Source of the DNA: Pirellulales bacterium
GTDB taxonomy: Bacteria; Planctomycetota; Planctomycetia; Pirellulales; JADZDJ01
Assembly (NCBI GenBank): GCA_035656635.1
Contig: DASRSD010000073.1
Location: 1-64,000 of the forward strand
Length of the DNA stretch: 64,000 nt
Reading direction: 5' to 3'
The position numbers were made by a program, and so were the translations under genes. Under the pieces are notes generated by a model. It was not told the origin of the DNA. It did not search any database and saw only the letters and a list, made by a program, of their open reading frames with translations. Below are positions 1 through 64,000 of this stretch, one piece after another; position 1 is the first letter of the stretch, and each line of letters starts with the position of its first letter.

Positions 1-1173
1 CACGTGGATATCCAAGCCCAGCGATGCCAGAAATAATCCGGTCAGCCCGCCCAGCGTAAATAGGCCGATGAAGCCCAGCGCGTAGAGCATCGGCGTGTGA
101 AAGGTGATTGAACCGCGGTACAACGTGGCCGTCCAATTGAAGACCTTGATCGCCGACGGACTGGCCACCGCGTAACTCAATAACGAAAATACCAGCGACG
201 CATAGACGGATTGTCCGGCGACAAACATGTGGTGCGCCCAGACTAAAAACCCCAGCACGGCAATTCCCAGGCTGGCCGCCACCACGAACGTGTAACCAAA
301 AATATTCTTCCGCGAAAAGCACGTGATGATTTCGCTCACAATGCCCATCCCGGGCAAAATCATAATGTACACCGCCGGGTGCGAATAAAACCAAAACAGA
401 TGCTGGAACAGCAACGGGTCGCCATGCAAAGCCGGATCGAAAATTCCAACTCCAAAAATCCGCTCGATCGCCACCAGGATCAGGGCCATCGCGATCACTG
501 GCGTGGCTAACAGCAAAATAATGCTGGTGGCATACATCGACCACACAAACAGCGGCAGCCGGAACCAGGTCATTCCCGGCGCCCGCAAGCGGTGCACCGT
601 GACAATGAAATTCAGTCCCGTGAAGATGGACGAAAACCCCGCCACAACAATCGCAGTCATCGCCGGCACGACATCGGTATGCGATGCCTTGCTGCTAAAC
701 GGCGTATAAAACGTCCAGCCGGTGTCAATGCCGCCGCTAAAAATCACCCATAAAATCATCGCCGCGCCGACCATGTAAATGTACCAACTGGCCAAATTGA
801 GCCGCGGGAATGCCAAATCGCGGGCGCCAATCATCAGCGGCAGGCAAAAATTACCCAACACGGCGGGCACGACAGGAACTAAAAAAAAGAAGACCATGAT
901 CACGCCGTGCGCGGTGAACAGCTTGTTATAAGTGTCGGCGGTCACTAGCGCCCCGGCCGGCGTCAGCAAATTCAAGCGAATCAGCGTGGCTGCGATGCCG
1001 CCGATTAAAAACATGCCTGTCACCGACAGTAAATATAATAGCGCGATCCGCTTATGATCCGTCGTCAACAGCCACGACCGCACCCCGTAGGCCTCGTTCA
1101 AATAGTTTGTCTCCGGCTCCGCTACCGGCGGCACTGCAGTTTGAGGTCGATAGGGCGCAGTGATTATGCTCAT
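1..1173 (-). CDS. ctaD: Cytochrome c oxidase subunit I, type A2 (partial, N-terminal 391 residues)
   Basis: Catalytic subunit of a proton-pumping heme-copper oxidase that reduces O2 in the cytoplasmic membrane. No frame for it is listed as a closed ORF because the gene runs off the left edge; translating the minus strand from the ATG at 1173 gives 391 residues without a stop. Visible landmarks are the heme a ligand His89 in TAHGVIMVF, the CuB/heme a3 segment WFYSHPAVY (residues 261-269), the second CuB pair WAHHMF (His314/His315), and Lys in SAIKVFNW of the K-channel. The usual GHPEV glutamate is absent and replaced by YSHPxV, the published signature of A2-type oxidases, in which Tyr-Ser takes over the D-channel end. 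The start overlaps the subunit II stop as ATGA. It is the last visible gene of the act-cox operon. Confidence 0.96.
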
Positions 1174-2261
1174 CGTGAATTTCGAGCTGCAGGTAGGGCA
1201 GGGGGTTGAGTCGCAGATGGCAAGCTGTTGGACGGCTGAACGACACCGGGTTGATTAACGCCAGGCGCTGGATTGGTAACCCCTACTGGATTCGTCGGTG
1301 GAGGTAAAGCTTCTTCCGTGCGAACCGGTGTTTGTCCAGTGACCAATGACTTGATGAACGCGATTAATTTGATCAAATCTTCTTCCGTGACCTGGCCTTG
1401 AAACGTGGGCATAATCGGTTCCCAGCCCAGCACCACTTTCGCTTGCGGATTTAAAATCGATTCGCGAAGGTAGTTGTCGTCGGCCACCACCGCGCCTCCG
1501 CCGCGCAGCGGCACAAGCTGATCGTACAAATTCTCCAACAGCGGTGCTCGGGCCTGCGCATTTGCCGAGTGGCAGGTGATGCATTGCAGCTTCAAAAACA
1601 GTTTGCGCCCCTCTAGCGCCAAGGAGCCTTCGGCATGTAAATTTAACCATTGTTCGTAATCGGCCGGGGGCATCACCTCCACCGTGCCTTGCATTCCGGC
1701 ATGATTGGTGCCGCAATACTGCGAGCAAAATAGGTGATAGCGCCCCACAGCGGTCGGCGTAAACCAGGTGTACACGTACCGGCCAGGCAGCACGTCAATT
1801 TTGGTGCGAAAGGCGGGCACAAAAAAATCGTGAATCACGTCTTCCGAAGTCAGCGTGAGCTTCACCGGTTGTCCCAGCGGAACGTGCACCTCGTTAATCT
1901 CGCGCTGGCCCTCGGGATGCTGCACTTTCCACATCCATTGCTTGCCGACGACATACAAATCGAGTGCATCCTTCGGTGGCTGCGCCAGCGCGAAATAAAT
2001 TTGTGCGCCCCACGCAAACATCACTAAGAAAATCAAAAACGGCGCGGTACTCCAGAAAATTTCCAGCCACGTAGAACCGGTAATTCGGGGCGTGGCCAGA
2101 TTCGACGGCCGCCGCCGGTAGCGGATGGAAAAATAAACTACCAGCACAAACACGCCCAGCGCCACCGTGCCCGTCACTGCCAACAGAAAGAACAATAGTG
2201 AATCAATCCGCGGCGCAATGGCCGAAGCTTGCTCAGGAAATAATGGAAGTTGTGCGAACAT
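1170..2261 (-). CDS. ctaC: Cytochrome c oxidase subunit II with C-terminal cytochrome c domain
   Basis: Electron-entry subunit of the oxidase (363 residues). Two N-terminal membrane segments (about 22-45 and 68-92) precede a periplasmic cupredoxin domain. The binuclear CuA ligands are visible as His144 (DVIHDFF), Cys179 and Cys183 (CSQYCGTNH), His187 and Met190. A fused class I cytochrome c domain follows, with heme site CITCH at 227-231 and a likely axial Met284 in PIMPTF. This caa3-like build is common for oxidases partnered with alternative complex III, and lets electrons pass without a soluble carrier. The C-terminal 40 residues are a Pro-rich tail. It starts 3 bases after the SCO stop and overlaps ctaD by 4 bases. 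Confidence 0.97.
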
Positions 2262-2264
2262 CGC

Positions 2265-3104
2265 TTATTTTACCGCCGTAGCTTGCCGCCGGGCTCTTTT
2301 CCAATCGTGATACCAACTGCGACCAATCCAGGAAAACATCACCAAGATGGTCAGCCCGCCGGCTAAGCGCACCAGCGCCATCGCCGAGGCAGTGTATTTT
2401 CCTGTCGCCGGATCGTAGTGGTAACACAACAGCAGCAATTGATCGACCGGCGTGCCAATTTTTCCCGCCGATGATTCGACCAGCGCCAGGCGCAGGTCGC
2501 GCGGCGGATATTCAATGCCGAAAAAATAGCGCGAAAGCTTGCCTTGCGGCGTGAGCACCATAATTCCGCTGCCGTGCGCGTATTGATCGGTAACCGGATC
2601 ATAAACGTAGCGAAATCCCACAGCCCGGGTGAGCGCTTGAATGGCTTCCGAATCGCCGGTCAAAAAATGCCAGCCATCTTCGGTTCCCGAGCGGCCGTAA
2701 CTTTTTACGTACGATGCTTTTTTCTGAGCCGCCAGCTCCGGCGAATCTTGCGGATCGAAACTGACCGTCACGACCCGATACTGCCGTCCCATGTCGAAAT
2801 TGACTTCGTGCAGGCTGTCGACCAATCCGTTCAGCACTTCGGTGCATAGCATCGGGCAACGGAAGTACGCCAACACCAAAATGACTGGGTGCTCTGAATC
2901 GAAATAATCACCGAGATAAACCGTGGCGCCAGTTTCATCGCGAAAAACCAAATTGGCCGGCAGTTGTTCGCTCAATCGCTGGTCAATGCCGACACGGTCT
3001 ATAATATTTGCCGGCGGCTCATCTCCCGCCTGAGCAAAAACGAATGCCGGAGCCAGCCACGTCAGCCAGAAAAAAGTTCCACCAATCAGTTTAGCGGTTT
3101 TCAT
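2265..3104 (-). CDS. SCO1/SenC family copper chaperone
   Basis: Membrane-anchored thioredoxin-fold protein expected to deliver copper to, or reduce, the CuA site of subunit II encoded next door. I chose the ATG at 3104 (279 residues): it has an AGGA about 9 bases upstream and is followed directly by a signal or anchor segment (residues 5-25). The longer frame from 3173 would overlap the upstream gene by over 80 bases. The copper-binding pair is seen as FRCPMLC (Cys83, Cys87) and the third ligand as His177 in YAHGSG. A second hydrophobic segment near the C-terminus (LAGGLTILVMFSWIG) suggests a C-terminal membrane anchor, a form also found in other act-cox operons. Its 5' end overlaps the preceding unknown gene by 14 bases. 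Confidence 0.93.
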   Translation of the reverse strand: MKTAKLIGGTFFWLTWLAPAFVFAQAGDEPPANIIDRVGIDQRLSEQLPANLVFRDETGATVYLGDYFDSEHPVILVLAYFRCPMLCTEVLNGLVDSLHEVNFDMGRQYRVVTVSFDPQDSPELAAQKKASYVKSYGRSGTEDGWHFLTGDSEAIQALTRAVGFRYVYDPVTDQYAHGSGIMVLTPQGKLSRYFFGIEYPPRDLRLALVESSAGKIGTPVDQLLLLCYHYDPATGKYTASAMALVRLAGGLTILVMFSWIGRSWYHDWKRARRQATAVK

Positions 3105-3576
3105 CGACAGCATTCCTAGGAGTATTGATTCGCGGGTTCGCCGAATCGTTGGAATTGCTTCCCGGCAAACCATGTTCGATCACCAATTTCATCGCCTGAC
3201 GAATCGGAATCCGCACAATTCGCTGGTTCTTATTCACCCAGCCGTAAGTTTGCAATTGTTCGAGTTCAGTCTGCTGCGCGGAAAGTAGGGGAGTGGTGCT
3301 TTGTTCGCCAGCGCTCATCATTTCGATTCCTTCCAATCGCGGCTGCGGCGGCAACACCAATCCGTCGCCATTGGCCGAAGTGTTGCTGCGCATGTCGGCC
3401 GGCTGCAAAAGCTGGTCAAACATCCATCGACCGACGAGGCAGCAGCCCACAATCAGGCCAGCCACAGTCAGAATTGAAAAAACAGTCGTTCGCGCGCTAA
3501 CGTCGGTGTATTCATGACCGGCATTTGATTCGTGATTTCGTTCAGCGGCATTCATTGCGCTGGCTGTTTTACTCAC
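3091..3576 (-). CDS. Conserved single-membrane-segment protein of the act-cox operon, function unknown
   Basis: A protein of about 161 residues if the GTG at 3576 is used; this gives a GTGA overlap with the actF stop, like the neighbouring junctions. An ATG at 3555 (MNAAERNH) is the alternative. It has one hydrophobic segment (TTVFSILTVAGLIVGCCLVG) and a hydrophilic C-terminal half with a distinctive stretch, YGWVNKNQRIVRIPIRQAM followed by KLVIEHGLP. From memory, proteins with a similar W-V-x-R-I-P-I-x-x-A-M pattern recur at this position in act-cox operons of other bacteria, but I know of no assigned role. The context between actF and sco suggests an assembly factor or accessory subunit of the respiratory supercomplex. 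Confidence 0.8.
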   Translation of the reverse strand: MSKTASAMNAAERNHESNAGHEYTDVSARTTVFSILTVAGLIVGCCLVGRWMFDQLLQPADMRSNTSANGDGLVLPPQPRLEGIEMMSAGEQSTTPLLSAQQTELEQLQTYGWVNKNQRIVRIPIRQAMKLVIEHGLPGSNSNDSANPRINTPRNAVDENR

Positions 3577-4760
3577 GCCGCCACCTCCGGCAGATATTCT
3601 GCCAGGTATGGATCGCTTGTCGGCAACAGCGGCCGCCGCTTTAGCAGCCACAGAAAACACCACGTCCAAATTCCACCAATGGCTGCAAGCGCCGCCAGAT
3701 CGAACACCCAATAGAACGACATTCCGCCAGGATAGGCCGCCTCAATCCACCAATACAGATCGACAAATCGCATCGCCAGCACTAACAGCGCAATGCCCGC
3801 CAATCGCTGCGAACTTTCTTTCATCTCGCGCGACAGCAACAACAAAAACGGCGCGGCAAACTGGAACAATACCAGCGCCATCGCCGTCCATTGCCACCCG
3901 CCTTGAATGCGATGCAAATACCAGGGAATTTCTTCCGGTAAGTTCTCAGCCCAGATAATCAAAAACTGTGAGAACGACAGGTATGCCCACAACATGACGA
4001 ACGTGAGCACTAAATTTCCCAAATCGCGCCGGTGTTGGGTGTGGAGGGCGCCAGCCAACGCCCCGCGTTCGGCCAGCCACATTATCACTGCGACCGAAAA
4101 CGCAATTCCAGATAATAATTGCCCGGCCGCAAATAGCGGAGGATAAATGGTTGAATACCAGCGCGGTTCCAGCGACATCACCCAGTCGACCGAAGCAAAA
4201 GTAATGGTCAGCCCGTAAATGACAATTCCTGGTCCGCTCAAGGTGCCGCAGCGGCGCGATAAATCCGCCGACGGACCAAGCCGATCCTGCAAATTCGACC
4301 AATGCCTGAGCACCACGGCAAGCACAATCCATAGTCCCAAATAAATGGCCGCACGAATTTCAAAGGCAACGGGGTTTAAATACTGCGCCTTGTGAAGCAA
4401 CTCTGGAGATTCAGCGACTGCCTGCGACTGCGTCCACACGTACAACTGCGGCAAGCCGGCAACCAAGGGCAAAAATAAAATCGCCACTACCGGCAGCGTG
4501 CCGGCGGCGGCCTCAAAAATTCGCCGCAACAGCAGACCCCAGGCTCCGCCGGTCAAATATTGGGTCATCAACAGCACGAGCGATCCCAAGGCAATTCCCA
4601 ACCAAAAATTCCAGGCTACCAAATATGCCCGAAAGAAGTGATCTGGCCAAAACACCGCGCCGATTGCGCACATGATGATCCCACCGCCGGCCACAACCAG
4701 TGCTCGGCGCTGGACGAGCGTCCAGTTCACTTGCACGGCGGATGGCATGCTCGAAATCAT
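3573..4760 (-). CDS. actF: Alternative complex III polytopic subunit ActF
   Basis: One of the two NrfD/PsrC-like integral membrane subunits of the quinol:cytochrome c oxidoreductase. About ten hydrophobic segments cover the protein, beginning with ALVVAGGGIIMCAIGAVFW and ending with a Trp-rich helix near GGIWTWCFLWLLKRR. I set the start at the ATG at 4760 (395 residues) because it forms an ATGA overlap with the actE stop; the longer frame to 4871 would run over actE. Identity rests mainly on membrane topology, length and fixed position after actE in the operon, and less on motifs. In known complexes ActF lacks the clearer quinone pocket of ActC. Confidence 0.9.
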   Translation of the reverse strand: MISSMPSAVQVNWTLVQRRALVVAGGGIIMCAIGAVFWPDHFFRAYLVAWNFWLGIALGSLVLLMTQYLTGGAWGLLLRRIFEAAAGTLPVVAILFLPLVAGLPQLYVWTQSQAVAESPELLHKAQYLNPVAFEIRAAIYLGLWIVLAVVLRHWSNLQDRLGPSADLSRRCGTLSGPGIVIYGLTITFASVDWVMSLEPRWYSTIYPPLFAAGQLLSGIAFSVAVIMWLAERGALAGALHTQHRRDLGNLVLTFVMLWAYLSFSQFLIIWAENLPEEIPWYLHRIQGGWQWTAMALVLFQFAAPFLLLLSREMKESSQRLAGIALLVLAMRFVDLYWWIEAAYPGGMSFYWVFDLAALAAIGGIWTWCFLWLLKRRPLLPTSDPYLAEYLPEVAA

Positions 4761-5488
4761 GGCGTGGCTTCCAGTATGCGGAATGCTTCTTCTCGAACTT
4801 CGGCAGGCAAATCGTCGAGAGGAACCTGCTGGCTGTATTGCAGTGTGCGGATGTATGCCGCAATGGCCCACCGATCGCGCAGCTCAACCTGTGTCGAGTA
4901 ATCGGCCATGGCGCCATAACCACGGGTGGCCACATCAAATATGTAACCGATCGGGACATCGCGCAGCGGCACCTGATATCCACTGCGGGCAAGCTGCCGA
5001 GAATTATCGGTGATATAGGAAGGGGGCTGCGTATACCCGCGCCGCACAATCGGACCGTTGCCCGTTCCGCTTGGACCGTGACAGACGGCACAATAGATTG
5101 TGTAGCGCTCCTGGCCTCGCTCTAGGATTTCCGCGGTGAGCTTAAACGGCAGATTCGTAACAAACTCGTCTGGATTAAGCGGTGGTTGCACGGAGGCGGC
5201 AGTTGTGCTAACCGCCGCTGCCGCAGTGCGCGGCGCGATAACCGATCGCCTGCCGGTGGACATTGAATCGTCCTCCAACGCACCGCGCGGAACGGTTCCG
5301 CTGACCAACGGGCGCGATGCCCGGCCATCGGCAAAAAACCGGCTTGCCTCTAAGGGTCGGTAACTTGGTTGCTGGGCCATTTTTTGTTCACAACCTGCAA
5401 GCAGCACCGCACCGGCAAGCACCGCGCCGAGCGCCCCAGCGGAGCACCTTTGCCAGCCAACCTCGGTGTGCAGCCGCTCGTACCTCAT
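4757..5488 (-). CDS. actE: Alternative complex III monoheme cytochrome c lipoprotein ActE
   Basis: Periplasmic cytochrome subunit (243 residues). It carries a lipoprotein signal ending in LLAGC (Cys33), a low-complexity linker of about 80 residues, and a class I cytochrome c domain with heme site CAVCH at 133-137. The GAMADYS stretch further on supplies a candidate axial Met. The family role is passing electrons from the ActA/ActB side to the oxidase's own cytochrome c domain. Both ends overlap neighbours by 4 bases (ATGA), which suggests translational coupling with actD and actF. Confidence 0.93.
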   Translation of the reverse strand: MRYERLHTEVGWQRCSAGALGAVLAGAVLLAGCEQKMAQQPSYRPLEASRFFADGRASRPLVSGTVPRGALEDDSMSTGRRSVIAPRTAAAAVSTTAASVQPPLNPDEFVTNLPFKLTAEILERGQERYTIYCAVCHGPSGTGNGPIVRRGYTQPPSYITDNSRQLARSGYQVPLRDVPIGYIFDVATRGYGAMADYSTQVELRDRWAIAAYIRTLQYSQQVPLDDLPAEVREEAFRILEATP

Positions 5489-6024
5489 GGCGGCACCTCA
5501 AAAATTTCCTTGGGCTTTAATCCAGCAAGAAAATTTCGAGTTTCTTCCAATTGAAACTTTGGGTCGACCGCTTCAATGCACAAAAAGAATCGGTCGCGGC
5601 TGGCCATGGCAAACCGTGGAACATTGAATACTGGATGATACGGCGTCGGCAACCGATTGAGCGCGAACAACCCCACCACTGCCGCCGCCGAGGCACACAA
5701 AATCGTGAGTTCGAACGTGACGGGAATGAACATCGGCCAACTGTTGTACGGATGTCCGGCCACGTTGATGGGATAGTTCACCGCTGCGCACCAATACTGG
5801 AGATAAAATCCGCCAACGCAGCCGATCACACCGCCAATGAAAATGATCAGCGGCAAGCGAGTGCTATGAAATCCGAGTGCGGCGGGCAAACCTTCGACCG
5901 GGAAGGGCGTGTAGGCATCCATTTTTTGGTAGCCCGCCTCGCGCGCGGCCTTTGCGGCGGCGACTACTTCGGTCGGCTGTTCAAATTCAGCCAGTAAGCC
6001 GTAAATTTTGTTTGTTTTTGCCAT
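5485..6024 (-). CDS. actD: Alternative complex III subunit ActD (DUF3341)
   Basis: Small membrane subunit (179 residues) of the quinol:cytochrome c oxidoreductase. An N-terminal cytoplasmic alpha/beta domain (KIYGLLAEFEQPTEVVAAAK) has the DUF3341 opening typical of ActD. Two transmembrane helices follow (about 60-80 and 100-122), separated by the loop NYPINVAGHPYNSWP that is characteristic of the family. The C-terminus returns to the cytoplasm (DRFFLCIEAVDPKF). The ATG at 6024 lies 20 bases after the actC stop and the stop overlaps actE. Confidence 0.95.
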   Translation of the reverse strand: MAKTNKIYGLLAEFEQPTEVVAAAKAAREAGYQKMDAYTPFPVEGLPAALGFHSTRLPLIIFIGGVIGCVGGFYLQYWCAAVNYPINVAGHPYNSWPMFIPVTFELTILCASAAAVVGLFALNRLPTPYHPVFNVPRFAMASRDRFFLCIEAVDPKFQLEETRNFLAGLKPKEIFEVPP

Positions 6025-6044
6025 TCAGGCTTCGCTCGCTCTTT

Positions 6045-7460
6045 TCATTCCGCCGGTTCTGACGTGTGCGGCATCGTCGCGCCCAGCTCTTGGGCTTCGG
6101 GTACTAGTTCGCGCATTTCGGACATCGAAATCGCAGGCAGCAAACGTAAGAATAAAAACAACAACGCACAGAACAGGCCAATCGACCCCAACAGCGTGGT
6201 CCAATCCCAAACAGTGGGGGAGTACATGCCCCATGACGACGGCAAAAAGTCGCGCTGCAAACTCGTGATAATAATGACAAACCGTTCCAACCACATGCCC
6301 AACAACACAATCAAGGCCACGACAAACAGCGTCGGTACGTTGTTCCGAGCCGCCTTCCACCACAAAATTTGCGGAATCACCACGTTGCAAGCAATCAGTA
6401 GCCAATAACTCCAGGCATACGGACCGGTCATGCGGTTGTGCTGCACGAACATTTCGTATTTGTTGCCGCTGTACCAGGCCATGAAGAATTCGATGAAATA
6501 ACCATAAGCGACAATCAGCCCGGTGGCTAACATGACTTTCGCCATGTTTTGCAAGTGGCGTGCGGTAATGAAATCCTGCAGGCCATAGAAATATCGCAGC
6601 GGAATTGCCAGCACCAACACCATGGCAAAGCCAGAGTAAATGGCCCCAGCCACAAAGTACGGCGGAAAAATGGTCGAGTGCCAGCCGGGTAAATTCGCAA
6701 TGCAAAAATCGAAGCTCACCACGGTATGCACCGACACCACCAGCGGCGTCGCCAATCCAGCCAAAATAAGGTACGCCATCTCGTGCCGCCGCCAATGCCG
6801 GGCCGAGCCGCGCCAGCCCATCGCCATCGCGCCATAAACAATTTGCGCGAACCGGTTGCGGGCTTTATCGCGCAGTGTGGCCATATCGGGAATCATGCCG
6901 ACGTACCAAAACAATAGCGACACGGTGAAGTACGTCGATACCGCAAAGCAGTCCCACACCAACGGGCTGCGAAATTGCGGCCAAATTTTCATGGTGTTAG
7001 GGTAAGGAAACATCCAATAGAAAAACCACGGGCGGCCCATGTGCAGCAGTGGAAATAACCCAGCGCAGGCGACGGCGAACAAGGTCATTGCTTCCGCGAA
7101 GCGATTGATCGACGTGCGCCACTCCTGATGCAACAGCAACAGAATGGCCGAAATGAGCGTGCCGGCGTGCCCAATGCCGATCCACCAGACAAAATTCGTG
7201 ATCGCAAAGCCCCAGGCAACGGGAATATTGATTCCCCAAATTCCAACGCCTACCAGCAGCAAATAGCCAACGGTATATAACAGCAACAGCACCAGCGAAA
7301 ACGAAATGGCGAAACCCAGCCACCAACCCCACGGTGTGCGCCGCTGCAGCACAATGGAACTGATCTTATCGGTGACCGAACCGAAGGTATGCCCCGGTTC
7401 GATCAGCGCAGATTCGGGCGAAGCGGCGTACGGCGGCAAAGGATTTTGAGAGTCGGCCAT
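6045..7460 (-). CDS. actC: Alternative complex III quinol-binding membrane subunit ActC (NrfD family)
   Basis: NrfD/PsrC-type polytopic membrane protein (471 residues) that in characterised complexes holds the quinol site facing ActB. About ten transmembrane helices are seen. Family landmarks include WWIGIGHAGTLISAILLLL, MGRPWFFYWMFPYPNTM and SPLVWDCFAVSTYF. The ATG at 7460 is well placed, 27 bases after actB. The C-terminal 25 residues are acidic and cytoplasmic. Its neighbours on both sides are the other complex III subunits in the canonical order A-B-C-D-E-F. Confidence 0.96.
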   Translation of the reverse strand: MADSQNPLPPYAASPESALIEPGHTFGSVTDKISSIVLQRRTPWGWWLGFAISFSLVLLLLYTVGYLLLVGVGIWGINIPVAWGFAITNFVWWIGIGHAGTLISAILLLLHQEWRTSINRFAEAMTLFAVACAGLFPLLHMGRPWFFYWMFPYPNTMKIWPQFRSPLVWDCFAVSTYFTVSLLFWYVGMIPDMATLRDKARNRFAQIVYGAMAMGWRGSARHWRRHEMAYLILAGLATPLVVSVHTVVSFDFCIANLPGWHSTIFPPYFVAGAIYSGFAMVLVLAIPLRYFYGLQDFITARHLQNMAKVMLATGLIVAYGYFIEFFMAWYSGNKYEMFVQHNRMTGPYAWSYWLLIACNVVIPQILWWKAARNNVPTLFVVALIVLLGMWLERFVIIITSLQRDFLPSSWGMYSPTVWDWTTLLGSIGLFCALLFLFLRLLPAISMSEMRELVPEAQELGATMPHTSEPAE

Positions 7461-7487
7461 CGGTCGGTAAGGTCAGGCTTTCATCAA

Positions 7488-10400
7488 TCAGGACTCTGCT
7501 AGCTCAGGATTTGGATTTCGCACGGCGGCTAAGTACGTGGTCCGGGGACGAGTGTTCAATTCGGCCAGCAGGCCATAGTGCAATGGTTCGCCTTTCAATG
7601 CTGCGACACGGCTGCTGGAATCGTTCATGTCGCCGAAAACAATGGCTTGTGCCGGGCACGCCGCTTGGCATGCGGTTTGAAGTTCACCATCGCGGATGGG
7701 TTGCCCCGATTTCTCGGAATCGATCTGCGCCGCCCGAATGCGCTGCACGCAGTAAGTGCACTTTTCCATCACCCCGCGGCTGCGAACCGTGACGTTGGGA
7801 TTTCGACCCAACTTCAGGCTTTCGGTCGTGAAATCGCCATATTCCAAAAAATTGAAGCGGCGAACTTTGTACGGACAATTATTGGAACAATAACGGGTGC
7901 CGACGCAGCGATTGTAAACCATGTCATTCAGTCCCTCGGCGGAATGCACGGTGGCGCCTACTGGGCATACCAACTCGCAGGGAGCGTTTTCACATTGCAT
8001 GCAGGGCACAGGCTGGAAATACGTGTCAGGATTTTCGGCCTCGCCGGTATAATAGCGATCGACGCGAATCCAATGCATTTCACGGCCGCGCGTCACTTCC
8101 GTTTTTCCGACGATGGGAATGTTGTTTTCCGCCTGGCAGGCCGCCACGCAGGCATTGCAGCCGATGCACGAAGTGAGATCGATCACCATGCCCCATTTAT
8201 TCTTGGGCGGCGAGTAATCGTAACCAGGAAACAGCGTAAGTGGGTTGGCCTGTGGAGTTGACTGAGAGCCGGCTCGATCGTGAGGAGCCGATTGATTTGA
8301 ATCTTCGGCGTGCGGTTCGCCGCCGGGGGTTGGCACCAGCTCGCGCTGAAAGCGGCGGTGTTCTTCATCTTCGTTTTCATCAAGCGTCAGCGGATTTTTT
8401 TGGAACTGCTCGTAGGCCACCGCTCGTACTGGATCGCGGCCTTGCATCGAATGATGCATTTGCGTGCAAGCCAGTGTGTAGGTTTCGTCCAATTTGCGAA
8501 TTTTTGCGCTGCCCGCGAACCATGGCGCCACGGAAGTTCGCAACCGATATGCATTGAAACCCACTCCATTTCCTACCTTGCCGGCTGCAAAGCGCCCATA
8601 ACCCAGGTGCACGGTGATTGAATCGTCGGCATGGCCGGGAAGAATCCAGGCCGGCGCCTGAACGGTGCGGCCATCGACTTCCAATTCGACGAGATCAACA
8701 ATCGCCTGCCCATGCTCGCCGCCGCTGGCGCCAAACGTTTGTGTAAGGCCCAGTTTTTCGGCCGTTTTCGGACTGACGAAGGCCGCGTTATCCCAAGTCA
8801 ACTTGGTGATGGGCTTGGGCAGTTCCTGCAGCCAACCATTGTTGGCGAAGCGGCCGTCGTAAATAGTGGGATCGGGTTGAAAGATTATTTCCAACGATTC
8901 TGATCCGGCAGCAACTTCCTCCGCCACACCGGCAGTTCTGGGCAAATCGGCGGTCCAATTGGGTCGCAGCCGCAAATTTGTGCGGGCTTGATAGGCCGTG
9001 CCGGCAATTAATCCATCGTGTAAGGCCTTTTCCCAGCGGGAATCGAAGTTCTCGCCACCGCCCGCTGGCGGCCAATTTTCGCGCCAGTAGCTGCGAACAA
9101 TTTCATAACCCGACCGCTGGGCCACGTCGAACAAGCCTGATAGAACCTCGTGGGCGCTGAGGCCGTTATAGAGCGGAGCGATCAACGGCTGCTGGATTGA
9201 AGCCGTGCCGTCGTACGCTCGCGCGTCTCCCCACGCTTCCAAAAAATGCGATTGCGGAATATGCCATTCACACAGTGCGGCGGTTTCGTCTTGATATAAA
9301 CCAAGATGTGCGTACACCGGCACGCTTGGCAAATGCTTGGCAAACTCGAGGTCCGCTGGGGCGTTGAACACTGGATTTCCGCTTAGAACCAGCAGCATCT
9401 CCACTTCACCAGCTTCCATTTCCCGCACCAGGGTTGTCAAATCTTCCGTCTGATTTGTGGGCTTTGCCTCAACCGGCGAAATGTACTTCACTGTGCCGGT
9501 GTTTTCCAGCGTGTTGTTCATTGCCTGAGCCAGCGCATGCACTTTTGCCGGCTGTCCTGCGCCGGCAATCACCAGGCTTGCCCCACGGTGGGCCGTCAAA
9601 TCTTTGGCCACCGCTGCAATCCAGCGCCTCACTGGCTCCGACATGGTTTGCTGATCGCCCACAGCCGATGCCGACGACGGCAACCCGATTGATAGTTCGG
9701 CGGCCAGCGCACGCGCAAATTTCTCTACGTCGCTGGCACGCATGGGCAATCGATGATCGGCCACAGAACCGGTCACCGACGGGCAGCATTCAACAACATA
9801 CAAACGATTCATCGCTTGATTTTTTGTTTGCTGCACCGCGGATCGCCGCCGGGCCATAAAATCTCGAGCATAGCGCACATGAGCTGATCCGGAATTCAGA
9901 AAATCGGCATCCAGCGACAACACCACGTCGGCTGCGGAAAAATCGTAGATTGGTTGCACCATTTCGCCAAAGACTAACTGCGATCCCTGCTGTGCGCCGC
10001 TGCTGTGGGCCGGCTCGTATTGATACCAGCGTGCCTGCGGAAACGCCTGCACGAGCGAACTGCCACGCCCCATCAACTGATCGGCCAAGGCAGGCGATGT
10101 CACCGTTTCCGTCAGAATTCGCAAGCCCCGCCCTTGATTAGGCCTTAACTTCTCCAAGGCCATGCGCAAGGCCAGCTGCGCCGCACTCCAACTGCTGGGC
10201 ATTCCGTGATGAGTAACCGATTGCGAACGGTCCGGATCGTACAGCCCCAAAATCGCCGCTTGTGCAAACGGATCGGAGGCACCCAAGCTGGCCGGATGAT
10301 CGGGGTTGCCTTCGATTTTTGTGGGTCGCCCCTCGTGGCTTTTCACCAGCAAACCGGTGGCTCCGCCGCCAAGCGTCATCGCAGTAGCAAAGAACATCGG

Positions 10401-10706
10401 CTTGCCAAGCACCATCTGCTCAGGCTGCCGAGCATAGGGCATAATTTTTTCAACGGGCGCTTGCTGCTGCGAACAGCCGGCCAAACCAGAAAGCGCCAGC
10501 GAGGCTCCCATCAGCGTAAGAAATTGCCGCCGGGTGACCGGATCATTCCATTGTCCGGCCTGATGGGGAAACTCCCGCTCCAAAAATTCTTGTATCTCGG
10601 GCGAGCCGGCCAATTCTTCCAGACTGCGCCAATGCCGGCGGCCCACAGGTGGGCTCAGACCGGCCGCGGCAGGGTGTTCACTCGACTTGGTTTGACAATG
10701 GCTCAT
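7488..10706 (-). CDS. actB: Alternative complex III iron-sulfur subunit ActB
   Basis: Large periplasm-facing subunit (1072 residues) made of a molybdopterin-oxidoreductase-like domain, which in this family carries no cofactor, fused to a ferredoxin-like domain. The ATG at 10706 overlaps the actA stop as ATGA; the frame itself extends to a TTG at 10724, which I rejected. A Tat-like motif TRRQFLTLMG runs into a lipobox-like ALSGLAGC. Cluster ligands begin with CIGCNACVAAC and CMQCENAPCELVC. The motif RCVGTRYCSNNCPYK has Thr at the usual second Cys, consistent with the [3Fe-4S] cluster known for this family. CTYC and ACQAACP complete the set. The length fits known ActB proteins. Confidence 0.96.
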   Translation of the reverse strand: MSHCQTKSSEHPAAAGLSPPVGRRHWRSLEELAGSPEIQEFLEREFPHQAGQWNDPVTRRQFLTLMGASLALSGLAGCSQQQAPVEKIMPYARQPEQMVLGKPMFFATAMTLGGGATGLLVKSHEGRPTKIEGNPDHPASLGASDPFAQAAILGLYDPDRSQSVTHHGMPSSWSAAQLALRMALEKLRPNQGRGLRILTETVTSPALADQLMGRGSSLVQAFPQARWYQYEPAHSSGAQQGSQLVFGEMVQPIYDFSAADVVLSLDADFLNSGSAHVRYARDFMARRRSAVQQTKNQAMNRLYVVECCPSVTGSVADHRLPMRASDVEKFARALAAELSIGLPSSASAVGDQQTMSEPVRRWIAAVAKDLTAHRGASLVIAGAGQPAKVHALAQAMNNTLENTGTVKYISPVEAKPTNQTEDLTTLVREMEAGEVEMLLVLSGNPVFNAPADLEFAKHLPSVPVYAHLGLYQDETAALCEWHIPQSHFLEAWGDARAYDGTASIQQPLIAPLYNGLSAHEVLSGLFDVAQRSGYEIVRSYWRENWPPAGGGENFDSRWEKALHDGLIAGTAYQARTNLRLRPNWTADLPRTAGVAEEVAAGSESLEIIFQPDPTIYDGRFANNGWLQELPKPITKLTWDNAAFVSPKTAEKLGLTQTFGASGGEHGQAIVDLVELEVDGRTVQAPAWILPGHADDSITVHLGYGRFAAGKVGNGVGFNAYRLRTSVAPWFAGSAKIRKLDETYTLACTQMHHSMQGRDPVRAVAYEQFQKNPLTLDENEDEEHRRFQRELVPTPGGEPHAEDSNQSAPHDRAGSQSTPQANPLTLFPGYDYSPPKNKWGMVIDLTSCIGCNACVAACQAENNIPIVGKTEVTRGREMHWIRVDRYYTGEAENPDTYFQPVPCMQCENAPCELVCPVGATVHSAEGLNDMVYNRCVGTRYCSNNCPYKVRRFNFLEYGDFTTESLKLGRNPNVTVRSRGVMEKCTYCVQRIRAAQIDSEKSGQPIRDGELQTACQAACPAQAIVFGDMNDSSSRVAALKGEPLHYGLLAELNTRPRTTYLAAVRNPNPELAES

Positions 10707-11362
10707 CGGTGGCACGTGGAGCAACTGGTTAGTTGCTCGGTCGATTTGATGTGGTAATCTTCATACAACTGGTCCGCCAACTTTTCGCGATCGGCTGGCG
10801 GCTGCCACGTCAGGCTGAATACGGCGTCGCGGGGCCGCAAATGCTGCTTGGGACTGCGGTGGCAATCCAGGCACCAACCCATCAACAGCGACTTGTCCTG
10901 GTACGTGAACGGCATCTCGTCCACGCGGCCGTGACATTCCACGCAGCCAACTCCTTTGTTCACGTGAATGCTGTGATCGAAATATGCAAATTGTGCCAGG
11001 TTATGTATGCGTTCCCATGGAATCGGTTCGCCGCTGCGATAACTGGCCCGCACCGGCTGCAGGGTTGCCGCGCCAACCCAAATTTCCTGATGGCAGTTCA
11101 TGCAGATTTTGGTAGGTGGAATTCCCGCAAACGGCGATGTCTCCACCGACGTGTGGCAATAGCGGCAATCGATTCCCAGTTGCCCCACGTGATGCGCATG
11201 GCTGAACTCCACTGGCTGCACTCGGGCGATCTTTTCTTCTGTCACATAGGGCGACCAGCCGACCACATAAAGCGCCAAACTCAAGACGGCCAAAACCAGC
11301 ACAACCGCGGCGATGCTCACCTTCGAGAGCGTGTTGAAGCTGCGATGAAAAATCTGTGGCAC
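10703..11362 (-). CDS. actA: Alternative complex III pentaheme cytochrome c subunit ActA
   Basis: First gene of the respiratory operon (219 residues). One N-terminal membrane anchor (about 14-36) is followed by five c-type heme sites: CRYCH (66-70), CMNCH (87-91), CVECH (140-144), CLDCH (164-168) and CSTCH (214-218). This is the pentaheme count known for ActA. The start is a GTG at 11362, preceded by GGGGA about 7 bases upstream; no in-frame ATG is close. The last heme site sits one residue from the C-terminus. Confidence 0.96.
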   Translation of the reverse strand: MPQIFHRSFNTLSKVSIAAVVLVLAVLSLALYVVGWSPYVTEEKIARVQPVEFSHAHHVGQLGIDCRYCHTSVETSPFAGIPPTKICMNCHQEIWVGAATLQPVRASYRSGEPIPWERIHNLAQFAYFDHSIHVNKGVGCVECHGRVDEMPFTYQDKSLLMGWCLDCHRSPKQHLRPRDAVFSLTWQPPADREKLADQLYEDYHIKSTEQLTSCSTCHR

Positions 11363-11574
11363 GTCGCATTCCCCGAAAGCGGTCCGACGTCAGGGCAAGG
11401 CGGTTCCGACATTCCAAAGATTGGCGTTTCCGCGGCAAATACGCCAGGGGGTAAGCAATCGGCATGCCGCAAGAAATTGGGCTCGGACAGCCTTCGCGCA
11501 TGGCTGCAAAACGAGCAAACTGAATGGCCAACGTTCAATTTGCCGCCCGGCAAACGAAAAAGAGGAGAGCGCCG
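11363..11574 (-). other. Intergenic leader of the act-cox operon
   Basis: A stretch of 212 bases between the glycosidase-like gene and actA, both read leftward. It must hold the 3' end of the former and the promoter of the latter if the act operon is transcribed on its own. A short perfect inverted repeat, TTTGCCG-CC-CGGCAAA (11539-11554), lies 20 bases past the glycosidase stop. Its 2-base centre and lack of a U-run make it a poor intrinsic terminator, and it could equally be an operator. I see no convincing -35/-10 pair. Confidence 0.4.
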
Positions 11575-13740
11575 CTACGGCATCGGCTGCAGGCCCTCAT
11601 AGCGCACTTTCCAACTTTTCGGAAAGCCTGGGACCGGCGTGGTGTTGCCATCCCAGCCAGCGGCCATCATCGCCACGGCCGCCAACCAACCGCCATTGGC
11701 AGGCATGTACATCGGCGTTTGCGAGGGTCGTCGGATCGTGTAACCCGAGGGCCGGAACGATTTCTTCTCGAAATCGCCCACCAACATTTCAATGGCGGTA
11801 TCGGGCTCATTCAGCCGGGCCGCGCACATGGCAACCATTGCGGTGCCCCAGGTTTGATCTTCCTCCCGATGCCAGTGGGCGCCTTCCGTCACGGCGTGCA
11901 GGGTATTTCGCATCACGTCTAAATCAATTCCCCGTCCTGGCAGCACTCCATACAGCCACGTCGCCATCCGGGCGGCGGTATTTTCCACCGGGATTTCCAA
12001 GGTGGGATAAATCCCATCGCGAATAGTCAGCGGGGCAAAGTGGTTGATTACATCGTCCCACTTTTCATCGCGCGGCAAACCCAGCCGTACGCGCCACTGT
12101 TGGGCGGTTTCCAGCGCCCACTTCCAATAGCCGAGTTCCATGGTCGGGTTCAAGTTGTGCGCGTAATCGGTGTGCTTTTCTTCGGCCGAAGCAACCGCGG
12201 GGCCAAGCACATACTGCTTTCGCTCGGCGTCGTAATCGACAAAACTAGCCATGTAGTCAGCGGTTTGGAATACAATGTCTTGATAGCGCTCCAACACGGC
12301 CCGATCATGATGGGCTCGCCACAGCAGTTCCGCCAGATAAATCGGATGCGGTTGCTGCCACACCAGCACCGGCCCAATGCCCGACGGGCTTTCCACGCCG
12401 CTGGGATCGGTCATCTTCGACCATTTCACTCCTTTGCAACCTTCGCGCTGGGCCATCGCTTGGCCAGGCGGCATCATTTGCTTTAAATGCTCAAAGCTTT
12501 TTTGCAAAATTTCTGACCGGCCCCACAGCGCCCAATGTGCGGCATGCCACCAATACATTTCCATGTGAAATTTGCCGAACCACGAGTTCACCGCCAGACC
12601 CGTTTCTTGCGGCGGCAATGAACCAGCGTCGTGCACGGCCATAATATATTCCGACAACACAATCCGCCGCTCCAGCTCAGCGGCCCGCAGATCGTCATTG
12701 CCCGAGAGATCAATCGCTCCGCCAGTAGTCCAATATTTTTTCCAATGATCGCACGCTGCCGCTTTCACGGCAGCCACGCTGTCGAGTTCAGATTGAATTG
12801 GCTGCGGCGAGAACCAAGCAACGAGTTCCAGGTGCGACGAATTTGCTGAATTCTCTCCGCTGAGCAAATACTGATGTGGCGCCGTCTCCGACAGCTTTGC
12901 TCCGTCGGACCACTTGGCACGCACGTAATATTTGGTGGCATCTAATGTTCGCGCGAAATCCGCCCCGTTGTCGCCGCGGCGAGTGAGCACGGTCTGGTGC
13001 GCTTCAGGCTTCGTCCAATCTTGATCATTGGGCCCGAACGACATCAGCGCATAAGGAAACGCAATCCGTACCTTCAGCCGGCCGCTGGCGATCAATGGCG
13101 AATCAATGGCCACGGCCACCTCATCCCGTGTTTGATGCACCGCGGTTTGCACATGGACCAGCACCCCATCAACCTCGAACGAACTGCTGGCCGTGCCGCT
13201 CCACAAATCGAGCTGCTCGCTCAGATTTTTCAAATCGGTAATCGTCACCGGCGAACCGTCGGCTTTGGTCATCTCCAAACCAATCCGTCCCAGCCCAAAC
13301 CGATGGGGGTTGCCGCGCAAGTAAGCGGCATCGGGCGGCGGATTGCTCGTGCTGGCGGCCGGATACACGAACTCACGATCGTGCTTGGCGATGGTCTTCA
13401 TTTTGAACTTGTCGAGCGTGTATCCCTCCGGATTCGGAAAGCTGTGCCAGCCCCAATTGCTCAACATGCCAATCGGCATCGTCTTTTCGTAATACTCGGG
13501 AAAGCTCTGCAGGCCGGTGACGTCGAAATTGAAAGCAAACTCGCCATTCCCCACGGCCATGGCGCCGTTAGGATCGAGTTCATGAATCTCAATATTGTGC
13601 CGAGTGACCAAAGCGTGCCGATCGATGGGCGATTCAGCATTCGCCGATGCTCCGCCAGCATTCGCTTCTTGCGCCAACGCGCTGGCTGCACAAATAATAA
13701 CCGCCACAAATAACGCCCCAAGCATCAGAACAACCCGCAT
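11575..13740 (-). CDS. Secreted six-hairpin glycosidase-like protein
   Basis: A 721-residue exported protein with a signal peptide cut near residues 22-24 (ALAQ). An N-terminal beta-sandwich-like region (to about 320) precedes an all-helical, Trp/His-rich region with KFHMEMYWWHAAHWALWGR, a stretch typical of (alpha/alpha)6 barrel enzymes of the GH65/GH95 type. GWHSFPNP and NSWFGKFH are further conserved-looking segments. I cannot name the exact family or the substrate; a role on plant-type polysaccharide side chains is inferred from the neighbouring genes only. It stands between serA and the respiratory operon and starts at an ATG 32 bases after serA. Confidence 0.7.
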   Translation of the reverse strand: MRVVLMLGALFVAVIICAASALAQEANAGGASANAESPIDRHALVTRHNIEIHELDPNGAMAVGNGEFAFNFDVTGLQSFPEYYEKTMPIGMLSNWGWHSFPNPEGYTLDKFKMKTIAKHDREFVYPAASTSNPPPDAAYLRGNPHRFGLGRIGLEMTKADGSPVTITDLKNLSEQLDLWSGTASSSFEVDGVLVHVQTAVHQTRDEVAVAIDSPLIASGRLKVRIAFPYALMSFGPNDQDWTKPEAHQTVLTRRGDNGADFARTLDATKYYVRAKWSDGAKLSETAPHQYLLSGENSANSSHLELVAWFSPQPIQSELDSVAAVKAAACDHWKKYWTTGGAIDLSGNDDLRAAELERRIVLSEYIMAVHDAGSLPPQETGLAVNSWFGKFHMEMYWWHAAHWALWGRSEILQKSFEHLKQMMPPGQAMAQREGCKGVKWSKMTDPSGVESPSGIGPVLVWQQPHPIYLAELLWRAHHDRAVLERYQDIVFQTADYMASFVDYDAERKQYVLGPAVASAEEKHTDYAHNLNPTMELGYWKWALETAQQWRVRLGLPRDEKWDDVINHFAPLTIRDGIYPTLEIPVENTAARMATWLYGVLPGRGIDLDVMRNTLHAVTEGAHWHREEDQTWGTAMVAMCAARLNEPDTAIEMLVGDFEKKSFRPSGYTIRRPSQTPMYMPANGGWLAAVAMMAAGWDGNTTPVPGFPKSWKVRYEGLQPMP

Positions 13741-13772
13741 TCGCTGCTCCCCAAAATTTTGCTGTGTGCGTT

Positions 13773-14981
13773 TTATTCGCCGAGTGAAGTCAGCCGCAAT
13801 TCAAACACATCCGGCTCTGCGCGGCGCAGTGTCTTCAGTATGCCTTCCGTCGGCGCGGTTTCCAAATGAATGTTTGCCACCGCCGCCTCCGCCCCTTCGA
13901 ACACCACGTTTTCCATTTCCTGAACGTTAATGCGCGCCGCACTAATGGCATCTAACACCCGCGCCAACACTCCCGGCCGATCACGATGCCGCACCGACAA
14001 AATGCACGTCGCCGGCGTCTGTCGGGCAATGTTCACCGCATTAGGCACGCGCCCGGTTTCTTGAAAACTGCGGATAATGCGCACGGTTTCGGCCGCAATG
14101 GCTTCCTGCGCCTGTTCGGTCGAAGCGCCAATATGGTGCGTGCCGTACAAACCGGGCTCCTGTGTAATCGAGTCGGTAAATTCGCCGGTGCCCGTCGTAG
14201 GCTCGTTGGCATAGACATCCAACCCCACACGAATACCCCGTTCGTGCATGGCCGAAACAAGCGCTGCTTGATCGACCAGTTCGCCCCGGGCCGTGTTGAT
14301 AAAATAAGCTTCCGGCCGCATGGCTTTGAAAAAATCGTCCCCAAGGATGCCGCGTGTTTCCTTCGTCAATGCCAAATGCACGCTGACCACGTCGGCCCCG
14401 CTGGCCACCTCTAAAAGCGTGCTTTTATATCCGATGTTCCATTGGGCCGCACGATCTGCCGTCAGGCTGCGGCTCCAGGCAATCACTGGCATGCCGAAGC
14501 CGCGGGCGCGAATTAGCATCTCCTGCGCAATTTGACCCATGCCAACCAATCCCAGCGTGCGGCCAAACAGTCCGCGGGCTTGCGAAAACTGTTTCTTGTT
14601 CCATTTTCCGGCCCGCAGGGCGATCACGTTGTCGGCCAAATGCCGGTCCAGCGCCAACATTAGCCCAAACGCCAGCTCCGCCACAGCGATGGAATTTTTT
14701 CCAGGGCAGTTCGAAACGTAAATGCCGCGCTTCGAAGCGGCAGCCACGTCGATGGTGTTGTAACCGGCTCCGGCCCGCACCACCAGTTTCAGCGATGGCG
14801 CTTCCAACGCCGCGGCGCTGACCTTGGTTGAGCGCACCACGAGAACATCCGGCTTGAGGTTGCGCGCCGCCTGGGCCAGCAATTCGTCGGACAACTTGGG
14901 CTCGTACAAAACCTCGCAACCCAAGGCCGCGAGCGCTTGCTGGCCCGATGTTTCAAAGCTGTCGGCAATCAACACTCGCAC
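13773..14981 (-). CDS. serA: D-3-phosphoglycerate dehydrogenase (or close 2-hydroxyacid dehydrogenase)
   Basis: Cytoplasmic NAD-dependent enzyme (402 residues) for the first step of serine synthesis. The Rossmann nucleotide site is GLVGMGQIAQEM. The catalytic Arg is in NTARGELVD, the Glu in DVYANEP and the His in YGTHHIGAST. A C-terminal ACT domain starting near ILSVRHRDRPGVLARVL suggests allosteric control. It has no intervening ASB domain, so it is the short ACT form. The start is GTG at 14981. An isolated 2-hydroxyacid dehydrogenase of another specificity is possible, but the ACT domain favours SerA. Confidence 0.88.
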   Translation of the reverse strand: MRVLIADSFETSGQQALAALGCEVLYEPKLSDELLAQAARNLKPDVLVVRSTKVSAAALEAPSLKLVVRAGAGYNTIDVAAASKRGIYVSNCPGKNSIAVAELAFGLMLALDRHLADNVIALRAGKWNKKQFSQARGLFGRTLGLVGMGQIAQEMLIRARGFGMPVIAWSRSLTADRAAQWNIGYKSTLLEVASGADVVSVHLALTKETRGILGDDFFKAMRPEAYFINTARGELVDQAALVSAMHERGIRVGLDVYANEPTTGTGEFTDSITQEPGLYGTHHIGASTEQAQEAIAAETVRIIRSFQETGRVPNAVNIARQTPATCILSVRHRDRPGVLARVLDAISAARINVQEMENVVFEGAEAAVANIHLETAPTEGILKTLRRAEPDVFELRLTSLGE

Positions 14982-15174
14982 AGGAAATTATCTCCGTGTT
15001 CAACAGAAGCCCAGACAGAAGTTATAGGCTTACCGGCGAGGCACTTTCAACCAGCAGCCGCAGACCGCGCGAACTTGCCTTGCAAAACAACTGTCAAATT
15101 GTAAGATCGTGTGTCAGAATTTCGTCGGTTTACATGACGACTGCCTGTTCCAATTCCCAACGATTGGAAGCCTT

Positions 15175-15247
15175 GGGGACGTAGCTCAATTGATAGAGCA
15201 CCGCGTTTGCAACGCGGGGGTTGCCGGTTTGAGTCCGGTCGTCTCCA
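15175..15247 (+). tRNA. tRNA-Ala (anticodon TGC)
   Basis: A 73-base cloverleaf folds completely: acceptor GGGGACG/CGTCTCC, D-stem GCTC/GAGC, anticodon stem CCGCG/CGCGG with loop TTTGCAA (anticodon 15208-15210), T-stem GCCGG/CCGGT, and discriminator A. The G3-U70 wobble pair, the alanine identity element, is present. No CCA is encoded, and a T-run follows at 15249-15253. Two normally near-invariant positions are changed together: D-loop position 19 is A and T-loop position 56 is U (loop TTTGAGT instead of TTCGAGT), so the tertiary G19-C56 pair would become A19-U56. Confidence 0.96.
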
Positions 15248-15382
15248 CTTTTTCTAAATTCGAGCCCGGCCCGCGATTGTTGAAGGCAGCGCGAATAGCT
15301 CTCCAGTCGGCAAAGCGAGATAATCTTAACTATTCCTGCCTAACTATTCCTGTTGCCGACCGGTGGCCAAAAAGTGCGGCCG
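15248..15382. other. Intergenic region after tRNA-Ala
   Basis: This holds the 3' side of the tRNA gene (T-run at 15249-15253, a likely tRNA terminator) and the 3' side of the convergent GH35-like gene. A perfect 12-base direct repeat TAACTATTCCTG occurs at 15327-15338 and 15341-15352. No coding potential is seen. Confidence 0.5.
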
Positions 15383-17863
15383 CTAAAACTCCAGCAATCC
15401 ATGGTATTCCGGAAGCACCCGCACTTGCTTGATTTGCAGCACTTGGTTTTGATTGGCAAAATTGGGGACAGCACTTGTGGGCAGGTCGGCCAAAAAAGGA
15501 GCATTTTTATCTATGGGGCGAAACGAGAAATACATGCCGTCGGCTGCCAGACGCGATAAAAACCGCCGCAAGCCAATTCTCCACGGCTGTCCAAAATAAA
15601 AGCCATCGTCGACCAACTCTCCATTGATGAACGCCAGGCCGGTGTCGCCGACGTAGTCGATGTCTAAAAATACATCATTAATTCCCTCAGGCAGCGCAGC
15701 TTTGTCACTGCTAAGGGTCAACGTTTTTCGATCGGCAACTTTCGCATGGATGAACGGTTCGACTTCCGGGAAACTCCAGGTGTACGCCGACATCGAGCGG
15801 TGCGGAGCAGACGCCACGCTGAGCGCCGTGCCGTCATATTTAGGCGCCGCCGGCAAAGCGGGATAGACCGCCAAGGAAACGGCGTTATTGCCAATGCTGG
15901 AAACTTCTACTCCTTCAGGCCGCTCCAGGAGTGTCGCCTCGGAAAATGCCAGCCGGCGGCCAGTCTTCGTTGCAATCCGCCAAGCGTGTAATGCCATCGA
16001 CTTGGGAAAGACAACGAACGTGACCGGCTGGCCCTGATCATTATCGACAGTGAATTCGGAGATTTTGTCCGGCGCGCAGCGAACCACCGACAGGTTATTG
16101 CCGATGGCAACGGCTTGGCAATCGTCCGACTTAAAATGCGTGAGCAACTTAGATTGGAAAGCGAATTCTGGAGGGATGCCTTCAACTGCCGCGAAGGCGA
16201 AGCACGACTTGCCGTTTTCTGCCAGCGTTGCCAGTGGCTGCGCAGTGGCATACCTCACGCGCACGCCGCCGAAATCGAAGTTAAACGGGAAAAATGTGGC
16301 GGTTTCGCTTTTCAGCGTGAAGCTGGAATCGGCGGGAATTTGCAGCACGCCATCCTTAGTTTGCAGTGTAATTTGTTGATCGACGAGTTCGTGCATCGGA
16401 ACGTGATCTTGGTAATTGTGCAAAAAGACAAAGCCTCCATCATCGCGAGTGCGCACGGCAAACCGCAGCTGATCTACGTCCTTGGGCTTCATGGCTGCAG
16501 CATTCTCGGGAAGCACGCTCACCATGGGCGCGAGCTGTGAGCCAAAATCGTTCAAGAAAAAGTGAATCAGCTTGAGATAACCGTACGATTCGGCCAATTG
16601 CCCGTACTCTCCGATGGGAGCTTGGAAATCGTAGGAGATTTTAGGCACGCCGGAGGGTTCTTCGCTCATGAACGATTTTTTACCGCGCGGCGTGGCGCCG
16701 CCGTGGAACATGTAATAACCAATCGCATTGGCGCCGCCGCCTAGTTCGCGAATCACAAGCGATTCGATCGAACGCGCCGAAACCGTCGGCCGGCGGCTGT
16801 AGGTGATCATAATTCCTCCCCCCAGCTCCGCGCCGAACGACGGATAGTGCAGCGGCTGGTAGGAGACTGGCGAGTAATCTGGCTGCTGGTGTAAATCGCG
16901 ATACAAATAAAGTGGCGAAGGAGTAGGCTTTTCCCAAGTGGGAAAGGGATACGCGGAAGTGACAGGAATCGTGGCATTTTCCACCACCGCGGCGTTGCCC
17001 CAGCCGGTGGCCGTGTACAGCGGCGCATCGAGGCCGCATTTATGCGCCAGCTCAAGCAAGCTGGCCATGTGCTGGCGGCCCTCTTCGGCGTACGAATCTT
17101 TCTTCGTTGCAGTGGAAACGCCGGGCGCGAAGTAGCGCTGCTCGTCGGCATTGGTCCATTCCGGCGGCTGGCCGGGATACGAAAACGCCCAGGGCGCCGC
17201 CGAGTGGTGCAACTCGTTCTCGAGCTGAAACCCAATGACAGGGCCGCCATCTTTGAATAGTAAACCGACAAGTTGCTTGCCGATCTCGCCGTACAGGCGT
17301 TCCACATAGCGCAGATAAGGCGCGTCATTGGAGCGCACATTAAACGGTCGGCCGTACAGCCAGTCGGGCAAGCCGCCGTTGCGAATTTCGCCGTGGCAAA
17401 ACGGTCCTAGCCGCACGATCACTTGCAGGCCATTTTGGCCACACAGTTGCACAAATTTTCGCAGGTCTTTGTCGCCGGTCCACTCAAATTGCCCCTCGAT
17501 TTCCTCGTGCAGATTCCAAAATACATAGGTGGAAACGATGTTAATTCCGGCGGCCTTTATTTTTTTCAGCGATTCATCCCATTCTGCGGCCGGAGTGCGC
17601 ACATAATGGAACTCGCCCATCACGGGCAACACCGGCTGCCCGTTCTCTTGCATGTATAAACTGTTGAATTCGATCGAACTCCCCTGAGAGTTTTGCCCTC
17701 CCAAGTGCAATTGGCCGCGCACAACTTCCGTTTGCGCGTGGCGAATATCGATTTCGTTTTTACTCGCGCTGCCGGCCTTCGGAGGCAAATCAGATTGAGC
17801 ATGTGCCGTAGTGGCCAACAGCGTGACGGCCATCGGCAGGTTGCGGAACAATGTACGATTCAT
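15383..17863 (-). CDS. GH35-type beta-galactosidase, exported
   Basis: A retaining beta-galactosidase-like enzyme (826 residues from the ATG at 17863; the frame upstream of it looks untranslated). A signal peptide ends near TTAHAQ. The catalytic barrel shows GEFHYVRTP, VSTYVFWNLHEE, VRLGPFCHGEIRNGGLPDW, and the acid/base Glu in GFQLENEL. The nucleophile Glu is probably in FGAELGGG. About 400 C-terminal residues of beta-sandwich character follow. It is the last gene of the line ECF sigma - FecR/LamG - GH53 - GH35, so it likely removes galactose from oligomers released by the galactanase. The family assignment is firm; the exact linkage is inferred. Confidence 0.88.
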   Translation of the reverse strand: MNRTLFRNLPMAVTLLATTAHAQSDLPPKAGSASKNEIDIRHAQTEVVRGQLHLGGQNSQGSSIEFNSLYMQENGQPVLPVMGEFHYVRTPAAEWDESLKKIKAAGINIVSTYVFWNLHEEIEGQFEWTGDKDLRKFVQLCGQNGLQVIVRLGPFCHGEIRNGGLPDWLYGRPFNVRSNDAPYLRYVERLYGEIGKQLVGLLFKDGGPVIGFQLENELHHSAAPWAFSYPGQPPEWTNADEQRYFAPGVSTATKKDSYAEEGRQHMASLLELAHKCGLDAPLYTATGWGNAAVVENATIPVTSAYPFPTWEKPTPSPLYLYRDLHQQPDYSPVSYQPLHYPSFGAELGGGIMITYSRRPTVSARSIESLVIRELGGGANAIGYYMFHGGATPRGKKSFMSEEPSGVPKISYDFQAPIGEYGQLAESYGYLKLIHFFLNDFGSQLAPMVSVLPENAAAMKPKDVDQLRFAVRTRDDGGFVFLHNYQDHVPMHELVDQQITLQTKDGVLQIPADSSFTLKSETATFFPFNFDFGGVRVRYATAQPLATLAENGKSCFAFAAVEGIPPEFAFQSKLLTHFKSDDCQAVAIGNNLSVVRCAPDKISEFTVDNDQGQPVTFVVFPKSMALHAWRIATKTGRRLAFSEATLLERPEGVEVSSIGNNAVSLAVYPALPAAPKYDGTALSVASAPHRSMSAYTWSFPEVEPFIHAKVADRKTLTLSSDKAALPEGINDVFLDIDYVGDTGLAFINGELVDDGFYFGQPWRIGLRRFLSRLAADGMYFSFRPIDKNAPFLADLPTSAVPNFANQNQVLQIKQVRVLPEYHGLLEF

Positions 17864-17917
17864 AACACAACTAACTGGCGAAGACAGGAACGATGAAAGC
17901 ACGGGAGGATCGGCCCG

Positions 17918-19570
17918 TTACATTTTGCTTCGGCGGCGACAGCTCCGCAACGCAACGGTTGCCGAAATAGCCAGCAGCCAAACCGGGGCGGGCTCTGGAA
18001 CGGGGTTGGTCGAGCCGCTGCCGGCCAAAAGGGCATTAAGCATTCCCTGCAGATCGGCATTGTTGACCACGCCGTCGTGGTTGAAATCGCCCAGATCAAG
18101 CAGTTCAGGCTGCGTGATGCTATTGGTTGATTCAAAGGCGGTTAAATTGGTCAGCGCAGAAAGCATCGCCGGAATATCGGAGCTGTTGAATTGGCCATCG
18201 CCGTTGAAATCGCCTTGCAAGGGAGCAAACGCGCTCAGGGCCGCCAACGCATTATGGCTGCTGGTGCTGCCGAACAGGGCCGTTGTTCCGCCGTTGTTAA
18301 TGAAAAAGCCGGGAACTTGCACCGCCTCTGGATACCAATACAGCAGTCCCTCTCCATCGTGCCCTGGCAAGCTCAGCATCAAATTCCGAACGGCAGCCAA
18401 CTCCGCTTCTTGCCCCGCCTGCGTCGCCGGCCACGTGGAAATCGGCTCCGTTCCGCCATTCGCAGTTCCTGTGTACGGGTAATCGGTTTCCAACAGCATG
18501 ATCCGTTTTGAAGGATTGATGTTTGTGCCGTTGTTAGTGTTGATATTCGCCAATGCTGTCAGGTTCGATTGCAAAAAGCTGAACGACTTCTGCGAATTAT
18601 TGCTGGACGGATAATAATCTACCCCTTCCACGTCGAAATCGGTCACGTTGCCCAGCGACACGCTCGTAATATTGCTATAGAAAGATTGCGGCTGGTCATT
18701 CATATCTCCACTATCGATACTCAGGGCAATGGGAATATGCTGGCCGAGGCTTTGTGCATCCCGTACTCCCGCAATCGCCGCATTCAGCAGACCGCCAAAA
18801 TTCTTCCAGCTTTGGTTGGTTTGGGCCTGCGTGGGTTTGTTGTTGGTCAGCCCCAGCCCTGAGTAGGGAGTATTTTGATACAGAATTCTTCCGCCCACGG
18901 CCGCGGCGCCCGAGCTTCCAGTTTGCCACAACATGCCGTCGGTCGTTTCATTGCCGATTTGCACCATATCGGGCATCACGCCGGCATTTTTGAAGGACGT
19001 TAATGTATTCTGGGTATAGGTTTGAACGTCCGATTCTAATCCTGCCAAGGTCGTGTCCGCGTCCCAGCCTAGTCCTTGGTTAACATGCACGGGCTTGGTT
19101 TGATGGCCGGGGTCCGCCCAGGTGTCGGAGTAATGGAAATCCAACAAAATCTTCGCACCCGGGTCGTCGGCTTTAATTTGTTGGGCCAGCGTGATGTCGT
19201 AGGCAGTAGTTTGAATGGCGCCTGTGTTGGCATTGGTATAGGTTGTTGGCGGATTCACAAAAACTCGCAGCCGGAACATGTTCGCCCCGCTGTCGTACAT
19301 GATTTGATCCAAAGGCGCCGCGACGTTGTTTTGTGTAAACGTAATATTCTGCTGCTGCATGAACGTTTCCAGCGAAATGTCGCCGCCGACATAAAATGGG
19401 TACGCACCCAGCGTAAGCCGAGAGCAGTTTAAGAGCATGCAGCAAAGTATGCAGCCTATCGCGGCTCGTTTGTGCCATCGAACTTGCGCAAACGCATCGA
19501 GTCTAAATCGATCAGAAACGGTTTCACCCGAAGCAGCCATCGCACGCATTTCCCCCTTCACGCTCCTCAT
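17918..19570 (-). CDS. GH53 arabinogalactan endo-beta-1,4-galactanase with dockerin-like repeats and PEP-CTERM tail
   Basis: Secreted endo-galactanase (550 residues). A hydrophobic signal region lies at about 36-56. The GH53 barrel includes FRLRVFVNPP, LLDFHYSDTWADPGH, the acid/base Glu in MVQIGNETTDGM and the probable nucleophile in MLLETDYPY. Two EF-hand-like dockerin I motifs follow, GDFNGDGQFNSSDI and GDFNHDGVVNNADL. The C-terminus is PEP-CTERM-like: VPEPAPVWLLAI, a hydrophobic helix, then RSCRRRSK. This predicts export and sorting to the cell surface. It lies 44 bases downstream of the FecR/LamG gene and 54 bases upstream of the GH35 gene. An in-frame ATG at 19549 after GGGGGAA is an alternative start. 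Confidence 0.92.
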   Translation of the reverse strand: MRSVKGEMRAMAASGETVSDRFRLDAFAQVRWHKRAAIGCILCCMLLNCSRLTLGAYPFYVGGDISLETFMQQQNITFTQNNVAAPLDQIMYDSGANMFRLRVFVNPPTTYTNANTGAIQTTAYDITLAQQIKADDPGAKILLDFHYSDTWADPGHQTKPVHVNQGLGWDADTTLAGLESDVQTYTQNTLTSFKNAGVMPDMVQIGNETTDGMLWQTGSSGAAAVGGRILYQNTPYSGLGLTNNKPTQAQTNQSWKNFGGLLNAAIAGVRDAQSLGQHIPIALSIDSGDMNDQPQSFYSNITSVSLGNVTDFDVEGVDYYPSSNNSQKSFSFLQSNLTALANINTNNGTNINPSKRIMLLETDYPYTGTANGGTEPISTWPATQAGQEAELAAVRNLMLSLPGHDGEGLLYWYPEAVQVPGFFINNGGTTALFGSTSSHNALAALSAFAPLQGDFNGDGQFNSSDIPAMLSALTNLTAFESTNSITQPELLDLGDFNHDGVVNNADLQGMLNALLAGSGSTNPVPEPAPVWLLAISATVALRSCRRRSKM

Positions 19571-19614
19571 TCCGCCCGCATTCCCAAAAACTGCCTCGCC
19601 CCGGCAAAACTCTG

Positions 19615-21414
19615 CTATTTTGCGGTGTTGTTATCCGCGATTGAAATGGAATATTTGTCGGTCAAATAGGCTGTGGTATCGGCAAGCTCTTTAGGCGACA
19701 ACGCTTTGTTGTAAATCAGCAGTTCCGCCAAATCGCCATGAAAGAACAGCTCCTTCCAAGCGTGTCGACCAATGATTTTGCGCGAAGTAATGGCTTGCGG
19801 CGCGAAAGCCTTGGCTTCGCCGCAGTTTTCGCCATTGATAAACATTTTCGACTGGCCGTGCGAATAGTCGTACACATACGAAACCACAACGGGCACATCG
19901 GCCCCCACTTGCGGCGCATCGACCCGGCCCGATTCAACCGTCGCGCTGCCGACAAAACCCGCAAATACTTGCCCGGTCAATAGGGTCGGCTTGAACTCCT
20001 CGGCCAGCAGCGGCTCGCCAATTTGCAACACGCCGGGGTGCAATGTGTTGCTTAGGAAGCCATTTGCCTCGCGGCTTGGCGGGCCGTCATAATTCAAAAT
20101 TTGGCCTCCCCACCGGCGCTTTGGATCGTAAGACTGCGACGAAAACTGGCACACGCACAGCACTGTTTGATCGTCGGTGGTTTCCAGCGGCGTAGTGACT
20201 AAATAATTCGATTTGCCATCGAACCGCACGGCCGGATGCCCATGGAGTGCCTCGGGCACCAATAACGGCCGGGCCGATTCCTCGTTTTGCGTGGCGTCTT
20301 CTCCCGATCGATTGTCGCCGTACAAAATATCGGGCCAAGTGACCACGCGCTGGTGGGAATCGATCTGCACGGCGGCATCGGCGGCCAACCACAGCGCCAG
20401 CTTGCTGGGCACCAGCAGCTTGGAAGGCGCTGCGGCCGTGCGTCGAACTGCCATCAGCAGCGCGAACTGTTGCTTGTCGAAGGCGATGTCGCTCGATTGG
20501 CCACTGGGCAACTGGAACTGCATGGCGTTGTCGGCAGTGACGTGAATCACGTCGCTGTGCTCGGTCGATTCCTTTCTCGCCTGGCTGCAGAGCACTTCCC
20601 CTTCGAACACGTGCAATTCGGTGCGGCCATTAGAACCCACACTGATGCCAAACGCAGTTCCCAAATCGACAAAATCGACCCCCGGCGAGCGAATGGCGAA
20701 CGAAAATGCCCGATGCGGAACGTTGGCGGTTATTTTGCCCGATCGCAACACGCCCACCATCTGGCTTTCAGCGACAAATTCACACGGACCTTGCAACACT
20801 ACCTCCGCACCGCATTCAAACGTTACTTTGGCCATCCCCGAATGCAGCGCGATGTGGCTCCCCTTGCTAAGCAATTGACCCGGGTGAAACTCGGTCGCGC
20901 GCGGCTGCCAAACTCCGTCGACTAATTGCGTTAACGTGGCCACAACGTCGGTATTATCGACATCGCGGGCGGTAGGCACTTCGCTGAGCCAGGAATTGGT
21001 GTGTTGACGAAAAACCCACGCGGTGAGGCCCAGCAGCACGGCCGCAGCTGCGCCGGCCAGCCACCAGCGGCGAGAAATGAACCGCAGGGACGAAGCATCG
21101 CGCCGGGCACGCTCGTCGGAAAACAACAGGTTCTTCGCGCCCGATGTTTGCTTCTTCGAGGCGGCAGTCAATTGCGAAAATGCCCGCTTCGACAAGCCCG
21201 GAGCGCCTTGAGCGAACTGATCCATAATCTCATGCAACGCGCTTTCGGTGAACAACTCCGAAATTTGCCGATGCAGCAGGCACCAGCGCGAAAAATATTG
21301 GGCGAATTCATTGTCGCTGAGCAGGCGCGATTCTAAACGCGCCAATTCGTCGGCAGTTACCGTTCCATCGAGGTAACGGCTTAGCAGGAGATCGAATTCT
21401 GATTCGGCCGACAT
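19615..21414 (-). CDS. FecR-domain membrane protein with extracellular LamG domain (putative anti-sigma sensor)
   Basis: A 599-residue protein from the ATG at 21414, two bases after the sigma factor stop. The N-terminal 100 residues (SEFDLLLSRYLDGTVTADEL) resemble the cytoplasmic anti-sigma segment of planctomycete FecR proteins. One membrane helix follows (WWLAGAAAAVLLGLTAWVF), then a FecR-type beta domain (GMAKVTFECGAEVVLQGP, VDFVDLGTAFGISV). The C-terminal half is a LamG/concanavalin-like domain (KMFINGENCGEAKAF, HGDLAELLIYNKALSP). LamG domains often bind glycans. The genetic linkage to a galactanase suggests that it reports galactan outside the cell to the sigma factor; this role is an inference. 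Confidence 0.85.
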   Translation of the reverse strand: MSAESEFDLLLSRYLDGTVTADELARLESRLLSDNEFAQYFSRWCLLHRQISELFTESALHEIMDQFAQGAPGLSKRAFSQLTAASKKQTSGAKNLLFSDERARRDASSLRFISRRWWLAGAAAAVLLGLTAWVFRQHTNSWLSEVPTARDVDNTDVVATLTQLVDGVWQPRATEFHPGQLLSKGSHIALHSGMAKVTFECGAEVVLQGPCEFVAESQMVGVLRSGKITANVPHRAFSFAIRSPGVDFVDLGTAFGISVGSNGRTELHVFEGEVLCSQARKESTEHSDVIHVTADNAMQFQLPSGQSSDIAFDKQQFALLMAVRRTAAAPSKLLVPSKLALWLAADAAVQIDSHQRVVTWPDILYGDNRSGEDATQNEESARPLLVPEALHGHPAVRFDGKSNYLVTTPLETTDDQTVLCVCQFSSQSYDPKRRWGGQILNYDGPPSREANGFLSNTLHPGVLQIGEPLLAEEFKPTLLTGQVFAGFVGSATVESGRVDAPQVGADVPVVVSYVYDYSHGQSKMFINGENCGEAKAFAPQAITSRKIIGRHAWKELFFHGDLAELLIYNKALSPKELADTTAYLTDKYSISIADNNTAK

Positions 21415-21416
21415 CT

Positions 21417-21974
21417 TCAGCCTGCTCCTTTTGCCAGTTGACGGTGGATGCATCCATACAACACCGTGCGAATGCGGTGCAGCATGACAAATACTCCGTC
21501 ACTCGACATGCCAAACCGCTGGGCAATGTCGGCCACCTTTGCATTTTGGCTGTAGCGCAATTCCAAAACTTCCCGCCGTCGGCCTTGGATTTTTTCCAGG
21601 CACGTCTTTAACGCCGCGCGCCGGTCTTCCGCTTCGTGCCCCACTTGTTCCAACGCCTGCTCCAACTTCGTTAACGCAGTCTCACTAAGCACCAACCGGT
21701 CGCGGGCCCGGGAACGGTAATACTTCAACACGCGATTTCGGGCAATTCCCAAGGCCCAGGAAACAAACGAACGGTTGCGATCGAACGTCGAATATTTTTC
21801 CGCCGCGATTTGGGCCACTTCCTGAACCAGGTCCTCCGCATGATGCACATCCAACACATTGGCCGTCACGTAGGCTGAAATGATTGGTTGCGATTGCACC
21901 CACAAGCGCGCAAGTTCGCGCACGGCACTGTTCTGCGGCGAGGTTCCTTCTTCGTGCGGTGCGTCCGAAACCAT
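21417..21974 (-). CDS. ECF-type RNA polymerase sigma factor
   Basis: A 185-residue sigma-70-family protein from the ATG at 21974; the open frame reaches a TTG at 22064. Region 2 is seen as HHAEDLVQEVAQIAAEKY and FVSWALGIARNRVLKYYR, and region 4 as RREVLELRYSQNAKVADIAQ with the recognition helix GMSSDGVFVMLHRIRTVLY. The architecture and the following FecR-LamG gene match planctomycete-specific ECF groups. It probably controls its own line of genes (GH53, GH35) and perhaps the divergent PEP-CTERM genes. No target promoter could be read with confidence. Confidence 0.93.
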   Translation of the reverse strand: MVSDAPHEEGTSPQNSAVRELARLWVQSQPIISAYVTANVLDVHHAEDLVQEVAQIAAEKYSTFDRNRSFVSWALGIARNRVLKYYRSRARDRLVLSETALTKLEQALEQVGHEAEDRRAALKTCLEKIQGRRREVLELRYSQNAKVADIAQRFGMSSDGVFVMLHRIRTVLYGCIHRQLAKGAG

Positions 21975-22555
21975 CGGTATTTGGCCTGCTGCTCTAGGGA
22001 GGCAATAATCGGCCCTATTACCCTTACCCGGTCGGCGTAAATCTTTACTTAGAATCTGTGGCAATTAAGCGTGCAATCGACCATTTTCCAATACAATTCG
22101 CTGGTCCAGCCATCGCCGGACCAAACTATCGGCATAGGCTCTGCGCCACAAGGACAGGGCCGTTCAATGGACGCCGCGGTTTCGCACCACGTTAAACTCT
22201 TATGGGTTAGCAATTTACGTCGTTGGTATAAAGAACCGTCTTCAAAGTCCGGCTCCTCAGCCGCCGCCCCGATTGTCCCTGCCGTAGTTGGCCGACCGCT
22301 TCGCGCGATGCTCGGTCCAAATTATTTGCCAGATTTTGGTTAAGGTTCCGTTCGCAGAGGGGAACTTTAGTAACGGCAGGCTATTTCAGGCCAATCGCGG
22401 GCGATTATTCGGGGGAACGGCGGCAACTTGTTGGTTGTCCGTTGGCACCCTGACCAATCGTCCTCAGCGAAGTCGGATACTCACGGGACAGCAGAGGCAC
22501 GAGGCACCGTGTTTGCCATTTCCTTCCATCGTTTTTGCACCCGGAGTCGCGACTC
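21975..22555. other. Divergent intergenic region between sigma factor and PEP-CTERM genes
   Basis: About 580 bases without a credible gene. It must contain promoters for both divergent operons, possibly recognised by the sigma factor itself. A tandem heptamer GAGGCAC-GAGGCAC is seen at 22494-22507, 49 bases before the PEP-CTERM start. The frame at 22071-22343 has no family resemblance and I do not call it. Confidence 0.5.
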
Positions 22556-23317
22556 ATGTCCCTCAGCTTCCACCGCTTTCCGGCCCTTGGCGGACTAATT
22601 GTTCTTTCCCTTTTCGCCTGCACCACTTCCGCACTAGCAGATTCTTACACTCTCGGCGATACCGCAGGAGGCCACTGGAATACTGACTATGTCCAAGGCT
22701 TCAATACTTCGCTTATCGGGCCCAGCGGCACTGCCCCCAGCGGCCTGAACAACGGCGACCCGGTCTATCTTACGCAGTTTCAGTTCTTCAAATCCGGCAA
22801 TGCTGATTCCGCCGCCAACATCCAACTGGCAATCATCAACAACATTTATTCTGGCAGTCCGACCATTCCCAACATGACGGAAAGCTCCGGTCCGTTTGTG
22901 GGCATTTCCACCAATACCATTGCCAGCACCGCGAGCTTGGCAACCGGCGATGCGATCACCTTCACTTTCAACAATCTCCAGCTCAGCTACGGGACCGATT
23001 ACGCCGCCTATTTTGTCAACGTGGGTGCCGGTGGTGCCTTGACCCCGGTCCTGGTGTCAACATTGGACGCTAATTACGCCGACCAAGGCGGTGGAGATTT
23101 CCATCCCGTGCCAAATTACGGCACTGATTCTCAATTCAATTACACCACAAGCAATTCCATCAGCGGTGGTTTCTTCAGTGCTTATTCGTACGCCGGTGAC
23201 GCTAATTTTTTGGCAACCCTGTCATACACTGCCGCTCCCGAACCTAGTTCCATCATTCTGGCACTAGGCGGATTCGGTGTGCTGGCACTCGCTGCCCGGC
23301 GCCGAGTGTGTCGCTAA
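22556..23317 (+). CDS. PEP-CTERM surface protein, function unknown
   Basis: A 253-residue exported protein: signal peptide (ALGGLIVLSLFACTTSALA), a Ser/Thr/Asn/Gly-rich beta-type body and a PEP-CTERM tail (PEPSSIILALGGFGVLALAARRR). The segment LTQFQFFKSGNADSAANIQ is closely matched in the next gene, so the two are paralogs. No enzyme motif is seen. It is probably sorted to the cell envelope by an exosortase system; none is encoded in this window. Confidence 0.82.
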   Translation: MSLSFHRFPALGGLIVLSLFACTTSALADSYTLGDTAGGHWNTDYVQGFNTSLIGPSGTAPSGLNNGDPVYLTQFQFFKSGNADSAANIQLAIINNIYSGSPTIPNMTESSGPFVGISTNTIASTASLATGDAITFTFNNLQLSYGTDYAAYFVNVGAGGALTPVLVSTLDANYADQGGGDFHPVPNYGTDSQFNYTTSNSISGGFFSAYSYAGDANFLATLSYTAAPEPSSIILALGGFGVLALAARRRVCR

Positions 23318-23383
23318 GGCTCCTAAAAACTTACACGGAACTTCACGACCGCTACTCGAAGAGGCAATTCTAGGAGGCGGCAT

Positions 23384-24553
23384 ATGCTTCGGATGCTGAA
23401 ATTATCAGCGATTCTCCTCGCGCTAGCGATACCGCTGGCTGGAAACATGTCGGCCACAGCCGCCACCGGAACATCCTCGTTTACGGGCGACGGCAATTGG
23501 GGTGGTGGAGGCATGTACGCCCAAGGTTTTTCTCTGGGAACTGGCGCCAGCGGGTTTGGCGTTACCGGCGCCACCGGCTCTACCGCCCACCTAACCCAAT
23601 TTCAATTTTATAAGTCGGGGTTGGCGGATGCTGCCAATGTTCAACTGGCCATTGTCAGTAACTATTTCATTGCGTTGGATCCCACGACCCATAGCTTTAG
23701 CAGCACCGATGCAGCGGTCGTTGGTCTTTCGTCAAACACGCTGAATGTAACCAGCGCAAATTACGCCGTTGGCGCGCCCATCAATTTTACGTTTAGCAAT
23801 CTTCCCCTGACATATGGTCGTGGTACGTACGATCAGAATGGTCTGCCCGTGTTCGAATCGCCCGATTACGCAGCGATTTTCGTCAACAATAACGGCGGCA
23901 CGCTAACACCGGTTTTTACTCCAGTGCTCATAACCAACTACACGCAGGTGCAAGATCCGCCAGATGGATCGCTTAGCGACGGATCGGCAACAGGTGCATC
24001 CGCGGTCGGTACGAATGGTGATTGGACAGAGTACGTTCCCTCGCACGATTACGGTTATCGCCGTGATTATAACGACGGCACGACTCAGCATTTCGGCGAT
24101 CAATTCAAAGCGGCCAGTAATTTCTTTAGCACGGACAACACCTCGCTTTCCACATTCGGCCCCTACTATGGCGACGTCGACTTCACCACCACTTTCACGT
24201 TCACTCCCAAACAAGGCGATTTCAACGGCGACGGTCATTTCGACTCCAGCGACATAGCGGCCATGGAACAGGCGCTGATTAATCTCAGCGGATTTGATTC
24301 GGCCCATGGCTTAAGCCCGGACGACATCAAGGCCATGGGCGATTTCAACGGCGATGGCGTCGTTAACAACACCGACCTGCAAGGCATGCTGAACGCACTG
24401 CAAAGTGGCCAAGGCTCGCTTGCCGGAGTTCCGGAGCCGGGCAGTCTGGCACTCTCGGCATGGGCCGCAGTTGCCTTTGTACTGTATGGCCGGCGCGTAC
24501 AAAAAAACCGTTTGCAATTGCCACAAGTGTGCCAACTTTCTGCGGAACGATAA
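23384..24553 (+). CDS. PEP-CTERM surface protein with dockerin-like repeats, paralog of the preceding gene
   Basis: 389 residues with a strong AGGAGG at 23372-23377 six bases before the ATG. After a signal peptide (ILLALAIPLAGNMSATAA) the body repeats the preceding protein's layout (LTQFQFYKSGLADAANVQ, PINFTFSNLPLTYG). It then adds two EF-hand-like dockerin motifs absent from the paralog, GDFNGDGHFDSSDIAAM and GDFNGDGVVNNTDLQGM, before the PEP-CTERM tail (VPEPGSLALSAWAAVAFVLYGRR). The dockerin pair is like that of the GH53 on the other strand. No cohesin gene is visible in the window. Confidence 0.84.
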   Translation: MLRMLKLSAILLALAIPLAGNMSATAATGTSSFTGDGNWGGGGMYAQGFSLGTGASGFGVTGATGSTAHLTQFQFYKSGLADAANVQLAIVSNYFIALDPTTHSFSSTDAAVVGLSSNTLNVTSANYAVGAPINFTFSNLPLTYGRGTYDQNGLPVFESPDYAAIFVNNNGGTLTPVFTPVLITNYTQVQDPPDGSLSDGSATGASAVGTNGDWTEYVPSHDYGYRRDYNDGTTQHFGDQFKAASNFFSTDNTSLSTFGPYYGDVDFTTTFTFTPKQGDFNGDGHFDSSDIAAMEQALINLSGFDSAHGLSPDDIKAMGDFNGDGVVNNTDLQGMLNALQSGQGSLAGVPEPGSLALSAWAAVAFVLYGRRVQKNRLQLPQVCQLSAER

Positions 24554-24597
24554 GTCCACACGCGCAAGCAGTGTGCGGAAGTTCGCCGATCAATCTC

Positions 24598-24638
24598 CCC
24601 CCGCTCCTGGCGTGCCTGCGGCGCCGGGGGCCTTTTTT
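24598..24638 (+). terminator. Intrinsic terminator after the PEP-CTERM gene pair
   Basis: GC-rich hairpin: CCCCCG (24598-24603) pairs with CGGGGG (24625-24630), with an inner GGCG/CGCC pairing, followed by CCTTTTTT. It lies 45 bases after the stop at 24553 and 30 bases before the DUF1559 start, so it separates the two plus-strand units. Confidence 0.75.
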
Positions 24639-24667
24639 GACAAGGTCTTTTTGATAAGGCCTGGCTC

Positions 24668-25789
24668 ATGAAGAGACCAGCAACAAACACACACCGAAAT
24701 GCGCGACCGGCCTTTACGCTGGTCGAACTGCTGGTGGTGATTGCCATTATTGGCATTCTCATTGCGCTATTGCTGCCGGCCGTCCAAGCGGCACGGGAAG
24801 CAGCACGCCGCACACAATGTTTGAATTCTATTCGCCAGTTGGGCTTGGCGTGCCTGAATTACGAGTCAACGAAAAAACACTTTCCCTCCGCGCTCTACGA
24901 CGAAAACGGCAGCGACCACGTAGGTCCCTATGGATTTATTGCCATTGTCACGCCGTACATGGAGGATAAGGCGCTTCACGACTTGATCAATTTCACGTTC
25001 CGGTGGGATATTTCACCAAATGTCGACCAAGGCGTGCCCACCACGGTGATTCCATTTGTGAAGTGCCCCTCGCAGGACTACAACGAACCAATCATCATGT
25101 TCTCCGGCATCTCCGGACCAGCTGCCGGCACGCTCACGACGGGTCCAGAGCGCGCCCACTACTATGCCGTGATGGGCGGCAAGTTCGCTGACACATGCCC
25201 GGGAAATCCGCCCTGGGAGTTAACCGGTTGTTTGCCCACTGCTTTCGGCGGGCCCACCTATCCACCTCAGCCAACTTGGCGCGGCGGCATCGCCACCAAC
25301 GGCGTCATGTATCCGGCCAGCAAGGTTCGCATCAGCGACGTTAGCGACGGCACCAGCAAAACGTTATTAATTGGCGAATGCTCGTGGGATTATAGTTCCA
25401 AGCTAGGTTATGTTCCACCGGGCTGGTACGCAGGAGCGGAGGTATGGGGAAATTACCCGGGGTTCGTTGATCATGATGCAGATCTGAAAAATACTATGGG
25501 TCCCCCGGCCGCGACTGCCGAAGGTTTCTGGATGATTAATGCGGTCAATGTTTATTACGGCATTACGGGTGCTAGTGTGCAACCCAGCGATCTGAATCCG
25601 CAGGTCGGTTACAATGCGCCGAAGATTTCCAAACACAACGATTTGAGCTTCGGCAGCAAGCATTTCAACGGCTGCAGTTTTTGCATGGCCGACGGATCAG
25701 CTCACTTTCTAAGCGCAACTACAGATCTTGGGGTCCTTAAAAATCTAGCCAACCGCCACGACGGCCAGCAAGTGAGCCTTGACCAATGA
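24668..25789 (+). CDS. DUF1559 pseudopilin-like protein
   Basis: A 373-residue member of the large planctomycete DUF1559 family. It has a type IV pilin-like prepilin segment ([19 protein letters not shown], then [16 protein letters not shown]), the usual body with conserved Asn/Gly/Trp residues, and the C-terminal signature LSFGSKHFNGCSFCMADGS. Cellular role unknown; members are thought to be processed by a prepilin peptidase and displayed at the envelope. The stop overlaps the GH53 start as ATGA, coupling it to the enzyme. Confidence 0.93.
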   Translation: MKRPATNTHRNARPAFTLVELLVVIAIIGILIALLLPAVQAAREAARRTQCLNSIRQLGLACLNYESTKKHFPSALYDENGSDHVGPYGFIAIVTPYMEDKALHDLINFTFRWDISPNVDQGVPTTVIPFVKCPSQDYNEPIIMFSGISGPAAGTLTTGPERAHYYAVMGGKFADTCPGNPPWELTGCLPTAFGGPTYPPQPTWRGGIATNGVMYPASKVRISDVSDGTSKTLLIGECSWDYSSKLGYVPPGWYAGAEVWGNYPGFVDHDADLKNTMGPPAATAEGFWMINAVNVYYGITGASVQPSDLNPQVGYNAPKISKHNDLSFGSKHFNGCSFCMADGSAHFLSATTDLGVLKNLANRHDGQQVSLDQ

Positions 25790-26880
25790 TGCGAACCCGG
25801 CGGTTTTGTTTAATTTGCGTGCTGGTGCTGGGATTGGCCGAATGCTGTTTCAAATCAGGTGTAAGCTGCGCCGGCGAAAACGAATATGCCATCGGCGCCG
25901 ATCTTTCGTCGTCAGCCCAGGCGGAGCAAAGCGGCATGGTTTTCAAAGACGGCGACCAGCCTAAGCCGGTGCTGCAACTGTTCAAAGATCATGGTTACAA
26001 CTGGATTCGCTTGCGGCTGTTTCACACGCCCTCGCGGCTGCCCAACAATTTGCAGTACACGCTGGCCCTGGCCAAGCAAGCCAAGGCGCTGGGTTACAAA
26101 TTTCTGTTGAATTTTCACTACTCCGATACCTGGGCCGACCCGCAAAAGCAATTCATTCCCAAGGCCTGGGAGAAAATGTCGCACGCAGAGCTTACTGATG
26201 CGGTGTTCGCTTACACTCGCGATTGCATTGCCGCCTTCCGTCAAGCAGAGGCCTTGCCTGACATGGTCCAAATTGGCAACGAAATTACCGGCGGCATGTT
26301 GTGGCCCGATGGACGGCTGCCCAATAACTGGAGCAACTTTGCCGATTTGCTAAAAGCGGGCATTCGGGGCGTCGATGCCGGCCGCGGCGATGCGCCCATG
26401 CCGCTGATCATGATTCACATTGATCGTGGCGGCGATCAAAAAGGAACCAAATGGTTTTTCGATAAGTGCCAGGAGTATAGCGTGCCGTTCGATGTGATCG
26501 GCCAATCGTATTATCCATGGTGGCACGGCAGCCTTGACGACTTGCGCAAGAATTTGAACTTCATGGCCGAAACCTATCACAAAGATATTTACGTGGTGGA
26601 AGCCGCTTACAACTGGCGAACGGCCGAATACCGCGATAAGCCTGGCCCTTACCCCGAAACGCCCGCAGGCCAGCGGCAATTTCTGGAAGCCGTTAATCAA
26701 GCGGTGAAAGAGACGCCGCACGGCCTGGGCAAAGGCGTGTTTTGGTGGGAGCCGGCCGTCGGCAAAGGAGGCGTCGCCAGCCGCGGCATGTTCGACGCCG
26801 ATCACCGCGCATTGCCGGTCGTTCACTTATTCGACAAACCGACGACCGCCACTGCGGTTACTGCCCCGCCGGTCCATTGA
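25786..26880 (+). CDS. GH53 arabinogalactan endo-beta-1,4-galactanase
   Basis: A second, minimal GH53 enzyme (364 residues): N-terminal signal (RFCLICVLVLGLAECC) and a single catalytic barrel with no dockerin or PEP-CTERM tail. Motifs are WIRLRLFHTPSRLP, FLLNFHYSDTWADP, the acid/base Glu in MVQIGNEITGGM and the nucleophile Glu probably in YVVEAAYNWR. GKGVFWWEPA closes the barrel. It is likely periplasmic, or an odd lipoprotein, complementing the surface-sorted GH53. It overlaps the DUF1559 gene by 4 bases. Confidence 0.92.
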   Translation: MMRTRRFCLICVLVLGLAECCFKSGVSCAGENEYAIGADLSSSAQAEQSGMVFKDGDQPKPVLQLFKDHGYNWIRLRLFHTPSRLPNNLQYTLALAKQAKALGYKFLLNFHYSDTWADPQKQFIPKAWEKMSHAELTDAVFAYTRDCIAAFRQAEALPDMVQIGNEITGGMLWPDGRLPNNWSNFADLLKAGIRGVDAGRGDAPMPLIMIHIDRGGDQKGTKWFFDKCQEYSVPFDVIGQSYYPWWHGSLDDLRKNLNFMAETYHKDIYVVEAAYNWRTAEYRDKPGPYPETPAGQRQFLEAVNQAVKETPHGLGKGVFWWEPAVGKGGVASRGMFDADHRALPVVHLFDKPTTATAVTAPPVH

Positions 26881-26940
26881 TCGGCCGCACTACCGGGTTG
26901 CTCACTCAGGAATTACCTGACCGCAGACGAGAAATATCGT

Positions 26941-28095
26941 TCAGAAGTTGTCTTTACCGCTAAAGCTAACGCCGTCCGCACGGTTGTGGAGCAACCGGTG
27001 GACTACTAAGTCGATGGTGTAAGGAATCGTGTGGACCGAGCCGTCGCAGTACACCATGTTGAAACCGGACACGTGCGCACTGCCCCAAATGTTGCCCTCG
27101 CTGTTCGACAGAAGCACAGTCGACTTCACATCAGCTTGGGGTACATTGACCGCCTTATCGGTCGGCTTAGGTTGGCCGTTGTTAACGTAGCTCCATCCTG
27201 CTGTCCGATACAAATCGTTATCCCAGCCGGTCAGCAAGAATTCATCGTCAGCCGGGTCGTCGCCAGTCATCCATTGGTCGACATATAAAAACTTCTCGCC
27301 CACACAATATGTATGCGTTAAGCCGTCGGTCACTTGCTTTAATCGCACCATGCTTCGGTAATACGAGATGCCATTGCAGTACATTTTGGTTGTGGCGTCA
27401 TCGGTACTGTCCCAGGTGGTAAAACTATCCATCGTGGTTACGCTGTTCGGATTTGCGCCCCCTTGGTTAGCGCTGCCGTCACCGGCGTTAATGGCATAAT
27501 CACCCCGGCAGACATTAGTGGGTACTAAATTACCCGCGACATTATAGAATTGGTCTTTGACATCGCCGTGGCTTGCATTCCCGTTAGCGGTGGTTATGGT
27601 CGTTGATGTCGGCGAAATGAAAAAGGTTGTGGAATCGGTGCGCCGCGAAGGGCACAAAAATACCGGCAATCCTTGCCCCATCATTTGACCGAGCTTTACG
27701 CTCAACGGCCCGGTGTTAGAGCCGTTATAGCTGGCGCCCAGGCCGAGATCGTGATCGGCCTTTTCTTCTAAGAACGTCAGCAGATTGAACGCCCAGCCTC
27801 CCGGCTGCCGCTTATCGTATCCGCGATTCGGATCACCAACCCAATCGAATCCCCAGCCTCCGGTCGGGAAAAATCCTTCGGTGCTGACGTGGTTTTGCAC
27901 TGCTAGACCAATTTGCTTGAGATGATTTTTACATTCATTCATTCGGGCTGCTTCTCGCGCCGCTTGAACCGCCGGCAGCAATAGCGCAATAAGAATGCCA
28001 ATGATGGCAATCACCACCAGCAGCTCGACCAAAGTAAAAGCGGTCCGACGGCGCCGAACACAAGTTCGATAAAAGCACAACATAAATTCGCCCAT
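26941..28095 (-). CDS. DUF1559 pseudopilin-like protein
   Basis: A second DUF1559 member (384 residues from the ATG at 28095; an ATG at 28083 is also possible). It has a positively charged leader ([17 protein letters not shown]), the family prepilin helix, then [14 protein letters not shown]. The C-terminus, [19 protein letters not shown], is the family end signature. It is convergent with the GH53 gene, 60 bases apart, and is not obviously part of an operon. Confidence 0.92.
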
Positions 28096-28711
28096 GGCTA
28101 TGGTTGTAGCTCGCTCGCAAATTCCACATCGACTTTGCGACCGATGGCTTTTGATTCCTTCCAGCTCACACCATTCCGGTTCACGCAATCTGCGATTGGC
28201 CCCACAGCGTTGGAGCATCCCCCTCTAGGCAGGAATCGCCCGAAAGATGATCCCACTCCGCCGGCGCGCTAAACTGCGAACTTCGGCATCCCAACTACAG
28301 GCCGTTCAACCTGGCAAACCCCCACGGATTATCGTTCCCACCCCACTAGTTTCCTCGCGATACTTCGGTGATGGAAACGCCCGGCCCACGGCCCTGTAAG
28401 TAATCGTAAACCCTCTGGCAAAATTACGAATAAATCTCACATACTCGTCGAATTGGGCCCGATCCGCGACTTTACCAACCGAAACGCCCCCGCCGGCCGA
28501 CTGATTGGGCCCGCCCCCGATGTGAACCAGGCGGCCATTGCCGCCCAGGCGATTTAGGTGGCAGACTCAACGCAAAATACCCCTCCATTTGGGGAATAAA
28601 TTGTGGCCTATATTTTCTTATGGGCTGTCGATCGGCGATCAAACTGCGCCCATGGGGTGGCTTTTTGCTAGCGCCGATTGGCTGAATGGCTATTAAATCG
28701 CGCAGCAACTC
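28096..28711. other. Divergent intergenic region between DUF1559 and histidine kinase genes
   Basis: About 615 bases. The frames here (for example 28472-28744 minus) show no family resemblance and overlap the kinase start, so I call no gene. It must carry promoters for both divergent genes; no clear consensus elements or repeats were found. Confidence 0.45.
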
Positions 28712-30523
28712 ATGTTTTTCCTCTCTCGATTGGTCGATTGGCAAATTCCCGAGGCGCTTCGCAGCGGCGGAGTCGACACCCAGCGCCGTGCCCGGCTAAT
28801 CGTGGCATTCACCTTCGCTCTGATTATTTGGGCGCCGGTTTTCGCAGGCTTGTATTTAGCGCTGCAACTGGCGCCACTGGCAATTTGCATTCTGGTGGCG
28901 GCGGCACTGGGCTTGGTGAATCTCGGACTCATGCGCTGGTTGGGCTCGATCAGGCTGTCAGGAAATTTGATGGCGCTGATTTTGTATGTTTTGCTAACCT
29001 ATTTGTGCATCGCCAGCGGAGGAATTAACTCGCCTGCCGTCGGTTGGTTTGTCGCCATACCGGTCCTGTCGACGATGATGTTAGGCTACCGCTACGGTAT
29101 TCTGTGGCTGGCCGCCACGTTGGCCGTCGCGCCCGTGTTGTATATCGAACAACGTTCCCACTGGTCGGCGGCAATGCCGCTCGATGCGAATCAGCTTTCC
29201 CTGTGGGGATTGGCGGCGGCGATAGGAATCACGGTAGTCATTTACACTTTGACGCTAATTTACGAAGAGCTGAAAAATGCGGCCGTGAACTCGCTGCTGA
29301 CCGCCAATCGCGCCAAAAGCGAATTTTTGGCGAACATGAGTCACGAAATTCGCACTCCACTCACCGCCATTTTGGGATACACCGATTTATTGCTGGAACC
29401 CGACAACGAGCCGCACGACCAAGCCCGGCGGGTGGAAAATGTCGCCACCATTAAACGCGCCGGCGAGCATTTGCTAACCGTGGTCAATGACATTTTGGAT
29501 CTTTCAAAAATCGAGGCCGGCAAACTGCAACTGGAGGAAGTGGAATGCAATTTGCCGAATCTGCTGGATGAAATCGAGGCGTTCATTCGTTCGCGCGCCG
29601 TCGGCAAAGGCTTGAGCTTAGAGGTTCGCTTGGCCACGCCGGTGCCCACGCGTATCCGCACCGATCCCACTCGGCTGCGGCAGATTCTGCTGAACCTGGC
29701 GGGCAACGCCGTCAAATTCACCGAGCAAGGCCGCGTGGAAATTACGGCCACCGTGGTGGGAAAAGATGCGGACGCACAATTACACGTCGATATTGAAGAT
29801 ACCGGCCTGGGAATGACGCCGGAGCAAACAACGTGGTTATTTACACCGTTCAACCAGGCCGACAATAGCGTGACGCGCCGCTTCGGCGGCACGGGGCTGG
29901 GCCTGGCCATTTGCCGTCGGCTGGCGCAATTGATGGGGGGTAAAATCAGCTTGGAGCGCACCATGCCCGGCGCGGGCTCGTTGTTTCGGATTCAATTGCC
30001 GTTGCGCGCGGCGGCGAATGCGGCCTGGACATCGAAGCTGGAACGCGCACAAATTACCGCAACAAAGCCAGTTGCACCGCAGTCCCTGCGCGGCCGCGTG
30101 CTGCTGGCCGAAGATGGGCCCGACAATCAGTTGCTCATCGCTTTCTATTTGCGCAAGGCGGGCATGGAAATCGATATTGCCAGCAATGGCCGCGTCGCGC
30201 TGGCCATGTTGGAGAAAACCGAGTCGGGCCAGCCCGATGCGCCGCTCCCATACGACCTGTTGCTAACCGATATGCAAATGCCGGAAATGGATGGCTACAC
30301 GCTGGCGCGCACCATGCGCGAGCACGGCTACACCACTCCCATTATTGCGCTCACGGCGCATGCCATGGAAGAAGATCGCCACAAGTGCCTGGAAGCCGGT
30401 TGCGACGACTATACCCCCAAACCGATAAACAAAGCCCAACTTCTCTCGCTGTGCAAGCATTGGATCGGCCGCAAAAGTCAGATGCCGGCCCAAGCTCATC
30501 CGGTTGCTTGCCCTGGCCCTTAA
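28712..30523 (+). CDS. Membrane hybrid histidine kinase with C-terminal receiver domain
   Basis: A 603-residue sensor kinase. About five hydrophobic segments occupy residues 28-180 with almost no extracytoplasmic domain, a MASE-like membrane input. The kinase core follows: H-box with His211 in [12 protein letters not shown]-box [19 protein letters not shown] and GGTGLGLAI. The receiver has the acidic pair in LLAEDGPDN, phospho-acceptor Asp520 (LLLTDMQMP) and Lys570 (YTPKPIN). No output regulator or HPt domain is encoded next to it. Its place amid pectin-utilisation genes suggests a regulatory link, but nothing in the sequence proves that. Confidence 0.93.
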
Positions 30524-30529
30524 ACAGCT

Positions 30530-33202
30530 TCATCGGGCTGGTCGAACACTTCCAGGCGCTGCCAGGCTGTCGAGATACTCTTCCAAATTCGTGTAACCGC
30601 TTGCGGCAAGCTTGCTGCCATCGGCCGGATCGTTGGAGTTCAGTCCGTGGGCGGTTTCCCAAGCATCGGGAATGCCATCGGCATCGGAATCTTTTGGAGC
30701 GGCGCCACCTTGAAGTTCACCAAAGCCGTTGCCGCCCACTTCGCCGGCCAGATCAACCTGGCTGTTGAGCAGCTTTCCCGTTTTGCTGGTCAGCGTTTGA
30801 ATTAAATACCGATCGACCGCATCCCGATGCAGCGAGCATCCACAGTCGGTCACAATTTTCTCGTACGCTTTTTCGGCCGTGTCCACCGTGACCGGCGCGA
30901 TAGGCTTGGCCCAATCGGCCTGTAGCATGGTCACGCCGGCCGGATTTTCCAGCGGCTGCCCATCCAGCACGTTCCCCTGGGCAAACACCTGGTCGTTGCT
31001 GTTCGCCTGGTACCACGGGCCATGATTTCCCGTCGCCGGCCCGCGAATAAAACTGTTGTCCAGCAGTTCGTGATAACTGACGCCCGCCGAATGAGCCAGG
31101 TCATAACCGCCCACGTTCCAATTATAAACCACATTATTGATGAACTGCACTTTGCCTTTGCTCTTGGGATTGCGCCCGTGGTTACTGATCCACAGATCGT
31201 GGCTGAACGTCACGCCGTCGCTTTCGCACAAGCAGCCGAACCGCTGCGGGGCGATGCCCGGGCCAATGATGCAATTTTGCATGGTGATATTTGCGCTTTC
31301 CGTCATGCCGATGGTATCCCAGCGGCCGTACTGAATCGACACGTGGTCGAAAATCATGTTGTGCCCCTGATGAATATTAACGGCGCATTTTTTATCTTGC
31401 TTCGGCGTTTCTCCCTGCCGAAAACGCATATAACGGACAATGATGTTCTGCGAGCCAGAGAATGACGCTTCATAGTTTTTTGTGCCAATGCCATCGCCCG
31501 GCGCGGTTTGTCCGGCCAGCGTGATGTTGCTCGCCACCGACAGCGGCGATTCCAGTTCCACATATCCGCCCACATCGAACACCACCATGCGATTGCCTTT
31601 GCTCACGGCATCTCGCAACGAGCCCGGGCCGGAATCGTTCAGATTGGCAACATGATAAACCGTGCCTTCGCGCCCGCCGGTGGCCAGCGCCCCGAAGCCT
31701 TCGGCGCCTGGAAAAGCCGGCAATTGATTTTGCTTGCTCGCCACGGCGTTAGGCTCATTGGATTTTGTTTCGCCGACTTTCTGCATGTCGGCAGCCACGC
31801 GAAACAAGCCCGCGCCGTGATAGGGAATGGTTGCCGCAAACTTACCCGTGAAAGCGCCCAGCGACGCGTGCCGCCACAAATCGCGCACCTGGCAAGGACC
31901 AGAAAAGCCAAGCGCCGTCAAATCAACCGTAATTTCCTGGCCGGTTTTGTCACCGTCCGATTTGGCGCTATCCTGCTTGTCGCTGTCCGGTTTAGCATCT
32001 TGCGCGTTGAATAGCGCCAGGTATTTATCGCCGCTATCCGGCACATCGGCGCTCCAGGCAATTAAATCATCCTTGCGAAACAGCTCGTGCCCGCCGCTGC
32101 TGTGTTGATCGACGGCGAGCACTTCGTCGTTGGTGAGCAGCGATAGCGTGAAATCATCGTTCGCAGGCAAATTCGAGCCGATTATCAGCGGCGAGCGGCA
32201 AATCGACCACAGCGTCATCACCGTCGTTTGCTCGTCGTGCGTAAACCGCGTTCCAGGATTTCGCTGCCCCACGCGCACCTGACCGAACGGCAGCATATCG
32301 GCGTCGGGCCAGTGTCCCGGGCCGGTATATTGCGCCCAGTTTTTGCAGCGCTGAAATTGCGATTTCAGCGCCCGCCAGTTGTCCCAAAAATCGTCGCTGA
32401 TTCGCCACATGTTGGCGTGCGCCACCACATGATCGGCCTCGCTCAGCAGCGTTTCGCCCGGCGAAGTGCTGAGCACCATCGACCGATGCGTGTTGTCGAT
32501 GGCTTTGCGAATGGCTTCGATCTCCGGCTTGTTGCGATCGTACGGCCGGCTGAGATCGTCCACCTTCACAAAATCGACATCCCACGAAGCCACGAGTTGA
32601 TACACCGAATTGTAATATTCCTGCGCGCCGGGCTTGGTCATGTCGACGCCCCACATGTCACCGTTCCAAGGACAAGGGTGCTGCTTGTCGGCAATGTCCG
32701 CCGCATGGGCATCGCTTCCCAAAATTGGCGTGTTGGCTTCAACCGCCTGCCGCGGAATGCCACGCAGCAAATGAATGCCGAACTTCAAGCCTTTGCTGTG
32801 CACATAATCGGCCAACGGCTTAAAGCCTGCGCCACCGGCTGCCGAGGGAAAGCGATTGGGCGCCGGCAACAAGCGGCCATCCTCGTCCATTTCCAGCTTG
32901 GCATTTCTGCGGTAACTAAAACCTTTCGCTTGCGGCTCGTACCATTGAATGTCGACTACCACGTATTGCCAGCCGTGCGAAGCCAACTTCTCGGCCATGT
33001 AATCTGCGTTTTCTTTGGTTTGTGCTTCATTCACGGCAGCGCCGAAGCAATCCCAACTATTCCAACCCATCGGCGGTGTTTGCGCCCACTGATGAAAGGG
33101 CAGGGCAGGGGCGGGTTTCGACGTTGTCTCTTGGGCCAGGGCCGGCAGCACCAAAAAAAAAGGCACGGCAGCAAAAAGCAAATGGCGTAGTACACGGCGC
33201 AT
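30530..33202 (-). CDS. GH27 alpha-galactosidase fused to a pectate lyase-like domain and TSP3-type tail
   Basis: An 890-residue exported protein with two enzyme modules in one frame. Residues 36-470 are GH27: TPPMGWNSWDCFG, nucleophile Asp215 in VDFVKVDD, acid/base probably Asp271 in WRISDDFWDNW, GPGHWPDADM, and a C-terminal beta domain (DLTALGFSGPCQVRDLW). Residues from about 494 are pectate-lyase-like: FPGAEGFGALATGGREG, LNDSGPGSLRDAV, NITLAGQTAPGDGI, DHVSIQYGRWDTIG. The last 45 residues hold a calcium-binding TSP3-like repeat, DSDADGIPDAWE. A signal peptide ends at ALAQ. It lies 5 bases downstream of araD, so pectin backbone and galactoside cleavage is expressed with arabinose catabolism. 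Confidence 0.9.
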   Translation of the reverse strand: MRRVLRHLLFAAVPFFLVLPALAQETTSKPAPALPFHQWAQTPPMGWNSWDCFGAAVNEAQTKENADYMAEKLASHGWQYVVVDIQWYEPQAKGFSYRRNAKLEMDEDGRLLPAPNRFPSAAGGAGFKPLADYVHSKGLKFGIHLLRGIPRQAVEANTPILGSDAHAADIADKQHPCPWNGDMWGVDMTKPGAQEYYNSVYQLVASWDVDFVKVDDLSRPYDRNKPEIEAIRKAIDNTHRSMVLSTSPGETLLSEADHVVAHANMWRISDDFWDNWRALKSQFQRCKNWAQYTGPGHWPDADMLPFGQVRVGQRNPGTRFTHDEQTTVMTLWSICRSPLIIGSNLPANDDFTLSLLTNDEVLAVDQHSSGGHELFRKDDLIAWSADVPDSGDKYLALFNAQDAKPDSDKQDSAKSDGDKTGQEITVDLTALGFSGPCQVRDLWRHASLGAFTGKFAATIPYHGAGLFRVAADMQKVGETKSNEPNAVASKQNQLPAFPGAEGFGALATGGREGTVYHVANLNDSGPGSLRDAVSKGNRMVVFDVGGYVELESPLSVASNITLAGQTAPGDGIGTKNYEASFSGSQNIIVRYMRFRQGETPKQDKKCAVNIHQGHNMIFDHVSIQYGRWDTIGMTESANITMQNCIIGPGIAPQRFGCLCESDGVTFSHDLWISNHGRNPKSKGKVQFINNVVYNWNVGGYDLAHSAGVSYHELLDNSFIRGPATGNHGPWYQANSNDQVFAQGNVLDGQPLENPAGVTMLQADWAKPIAPVTVDTAEKAYEKIVTDCGCSLHRDAVDRYLIQTLTSKTGKLLNSQVDLAGEVGGNGFGELQGGAAPKDSDADGIPDAWETAHGLNSNDPADGSKLAASGYTNLEEYLDSLAAPGSVRPAR

Positions 33203-33207
33203 GGGAT

Positions 33208-33936
33208 TTACTTCGATTTTAATTCCGCTTGGCCATAAGTGGCCGCCGGGCCATGTTTGCGCAGAAAATGCTTATCGAGCAGCGTTTGCGAAATGGCTTT
33301 GACTTTCGCATTCATCTGCATCGCCTCCACCTGCATGCCGGCCACATATTCCAGCGCGATGGCGTTTTCCAATGCCTTCTGCAGCGTGCTGCCCCACACA
33401 AACGGCGCGTGGCTGGCCACCAATACCGCCGGTACTTCGTCGGGATTGATTCCGTCCTGGCGAAATCGTTCCGCAATCACTTTGCCGGTATTCAATTCGT
33501 AATCGGTGTTGATTTCTTCCGCCGTCAATTCGCGCGTGACCGGCACGGTGCCGTAAAAATGGTCGGCATGGGTTGTGCCGAGGCAAGGAATTTCCACGCA
33601 CGCTTGAGCAAACGCTGTGGCATGGAACGAATGCGTGTGCACAATCCCGCCAATGTTGCCAAACTCGCGGTACAGTTCCAGGTGCGTCATTGTATCGGAC
33701 GAGGGGCGCTTCGTCCCTTCGATCACTTTGCCGCTGGCCAGCGAGACAATCACCATGTCGTCCGGCTGCAGCTTGTCGTAATCCACGCCCGAGGGTTTGA
33801 TGGCCATGACGCCACGGCCGCCATCGGCTTTTCGATCAACCCCGCTGGCATTGCCCCAGGTGAGTACGACCAGGCCCGATTTCACCAGCGCCACATTCAC
33901 ATCCAGCACAGCGCATTTCAGGTCATCAAAGGGCAT
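33208..33936 (-). CDS. araD: L-ribulose-5-phosphate 4-epimerase
   Basis: Class II aldolase/epimerase family protein (242 residues from the ATG at 33936; the longer frame needs a TTG). It converts L-ribulose-5-phosphate to D-xylulose-5-phosphate in the cytoplasm. Motifs are TWGNASGVD, AIKPSGVDYD, RPSSDTMTHLELY, the zinc-ligand histidines in VHTHSFHATAF, and TTHADHFYG. Length and motifs fit AraD/UlaF-type enzymes. The neighbouring ribulokinase makes L-arabinose catabolism the best reading. Confidence 0.94.
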   Translation of the reverse strand: MPFDDLKCAVLDVNVALVKSGLVVLTWGNASGVDRKADGGRGVMAIKPSGVDYDKLQPDDMVIVSLASGKVIEGTKRPSSDTMTHLELYREFGNIGGIVHTHSFHATAFAQACVEIPCLGTTHADHFYGTVPVTRELTAEEINTDYELNTGKVIAERFRQDGINPDEVPAVLVASHAPFVWGSTLQKALENAIALEYVAGMQVEAMQMNAKVKAISQTLLDKHFLRKHGPAATYGQAELKSK

Positions 33937-34037
33937 ATATAAAGCCGCGACCGTTGGTCGCGCTGCAGCGGTCAATCGTGAATAAATATCGAACTAGTGG
34001 CCCGTTTAGACGCGCTAGCGGAGCGCGCTGGCCGCCT

Positions 34038-35744
34038 TCATCCCCGCTTCACCGCGTCTCGAATGTTCAACAATTCCTTCATCATATCACCCAGCATGTC
34101 GTTATGCCCGGCCACGCCGAAAGAATCGTGCAGCCGGCGATACAGCTTGTACAGCTTGTTGTAAACCGCCACGGCGGCCGGTTGCGGGGTAAATGTACGA
34201 TCGGCCGGGCTGGCCATAGCGGCAATGGCGTCGGCAAAGTTATCGAAACCGCCCGCTTTCTTTCCGGCCACCACGGCTCCGGCAATAGCCGATCCCAGCG
34301 CGCAGGTTTGCTGGCTGCGGGTGACCGAAAGGGGCCGGCCCATGGCGTCGGCGTAAATTTGCATGGCCAGCGGATTTTTCGCTGCGATGCCGCCGCCGTT
34401 TACAATCCGCTTGGCCGGGCAGCCGTATTCTTCGTAGCGCTCCATAATCACGCGGGCCCCAAACGCCGTGGCTTCGATCAGTGCGCGATAAATTTCCGCC
34501 GGGCTGGAATGGAGCGTGAGCCCCACAATCAGTCCCGTCAATCGTTGATCGACCAGCACCGTGCGATTGCCATTGTGCCAATCGAGCACCAAGAGGCCCG
34601 ATTCTCCCGGCCGCAGCGCCGCCGCCGCTTTGGAAAGCTTGGCATGATCGGCCTCGGTTGTGCCACCCGGCTGCAGTACATTCACAAACCAATTGAAAAT
34701 GTCCCCCACGGCCGATTGCCCCGCTTCCAAACCATAAAATCCCGGCAGCACGGAACCATCGACAATGCCGCAAATGCCCGGCACGTCGGCAATTTTTTCG
34801 CTGGTGGGAACAATCGCCAAATCGCAGGTGGAAGTGCCCATGATTTTCACGAGCGTGCCCGGCGCAATGCCTGAGCCGACGGCGCCCAAATGCACGTCGA
34901 ACGCTCCCACGGCGACGGGAATGCCGGCTTTCAAACCGAGGCGCTCGGCCCATGTTTCTGAGAGCGCGCCGGCGGCATCGGCCACGGTGTAAACTTTTTC
35001 GGGTAGCGATTTGCGCACTTTTTCTAATCGCGGATCCAGCGCCTTGAGGAATTCCACATCGGGATAGCCACCCCAGCGGGCGTTGAAAAATGCTTTGTGC
35101 CCGGCAGCACAAACTCCGCGCCGCACTTTGTTCGGCTGCAGCGTGCCGTCGCCGGATGATACAGTGCCGCACAGCAGGGCCGGAATCCAATCGGCAATTT
35201 CCACCCAACTGGCCGCGGCATCGAACACCGCCGGCGCCACTCGGGCACAGTGCAAAATTTTCGCCCAGAACCATTCCGACGAATAGCGATTGCCGATTTT
35301 CGCCAGATATTCCGGGTGTTGCTTGCTTCCCGTGGCGGTAATTTCCTCCGCCTCAGCATGCGAGGTGTGATCTTTCCACAGCCACGCCAGCGCATTGACA
35401 TCGTTTTCAAAGCGTTTGTCGAACGCCAGCGGCATCCCGCCAGCATCCACCGGCAACGGCGTGCTCCCCGTCGTATCGACACCAATGCCGATAATCTCCT
35501 CGGGCTTGACACCTTTTTTTTCGCGCCCTTCCTTCAGGACGCCTTTCACCGCAGCTTCGGCTCCGGCTTCGTAATCGCGCGGATGCTGCCGGGCTAAATT
35601 TGGATCACGGTCGCTAATCACCACGCCGGCCACGCCGTGCGGATAATCGAACACGCTGGCCGCGACTTCCTCGCCCGTGGTGTTTACCAATACGGCCCGC
35701 ACGGAACCGGTGCCGTAATCGAGCCCGATGGTGTAGTGAGGCAT
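34038..35744 (-). CDS. araB: Ribulokinase
   Basis: FGGY-family carbohydrate kinase (568 residues from the ATG at 35744), ATP-dependent phosphorylation of L-ribulose. It opens with IGLDYGTGSVRAVLV, carries GIGVDTTGSTPLPVD, and has the FGGY signature region in the second half (KRIVNGGGIAAKNPLAMQ, ALGSAIAGAVVAG). The length is typical of AraB rather than the shorter xylulokinases. It starts only 8 bases after the remains of a VOC-family gene and is followed by araD. Confidence 0.95.
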   Translation of the reverse strand: MPHYTIGLDYGTGSVRAVLVNTTGEEVAASVFDYPHGVAGVVISDRDPNLARQHPRDYEAGAEAAVKGVLKEGREKKGVKPEEIIGIGVDTTGSTPLPVDAGGMPLAFDKRFENDVNALAWLWKDHTSHAEAEEITATGSKQHPEYLAKIGNRYSSEWFWAKILHCARVAPAVFDAAASWVEIADWIPALLCGTVSSGDGTLQPNKVRRGVCAAGHKAFFNARWGGYPDVEFLKALDPRLEKVRKSLPEKVYTVADAAGALSETWAERLGLKAGIPVAVGAFDVHLGAVGSGIAPGTLVKIMGTSTCDLAIVPTSEKIADVPGICGIVDGSVLPGFYGLEAGQSAVGDIFNWFVNVLQPGGTTEADHAKLSKAAAALRPGESGLLVLDWHNGNRTVLVDQRLTGLIVGLTLHSSPAEIYRALIEATAFGARVIMERYEEYGCPAKRIVNGGGIAAKNPLAMQIYADAMGRPLSVTRSQQTCALGSAIAGAVVAGKKAGGFDNFADAIAAMASPADRTFTPQPAAVAVYNKLYKLYRRLHDSFGVAGHNDMLGDMMKELLNIRDAVKRG

Positions 35745-35752
35745 AATCGATC

Positions 35753-36114
35753 TCACTTTGGTTGCCAAATTTGAATGGGATTTCCTTCCCGATCGCTCAA
35801 TCGAGCAAACCGTCCGTTCGGATACTCTTCTTGATCAACTTCTACCTCGATTCCGGCAGCCCGGAGCTGCGCAATCATTGCGTCCAAATTTTGTACGCGA
35901 AGTTGATCTTTCACGATTGCTTTGCGTCTCTAAAATATTTGGTATCTGCTGGAAACGGCGCGAACACAGTCGTCCCCGCTTCTTGCTGCCACGCGGGCTG
36001 ATCGTAACTTGCAGGGACGGGCAATACCCCAAAGTGTTCCAAATACCACTGACTCAGGACATCAGGGTTTTTAGCTTGAAAGAAGAATCCGCCGATTCCC
36101 AATGCTCTTTCCAT
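35753..36114 (-). pseudogene. Broken VOC (glyoxalase/bleomycin-resistance-like) gene
   Basis: From the ATG at 36114 the frame reads MERALGIGGFFFQAKNPDVL and continues to KYFRDAKQS, then meets TGA at 35911-35913. Beyond it the same frame reads K-I-N-F, and the family then continues only after a one-base shift: RVQNLDAM, AQLRAAGIEVEVDQEEYP, NGRFARLSDREGNPIQIWQPK, stop at 35753. Two lesions thus lie within about 15 bases: TGA where a Trp codon is normal, and loss of one base in AACTTC-GCGTAC. The intact family is about 120 residues. The remains sit between the isomerase and araB, with 14 and 8 bases of spacing, so it was an operon member. Confidence 0.88.
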
Positions 36115-36128
36115 AATCGTGACATGCC

Positions 36129-37529
36129 TTAAACGTGCCGATATACATCCCACTTCAAATACGTGCTCATGGCGTCGTACACTGCTTCGCCGACGGAAAC
36201 TTTCGTGGCCGCCACGTGGTGTTCAAAACCATTGCGGCAAATAAACTGCAGCAATTCTTGCAGCCGCTCCACGCGGAAGGTGCCGTAACCGCCAAAGGTA
36301 TTCAGCTTGTCATCGGTGAACGTGCCCTCGCCCACATACGTGCGAATTTTTCCGGTTAAATCGTCGGTCGACACACGGCAATACGTGAACGGCCCGGGGG
36401 CAATTTTCCCGACAATCGTGCCAAACGTGTTTTCCTTGCCCACCGTGCCGGCGATGATCTCCTGGTAATCCATCTTCTGGCTGCTGAAAAAATCCTTGGG
36501 CAAGTTGGAGCAGTGAAACACCACGCCCATGTTCGGATCGGTGCCGTAGTTGTTGTTCCAATCCAACAGCGCGGCGGGCTTGCCAGCAGCGGCCGTTAGC
36601 GCCAACATGCCAATCAGCCCGGTAACGTCGGTTTCGCACGCGCTGGGAATCAGGCTGTTCGATGACATGCTCATGATGGTGCAGGGGACCACGCCGTAAA
36701 ACTCCTCTAGCGAAGTCCAGCATTGAATGGCCGTGCCGATGAGCTGCTGCTCGTTCGACCATTTTTCAATCACCACGCCCAGCTTGGCCATTTTCACCAG
36801 CGGGCCTTCCGGCACGTTGGCCGTGTTGGTGTAGCTTTTGATCGCCGCCATTTTGGCTTTTACCGCCGGATCGTCATCGGCCAGTTTGCGGGTCCAGCCC
36901 AACACTTCCGAGAGATCGAGCGTCTCGGTCGTAATGCCGTGATGCTCCAAGATTTTCTCGCTGTAGCGAACGGTGTTAAACGCCCCGGGCCGCGCGCCGA
37001 TGGCCCCCACCCGCGCGTTTTTGAACTTTTTCACCACGCGGCAAGTGGCCGTGAAGCGGCGCACGTCTTCTGTAAATTCCGGCCGGGCGGGATCGACTGT
37101 GTGCAAACCCGTGAGCGAATACGGAATGTTGTACTGCCGCAGATTGTTACAGGCCGACATTTTTCCGCAAAAGGCATCGCGGCGGTCTTTAATGGTCATG
37201 GTGCCCGGCACGTCGTCAAAGGCATGCACCAGCACCGGCACGCCCAAGTTAGCCCACCGCAGTGTATTGGCCACGGCACGTTCGTCGCCGAAGTTCGGCA
37301 GCGTAACCAACACGCCGTCAATCTTTTCGGCGTTGGCCCGAAACAAATCGGCGCACTTGCGGGCATCTTCCAGCGATTCAACCACGCCGAACTTCGTGGC
37401 ATCGGTCGGAAGTGCCACCACGTTGATATCTTGCGCTGCTAGAACTTTCAGCACGGCTTCCCGCCCGGTGGCACACAAATGATCGGGAAAAAAACCTCGA
37501 TTGCCGACAATCAAGCCCAAAGTATTCAT
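36129..37529 (-). CDS. L-fucose/L-arabinose isomerase family protein, probable L-arabinose isomerase
   Basis: A 466-residue cytoplasmic ketol isomerase of the fucose/arabinose isomerase superfamily but without the overall look of classical AraA. Segments noted are VLVTLPNFGDERAVANTLRW, VPVLVHAFDDVPG, CGKMSACNNLRQYNIPYSLTG, SACETDVTGLIGMLAL, DWNNNYG and NGFEHHVAATK. The acidic and His residues in these are plausible metal ligands but I cannot assign them. As the first gene of a line leading to ribulokinase and ribulose-5-phosphate epimerase, it most likely performs the L-arabinose to L-ribulose step. The start is the ATG at 37529. Confidence 0.82.
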   Translation of the reverse strand: MNTLGLIVGNRGFFPDHLCATGREAVLKVLAAQDINVVALPTDATKFGVVESLEDARKCADLFRANAEKIDGVLVTLPNFGDERAVANTLRWANLGVPVLVHAFDDVPGTMTIKDRRDAFCGKMSACNNLRQYNIPYSLTGLHTVDPARPEFTEDVRRFTATCRVVKKFKNARVGAIGARPGAFNTVRYSEKILEHHGITTETLDLSEVLGWTRKLADDDPAVKAKMAAIKSYTNTANVPEGPLVKMAKLGVVIEKWSNEQQLIGTAIQCWTSLEEFYGVVPCTIMSMSSNSLIPSACETDVTGLIGMLALTAAAGKPAALLDWNNNYGTDPNMGVVFHCSNLPKDFFSSQKMDYQEIIAGTVGKENTFGTIVGKIAPGPFTYCRVSTDDLTGKIRTYVGEGTFTDDKLNTFGGYGTFRVERLQELLQFICRNGFEHHVAATKVSVGEAVYDAMSTYLKWDVYRHV

Positions 37530-37820
37530 GTTGCAATAGAACTCCCAAGGTTGTTAGCACTCCCCCCCGGAGTACTATGGCTGAGCGCAGCGCGATTCGA
37601 ATTGCGTGGCAATCTGCCAGCGTACACCCCGAACGTTATAAGACTACCAAACGCCGCGCCGTCTCACAACTGACGGGAAAACCGAGTTAGTGTGACAATT
37701 TGCACATAGCCCGATGGTGTCAGTCGGGCAATTATCCTATGTAAAAATCAATCCTGGCCCACTGTCGAAAGACGTAGCGAGCGGTTCGAAGACCGCGGCT
37801 GCTGATCTTATAATGAACCC
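37530..37820. other. Divergent intergenic region upstream of the isomerase operon
   Basis: 291 bases between the minus-strand ara genes and the plus-strand LRR gene. It holds one copy of a short palindromic repeat (37701-37729, listed separately). TATAAT is present at 37809-37814 close to the LRR start, but without a supporting -35 I do not call a promoter. Confidence 0.4.
37701..37729 (-). repeat. REP-like palindromic repeat, family B, copy 1
   Basis: Reading the minus strand: GCCCGACTGACAC, then CATCGGGCTATGTGCA. GCCCGA pairs with TCGGGC. It matches the element at 57884-57912 at 26 of 29 positions, including the unpaired tail TATGTGC. Both copies lie between genes. Confidence 0.75.
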
Positions 37821-38645
37821 ATGAAATGGCCACGTTATAGCCTGCGCATGCTGCTGGTGGTGATCACGGTCATTGGCATTTGGCTGGGGATTGAAGCCGG
37901 CCGAGCGCGGCAGCAACAAGATGCCGTGGCGGCAATTCGCAAATTGGGGGCAGCCGTCTGGTACGACTACCACATCAAACCCTATGGCCCTTCAATCGAA
38001 CGGCTCTTCGAGGTAAAGCCAACGGCAACGCCGCTGGAGCCATTATGGCTGGACAATGCGATCGGCGTGGATTATTTCCACAATGTTAATACGGCGAACT
38101 TTTTTCAGCCCATTACCGATGATGACCTAGCGTTTGTCGAAAAGCTCCCATCTTTAGTAACGCTGGGAATTGGGCAGAGCAAAGTAACCAGCGCGGGCTT
38201 AGTCCGCCTGACCGCCCTGAATCGTTTAATGTACTTGGTGCTGGAGCGATCTCAGGTCGACGACGATGGCATGAAATTCCTGGTGCACCTGCCCAATCTT
38301 TGGTTGCTTAATCTGGAGCACACCAACGTAGGTGATCGGGGTTGCGAACAAATTGCACACATTCACAGCCTGGGATTTTTGATCCTTGATCAAATGCCGA
38401 TAACCGATGCCGGCGTGGCGCGCCTGGCGGAATTGACCAACTTGATTGATCTTGATCTCGATTGGGCGTCCATCACTGATGCCAGCGTTAGCGCATTAAG
38501 CCAATTGAAAAAACTCACTAGGCTTGACCTGGCAGGCACCAAACTTACTGCTAGCGGTGTGGACCAATTGAAAGCGGCCCTGCCGAATACTCAAATCGTT
38601 TGGTATCCGCCGGTCGACAAGAACAGGCAAGGTGATGATCGATAA
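37821..38645 (+). CDS. Leucine-rich repeat protein with N-terminal membrane anchor
   Basis: A 274-residue protein: a single N-terminal hydrophobic segment (MLLVVITVIGIWLGIEAG), a spacer, then about five LRR units of the bacterial cysteine-containing/RNI-like type (LTNLIDLDLDWASITDASV, LKKLTRLDLAGTKLTASGV). Such anchored LRR proteins are numerous in planctomycetes and have no assigned function. It stands alone on the plus strand between two minus-strand sugar operons and converges on the GH51 gene, 13 bases away. Confidence 0.85.
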   Translation: MKWPRYSLRMLLVVITVIGIWLGIEAGRARQQQDAVAAIRKLGAAVWYDYHIKPYGPSIERLFEVKPTATPLEPLWLDNAIGVDYFHNVNTANFFQPITDDDLAFVEKLPSLVTLGIGQSKVTSAGLVRLTALNRLMYLVLERSQVDDDGMKFLVHLPNLWLLNLEHTNVGDRGCEQIAHIHSLGFLILDQMPITDAGVARLAELTNLIDLDLDWASITDASVSALSQLKKLTRLDLAGTKLTASGVDQLKAALPNTQIVWYPPVDKNRQGDDR

Positions 38646-38658
38646 CGCTCCGGCGGTG

Positions 38659-40230
38659 CTATTGCAATTCCAGCACCACGATCGCTTTCGACGGCATGTC
38701 GACCGTTAAATTCTCACCGTCGATTTTCGTCCCGCTGAATCCGGCCGGCTTCACCACGTCGGGATGGTCAAACGTGTTGTGGTCGCTCAGTTTCGCCGAA
38801 GTCAGCACCGTGCCGGAATTGACACTGCTCCCTTGCGGCACTTTCATGCTGACGGTCGCCGGGCGGTTGGCATCTAAATTCACCAGTGAGATATGAATTT
38901 TACCGTCTTTATCTTTGGAAGCCGTGACATGAACCGCCGGCACTTTTTTGTCGTTCAGTTCGTAGTCCGCCGTTTTCACTTCCAGAGGAATCAAGTTTGC
39001 CCCTTGGTGCACTTTGTACATGTCGAACACATGGTACGTCGGTGTCAGGATCATTTTTTCCTTGTCCGTTAAAATCATCGCCTGCAGCACGTTAATCATT
39101 TGCGCAATGTTGGCCATCGAAATGCGGTCGGCATGCGCCTGGAACAAATCTAAATTCACGGCCGCCGTGAGCGCATCGCGCAGTGAGTTCTGCTGATACA
39201 GAAAGCCCGGATTTGTGCCTGGCTCCGCGTCGTACCAATTGCCCCATTCGTCGACGACCAGGCCGATGCGCTTGTTGGGATCGTACTGATCCATAATGGC
39301 GGAGTGCTTGGTGAGCATTTCCTCCATTTTGAACGCGTTGACCAGCGTGGCGTGATAGGCCGGCTCTTCAAAATCGGTGGCCGAGCCTTTGTGGTCCCAA
39401 TTGCCCGTGGGAAGCGTGTAATAATGCAGCGAAATGCCTTGCATGAACTTCGCGGCGTTTTTCATCAGCACTTCCATCCAATGGTAATCGCCGCTGTTGG
39501 GGCCGCCGGCCACCCGGTAAATTTTGTTGGCCTGATCGTAATTTTTGATGAACGTGTTGTAGCGGCGAAATTCGTCGGAGTAATACTCCGGCGTCATGTT
39601 GCCGCCGCAACCCCACGATTCGTTCCCGACGGCAAAGTACTTCAGCTTCCAAGGCTTATCGCGCCCATTTTTGCGGCGCAAGTTGGCCATGGGGCTGTCG
39701 GCATCAGAGGTCATGTACTCGACCCATTGCATCATTTCCTCCACGCTGCCGCTTCCCACGTTGCCGCAAATATACGGCTGGCAACCCACTTGCTCGCAAA
39801 AATCCAGGAACTCGTGCGTGCCGAAGGCGTTGCTTTCCACGACGCCGCCCCAGTGTGTGTTAATCATTTTCGGGCGCTGGTCGCGCGGGCCGATGCCGTC
39901 TTTCCAGTGGTATTCGTCCGCGAAACATCCGCCCGGCCAACGCACCACCGGCACGTGAATGTTTTTGAGCGCCGCCACCACGTCGTTGCGAATGCCGCGG
40001 GTGTTGGGAATGGAGGGATCTTCGCCAACCCAAATGCCGCCGTAAATGCAATGCCCCAGGTGCTCGGCGAACTGGCCGTAAATTTCTGGGGCGATGCGCG
40101 TTTTCGCCTGGTCCAAGTGCAACGTGACGGTTGCCATTTGGCTCTTCGTAGCACTTTGCGCGGCAGCCCAATCGCTCGAAATGCAACCCAGCGCAGTTGC
40201 CAGACAAGCGGTGATGATCGACTTCAACAT
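38659..40230 (-). CDS. GH51 alpha-L-arabinofuranosidase, exported
   Basis: A retaining arabinofuranosidase (523 residues) with a signal peptide ending near SDWAAAQ. The GH51 landmarks are [38 protein letters not shown], acid/base Glu in [13 protein letters not shown] and nucleophile Glu in [14 protein letters not shown]-terminal beta domain ends the protein. It removes terminal arabinofuranosyl units from arabinan or arabinogalactan. It is the last gene of the line starting with the ABC binding protein, 76 bases after GH127, with a GGAG about 8 bases before the ATG. Confidence 0.94.
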
Positions 40231-40306
40231 GAAAGTTCTCCGAATGGAGTTTCAGCAGGGGGGAGTTACAGCAATGGGCATTCGCGTGATGCGTGTTCAG
40301 CCAGCG

Positions 40307-43159
40307 TCATTGCTGTGCTGTTTCATCCACGGCGCCGTCGCGAATCCATACGGCGGAATGGCCGCCACGATTGTTGCGAACGTAATTCGGAATTGCCAAC
40401 AGGTTTCCGCCCTCGGCGGACTTGGTTTTAATCACCACCACGCCATCCAAAAAATGCGGCTGCCATTCCGTCCTCAATGCCGCATCGGCTTTCAAGGTGG
40501 GCAAATTGTTGTTTCCCATGCCGTGGTTGTCAGCCGCTTCGAAGTTATAAATCAACGGTCCGTAACGCAGCGCTACCCGCCCGCGATCGGCGGCAATCCG
40601 CTGGCTGGCCTTCACCCGCTGCGCTTTCATCGGCAGCACGAATTCAATTTTGTCTCCCGGCTGCCACTGGCGAGTAATGACTGCGTAGCCGTTTTGCATG
40701 TCGGGCGACAATATTTTTTTCCCGTTCACCGCCAGCGACGTAATGCCATCGCATTCCGGCGTGCAGGTGTACAGCTCGCTGATTTCGCGTTGTGGAGAGC
40801 GAATGTGGATGGAAAACTCCTTCTCCTCGTGCGGATTCACCACGATGGTTACTTTGCCGTCCCACGGATAATTCGTCGCTTGCACCAGTTGCACGTCGGT
40901 GCCGGCCACCGGGCCCACATCCACCGTCGTGCCCGCAAACAGGTTCACATAAATGCTGTCAGGCCCGGTCGCGTACATCCACGTGGGAAGCAACAGCAGG
41001 GTGCGGGAAATGTTGCTCACGCAGCACGGACACGCATGCCAGGGAACGCGGAAGCCTTGCAGACGCTGCGGATCGCGTGGCACCGGGGTGCCCGCCGTTT
41101 CCAGAGGATTGTCGTAATAAAAATTCTTCCCTTCCAAATCGATGTCGCCCAAAATGGCGTTGTACAGCGTTTCTTCGAACAAATCAGCATACTTGGCGTC
41201 CTGGTAGGTCAAGTTCATTTTATATTGAAAGAACAGCTCGGCCGTGCCGGAGCAAGATTCGCAATACGCGTTGTTGGGCAGCGAATAATTTCCGCCGAAG
41301 CCTTCCGCGGTTTCGCCCGAGCCGATGCCCCCGGTGAGATAATACTTTTTGTTGACAATGTTGTCACAAATGGAACAGACCGCGCTTTGGTAATCGATGT
41401 CGTGCGTCATCATGGCAATGTCGGCCATGCCGGAATAAAAATATCCGGCCCGCACGGCGTGGCCGACGGCTTCGTATTGCTGCACGGCAGGCAAATGGCT
41501 TTGATCGTACTGCGTGCCGCCGCGGCGGGAATCGATCAAAAATCTCGCCAACTGGGTGTATTTATCTCCCTTGCCCACGCCTTCCACGTGATCGACCATC
41601 CGCGCAAAGCGGACCAGCGCCTGCTCCATTTCCTGATGTCCGTCGTACCACGCTTTTTTCGGCGCCGGGCCGATGTTATCGCACCAGCAATCGGCCAGCT
41701 TTTTCGCGGCGTCGTACAAGCGGCGGTCCTTGCCGCCGGTCATGTTATAGTGCGAAATGGCCGCTTCCAGAAAATAGCCGGCCACATAACCTTCGTGCTC
41801 GCTCCGGCCGCGCGAACTCCAATGCTCCGGCGGATTGCCGCGATCTTGCGGCGTGCCCAGCGTGAACCGTGTTTGCAAATAACCGTCCGGCTCTTGCGCC
41901 GCGAGGATGATGGGAATCCACTCCTCGATTTTGTCGCGCATGGCCTCCTGCGCTTGGCTAATTTGCTCGTCCCCTTGCGCGTCGACCATTTGCGCCAAGC
42001 ACATCGCCTCCAGCGTGTTGTACACCCAAGCGTTGGAAAACGGATAGCCTACGTGCAGCTTGGCCGGCTCGCCGCGAAGCTTTTTGCCCGCTTCGATCAA
42101 GTTGGCAATGCCTCCCTGCGGCAAATCCAAATCCGAAATTTCCAAGCAACAGTGCGGAATCCAGTTCGCGATCAGGGTCTTCAGCCGATCGCTCCACAAG
42201 GGGCTGTTCACTTTGTAAGGCAAGGTGTAAACCGGCTCCAAATGCGGGGCGCTGGCCGGAGGCAGCACCTGCACGTGCAATGTGTCGGAGGAAGTCAGAT
42301 CATCGCCACCGGCCAGACTGGCGCTCAGCTTCAGGGTGTAATCGCCCAGCGTGGAAAACGTGGCCGTGGTCATGGGGTTGGCAGCATCTTCGAAGGTTAC
42401 CTCGCCGGGGCCAGACGCCTTACTCCAAGTAATTTTTTCCGCCGCGGCCTCGTCACTGTTGTGAGCAATTTGTTTAATGCCGCCGCGCAAATAAGTTTTG
42501 CCCCCCAGCATGACCACACGATCCGGACCTGCTTTGACCATGGGCGGAAATTGGGGCGATTTGCCCGAATCGAACACGCGGAACTCGGTAATGCCGGTGG
42601 AAATGTCACGACCGCCGGCGGCCTCAAACTCCAGGCGAATTTTGTTCGTTGTAATTTCGTCGAATGTGGTTTCGTTCCATGTTTCGGCTTCCACGCCCAA
42701 GCCTTTGGCGCCTGGCACATCGATGTATTTTTCTCCATCGAAGTACTTCAACCGGCTGGCTTTGGGCAAATGCAGGCCGCGGCCATCTACATACCAATAC
42801 ACGTCGGCTTTATTTGTGCTGATCGGCTTGGGCCAGGTGTATTCCACCCACTGCGTGCCGCCTTGCGGCCAGTTGCCGTAATGCTCGCTGGAGCGGCGCG
42901 GATTGACGCCGTCGTTGATGGCCAAAATCGTTTGATCGCCGGAGGCAAACGAAGTAGATGGCACGGCGACGGGCGCCAGATTGACCAAGTCGGTGTTGGG
43001 GTCGATCAGCGGCGGCAATCCGTTTCGATTGCGTCCGCCGCCATCTTGTGCCTGCGCCGCTTGCTCCATGAACACTTGCCGAGCAATTGCCCACCCGGCA
43101 AGCAGCATGCCGGCCGCCAGCAGCGCGCTGGCTGGCCATTTGATTACCCTCATTTTCAT
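40307..43159 (-). CDS. GH127-type beta-L-arabinofuranosidase (DUF1680), exported
   Basis: A 950-residue enzyme whose family (HypBA1 type) cleaves beta-L-arabinofuranosides. The N-terminal 300 residues form beta domains preceded by a membrane/signal segment (ASALLAAGMLLAGWAIA). The catalytic six-hairpin domain then shows AYCESCSGTAELFFQYKM and RVPWHACPCCVSNISR, providing the zinc-binding Glu and Cys residues and the unusual catalytic Cys known for GH127. ETLYNAILGDIDLEGKNFYY lies between them. It is followed by GH51 and preceded by an arabinose-type ABC transporter, so beta- and alpha-linked arabinose are handled together. Confidence 0.92.
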   Translation of the reverse strand: MKMRVIKWPASALLAAGMLLAGWAIARQVFMEQAAQAQDGGGRNRNGLPPLIDPNTDLVNLAPVAVPSTSFASGDQTILAINDGVNPRRSSEHYGNWPQGGTQWVEYTWPKPISTNKADVYWYVDGRGLHLPKASRLKYFDGEKYIDVPGAKGLGVEAETWNETTFDEITTNKIRLEFEAAGGRDISTGITEFRVFDSGKSPQFPPMVKAGPDRVVMLGGKTYLRGGIKQIAHNSDEAAAEKITWSKASGPGEVTFEDAANPMTTATFSTLGDYTLKLSASLAGGDDLTSSDTLHVQVLPPASAPHLEPVYTLPYKVNSPLWSDRLKTLIANWIPHCCLEISDLDLPQGGIANLIEAGKKLRGEPAKLHVGYPFSNAWVYNTLEAMCLAQMVDAQGDEQISQAQEAMRDKIEEWIPIILAAQEPDGYLQTRFTLGTPQDRGNPPEHWSSRGRSEHEGYVAGYFLEAAISHYNMTGGKDRRLYDAAKKLADCWCDNIGPAPKKAWYDGHQEMEQALVRFARMVDHVEGVGKGDKYTQLARFLIDSRRGGTQYDQSHLPAVQQYEAVGHAVRAGYFYSGMADIAMMTHDIDYQSAVCSICDNIVNKKYYLTGGIGSGETAEGFGGNYSLPNNAYCESCSGTAELFFQYKMNLTYQDAKYADLFEETLYNAILGDIDLEGKNFYYDNPLETAGTPVPRDPQRLQGFRVPWHACPCCVSNISRTLLLLPTWMYATGPDSIYVNLFAGTTVDVGPVAGTDVQLVQATNYPWDGKVTIVVNPHEEKEFSIHIRSPQREISELYTCTPECDGITSLAVNGKKILSPDMQNGYAVITRQWQPGDKIEFVLPMKAQRVKASQRIAADRGRVALRYGPLIYNFEAADNHGMGNNNLPTLKADAALRTEWQPHFLDGVVVIKTKSAEGGNLLAIPNYVRNNRGGHSAVWIRDGAVDETAQQ

Positions 43160-43297
43160 TGCAAATTCCCCGAATCCAAAATTGGCAGCTGAACCAATCT
43201 CATTCTTCCCAGCGCTTTATGCTACCCGCGCTTACAGTGGAACACAAACGTTTCCTCAAGCGGCAGCAAGTTGCACCGGCGTGCCGCCGGAGGCCGG

Positions 43298-44299
43298 CTA
43301 GGTCCGCTGCACAGCCAGGCGCTTCTTGGCCCGTTTTTGCAGCATTTGGTCGGCCAGTACGCCCACCAAAATCACCACGCCCATCACGGCCCATTCCAGC
43401 GAACTTTCAATTCCCAACATGACCACCAGGTTTCGCAACACCTGCAACAGGGTCGTCCCAATGACGATTCCCAAAATCGAACCCTCGCCGCCGCGCAAGC
43501 TGCAACCTCCCAACACCGCCGCGGCAATGCCGTAAACCTCGTAAAAGGTGCCGTGCAGCGAAGGGGTTACTTGGTTCGTGTAAAAAGCAAACATGACTGC
43601 CGAAATACCTGTCAACAGCCCCGCCAAAATGTAACTGCTGGCAATCACCCGCCGCGTGTTAATTCCGGAAAACCGCGCCGCCTCCTCGTTTTTCCCCACG
43701 GCAAATAAATATCGCCCATACACGCTACGGTGCAGCGCAATCCAAGACACAACGGCCACAACCACCAAAATGACAAACGGCGTTGGAATTCCGCCGAAGG
43801 TTATCTCGCCCGAAGCCGGATCGATCCGCTGAAACAGCTTCCCGAACACTAAAAATCGCAGCGTGGCAAAATTATCTTTGTTGCCAAAGCCGGGCGTTCC
43901 ATCGTGAGTAATCCACCGCGCCATACTCCGATAAATCAACAGGCCGCACAGTGTCACAATGAACGGTTGCAGATCCATCCGCGTGATTAAAAAACCATGC
44001 ACCCAGCCCAAGGCCATGGGAATGATCAGGGCCAATAGCACCGCCAGCGGCCAAGGCCATCCCCAATCGCGCAGCGCAATGGCCAGCACGACGCCTACCA
44101 AAGCCAACATCGAGCCCACCGACAAATCGATGCCGCCGGTGATAATGACAAACCCCATGCCGATGCTGAATACGCCATATTGGCCAATCGAATTGGCCAA
44201 ATTCGTCAAGTTCGCCTCAGACAAGAACAACGGCTTCAAAACTGCCGTCACCGTGCAAACCACCGCCAGTAGCAAAAAAATGCCAAGTTCTTTTTTCAT
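43298..44299 (-). CDS. Sugar ABC transporter permease (RbsC/AraH type)
   Basis: Inner-membrane permease (333 residues from the ATG at 44299) of the CUT2 monosaccharide transporter class. About eight to ten helices are visible, with the family landmarks IITGGIDLSVGSMLALVGVV and GIAAAVLGGCSLRGGEGSI, the latter being the loop that contacts the ATPase. It is 46 bases downstream of the ATPase gene. The longer frame to 44434 would overlap that gene and is rejected. The substrate is probably L-arabinose from the gene context. Confidence 0.93.
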   Translation of the reverse strand: MKKELGIFLLLAVVCTVTAVLKPLFLSEANLTNLANSIGQYGVFSIGMGFVIITGGIDLSVGSMLALVGVVLAIALRDWGWPWPLAVLLALIIPMALGWVHGFLITRMDLQPFIVTLCGLLIYRSMARWITHDGTPGFGNKDNFATLRFLVFGKLFQRIDPASGEITFGGIPTPFVILVVVAVVSWIALHRSVYGRYLFAVGKNEEAARFSGINTRRVIASSYILAGLLTGISAVMFAFYTNQVTPSLHGTFYEVYGIAAAVLGGCSLRGGEGSILGIVIGTTLLQVLRNLVVMLGIESSLEWAVMGVVILVGVLADQMLQKRAKKRLAVQRT

Positions 44300-44345
44300 A
44301 GATCGATGGTGCTTCCAGGGCAATCGGAAATTTTCAAAATCAATT

Positions 44346-45920
44346 TCAATTTGCAAATGCCGGCTGCGCGCCGGCCACACTGCGGCCGACCGCCAACTGC
44401 ATAATGTTTTGCTCGTTGCAATCGGCCCGCGCAAGCACCCCGGTAATTTGTCCTTCGTGCATCACGGCCACCCGGTCGCTGACGTGCAAAATTTCTTCCA
44501 TGTCGCTGGAAATCATCAAAATCACCGCGCCTTGGTCGGCCAAAGCCCGCATCAGCCGATAAATTTCCGCCTTGGCTCCCACGTCGATGCCGCGGGTAGG
44601 CTCGTCCAATATCATCACCTTGGGACTCATGCACAGCCATTTTCCCAGCACCACTTTTTGCTGATTGCCGCCGCTTAAATTCATCACCAGCGCTTCCGGG
44701 CCGGGCGTTTTGATTTTGAGCGATTCAATTTGTTCTTGCGTGGTTTTGCGTTCGCGCTGCCGGTTAATGAGAAGCATGGAAGAGAAATTATCCAGCGAAG
44801 CCAGCGTGATATTCTCGCGCACACTCATCGCTGTCACTAACCCTGTGCCGCGGCGGTCTTCCGGCACCAAGTAAATGCCGTGCGAAATAGCATCTTTCGG
44901 CCTGCGAATTTGCAGCCGCCGGCCGGCAATCGAAACTTCCGCACGACCTTGGCGATCCAGCCCCACCATGGCCTGCGCAATTTCCGACCTGCCCGCGCCA
45001 ACCAGCCCGGCGATGCCTAAGATTTCTCCTTGGGCCGCATCGAATGACACGCTTTGCTTGGGATACCGGCCGGACCTGGCCTTGCGAACCTGCAAATAGC
45101 CGGGCGTTTTTTGGGCGTGCGATTCAACATAAAAATTCTTGATTTCGCGGCCGACCATCAAATTCACAATCCGGTCGTGGCTGATTTCCCCGTGGCCCAG
45201 CTGCCCGGCGTTCTTCCCGTCGCGCAGCACCACCACCCGGTCGGCAATTCGATTCACCTCCGCCAGCCGGTGCGAAATATACACCACGCTCACACGTTGC
45301 TTGCGCAACTCCACAACCAGCTCCAACAGCCGATCGGTCTCTTGCAGCGTGAGCGACGAAGTGGGCTCGTCCATAATGATTAGCCGGGCGTTCAGCGACA
45401 GCGCTTTGGCAATTTCCACCATTTGCTGCTGGGCAATCGGCAGGCGGTTGAGCCGCGTGGAAGTGGAAACTTGCAACCCCAAGCGATTCATCAGCGGGGC
45501 GGCGTCGGCGTGAATGCGGCGGCGATCGATCAGTTGCAGCGGGCCACCCCAGCGCGGCTCGCGCCCCAAAAAAATGTTGGCCGCCACATCCAGGTTGTCG
45601 AGCACGTTCAGCTCTTGGTGAATGAAGGCCACGCCCAGCCGCATGGCATCGTTCACGCTGTTGATGCAAACCGTTTGACCGGCGAGTTGAATTTCTCCAG
45701 CATCGGGCTGATGCACGCCGCCAAGAATTTTCATCAGGGTGCTTTTGCCAGCCCCGTTTTCGCCGCACAGCGCAACAATTTCGCTGGGGTTGACGTCGAG
45801 GCTGACTTGATCCAGCGCCACCACGCCTGGAAAACGCTTGGAAATGCCCCGCATGGAAAGCAGCGGGGCAGGGCTTTCGGCAACAGCGCCTTCCGCGCCG
45901 GCATGGGATATTTGCACCAT
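44346..45920 (-). CDS. Sugar ABC transporter ATPase with two nucleotide-binding domains (RbsA/AraG type)
   Basis: A 524-residue fused double ATPase of the CUT2 class. The first domain has Walker [15 protein letters not shown], a degenerate signature PIAQQQMVEIAKAL and Walker B LIIMDEPTSSL. The second has a degenerate Walker A GLVGAGRSEIAQA but intact LSGGNQQKVVLGKWL and MILDEPTRGIDVGA, as is normal for this class. It energises uptake of a monosaccharide by the neighbouring permease and binding protein. Confidence 0.95.
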   Translation of the reverse strand: MVQISHAGAEGAVAESPAPLLSMRGISKRFPGVVALDQVSLDVNPSEIVALCGENGAGKSTLMKILGGVHQPDAGEIQLAGQTVCINSVNDAMRLGVAFIHQELNVLDNLDVAANIFLGREPRWGGPLQLIDRRRIHADAAPLMNRLGLQVSTSTRLNRLPIAQQQMVEIAKALSLNARLIIMDEPTSSLTLQETDRLLELVVELRKQRVSVVYISHRLAEVNRIADRVVVLRDGKNAGQLGHGEISHDRIVNLMVGREIKNFYVESHAQKTPGYLQVRKARSGRYPKQSVSFDAAQGEILGIAGLVGAGRSEIAQAMVGLDRQGRAEVSIAGRRLQIRRPKDAISHGIYLVPEDRRGTGLVTAMSVRENITLASLDNFSSMLLINRQRERKTTQEQIESLKIKTPGPEALVMNLSGGNQQKVVLGKWLCMSPKVMILDEPTRGIDVGAKAEIYRLMRALADQGAVILMISSDMEEILHVSDRVAVMHEGQITGVLARADCNEQNIMQLAVGRSVAGAQPAFAN

Positions 45921-45984
45921 GGAATCGCCGACTCCGCTTGCGGCTTAGCAATCCAGCGCTGCCTAGTATGTAGCTGCCAAGTAT

Positions 45985-46974
45985 TTACTTGCCAATGATT
46001 GCTTTCAGCTTCGCCTGAAAATCGGCCACGTTATCCTTTTTAATATCCTGCGTGGCAATGTATTGCTTGCCGCCGGCCAAAGCATCTTTATCGCCGCGCA
46101 GATATTTGGACATTTTGGTGATTGCCTGCTTGCCGAATTCATACGGCTGCTGCACCACGGTGCCGTAAATATCGCCCGTGGCTACACCTTCCAGCGTGGC
46201 GTCGTCTTCGTCAAAGCAAACAATTTTCACTTTGCCGTTCTTGTTGGCCTCGCGCACCGCGCTCAAAATGGCTGGGCCGTTATAACTGTACAGGCCCACC
46301 AGGCAGTCGATGTCCGGATTTTTCACCAAAATATCTTCGGCGTTTTTCAGTGCCCGCGTATGATCTCCATCGTCGGTGCGCACTTCCAGAATTTGCACTT
46401 TCGAGCCTTCCAATTCCTTCTTGATGCCTCCCATGCGGTCCTTGGCGTTTTGCGCGTCGAGGTAGCCCACAAACATGACCAGCTTTCCGCCGTTGGGAAG
46501 CACTTCCTTGATGAGCTTTCCGGCTTCCACGCCGGCGGCGAAGTTATCGGTGCCGATGTAACACACGCGCTTGCTCTCCGCCGCATCGCTGTCGACGCAA
46601 GTGAGCAGGGTTTGCGCGGCAATGTTATTCAGAAAGTCGGTTTGATTCGGCGGATCGATGGGGCTCACGGTAATGCCGTTCACGCCGGCGCTGACCAGGT
46701 CGTTCAAAATTTGCTGTTGGGCGGCGGTATCTCCGGTGGATGGAAAACGCACGTCGACCGTTACGTTGCCCAATTCCTTTTCCGCGTCGCGGCAGCCGGC
46801 TTCGGCGATTTTCCAAAACGGCGCGGCGTTGTTCGTTACGAAGGCCAGCGTAAGTTTTTTATCCGCCGAGTTGGCCGTGCCGCTTTTGGACGCATTCGAT
46901 TCTGAATTGCAGCCGCCGGCCAACAGTGCCAGCGCCGCCAAAGTAAACAGCAACCGGCCGTGAATAACCCTCAT
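45985..46974 (-). CDS. Sugar ABC transporter substrate-binding lipoprotein
   Basis: Periplasmic-binding-protein type 1 fold (329 residues), first gene of the transporter line. The lipobox is LALLAGGC. The binding-lobe motifs are LAFVTNNAAPFWKIAEAGC, GVNGITVSPIDPPNQTDFLN, VCYIGTDNFAAGVEAGKLI and CLVGLYSYNGPAILSA. A GGGGGAG sits six bases before the ATG at 46974. L-arabinose is the inferred ligand because two arabinofuranosidases follow in the same direction; D-ribose or D-xylose cannot be excluded by sequence alone. Confidence 0.93.
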   Translation of the reverse strand: MRVIHGRLLFTLAALALLAGGCNSESNASKSGTANSADKKLTLAFVTNNAAPFWKIAEAGCRDAEKELGNVTVDVRFPSTGDTAAQQQILNDLVSAGVNGITVSPIDPPNQTDFLNNIAAQTLLTCVDSDAAESKRVCYIGTDNFAAGVEAGKLIKEVLPNGGKLVMFVGYLDAQNAKDRMGGIKKELEGSKVQILEVRTDDGDHTRALKNAEDILVKNPDIDCLVGLYSYNGPAILSAVREANKNGKVKIVCFDEDDATLEGVATGDIYGTVVQQPYEFGKQAITKMSKYLRGDKDALAGGKQYIATQDIKKDNVADFQAKLKAIIGK

Positions 46975-47262
46975 GTCAGCTCCCCCTGAAAAGTTGGATG
47001 ATGTGTCCGCTGCGGTGTTGGAAAAGCGCCAGCAGAGACTTGTAGATTATCTTGTCGCCAGCGGCCTGTCCAGCGACCGCCGCATGGTTCGGGCGCTCGG
47101 TAGATTCCGACGCAAACGCGCCGGGTACTGATTGCTGTGGTCGTGGCCGCAAGCTACGATAAAGCCAATCTTTTGGCCGGTTGCATAAGATTCGGGGAAC
47201 CATGTTCGGGTGGTTTTGCAACTCAGTCCCTCGCTTCCTGTAAGCACAATTTGAGGAATGCA
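46975..47262. promoter_or_regulatory. Divergent control region between arabinose transporter line and second GH51
   Basis: 288 bases separate two divergent transcription units that both serve arabinan use, so promoters for both must lie here. Apart from the two Shine-Dalgarno sequences (GGGGGAG for the leftward gene; TGAGGA at 47252-47257 for the rightward gene) I could not identify a convincing promoter or operator. Confidence 0.4.
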
Positions 47263-49800
47263 ATGACAATTCTAGCGATTTCGCGCGCACGACGATTGGC
47301 TTGGGTTCCCACGACGCTTTTAGGGTTTGCGGCGGCGTTGGGTTTATTGTTCGATCTGTCGGGCGTGCCGGCCCGCGCCGCCGACGAAGCTAAGATCACC
47401 GTCAAGGTCGATCAACCAGGCGTGAAAATCAGTCCGATGTTGTATGGCCTGATGACCGAGGAAATCAATTACAGTTACGACGGCGGCCTGTATGCGGAGC
47501 TGATCCGCAACCGCGCTTTCAAAGATCGCGACACGCCCGTGCATTGGTCGGTCGTGCAAAGCGAGGGCGCGGAAGGCAAAATCGAATTGGATTCGAAAGA
47601 TCCGCTCAATACCACCGCCTTAACCAAAAGCTTGCGGTTGGAAATTTCTAAAGTTGGCGAGGGCGGACGCGTCGGCGTTGCCAACGATGGCTACTGGGGC
47701 ATTCCGGTCAAGCCGAACACAACTTATCGCGCTTCGTTCTACGCCAAAGCAAATTCCGACTTCAAAGGCCCACTGACGGTCGATTTGGAAAACAGCGACG
47801 GCAAAATCGCCGCCACTACCACGGTGTCGCAAATCACGACGGATTGGAAACGGTATGATGCCACGCTGAAAACCGGCGACGTGGCCGAATCGTCCAAAAA
47901 TCGCTTCGTCATTTCCGGCGCTAACCCCGGCACAATTTGGTTCAGCCTGGTATCGCTGTTTCCGCCGACGTTTCATGACCGGGCGGATGGCAACCGCATC
48001 GACCTGATGAATTTGCTCCAGGAAATGCATCCGGCGTTTTTGCGCTTCCCCGGCGGCAATTACGTGGAAGGGAACGATTTTGCCAACCGCTACAACTGGA
48101 AAATTACCGTCGGCCCGCTGGAAGATCGCCCCGGGCACATGAGCCCCTGGAACTACCGCTCGTCCGACGGCATGGGCCTGTTGGAGTTTTTAGATTGGTG
48201 CGAAGACCTGCACATGCAACCGGTGCTGGCCGTATTCGCCGGATTCTGTCTCCAGGGCCGCTACGTGGCCACGGGCGAAGAGCTCAAGCCGTTCGTGCAA
48301 GACGCCCTGGACGAAATTGAATACGTCACGGGCGATGCCTCCACGTTTTGGGGCTCCAAACGGGCCTCCCACGGCCATCCGGCGCCGTTTAAGCTAACCT
48401 ACGTGGAGGTTGGGAATGAAGATAATCTCGGCGGCGGCGGCCGAACCTACGAAGAACGCTTCGCCGCTTTTTATGACGCCATTAAAGCTAAATACCCGCA
48501 GTTGCAAATTATCGCCACCACGCCGGTGCATAACCGCAAGCCAGATGTGGTGGACGATCACTTTTATCGCTCCGCCAAGGCCATGGAGCACGACGCGCAT
48601 CACTACGATGCCAGTCGCATTTCCCGCACCGGGCCAAAAATTTTCGTCGGCGAGTGGGCCACCCGCGAAGGCAATCCCACGCCCAACATGAACGCCGCGT
48701 TGGGCGATTCCGCCTGGATGACCGGCATGGAACGCAATTCCGATTTGGTTGTCATCGCCGCTTACGCGCCGCTGTTTGTGAATGTCAGCCAGTTGACCCC
48801 GCCACCCGATGATCGGCGCGGCGCTTCGATGCAGTGGCCCACCGATTTAATCGGTTACAATGCGCTTTCCAGTTACGGCTCGCCGTCTTATTACGCGCAA
48901 GTCATGTTCAGTCAGAACCGCGGTGACACGGTGCTGCCCGTGGAAATTTCCACGGCTGCCAAGCCCGACATGACTCCGCCGGAGCCGCACGGCGCCGTCG
49001 GCGTGGCCACCTGGAACACTTCGTCGGAGTTCAAAGATATTAAAGTTGTCGGCTCCGACGACAAAACGCTGTACGAATCAGATTTTTCCAACAGCGCCGA
49101 GGGCTGGCGCCCCACGCGCGGCAGCAATTGGTCAGTCAACGACGGCGCGTATCGCCAAACCGCCATCCGCGAAAATTGCCGCTCGGTCACCGGCGACAGT
49201 TCCTGGACCGATTACACCTTGACCTTGCAGGCCCGCAAAATCTCCGGCCGCGAAGGTTTCCTCATCATGGTTCACGCCGCCGACAACGACAACTACGTCT
49301 GGTGGAACATAGGCGGCTGGAACAACACTTCCTCCGCGCTGGAAGCCATTGAAGACGGCGCCAGTTCTGAAATCAGCCCTCATGCGCAGGTCATGGTGGA
49401 ACCCAACCGCTGGTACAACATCAAGATGGAAGTGAAAGGCCGCAACATCAAGTGCTACCTGGACGACAAGTTGGTTTCCGAAGGCACGCAGCCGCCGCCG
49501 GCCCCGCCCACCAACTTATTCGCCACCGCCAGCCGTGACGATGCCAGCGGCGATGTCATCTTGAAGCTGGTGAATATTTCCGCCGAGCCTTGTTCGGCCA
49601 AATTAAATTTCCAGGGCGCCAAAAACGTGGTCTCCCAAGCATCGCTGGAAACACTTTCCGGCTCGCCGGGCGATGTGAACAGCATCGACCATCCGACCAA
49701 AGTCGTACCAAAAAAATCGAGCCTCGACCACGCCGCCGCCAGCTTTACACAGGAGTTCCCCGCGCATTCGGTCAACGTGCTGCGGGTAAAAACCCAGTAA
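47263..49800 (+). CDS. GH51 alpha-L-arabinofuranosidase with CBM-like and inserted LamG-like domains
   Basis: An 845-residue exported enzyme from the ATG at 47263, preceded by TGAGGA. After a signal peptide (LLFDLSGVPARAAD) comes KISPMLYGLMTEEINYSYDGGLYAEL, then a carbohydrate-binding-module-like beta domain interrupting the barrel (about 75-245). The barrel then shows AFLRFPGGNYVEGND, acid/base Glu in YVEVGNEDNLGGG and nucleophile Glu in KIFVGEWATREG. A concanavalin/LamG-like module follows (EGFLIMVHAADNDNYVWWN) inside the C-terminal beta region. It is distinct from the smaller GH51 and likely acts on polymeric arabinan or arabinoxylan. Confidence 0.92.
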   Translation: MTILAISRARRLAWVPTTLLGFAAALGLLFDLSGVPARAADEAKITVKVDQPGVKISPMLYGLMTEEINYSYDGGLYAELIRNRAFKDRDTPVHWSVVQSEGAEGKIELDSKDPLNTTALTKSLRLEISKVGEGGRVGVANDGYWGIPVKPNTTYRASFYAKANSDFKGPLTVDLENSDGKIAATTTVSQITTDWKRYDATLKTGDVAESSKNRFVISGANPGTIWFSLVSLFPPTFHDRADGNRIDLMNLLQEMHPAFLRFPGGNYVEGNDFANRYNWKITVGPLEDRPGHMSPWNYRSSDGMGLLEFLDWCEDLHMQPVLAVFAGFCLQGRYVATGEELKPFVQDALDEIEYVTGDASTFWGSKRASHGHPAPFKLTYVEVGNEDNLGGGGRTYEERFAAFYDAIKAKYPQLQIIATTPVHNRKPDVVDDHFYRSAKAMEHDAHHYDASRISRTGPKIFVGEWATREGNPTPNMNAALGDSAWMTGMERNSDLVVIAAYAPLFVNVSQLTPPPDDRRGASMQWPTDLIGYNALSSYGSPSYYAQVMFSQNRGDTVLPVEISTAAKPDMTPPEPHGAVGVATWNTSSEFKDIKVVGSDDKTLYESDFSNSAEGWRPTRGSNWSVNDGAYRQTAIRENCRSVTGDSSWTDYTLTLQARKISGREGFLIMVHAADNDNYVWWNIGGWNNTSSALEAIEDGASSEISPHAQVMVEPNRWYNIKMEVKGRNIKCYLDDKLVSEGTQPPPAPPTNLFATASRDDASGDVILKLVNISAEPCSAKLNFQGAKNVVSQASLETLSGSPGDVNSIDHPTKVVPKKSSLDHAAASFTQEFPAHSVNVLRVKTQ

Positions 49801-49842
49801 GCGGACAACAACACAGTAAAGGGCCGCGCAGCTTGCCGCCAC

Positions 49843-50253
49843 TTACTCGCTGCCGACAAACCGCCCGGCAATTTCAAACAGCGGGCCCGTCTGGAGGCAG
49901 CGCACCACTTGCAACAGCACTTGCAGGCTGGCCCCCGAACCGGAATTGGTGGCCAGCTCCAATTGCAAAAAATGGGTCTCGATCGGCGCCAGGTGGTACA
50001 AGCACAATCCGCCGATCGAAATATCTCGCGTCACCCCCAAAAACGGCTCTCCCGCCGGGTGACATCGATCGTCCAGCGGCGTGGCTTTCACAGGAATGGT
50101 GATGGGATAGCGCAAATTCTTCCGGCGTTCCATCCCTTCGTAAAACTTTTCTTCCCGAATCACCCGGCGAATAAAATTCACGACTTGCTCCGGCGGCGCG
50201 CACTCGGTTTTTGCTAGAACCGTGGTCGATTCGCCATTCAAAAGCTTGCTCAT
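49843..50253 (-). CDS. PilZ-domain protein (putative c-di-GMP receptor)
   Basis: A 136-residue cytoplasmic protein. The two parts of the c-di-GMP site are visible: RxxxR as RKNLR within MERRKNLRYPI, and DxSxxG as DISIGGL about 35 residues later. An N-terminal helical extension (PEQVVNFIRRVIREEKFYEG) precedes the domain. It converges on the GH51 gene, 42 bases apart, and diverges from ettA. No operon partner shows which process it controls. Confidence 0.85.
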   Translation of the reverse strand: MSKLLNGESTTVLAKTECAPPEQVVNFIRRVIREEKFYEGMERRKNLRYPITIPVKATPLDDRCHPAGEPFLGVTRDISIGGLCLYHLAPIETHFLQLELATNSGSGASLQVLLQVVRCLQTGPLFEIAGRFVGSE

Positions 50254-50639
50254 GGCCAGGCCCCTCTATAATTTTGCACCTTCGATCATTTTCACTACGG
50301 CGTAACGGCTTGCCGCCTGCAGCCCCGATTGTGGCGGCTGAATTTCAGCGGCGCGGAGCAATTTTGGAACGGCACGCCTGTTCAGCGGCGCTGTTTTCAC
50401 GCAGAATTGCTCCTCTTAATTGGAGGTTATGCCCCGCCGAAAGCGAGCCGCCGCCCCGCCTCCCCCCGCGACATGCGGAAACCCGCAGCGGTAGAATCCA
50501 TTTATCCGAAACGGGCCTTGTGTCTAGGTCGAGTGCCTGGTGTCTGGTGTCTTGTGCCTGCTGCTCATCGCTAGCCACTAGCCACTAGCCACCAGGCCCA
50601 CTAAACCCTGACCACCAACCACCGACCACTATCCTCCCC
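50254..50639. other. Divergent intergenic region before ettA, carrying a heptamer array
   Basis: 386 bases. The right third is an array with seven-base periodicity (listed separately) that runs up to the ettA start codon. The left two thirds show no gene or recognised motif; promoters for the PilZ gene and ettA must be here. The bases just before the ettA ATG contain no Shine-Dalgarno sequence. Confidence 0.5.
50533..50637. repeat. Degenerate tandem heptamer array upstream of ettA
   Basis: Fifteen consecutive seven-base units without phase loss: GTGCCTG, GTGTCTG, GTGTCTT, GTGCCTG, CTGCTCA, TCGCTAG, CCACTAG, CCACTAG, CCACCAG, GCCCACT, AAACCCT, GACCACC, AACCACC, GACCACT, ATCCTCC. The unit changes gradually along the array, but the period stays seven. 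The array ends two bases before the ettA ATG. Confidence 0.8.
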
Positions 50640-52313
50640 ATGTCCGAAAAATACATCTATACCGTCGCCGACCTCACAAAAAAACACGGCCCCAAGGAAG
50701 TGCTCAAAAACATTTGGCTTTCTTTCTACCCCGGCGCAAAAATCGGCGTGCTGGGTAAAAACGGGGCCGGCAAAAGCACGCTGCTGCGGATCATGGCGGG
50801 CCAGGATAAAAACTTTGACGGCGAAGCCCGGCTGGCCGAGGGCTACACCGTCGGTTACTTGTCGCAGGAGCCGCAGCTCAACCCCGCCAAAACCGTGCAG
50901 GGCAATGTCGATGAAGCGGTGGCTCACCTCCGCGCCATTCTCACTCGCTTCGACGAAATCAACGCCTGCCTGGGCGAGCCGATGGAGCCGGACGAAATGG
51001 AAAAGCTCCTGGCCGAGCAAGCCAAGGTGCAAGATCAAATCGATCTGCACAACGTTTGGGAGCTGGACCGCCAAATCGAAATTGCCATGGATGCCGTCAA
51101 CCTGCCGCCGGGCGATGCCGATGTCACCAAGCTTTCCGGCGGCGAGCGGCGCCGAGTGGCCCTGTGCAAAATTCTGCTGGAAAAGCCAGATCTCTTGTTG
51201 CTCGACGAGCCCACCAATCACCTCGATGCCGAAAGCGTGCAGTGGCTGGAGCGGCATCTGGCAGAGTACACCGGCACGGTCGTCGCCGTCACGCATGATC
51301 GCTATTTTTTAGATAACGTCGCCAAATGGATTTTGGAGCTCGATCGTGGCCGCGGCATTCCCTGGGAAGGCAACTACTCCTCCTGGCTGGAGCAAAAGCA
51401 GGCCCGCCTGGCCGTGGAAGAAAAACAGGCCACGGCCCGCCAAAAAACTTTGCAGCGCGAACTGGAATGGATTCGCCTCGCCCCCCGCGCCCGGCAAGCC
51501 AAAAGCAAAGCCCGCTTAAGCGCCTACGAGCAACTTTCCAAGGAACGCTTCGAGGAGCGCGAGCAGGAATTCGAAATCCAAATTCCGCCGGGCAAGCACC
51601 TCGGCTCGCTGGTGGTGGAAATGAAAAACGTCAACAAAGGCTACGGCGACAATCTGCTGATGGATAACCTCAGCTTCCGCCTGCCGCCGGGCGGAATTGT
51701 CGGCGTCATCGGTCCCAACGGAGCGGGCAAAACCACGTTGTTCCGCCTCATCACCGGCGAGGAACAGCCCGACAAGGGGGAAGTCAAAATCGGCGACAGC
51801 GTGGAGCTGGGCTACGTCGATCAAAATCGTGATGCCCTGAAGGCCGACAACACGGTGTACCAAGAAATTTCCGGCGGCACCGATCTGTTGGAAATGGGAG
51901 GCCGCAAAATCAACTCCCGCGCTTACCTGGCCCGCTTCAATTTCACCGGCCCCGATCAGCAAAAAAAAGTGGGCGATCTCTCCGGCGGGGAGCGCAACCG
52001 CGTGCACCTGGCCAAGCTGCTTCGCCGCGGCTGCAATCTGCTGCTACTGGATGAGCCGACGAACGATTTGGATGTCGATACCCTGCGGGCACTCGAAGAA
52101 GCGATTGTGAATTTCGCCGGCTGCGTGGTGGTCATCAGCCACGACCGTTGGTTCTTAGACCGCATTGCCACGCACATTATTTCCTTCGAAGGCGACGGCT
52201 ACGTCTACATCTGCGACGGCAACTTCGCCGCCTACGAAGAAGAACGCAAACGCCGCATGGGCATGGAAGCCGACCAACCGCATCGGTTTAAATACAAGAA
52301 GCTGGTGCACTAG
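50640..52313 (+). CDS. ettA: ABC-F translational factor, energy-dependent translational throttle protein
   Basis: A 557-residue soluble protein with two ABC domains, close in length to EttA. Domain 1 has [31 protein letters not shown] and [14 protein letters not shown]. The EttA-type arm insertion follows inside domain 1. The interdomain linker is rich in Lys/Arg/Gln ([18 protein letters not shown]). Domain 2 has [30 protein letters not shown] and [14 protein letters not shown]. The family binds the ribosomal E site and gates elongation according to energy state. No Shine-Dalgarno sequence is present; the leader is the heptamer array. Confidence 0.94.
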
Positions 52314-52333
52314 AACCGCACAGGATCAGTGCA

Positions 52334-53167
52334 ATGCCATCTCAGCCAAAACCATTCGTTTTCGTGCTAATGCCGTTTGACGCTGCATTTAACGACGTCT
52401 ATCAGTTGGGTATTAAACAAGTCTGCGAATCGCTCGGTGCATATTGTGAAAGAGTCGACGAACAGGTCTTTGATGGCCGAATACTTGACCGAATTTACAA
52501 TCAGATTGCAAAGGCAGACATTGTCGTCGCTGACATGACCGGTCGTAACCCGAACGTCTTCTATGAAGTCGGCTATGCTCACGGCTTGGATAAGAAACGC
52601 ATGATTATGTTGACTCAACGAAGCGAGGACATTCCATTTGATCTTAAAGATTATCCGCACATAATCTACGAGAGACAAATTACAAAGCTTCGTGAAGAAC
52701 TCGATAAAAAACTTCGTTGGTGCATTGAACATCCATTGGAAAGATTATCGAAGGTGGACTCGGGACTCGAGTTGTTCCATAAAGGTGACGAAATAACTGA
52801 CGGTTTTTGGCTACAGATCGATCAAATCAAAGATTACCCATTGTTCGGGCAGACTATCGAAATATCGATCGACATTCACAATCCTCTGCCGATAGTAAAC
52901 GACAGCGACTTTTCTGTGGGACTTGTAATTCCCGCAGGTCTCACATTCCCTGATGGAATAGAAACTGCCGAGTTTTCCTTCGGAGAAAAATTAGCCGTCC
53001 TACCAAATATCGCTCGGATATACCCTGAAGGTTGGTCAAGGCTAACTTTCCGAGTCAGTCGACAAACTGGTAAAATTGCAGGCGTGCACAGTTGTCAGAT
53101 TTATTTATACACGCGTATGGCGAGAAGAGAATTCACAGGAAATATAACCGTCATTAAAAATCCGTAA
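52334..53167 (+). CDS. Protein with N-terminal TIR/nucleoside-deoxyribosyltransferase-like domain, function unknown
   Basis: A 277-residue protein 20 bases after ettA, with AGGA upstream of its ATG. Residues 8-110 form a flavodoxin-like nucleotide-hydrolase fold typical of nucleoside 2-deoxyribosyltransferase and TIR-like proteins: FVFVLMPFDAAFNDVY, IAKADIVVADMTGRNPNV and FYEVGYAHGL, with Glu78 as the probable catalytic residue. The C-terminal half is beta-rich and unrecognised. The gene is visibly richer in A+T, and in codons such as AGA and ATA, than its neighbours, suggesting recent acquisition. Relatives of this fold act as NAD-cleaving effectors in immunity or as sensors; either role here is speculation. 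Confidence 0.75.
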   Translation: MPSQPKPFVFVLMPFDAAFNDVYQLGIKQVCESLGAYCERVDEQVFDGRILDRIYNQIAKADIVVADMTGRNPNVFYEVGYAHGLDKKRMIMLTQRSEDIPFDLKDYPHIIYERQITKLREELDKKLRWCIEHPLERLSKVDSGLELFHKGDEITDGFWLQIDQIKDYPLFGQTIEISIDIHNPLPIVNDSDFSVGLVIPAGLTFPDGIETAEFSFGEKLAVLPNIARIYPEGWSRLTFRVSRQTGKIAGVHSCQIYLYTRMARREFTGNITVIKNP

Positions 53168-53174
53168 AGCGCAC

Positions 53175-53385
53175 GGGTGCCACTGCTGGCTTGTCCAGCA
53201 GTGAATACGGTCTCCAAGCCAAAGAAAATGAGAATAGCCGTCGATTTTCAGGTGCCAAGAGATTCTCGACAAATCACCAGTTGAGTCAGCAAATTGGACG
53301 AGGCCTGAAACTAGCTTGCACGCGGAGGCAATCTACAAGCTGTTATCAACTTGAACCACTGCTGGACAAGCCAGCAGTGGCACCC
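53175..53385. repeat. BIME-like element: exact 29-base inverted repeats, each itself a hairpin (family A)
   Basis: The left end 53175-53203 (starts GGGTGCCACTGCTGG) and the right end 53357-53385 (ends CCAGCAGTGGCACCC) are perfect reverse complements over 29 bases. Within each, CACTGCTGG pairs with CCAGCAGTG around a 5-base loop. The 153 bases between them are AT-richer and contain no credible frame. It begins 8 bases after the TIR-like gene. The form fits a REP pair or a non-autonomous miniature element; no transposase is adjacent. Confidence 0.85.
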
Positions 53386-53417
53386 ACTCGCGGCCCCGTG
53401 GTGAACTCTCTACTTCC

Positions 53418-53494
53418 CATTCCGCATTTCGCATTCCCCACTCCCCATTCCCCACTCCGCATTCCCCATTCCCCACTAATCGCTAACCGCTCCG
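53418..53494. repeat. Degenerate tandem heptamer array at the 3' end of the quinone-oxidoreductase gene
   Basis: Eleven seven-base units in phase: CATTCCG, CATTTCG, CATTCCC, CACTCCC, CATTCCC, CACTCCG, CATTCCC, CATTCCC, CACTAAT, CGCTAAC, CGCTCCG. The last units overlap the end of the minus-strand gene at 53476, so the array supplies its final codons and stop. Confidence 0.8.
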
Positions 53495-54498
53495 TCTTCC
53501 ATCCGCACAATCACTTTTCCCTTCGCGTGGCCTTGCTCCAAATAGGCAAAGGCGTCGGCGATTTGGTCGAAGGGGAATATGCGATCGACCACCACGCGCA
53601 GCTTGCCGGCAGCGATGAGCCCGGCCAGTTCGGTTAAATCGCTTCCGCTGCCGTGCATGAAGTAATAGCGATACTGCGCGCCGTGCTGTCGCGCCAGTCG
53701 CCGCAAGCGAAAACTTGCGACCCAAAACAGCGCTTGCAAACCGAACCGGGACTCAAGGTCGCGCTGGGCGGTCGTCGGTTCCGGCGTGCCGGCAATCGAG
53801 ACAATTTTTCCGCCCGGCTTCACCACGCCAAAACAGTGCTTGAGCGTCGCGTGGCCGACCAAATCAAAAACGCCGTCAACATTGTGCACCGCCTGCTCGA
53901 TCGGCTCGTGCTGATAATCGATCACCCGGTCGGCCCCCAGCGATTCCGCCAGCACGCGTCCCGCGGCGGAGCAGGTGACGCTGACCTCCGCTCCCATCCA
54001 TTTCGCCAATTGAATGGCAAACATTCCCACGCCGCCGGTGCCGCCGGTTATTAAGAGCCGCATTCCCGGCTGCACGTGCAGTTCGTCGCGCAGCACTTGC
54101 AAAGCAGTCAGACCCGCCAGCGGCACTCCGCCGGCTGCATCAAAATCGAGCTGCTCCGGCACTTTCGCCGCCAACTCTTCCGGCGCCGTGGCAAACTCTG
54201 CTAACGCACCCAGCTCCGCTTTATGGCCGCGCACAAAAATCCGCTCGCCCAGGGCAAACCGCCGCGCTCCTGCGCCCAGTTCCACGACTGTGCCGGCCAA
54301 TTCGTTGCCCATCACCACCGGCAGCTTCGGTCGATAGATCGGCCACAACATTCCCTGGCGGAATTTATAATCGACCGGGTTCAAGCCCGCCGAATGCACG
54401 CGCACCAGCACTTCGCCCGGTTGCGGCTGCGGGCGCGGCACTTCGCGAAACTGCATCCCCTTCGGTCCGCCGTAATGTGCCAGTACAAATGCTTTCAT
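53476..54498 (-). CDS. Zinc-independent medium-chain dehydrogenase/quinone oxidoreductase family protein
   Basis: A 340-residue cytoplasmic NAD(P)H-dependent oxidoreductase of the MDR superfamily. The N-terminal GroES-like domain has VRVHSAGLNPVDYKFRQG and LAGTVVELG without the catalytic zinc Cys. The Rossmann domain has ITGGTGGVGMFAIQLAKWMG. The end FAYLEQGHAKGKVIVRMED is typical of QOR/NAD(P)-dependent alcohol dehydrogenase-like proteins. The substrate is unknown. It starts 5 bases after the PEP-CTERM gene, which may be chance co-orientation. Its C-terminus runs into a heptamer array. Confidence 0.9.
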   Translation of the reverse strand: MKAFVLAHYGGPKGMQFREVPRPQPQPGEVLVRVHSAGLNPVDYKFRQGMLWPIYRPKLPVVMGNELAGTVVELGAGARRFALGERIFVRGHKAELGALAEFATAPEELAAKVPEQLDFDAAGGVPLAGLTALQVLRDELHVQPGMRLLITGGTGGVGMFAIQLAKWMGAEVSVTCSAAGRVLAESLGADRVIDYQHEPIEQAVHNVDGVFDLVGHATLKHCFGVVKPGGKIVSIAGTPEPTTAQRDLESRFGLQALFWVASFRLRRLARQHGAQYRYYFMHGSGSDLTELAGLIAAGKLRVVVDRIFPFDQIADAFAYLEQGHAKGKVIVRMEDGAVSD

Positions 54499-54503
54499 CG
54501 CTG

Positions 54504-55484
54504 TTAGGCGACGACGCGCGCTCGGCGTGCCAACCCAAGCAGCGCTAAACCGCCCAGGCCCAGCAGTGCCAAACTCGCCGGCTCCGGCACCGGGTTAAAC
54601 TCCGCCATCCATTCGGCGGCGGGCACGCCAGAATTGTTTATGGGAGAAAAGGGGGCCTGCCATTGTCCCGTCGTGCCGTTCAACCGGTAAATCGATTGCG
54701 GACTCAACGCATACAAAAAGCCGTCGCTGCCCAGCACGTCGGCCTCTCCGCCAACGCTCGGCGTCGGTTGGCCAGTCAACGTTCCCAAAGAGTCATACAC
54801 ATTGGTGCCCCCCAGGTAGAAGCCAACAAAAACGGTGCCGTCGCTGGCCACGGCAATGCCGTCCGGCGAATGTCCGGGCGTAGTTGTAAACACGCTGGGC
54901 GAAAGCAAATTCGCACCCGCAAACTTGAATATTTTGCCATCCGCTGCATCATTCTCAAATAAGTTGCCGGCTGAGTCGAACGTCATTTGAAACGGGATGT
55001 TATTCGCATCGCTTACCGACTCTGCCACGAAAATCCCCCCGGGCGTATACTCTCGAATTTGGCCTCCAGCCAAACCGCCGTTGTCAGCAACGGTAACGCC
55101 CGCTACATACACGTTTCCGTTAGGGCCAAATGCCAGAGATCCGCCAAATCCCAAAGCCGGTCCGGCGGGAAACGAATTCAGCAGCGCGCCCCCCGAGGAA
55201 TAATGATCGATTGTCAGCACGTCAGGCGAGCCGGGGTTATTCTCGATATTCGTGTAATCGGCCACAAAAAAATCGCCGTTGGCATTATTCACGGCAATGC
55301 CGCGCGGAAAGTTCAATCCGCTGGTAATCACCGGCGTTAAATTTCCCGTGGCCTCATCGACCGCGACAACCTCGCCCGGGTTTTGCAGCGTTACATACAA
55401 ACTTGCGCCCCGCGCGCACGCCGGAATAAATTGAGCCGTTGCAATTACCGCCACGACCATCAGCGCCTGCAGGTTGGATTTCAT
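54504..55484 (-). CDS. PEP-CTERM protein with SMP-30/NHL-like beta-propeller
   Basis: 326 residues: a signal peptide (VAVIATAQFIPACARG), then repeated blades of SMP-30/NHL character (GLNFPRGIAVNNANGDFFVAD, GGSLAFGPNGNVYVAG, HSPDGIAVASDGTVFVGF). The PEP-CTERM tail is PVPEPASLALLGLGGLALLG followed by Arg-rich LARRARVVA. It is a predicted surface or secreted protein; no catalytic residues are seen. Confidence 0.88.
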   Translation of the reverse strand: MKSNLQALMVVAVIATAQFIPACARGASLYVTLQNPGEVVAVDEATGNLTPVITSGLNFPRGIAVNNANGDFFVADYTNIENNPGSPDVLTIDHYSSGGALLNSFPAGPALGFGGSLAFGPNGNVYVAGVTVADNGGLAGGQIREYTPGGIFVAESVSDANNIPFQMTFDSAGNLFENDAADGKIFKFAGANLLSPSVFTTTPGHSPDGIAVASDGTVFVGFYLGGTNVYDSLGTLTGQPTPSVGGEADVLGSDGFLYALSPQSIYRLNGTTGQWQAPFSPINNSGVPAAEWMAEFNPVPEPASLALLGLGGLALLGLARRARVVA

Positions 55485-55781
55485 TAGCCAGCACCCCTGA
55501 TTCAGATGTATCTTCTACTGTTGAAAATCTACTCGTCCGCACCATGCACTGGGCGCGGTCGGACACCTCTGCTACCTCTGCGATCCGAACTACAATTGCT
55601 TGGCAATTTAACGAAACAATTTAACCAAACAACGCAATTTAAGGAGCATTCTACTAACCACGCCGGCCATTTGCAACGAGATTCGAGTCCCCGAATTCAC
55701 TGCTGGACAAGCCGGCAGTCGCACTCTAAAACCATTCAGTCCGGACGATTTTGTGTTAAACTAACCTCAGGAGCCCATCTC
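55485..55781. other. Divergent intergenic region before the toxin-antitoxin pair
   Basis: 297 bases between the PEP-CTERM gene and the antitoxin. It carries one degenerate copy of repeat family A (55698-55724). The rest, including AT-rich 55595-55650, shows no gene. A promoter for the toxin-antitoxin operon is expected near 55735-55760, but I could not define it. Confidence 0.45.
55698..55724 (+). repeat. Degenerate REP-like copy of family A
   Basis: CACTGCTGGACAAGCC, then GGCAGTCGCAC: the same orientation and sequence as the right end of the 53175-53385 element with two substitutions (CCAGCAGTGGCAC changed to CCGGCAGTCGCAC). It is a single solo copy, 58 bases before the antitoxin start. Confidence 0.7.
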
Positions 55782-56051
55782 ATGGCCACCGTTAGTTTTA
55801 ACCTGCCCGAAAGCATCGAGCAACAGCTTCGCGCCCAGCTTGGCGATCTTTCTGCCGCTGCCAAGGAAGCGGCGCTGGTGGAACTGTACCGCCAGGGCCA
55901 ACTCACTCAGCACCAAGTCGCCACCGCCCTTGGCATTACGCGCCTGGAAGTCGACGGTGTGCTCAAGCGGCACAACGTTACGGAAGACCTGATCACTCCC
56001 GCTGAATTCGAAGCGCAAATGGCGACGCTGCGGAAGCTGCTCGACAAATGA
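55782..56051 (+). CDS. UPF0175 family antitoxin
   Basis: An 89-residue protein from the ATG at 55782, with AGGAG about 8 bases upstream; the open frame extends much further 5' but without support. ATVSFNLPESIEQQLRAQLG is the family opening, followed by EAALVELYRQGQLTQHQVA and a helix-turn-helix-like ALGITRLEVDGVLKRH. UPF0175 proteins accompany DUF3368 PIN-like toxins and are taken to be the antitoxin and DNA-binding autoregulator. It overlaps the toxin gene by 4 bases (ATGA). Confidence 0.88.
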   Translation: MATVSFNLPESIEQQLRAQLGDLSAAAKEAALVELYRQGQLTQHQVATALGITRLEVDGVLKRHNVTEDLITPAEFEAQMATLRKLLDK

Positions 56052-56518
56052 TTGTTGTCTCGGATACTTCGCCGCTGAATTATTTGGTGTTGATCGGGCA
56101 GATTGATATACTGCCACAACTTTTCGGTCAGGTTCTCGTGCCGCGTGTGGTCCTGCAAGAGTTGCTGCATATTAATGCGCCGACCGTTGTTCGCGATTGG
56201 GCGATGCATCCGCCGGCCTGGTTGGAATTGCGCTCGCCAACTTCGAAAGGCATGATTGGCAATCTCGGGGCCGGCGAATCCGATGCGATCTCTTTAGCCC
56301 AAGAAATTAAAGCAGACTTAATTCTCATTGATGAACGAGCTGGTACCGTTGTCGCCAAAGAGCTTGGATTACACGGTATCGGGACATTGGGCGTCATCAA
56401 GATGGCCGCTGAACAGCAATTACTTTCTTTCTCCGATGCTATTTCCGCGCTCCGTCAAACTACATTTCGTGGCCCCACGGATCTCATCGACGATATCCTT
56501 CGGGATACCACGTCCTGA
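56048..56518 (+). CDS. DUF3368 PIN-like toxin
   Basis: A 156-residue PIN-like nuclease, probably an RNase when freed from its antitoxin. The first acidic residue is in VVSDTSPLNYL, the next in VPRVVLQELL, then GAGESDAISLAQE and LILIDERAGTVVA, the four-acidic pattern of PIN domains. The ending matches the DUF3368 form (LGVIKMAAEQQLL). It is translationally coupled to the upstream UPF0175 gene, forming a type II toxin-antitoxin module. Confidence 0.9.
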   Translation: MIVVSDTSPLNYLVLIGQIDILPQLFGQVLVPRVVLQELLHINAPTVVRDWAMHPPAWLELRSPTSKGMIGNLGAGESDAISLAQEIKADLILIDERAGTVVAKELGLHGIGTLGVIKMAAEQQLLSFSDAISALRQTTFRGPTDLIDDILRDTTS

Positions 56519-56566
56519 ACCGTTCTCAACTTGCAGGTAACCCGCTCGTCAAAAAGCATACACATC

Positions 56567-57307
56567 ATGGAAATCAAATGCCCCTACTGCGGAAAGCTAT
56601 TTAACGCTCCGCCGGAAGATGCCGGCCGGATGGCGGCGTGCACCGCTTGCCATGGCCGGTTCCAAATTCCGGCGCCGGTGGCGGAACTTGCTGATCCGGC
56701 GCTGGCGCGGCAGCCGGAAAACCAGGGTGCGCCGGTTCTCGATCCCGCGCCGGCCGCTACTGCAACTGGCGAAGTGGTAACCGCCGGCCCAGGAATTGGC
56801 GCTTTGCCAACCGGCGCCGCGGGAGTTGGCGGGGAGCGCCAAGTATGGCAAGCAAATCCATCGCAATGGATCGGCTTCAAAGTTTATGCCTGGTGCTTTT
56901 TGTTCGCTGCCGTGCTGATCGCTGCGGGAGTGCTGGTACATCCTTGGTTTTTTGCCGGGCTGGTGTTGCCGGTGCTGTTCGCATTCTCGTCGCTCGTTCG
57001 CATCAAATCGATTCATTACAGCCTGACTACGCAGCGTTTGAAAATTACCGCCGGACTGGTCAGCCGCAGAGTGGTGGAAATCGAGCTGTTTCGCATTCGC
57101 GATTTATCGGTCGAGCAAACTTTTTTGCAGCGCATGGCCGGCATCGGCCACGTGCAAGCCATTTCCAGCGACAAAGATGCCCAGGCCATTCATTTGGTCG
57201 GCGTCCGTCATCCGCAAGACGTGAAAGAGCAATTGCGGACCTTCGTCATGGAATCGCGCCGGACGACCGGCACCCGCGACATCGATCTGACGAACACGGT
57301 CAGCTAG
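56567..57307 (+). CDS. Bacterial PH-domain membrane protein with N-terminal zinc ribbon
   Basis: 246 residues from the ATG at 56567. A short zinc-finger (CPYCGKLF, CTACHGRF) of the MJ0042 type starts the protein, followed by a Pro/Ala-rich linker. Two adjacent hydrophobic helices come next (CFLFAAVLIAAGVLVH, FFAGLVLPVLFAFSSLV). A bPH2/YdbS-like domain follows (IHYSLTTQRLKITAGLVSRR, VEIELFRIRDLSVEQTFLQR). Probably an inner-membrane protein of unknown role. It is 48 bases downstream of the toxin gene but probably unrelated to it. Confidence 0.85.
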   Translation: MEIKCPYCGKLFNAPPEDAGRMAACTACHGRFQIPAPVAELADPALARQPENQGAPVLDPAPAATATGEVVTAGPGIGALPTGAAGVGGERQVWQANPSQWIGFKVYAWCFLFAAVLIAAGVLVHPWFFAGLVLPVLFAFSSLVRIKSIHYSLTTQRLKITAGLVSRRVVEIELFRIRDLSVEQTFLQRMAGIGHVQAISSDKDAQAIHLVGVRHPQDVKEQLRTFVMESRRTTGTRDIDLTNTVS

Positions 57308-57468
57308 TCGCTGGATTAAGCGGCGCATTCGGCAAAGTTGCCGGGCGAGCTTTTGTCTTTGCTATGTCCGTTGGGCCGCCGGTGACTTTGGCCGACACGC
57401 TGGGTACTAACGGCAGGCAGGGGCGCTGGCCCCGCGTTTGCGCTGGCACTTATACACCGGAGATGGAA

Positions 57469-57630
57469 ATGAAATTCACGAAGAACATTGGCATGTTGTT
57501 GTTGGCCATTTGGTTAATTCTTTACGGCGTATTCGCTTTATTTCCGCGATTGGGCACTTTCGAAGGCGAGCCGACCGTGATGGCCATTCTGGCGATTGTG
57601 GCGGGCGTGTTTATCCTGATCGGCCGCTAA
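57469..57630 (+). CDS. Small two-helix membrane protein
   Basis: A 53-residue protein: KFTKNIGMLLLAIWLILYGV, a short loop with FPRLGTFEG, then a second helix AILAIVAGVFILIGR. I chose the ATG at 57469 because GGAG lies six bases before it; an ATG at 57463 is too close. This two-helix form recurs in bacteria as an uncharacterised membrane protein, often near stress or envelope genes. It follows the PH-domain gene by 161 bases. Confidence 0.7.
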   Translation: MKFTKNIGMLLLAIWLILYGVFALFPRLGTFEGEPTVMAILAIVAGVFILIGR

Positions 57631-58102
57631 TGACGGCTCGAAGATTGCGAACCGAGAGATTCGCCCAGGGCTCGGGCGCTTAAACTAAACCGCAAGCGGT
57701 GGGCGATTGTGCTGCGCCGCTTGCGGATTCTGCGCGCTGCAAAAAATTCTTGCGAAAATTGGGCCACTCGTTTGTTATGATGCGCCTCGCGCAGGGCAGC
57801 CGCCGTGCGCATGTGATGTCCAAGAGCTTGTTCGCACAGCATGCGCGGACAATGGCAGCGTTTGAATTTTATGGGCAGCGGCCGCCCGACTGACACAGTC
57901 GGGCTATGTGCGAGCTGCCCGACCGCCAATCACTCGAGCCAATCGACACATGATGCCGAGCAACCATTCACCGAAAACTCTCACCGATGAACGTAAACCT
58001 CGCCACTTTTGACATGCCTGGCAATGCGGCCGCTCGAGAATTTGCGAGCGGAGAGAAATTCGCGGCGACAAAATCATCCCGTTTTGTCTCAGAAAAAAAT
58101 TC
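57631..58102. other. Intergenic region between small membrane gene and DUF11-type gene
   Basis: 472 bases where the flanking genes converge. An inverted pair CCGCAAGCGG/CCGCTTGCGG (near 57690-57725) could be a bidirectional termination structure. One REP-like element of family B lies at 57884-57912. No credible coding frame. Confidence 0.5.
57884..57912 (+). repeat. REP-like palindromic repeat, family B, copy 2
   Basis: GCCCGACTGACAC, then AGTCGGGCTATGTGCG. CCCGACTG pairs perfectly with CAGTCGGG around ACA. It differs from the element at 37701-37729 at only three of 29 bases. The copies lie in opposite orientations in intergenic DNA. Confidence 0.78.
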
Positions 58103-59797
58103 CTACCGCACGATGCACTTAAAGCGGGCGATGCCCCCTTCGCCGGGCTTAAGCGGCTGGGAAATTTCCCAGTGCAGAATGAGCGAGCCTTGCTTGTTCG
58201 GCTCGCTGAAGAATTTTGCATCTTTGCTGCATTGGCCGCTGCCGGGAACCAGTTCCAAGCGCGTGGTCAGGTTGTCGGCAATGGTCACGTTGCCGACGGG
58301 TTGATCGCCCACGTTATCGAAGCGAATAGTGAACTCGACCGTTTCGCCCGGCAGAGCACTGTGCGTCGAGGCCAACTTGCACACGCGCAGGCAAGGATGA
58401 TCGGGAGTATCGATGCCGTAGGTGGCTTGAGCCCGCTTGTCGCTCTGAATGGCAATGGCCTTTACGCCGCCAATTTCCACTTGCACGCCGACGTTGGTGG
58501 TCCAAGCGACGGCCGCATCGATCGACCGGGCGATGAACGGTTTTTCTCCCTCCATCAGCAGGCCGCTGCGGACGAAATCGAAATTCTCGTACGGCTTCAA
58601 GCGATCGACGGTCGCCCGAACCACGGTTTGCGCCACGAGGCCCAGCGGCGGAGTGTGTTCCAAAAACGTGATGGGGGCGCGGTGGCCGATTTCGCCAATC
58701 GGCTGCACCGGCTGCAAGGCAGTGCTGACCGGTTGCACCTTTTGCTCCGGCACCGGACCGATGGGCATGTCGACGCCGCCGGCCCGCTCCAATTGGTTGT
58801 CGCCGTAGGCCAGCGTGACTTGCCGGATGGCGGCAAACCGCGGAGCGTACAGGCACACACGATTCGTCGGCTTCACGCAAATGCGGCCATTCAAGGTTTG
58901 ATAATGGGCGATGGTATCTTCCGAATCGAGCCCTTCCAATTGCCCATCGGCGCGCACTTTTACGCCGCCGTCGCTATCGCCGCCATCGAACAAATATTCG
59001 TCTTCCGGCCACGGACCGCTAATGCCCGGCGGCTTCCATGGTCCGCAGGAACCAAGGGGCAGCGGCGACTGGCCCCAATCAGTATTGCAATCGCCGCCAA
59101 CGCGGGAACCGTCGACCAATACCGAAGGATCGCTCATGCCGCCGTCGTCGTCGATCACCACTTCGCTGGACCCTTCCGGTTCGCGCATGAACTGTGGCAC
59201 ATAGCCGGGCACGGTGTAACCATCGCCAGGATAACCGGTGTAGGCTTCCGGCGGTAGACTGGCGAACGGAGAGTGGGGCGGGCCGGCATCTTCCTCCGGA
59301 CCTTCAACCAGCGGCGGAGGATAGCGCGGATCGACGCCGTAAATGGACCAACGGTTGGCCGGGCCGGCATCGCGCTGATCGACGGAGTAGTGCACGGTAT
59401 CGGGCAGCGGAACTCCGCCGACGGAAGGTGCGCCGGTATCGCCCACGTACACCGAGGCTGGGCCGTGCAAATCGTTGATGTTTCCATCGCCTGCGGAAGA
59501 ATCACTGGTGGTTGTGTAACCGGCTTGTCGAACCGAAGCGGGAGTATGATTTTCCGGCCGGGCCGGCTGAGCAAGGCCGGCCAGTTTGCTCATCGTCAGG
59601 CCACTACCAGTGGGCAAGTAGCGCGGGTCGCCGGCATCGATGAACTTCGACAAGGTGATATTCGAAGTAGCGACATCTGCGGCCGGCTCAATCGGCGTGC
59701 GACCCAATGGTTGTGTCCATTGGCAGGAACAGCACGCCAGGCAAGCGAATGCCGTCGCCGTCGAAAATCGAAAAAAGATGTTGGGCAGTGTGTGCAT
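58103..59797 (-). CDS. Secreted protein with C-terminal DUF11-type (conserved repeat) domain
   Basis: A 564-residue protein with a lipoprotein-like leader (AFACLACCSC). A long low-complexity Pro/Gly/Asp/Ser region (residues about 60-280) precedes a region containing ICVKPTNRVCLYAPRFAAIRQ. The C-terminal beta domain, STHSALPGETVEFTIRFDNV then GDQPVGNVTIADNL, is the DUF11 domain found in surface proteins. It is probably anchored in or outside the envelope. It starts 51 bases after the paralog-pair gene at 59849 and may be co-transcribed with it. Confidence 0.82.
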   Translation of the reverse strand: MHTLPNIFFRFSTATAFACLACCSCQWTQPLGRTPIEPAADVATSNITLSKFIDAGDPRYLPTGSGLTMSKLAGLAQPARPENHTPASVRQAGYTTTSDSSAGDGNINDLHGPASVYVGDTGAPSVGGVPLPDTVHYSVDQRDAGPANRWSIYGVDPRYPPPLVEGPEEDAGPPHSPFASLPPEAYTGYPGDGYTVPGYVPQFMREPEGSSEVVIDDDGGMSDPSVLVDGSRVGGDCNTDWGQSPLPLGSCGPWKPPGISGPWPEDEYLFDGGDSDGGVKVRADGQLEGLDSEDTIAHYQTLNGRICVKPTNRVCLYAPRFAAIRQVTLAYGDNQLERAGGVDMPIGPVPEQKVQPVSTALQPVQPIGEIGHRAPITFLEHTPPLGLVAQTVVRATVDRLKPYENFDFVRSGLLMEGEKPFIARSIDAAVAWTTNVGVQVEIGGVKAIAIQSDKRAQATYGIDTPDHPCLRVCKLASTHSALPGETVEFTIRFDNVGDQPVGNVTIADNLTTRLELVPGSGQCSKDAKFFSEPNKQGSLILHWEISQPLKPGEGGIARFKCIVR

Positions 59798-59848
59798 TGT
59801 TTTTGCTGCCAGCGCGATCGGTGGCCGCGGCCATGTGTTTCTCGAGTG

Positions 59849-60754
59849 TTAGCGTGTCAAGCTGGGGCCATCCATCGGTTCAGGCGGTATTTCGTTCGCC
59901 GGCGTCGACGGTTGGCGCGCGGGCTCAAACAGCATGTGGCCGGTCGCTTCGGGCGGCAAATCCTTGGATGGTTCAAAGCTCATGCTGTGCTGCAGCTCCG
60001 AATAAGCTTTGCTCGACTTGCCATACGGCATGCCGCTGGTGGAACCGATCAACGGCACACGCGCAGGCCGAGTCAAGCGGAGCAGGGGAGGGGAGTGGTA
60101 CAGGAACTCCTCATCCGGGTTTTCGCCGTCGGCCGGAATGCGGCCTCCGATGCGAACAATTGCCATCGGGCGCCCGAGCCGATCGGCCAGGACCAGCGGG
60201 TCTTCTTTCGGGCTAGCTTCCAATGTGAATTGCGAATGAGAATCTTCCGGCCGGGCGTAGGCTGCTCGGGGATTTTCCAAATAAATAATTCGCGTAACAA
60301 ATTTGCCGCCGATGGCGGCTTCCAAATCTTCCTGGGTAAATTCAATGGGAATGGGAAACTTCAACTCTTCGCCGCAGGGAGGATACAAGCGGTTAATCAC
60401 CTCGATGGTGGGGAACACTTCGTCCCCTTCGCGATGCGGAATGCCGGTCACACGCAAGCGGTACACCGAACCGATGAGCATGGCCACTTTCACCGGGGCT
60501 GGATCTGCCTGAGCGAATTGGTTTTCAATGGCCACCGAAATATCGGTTCCTTTGGGTGCGCGAATTTCGATCGGTTGAAAATAACCGGGCAACGGTCCGC
60601 CGCGCTGCAGTTGGGCCTGCCCGATGGCGCCGGGAACCAGCGCGCCGGCGTGCATGTAATGCTCCTTGGGCGGATCGGCCCAGGCGGTAAGGCAGCAGAA
60701 CGCACTTGCGCCGCAGGCGAGAAGAACGAATCGGATTGCCGGATGGAAATTCAT
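59849..60754 (-). CDS. Exported protein of unknown function, shorter paralog
   Basis: A 301-residue protein with a signal peptide (VLLACGASAFCCLTAWA). The core matches the next gene upstream: YRLRVTGIPHREGDEVFPTI with FTQEDLEAAIGGKFVTRIIY here against YRLKLTDIPGYPGVELYPTL with LTDDDFKQVLSGNFVTKVIY there. In both, DPLVLADRLGRPMAIVRIGGR-like text follows. No known family is recognised beyond planctomycete occurrence. The two paralogs and the DUF11-type gene form a minus-strand envelope cluster. Confidence 0.8.
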   Translation of the reverse strand: MNFHPAIRFVLLACGASAFCCLTAWADPPKEHYMHAGALVPGAIGQAQLQRGGPLPGYFQPIEIRAPKGTDISVAIENQFAQADPAPVKVAMLIGSVYRLRVTGIPHREGDEVFPTIEVINRLYPPCGEELKFPIPIEFTQEDLEAAIGGKFVTRIIYLENPRAAYARPEDSHSQFTLEASPKEDPLVLADRLGRPMAIVRIGGRIPADGENPDEEFLYHSPPLLRLTRPARVPLIGSTSGMPYGKSSKAYSELQHSMSFEPSKDLPPEATGHMLFEPARQPSTPANEIPPEPMDGPSLTR

Positions 60755-60845
60755 GCGGAGTGCATTACGACTGGCGCCGTCGGTCCATGTTCGCGAAGCA
60801 CATTAGTTGGCAATGCGCGCTTCTTCACTTCAAGCGTTTTCATTC

Positions 60846-60880
60846 AAAACAAGCCCTGGGGGCGTGAACCCCAGGGCTTG
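60846..60880 (-). terminator. Intrinsic terminator between the two paralogous envelope genes
   Basis: A perfect 12-base-pair stem CAAGCCCTGGGG/CCCCAGGGCTTG (60850-60880) with a 7-base loop. On the minus strand it is followed at once by TTTT (60849-60846). It lies 102 bases after the stop of the gene at 60983, so that gene is terminated separately from the downstream paralog. Confidence 0.85.
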
Positions 60881-60982
60881 GACTGCCCCTTTACGCGACC
60901 ATCGTTTGCACCGGGCAGATATGTGGTTTCCCCGACGGGTAGCGTCGAGCGATGTAAATTCACGTTGAAAATTTATTCATAC

Positions 60983-62176
60983 TTACGGTTGGCAACCTCC
61001 CGCGCCGGGCACCACCTGGTGGGCCACGTCGTGCGGTTGATTGAATTCCACCGGCGGCACCATGCTGCTTTCGACGATTTTCACATGGTCGACCGGCTTG
61101 GGATAACTCATGCCGGGGAATTGCGCCACGCGAATGTTCATTTGCGCCGTCGGCGGCGGAATGTGCATCGGCGTTTCGTTGACCATGACGTGCCTTTTCA
61201 AACCGGCCGGCACACCACCGGGAATATACGGCGGGCCAGGCAAGCCGATGGGCGTGCCGCAATAGGGCATGCCGTATTCGGGCACATCCATTCCGGCGAT
61301 GAATTGCGGCGGCGGCGCTGTCGGCTGGCCAACTTCCGCAGCGATCGAATCACGCGGATGATGGCATGGCGTAGGTCCCCAGTAACCGGCCTGGACCACA
61401 TCGCCTTCGGGTCCGCCTCCGCCGGATTGCAAATCTTTGTTGCCCAAGCGTATGATCGCCAGAATCGAACCGCGGCGATCAGCTTCCACAATGGGATCTA
61501 CGCCCGGATCAAGCCGGGTGCTGACCAGCGTTTCGACGCCGGCCAATGCCAATTCCTGATATTGCGGATCGGGCAGGTAAATGACTTTGGTTACAAAGTT
61601 GCCCGACAGGACTTGCTTGAAATCGTCGTCGGTCAACTGGAACGGAATGAAATTGTGAGCGATGAACGCTTCGGTGCGCGGCACGGTTGGGGCAACCTCC
61701 AGTGTGGGATACAACTCCACGCCGGGATAGCCGGGAATATCGGTGAGCTTGAGCCGGTAAATCGCGCCTTGCGGGAAATTGAACCGGCCGGGCAAAACTA
61801 GCGGCTCGGAATCGAACATGCCGTGGCCAGCCACATCCCAGCGCACCCGCATGCCGTCGGGACCCGTGAAGCCAACTTGCGAAGTCGGCGGGGCCATCAT
61901 CATGGGATACGCACCGCAGGGAGCATATCCGCCCGGGCCCATGCCGGGACCGAAGGGCGCGTGAGTGTAACCGGCCAGCATGACGCCGGGGCCGGGGCCA
62001 TCGACGCCCGGACCTGGGTGCATAAGCATTTGCGCCGGCGGCAGCACGTTGGTGCGCGGCTCAAACACTGGTTGAAATTTTGCGATATGGTCGAACGGCG
62101 AGTTCTGAGGCAAAGCGCAACCGGCGCTCATCAGGGCCGCCCACAACAGGGGCCCAAACCATGTCCGAATTTTCAT
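60983..62176 (-). CDS. Exported lipoprotein-like protein of unknown function, longer paralog
   Basis: 397 residues from the ATG at 62176, preceded by GAGGGGGGAAAA; the open frame further upstream has no support. The leader ends in a lipobox-like ALMSAGC. A Gly/Pro/Met-rich segment (residues about 50-115) precedes the shared paralog core (YRLKLTDIPGYPGVELYPTL, LSGNFVTKVIYLPDPQYQEL, DRRGSILAIIRLG). The C-terminal 110 residues are Pro/Gln/His-rich. Probably an envelope structural protein. Confidence 0.8.
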   Translation of the reverse strand: MKIRTWFGPLLWAALMSAGCALPQNSPFDHIAKFQPVFEPRTNVLPPAQMLMHPGPGVDGPGPGVMLAGYTHAPFGPGMGPGGYAPCGAYPMMMAPPTSQVGFTGPDGMRVRWDVAGHGMFDSEPLVLPGRFNFPQGAIYRLKLTDIPGYPGVELYPTLEVAPTVPRTEAFIAHNFIPFQLTDDDFKQVLSGNFVTKVIYLPDPQYQELALAGVETLVSTRLDPGVDPIVEADRRGSILAIIRLGNKDLQSGGGGPEGDVVQAGYWGPTPCHHPRDSIAAEVGQPTAPPPQFIAGMDVPEYGMPYCGTPIGLPGPPYIPGGVPAGLKRHVMVNETPMHIPPPTAQMNIRVAQFPGMSYPKPVDHVKIVESSMVPPVEFNQPHDVAHQVVPGAGGCQP

Positions 62177-62400
62177 TTTTCCCCCCTCGTACCAACAAAA
62201 TTCGACAACGCGAAAATCGAATTCGCCTCGACTGCGAGATTGAAAAGGCGAATTCGCTGGAATTGCTCTTGGGTCGGCGCTTTCGCCAGGCTTAAAATTC
62301 CAGCCGGAGAGCATGGCGCGATGAGCGGCCAGCGATCCCCGTGTGGTAATCGTCGGACTGGCATAACAAGTTTCTTTGGCAAATTCCGCAAATCCCATAC
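62177..62400. promoter_or_regulatory. Divergent control region of envelope genes
   Basis: 224 bases separate the divergent genes at 62176 and 62401, so both promoters are expected here. The leftward gene has a clear GGGGGG ribosome site. No operator or promoter could be defined with confidence. Confidence 0.4.
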
Positions 62401-63546
62401 ATGAAGATCATTTTGCCCAGCCTTGCTTGGTTCGCGATATCGGCAGGCTTGGTCTTCGCCCAAAGTCGACCACAGCAGCCCGTTAGCGTTCCGCTGTCGA
62501 TTAAACCGCCCGAGGTTCCGGCCACTTTACCGAATGTGGGGTCTGCGGCGACGGCACCCTTGGGTTTGTCTGAAGTAGCGTCGAATTTGCCCAGCAGTGC
62601 TAGCATTGGCGGTCCGGCAACCGCTTACGGTGCGGCCCAAGCGGCAAACATTTCACCAGCTGCCACGAATCCTGCCGTGACCGGTTCAGCGGCTACGACC
62701 GATGCGGTGGCGAGCAATGGCATCGATTTATTCATGCAGCGCGTGATCGGGGCAGGGGAGCAATTGTCGTCTGTCGAGACGCGCATTCGCTATCGCGCGT
62801 ATCTGTTTGGACAGCAAACTATTGGCACCGGATTGTACCTGCAGCAAGACTCCGGCGAGGCACGAAAATTCCGGTTGGAGTTGAAAACGCCCATCGGCCA
62901 ACAGTTGATGACCATGCAACAAGTGTGCGATGGGAAATATCTGTGGCAGCTTCAAGACATTCCTAACAAAACGAAAAACAGCACGCCTGATCAAACCACG
63001 ATTAGCCGTGTTGATTTGCGCAAGGTGCGGCAAATGCTGGCTGATGCGGACCCAAGCTTGCACGTCGACTTAGCGAAGCAATTCGCGTTGGGCGGCTTAC
63101 CGAAGTTGCTCAATAACTTGCAAAGTTCATTCCGCTTTTCGCGTGTGGAAGCCGGGCGGCTGGATATTTTGCCGGTATGGATCGCCACCGGCACCTGGCG
63201 TCCGGAAGCTCTGGCCACAATTTCCAAAGATCTGGCTATGCAAGCTGCGCTCGATCAACCACTGAATGCAAAATTGCTGCCGCCGCAATTGCCCGAGCAA
63301 GTGTGTTTGTTTGTCGGGCAGGACGATTTTTTTCCTTATCGCATTGAATACCGCCGCCGGACAGGAACACAAAGCAGGGCAGGGGGAACGGTTCGCGATG
63401 ACACGTTCTCGATGATTACGGTGGAGTTTTACGAAGTGCGCTTGAACGGGCCGATTAATGCGCGCGAATTCGACTATCAACCCGGCACCGCCGGAGTGGT
63501 AGACACGACGGACAACTTCATCAAAGGCCTACAAGAAAAAAAGTGA
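62401..63546 (+). CDS. Exported protein of unknown function, LolA-like resemblance
   Basis: 381 residues with a signal peptide (LAWFAISAGLVFAQ) and a 75-residue Ala/Pro/Ser-rich spacer. The beta-rich body has IRYRAYLFGQQTIGTGLYLQ, FRLELKTPIGQQLMTMQQV and CDGKYLWQLQDI, reminiscent of LolA/outer-membrane carrier-like folds in planctomycetes. That likeness rests on pattern only. It is convergent with pdxA, 7 bases apart, and has no evident operon partner. Confidence 0.75.
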   Translation: MKIILPSLAWFAISAGLVFAQSRPQQPVSVPLSIKPPEVPATLPNVGSAATAPLGLSEVASNLPSSASIGGPATAYGAAQAANISPAATNPAVTGSAATTDAVASNGIDLFMQRVIGAGEQLSSVETRIRYRAYLFGQQTIGTGLYLQQDSGEARKFRLELKTPIGQQLMTMQQVCDGKYLWQLQDIPNKTKNSTPDQTTISRVDLRKVRQMLADADPSLHVDLAKQFALGGLPKLLNNLQSSFRFSRVEAGRLDILPVWIATGTWRPEALATISKDLAMQAALDQPLNAKLLPPQLPEQVCLFVGQDDFFPYRIEYRRRTGTQSRAGGTVRDDTFSMITVEFYEVRLNGPINAREFDYQPGTAGVVDTTDNFIKGLQEKK

Positions 63547-63553
63547 ACCAGCT

Positions 63554-64000
63554 TCAACGAGATCGATTCAGATCGTGTAAACCCGTCTGGTGCTCGCTGT
63601 GAAAACCGGTGTCCGCTCCTCGCCCTTGAGCTAGACTTGCCGCTACGCGCACAGCTTCGACCAAGCCGTGGGTTTCAGCCCTGCCTTGCCAGGCTAAATC
63701 GAACGCCGTGCCATGGGCTACGCTGGTTCGCACAATGGGTAAACCCAGTGTAATGTTCACGGCGCGGTGCATGCCCAGCAGCTTAATGGCAATGTGCCCC
63801 TGATCGTGATACATGGCCACCACGCCATCGAACTGGCCATCGCGGGCTCTGGTCATCAACGTGTCGGCGGGAAACGGTCCATCAATGGTCAGCCGGGCGC
63901 GTTTAGCCTGTTCTACCGCCGGAGCAATCAATCGCAACTCTTCGTCGCCAAACAGACCTTCCTCTCCGGCGTGCGGATTCAAGGCACACACGCCAATTCG
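63554..64000 (-). CDS. pdxA: 4-hydroxythreonine-4-phosphate dehydrogenase, C-terminal part (runs off right edge)
   Basis: The last 148 residues of PdxA, an NAD-dependent enzyme of the deoxyxylulose-phosphate-independent... erythrose-4-phosphate branch of pyridoxal phosphate synthesis. Motifs are CALNPHAGEEGLFG, GPFPADTLM, VVAMYHDQGHIAIKL (metal-binding His) and LGLPIVRTSVAHGTAFDLA, which are diagnostic. The final 25 residues (GRGADTGFHSEHQTG) are a loose tail. The start lies beyond position 64000. Confidence 0.95.
   Translation of the reverse strand, partial: RIGVCALNPHAGEEGLFGDEELRLIAPAVEQAKRARLTIDGPFPADTLMTRARDGQFDGVVAMYHDQGHIAIKLLGMHRAVNITLGLPIVRTSVAHGTAFDLAWQGRAETHGLVEAVRVAASLAQGRGADTGFHSEHQTGLHDLNRSR

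Follow-up and report, generated by a model that had tools for sequence, protein, structure and literature searches.

We describe here a divergent locus of a planctomycete genome that we read, with a probability of about 0.7, as a self-contained, substrate-induced galactan cassette, in which an ECF sigma factor would be held by a FecR-LamG membrane protein whose LamG domain would be the direct sensor. The initial annotation had proposed a sigma/anti-sigma circuit for galactan that lacks a SusCD pair and senses through LamG; this is still the best reading of the locus, in view of the co-inheritance of its genes, the exchange of GH35 for GH2 in relatives, the conservation of the LamG domain and the lack of a SusD match.

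Organization of the galactan locus

The window, i.e. the whole stretch of 64,000 nucleotides that was analysed (contig DASRSD010000073.1 of a Pirellulales bacterium), carries on its minus strand four closely spaced genes. The first one (21417..21974) encodes an ECF sigma factor of 185 aa with Sigma70_r2/r4 matches; with 139.4 bits over nearly the full TIGR02989 model, for a cut-off of 124.55 bits, it belongs to this Rhodopirellula/Verrucomicrobium family. It is followed by the gene of the FecR-LamG membrane protein (19615..21414, 599 aa), a candidate anti-sigma factor and glycan sensor, then by GH53a (17918..19570), a GH53 endo-beta-1,4-galactanase with a dockerin-like and PEP-CTERM-like tail (Dockerin_1), and by a GH35 beta-galactosidase with a signal peptide (15383..17902, likely ATG at 17863). 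The gaps are of 2 bases between sigma and FecR-LamG, 44 between FecR-LamG and GH53a and, with the ATG at 17863, 54 between GH53a and GH35. We could confirm the places, order and spacing initially reported for these four genes, and the Pfam and TIGR02989 profile scores bear out their identities. However, the locus had been delimited to 15383-21974: the minus arm is right, but it is only half of a divergent locus, which is twice as large and whose other half at 22535-26880 had been missed.

This plus-strand arm encodes two PEP-CTERM proteins, a DUF1559 protein and a second GH53. In PEP1 (22556..23317) the PEP-CTERM motif alone is recognised, its domain being absent from Pfam, and PEPDOC2 (23384..24553) is by alignment a PEP1 paralogue, with a dockerin-like and PEP-CTERM-like tail (Dockerin_1). 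The DUF1559/SBP_bac_10 protein (24668..25789; PF07596, E = 5e-43) has a type IV prepilin N-terminus (N_methyl), and its stop is overlapped by 4 bases by the start of GH53b (25786..26880), the second endo-galactanase. A further DUF1559 gene on the minus strand (26941-28218), from a clade that differs from that of the cassette DUF1559, closes the locus. No galactose or oligomer importer was found among the genes of the window cassette.

A predicted route from galactan to galactose

GH53 enzymes are known as endo-beta-1,4-galactanases, and an endo-galactanase together with an exo-galactosidase makes up a full route from beta-1,4-galactan to galactose. Both GH53 copies match the family profile PF07745 (E = 6e-59 for GH53a, plus a dockerin match, and 2.5e-90 for GH53b) and have the two catalytic glutamates: GH53a aligns with solved galactanases, the GNE and LLET glutamates included, and for GH53b both glutamates are in place in its matches, among them 7osk and 1hjq. 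As for GH35 (PF01301, E = 6e-57), its nearest solved relatives are GH35 beta-galactosidases; the acid/base glutamate lies in an aligned ENE motif, the nucleophile being read by eye only.

Recurrence and co-inheritance

A search with the sensor over 397 genomes of the order gave five genomes with E below 1e-250 and eight more with weaker matches; in those weaker-match genomes that were inspected, no GH53 was detected by blast. When genome contigs were searched with a single sensor sequence no match was obtained, and an alignment query recovered Botrimarina. The matches on plasmids were discarded, being short and limited to the FecR region (17-21% coverage). The same gene set is present in five genomes of two families: the window genome (G000), G001 from the same genus, and G058, G068 and G111 from another family, G058 being the cultured Botrimarina colliarenosi Pla108. 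Since the order sigma/FecR-LamG/GH53 repeats in all five, chance co-location of the genes can be ruled out. The sigma orthologues of the four other genomes, found at the same place, are 57-84% identical.

The five sensors form one clade (bootstrap 100/100), as do the five sigma factors (99/94) and, among 46 DUF1559 proteins, the galactan-locus DUF1559 copies (100/100); according to these trees, sensor, sigma factor and DUF1559 are co-inherited as a set. The exo-galactosidase varies: it is GH35 in G000 and G001, a LacZ-type GH2 in G058 and another GH2 in G068 and G111. The GH2 gene lies in the sigma arm in G058 and G068, and in G111 after GH53b in the divergent arm, not after GH53a. This swap keeps the galactan chemistry, which suggests that both arms answer one signal.

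The N-terminal domain of PEP1 and PEPDOC2 was found in 4 of 98 genomes, which are precisely the ones of this set that carry the locus, and the fifth genome also has the PEP1 domain. Because this distribution matches that of the locus, the domain may well belong to a surface protein that binds galactan. A fold search with PEP1 gave nothing at E ≤ 0.001 with a weak model (pLDDT 66.7), too weak for its CBM6-like matches to be kept as evidence.

The nearest sister sensors (in G202 and G150) adjoin sulfatases, not GH53. This raises the question of the substrate, which could be another beta-galactan (arabinogalactan, algal galactan) and not plain pectic beta-1,4-galactan: the ancestral ligand may have been a sulfated galactan, and GH35 and GH2 exo-galactosidases are broad in linkage. 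We consider such a substrate unlikely, given that each of the five loci has two GH53 from a beta-1,4-galactanase family, that a GH28 gene (pectin; L083:16862-18280) adjoins the G068 locus, and that no sulfatase was seen among those galactan-locus genes that were scanned. The Botrimarina locus is flanked by SSF symporter, GH5-like and GH26-CBM35 genes (L082:14-5343). In another genome, G048, a GH53 is fused to esterase-like domains (L084:8443-11097), with no sigma/FecR-LamG pair adjoining.

The two flanks of the window locus (up to 15250 and from 28693) adjoin each other in G001, with about 0.5 kb between them and the same tRNA-Ala (L233), and the cassette is on another contig, away from this empty site; the locus has thus changed place as a whole during the history of the genus. 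Direct repeats were looked for at the two locus ends as insertion marks and none was seen. Outside its genus, the nearest relative of the window sensor belongs to another family, which, as far as the sensor tree goes, would suit horizontal transfer. A stretch of 42 bases near the tRNA-Ala of G001 (L233:9290-9331) has one 86% identical counterpart in the window (37690-37731).

The FecR-LamG protein as candidate sensor

The predicted model of the FecR-LamG protein (mean pLDDT 78.7) has N-terminal helices at 6-86, a long helix with the transmembrane segment at 116-143, a beta domain of FecR type at 157-310 and LamG at 339-587. It has the architecture of FecR-type proteins (N-terminal helices, one transmembrane helix, beta domain) and fits the topology first suggested for it, namely a cytoplasmic N-terminus, one membrane helix and outer FecR and LamG domains, with an orientation in the membrane that is presumed. 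The LamG domain matches Laminin_G_3 (E = 5e-9 in the profile search), like 21 of 24 aligned proteins. As for the putative FecR domain, PF04773 is matched by 20 of these 24 proteins, but the window protein itself has no match to this family. A zf-HC2 hint at the N-terminus scores below the cut-off.

In the fold search, the best matches of LamG were lectin-type jelly rolls, including domain 4 of the arabinanase AbnA (5hon, target TM 0.65). Many of the sensor's Foldseek matches are to unrelated proteins with a lectin-type jelly roll in common, and were rejected as having no functional meaning. The sensors of the clade that come from outside the genus share with the window copy 62-70% of their residues in LamG, 51-57% in the FecR domain and 28-45% in the cytoplasmic part, so that LamG is the most conserved domain. 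It also contains 14 of the 27 invariant positions specific to the galactan clade, including W435 and W553, slightly more than expected from the fraction of the protein that it occupies; these positions fit a contact with the ligand, without proving it. The LamG domains of the sister sensors are still about 50% identical although their neighbours are sulfatases, and LamG may therefore bind something common to both.

The DUF1559 protein could also take part in sensing. We found DUF1559 within 5 kb in 45 of 55 FecR-LamG loci from 12 relatives and in 7 of 40 control regions (Fisher p = 3e-10, the loci from related genomes not being independent). The counted regions were L085-L100 and L121-L160, the control regions were largely from the same genomes and placed by hand at round coordinates, and the gene calls were made in this analysis. 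This general association and the co-inheritance of the galactan-locus DUF1559 with the sensor would suit a FecR-LamG protein that is an anti-sigma factor whose LamG contacts the cassette DUF1559 protein or PEP1, the real receptor, in the manner of SusC or FecA; such a contact is described for Bacteroides, between SusC and the periplasmic domain of the anti-sigma factor (PMC3878776). On the other hand, the lectin-type fold of LamG and the clade-specific positions mentioned above fit a contact with the ligand itself, and we hold an indirect relay through a receptor to be improbable in comparison with LamG as the direct sensor.

M50 proteases are present in the genome and E. coli FecR is cleaved by RseP (PMC8144685), so that release by intramembrane proteolysis is possible for this sensor too. 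The same genome has other sigma/FecR pairs (L075, L076, L077), in which a different C-terminal domain replaces LamG; their C-terminal motif resembles WNGVT..GLP....GGDYVKTFNND.

A candidate promoter block between the two arms

In the intergenic region from which the arms diverge, the two same-genus genomes are most alike at 22314-22391 (no strand assigned), with 90-93% identity per 30 bases. This stretch contains GGGAACTT (22360), directed towards the plus arm, and GAACCTT (22348), directed towards the sigma gene, which is GAAACTT in G001. This candidate block resembles two back-to-back ECF -35 elements, a resemblance only. The shared promoter motif to be looked for upstream of 21974 and 22556 has a candidate in two genomes of one genus, but no clear equivalent or shared motif was recognised in G058 or G068. 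No credible second copy of the block was found in the genome of the window, the single match with 3 mismatches being at chance level, which points to a local regulon; a wider regulon sharing the block was rejected for this reason.

That the block is recognisable solely in two closely related genomes would agree with constitutive or otherwise controlled enzymes, beside which the sigma/FecR-LamG pair would be a passenger regulating something else. This seems very unlikely to us in front of the spacing of 2-54 bases, the five genomes in which the pair accompanies GH53, the enzymes that switch arms and the lack of another credible copy of the block.

Comparison with known systems and proposed mechanism

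In Bacteroides, ECF sigma/anti-sigma systems have been described (PMC3878776). Like the Sus-type PULs of Bacteroidetes that are governed by them, the galactan locus has an ECF sigma factor beside a one-helix anti-sigma candidate and, in the same cluster, the enzymes for one glycan, to which the regulator would be dedicated. In contrast, it has neither a SusC/SusD pair nor a transducing porin, its sensor bears its own LamG, and PEP-CTERM, dockerin-like and DUF1559 proteins are found instead. SusD had no match in the genome, in a search that was positive in the Bacteroides control; this absence is not absolute, since the genome is a draft of 95.6% completeness. A single weak TonB plug match was obtained, at the end of a contig and remote from the locus, and there is no TonB-dependent transducer among the locus genes, in agreement with the proposed lack of a SusCD/TonB pair. 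The locus would work like a sigma/anti-sigma PUL but falls outside the SusCD definition.

With FecI/FecR cell-surface signalling, the locus shares the candidate FecR domain, the single membrane helix, the N-terminal helices and the adjacent ECF sigma gene, but it has no FecA-type receptor and LamG is fused to the FecR domain. A dedicated regulator of pectic galactan use is also known from the PUL of B. thetaiotaomicron with BT4673, which is a hybrid two-component regulator (HTCS; PMC3878776) and not a sigma/anti-sigma pair. Compared with the other TIGR02989 ECF factors of Planctomycetes and Verrucomicrobia, to which it belongs by the cut-off, the window sigma factor seems tied to one substrate.

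We infer the following scheme. The FecR-LamG protein would span the inner membrane, its N-terminal helices keeping the ECF sigma factor bound on the cytoplasmic side, and its periplasmic LamG domain would bind galacto-oligosaccharides freed by basal GH53. This binding would release the sigma factor, perhaps through a site-2 cleavage like that of E. coli FecR, and the freed factor would transcribe both divergent arms from the one intergenic block. The two GH53 would cut beta-1,4-galactan and GH35, or GH2 in the relatives, would trim the oligomers to galactose. Surface-directed PEP-CTERM and dockerin proteins and the DUF1559 prepilin-like protein may hold or capture the glycan, replacing SusD.

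A larger planctomycete class

Judging from gene neighbourhoods, the galactan locus is not unique: it belongs to a large class of planctomycete loci in which an ECF/FecR-LamG pair occurs together with DUF1559, sulfatases and GHs. The DUF1559 gene often follows FecR-LamG immediately in the same orientation, or else diverges from the sigma gene. Among the nearest other neighbours, Sulfatase accounts for 20 of 155 proteins and is not among the 25 commonest families of 102 control proteins; the families listed further include several GH families, PEP-CTERM and PSD1/PSCyt proteins. In the literature searched, we found no description of ECF/FecR-LamG/DUF1559 loci and no function for ECF/FecR-LamG pairs; the planctomycete ECF survey (Jogler 2012) was outside its scope, and an earlier notice is possible.

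The sensing of complex polysaccharides by Planctomycetes and the coordination of their use without SusCD are poorly known. We tentatively suggest, as a possibility below even odds, that Planctomycetes own a general class of PUL with an ECF sigma factor, a FecR protein with a lectin-type sensor, a DUF1559 pseudopilin that would replace SusCD for capture, and swappable sulfatases or GHs; the galactan cassette would be one specialised case of it and the DUF1559 family a glycan-specific surface component. With 68 copies in P. limnophila (PMC10632474) and 74 in R. baltica (PMC2754498), DUF1559 is among the largest planctomycete paralogous families and has no established function, and, as a side result, its tie to regulons for polysaccharide use is what we consider most useful here. 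As the complete cassette is present in the cultured B. colliarenosi Pla108, the questions of polysaccharide sensing and of the role of DUF1559 are directly testable.
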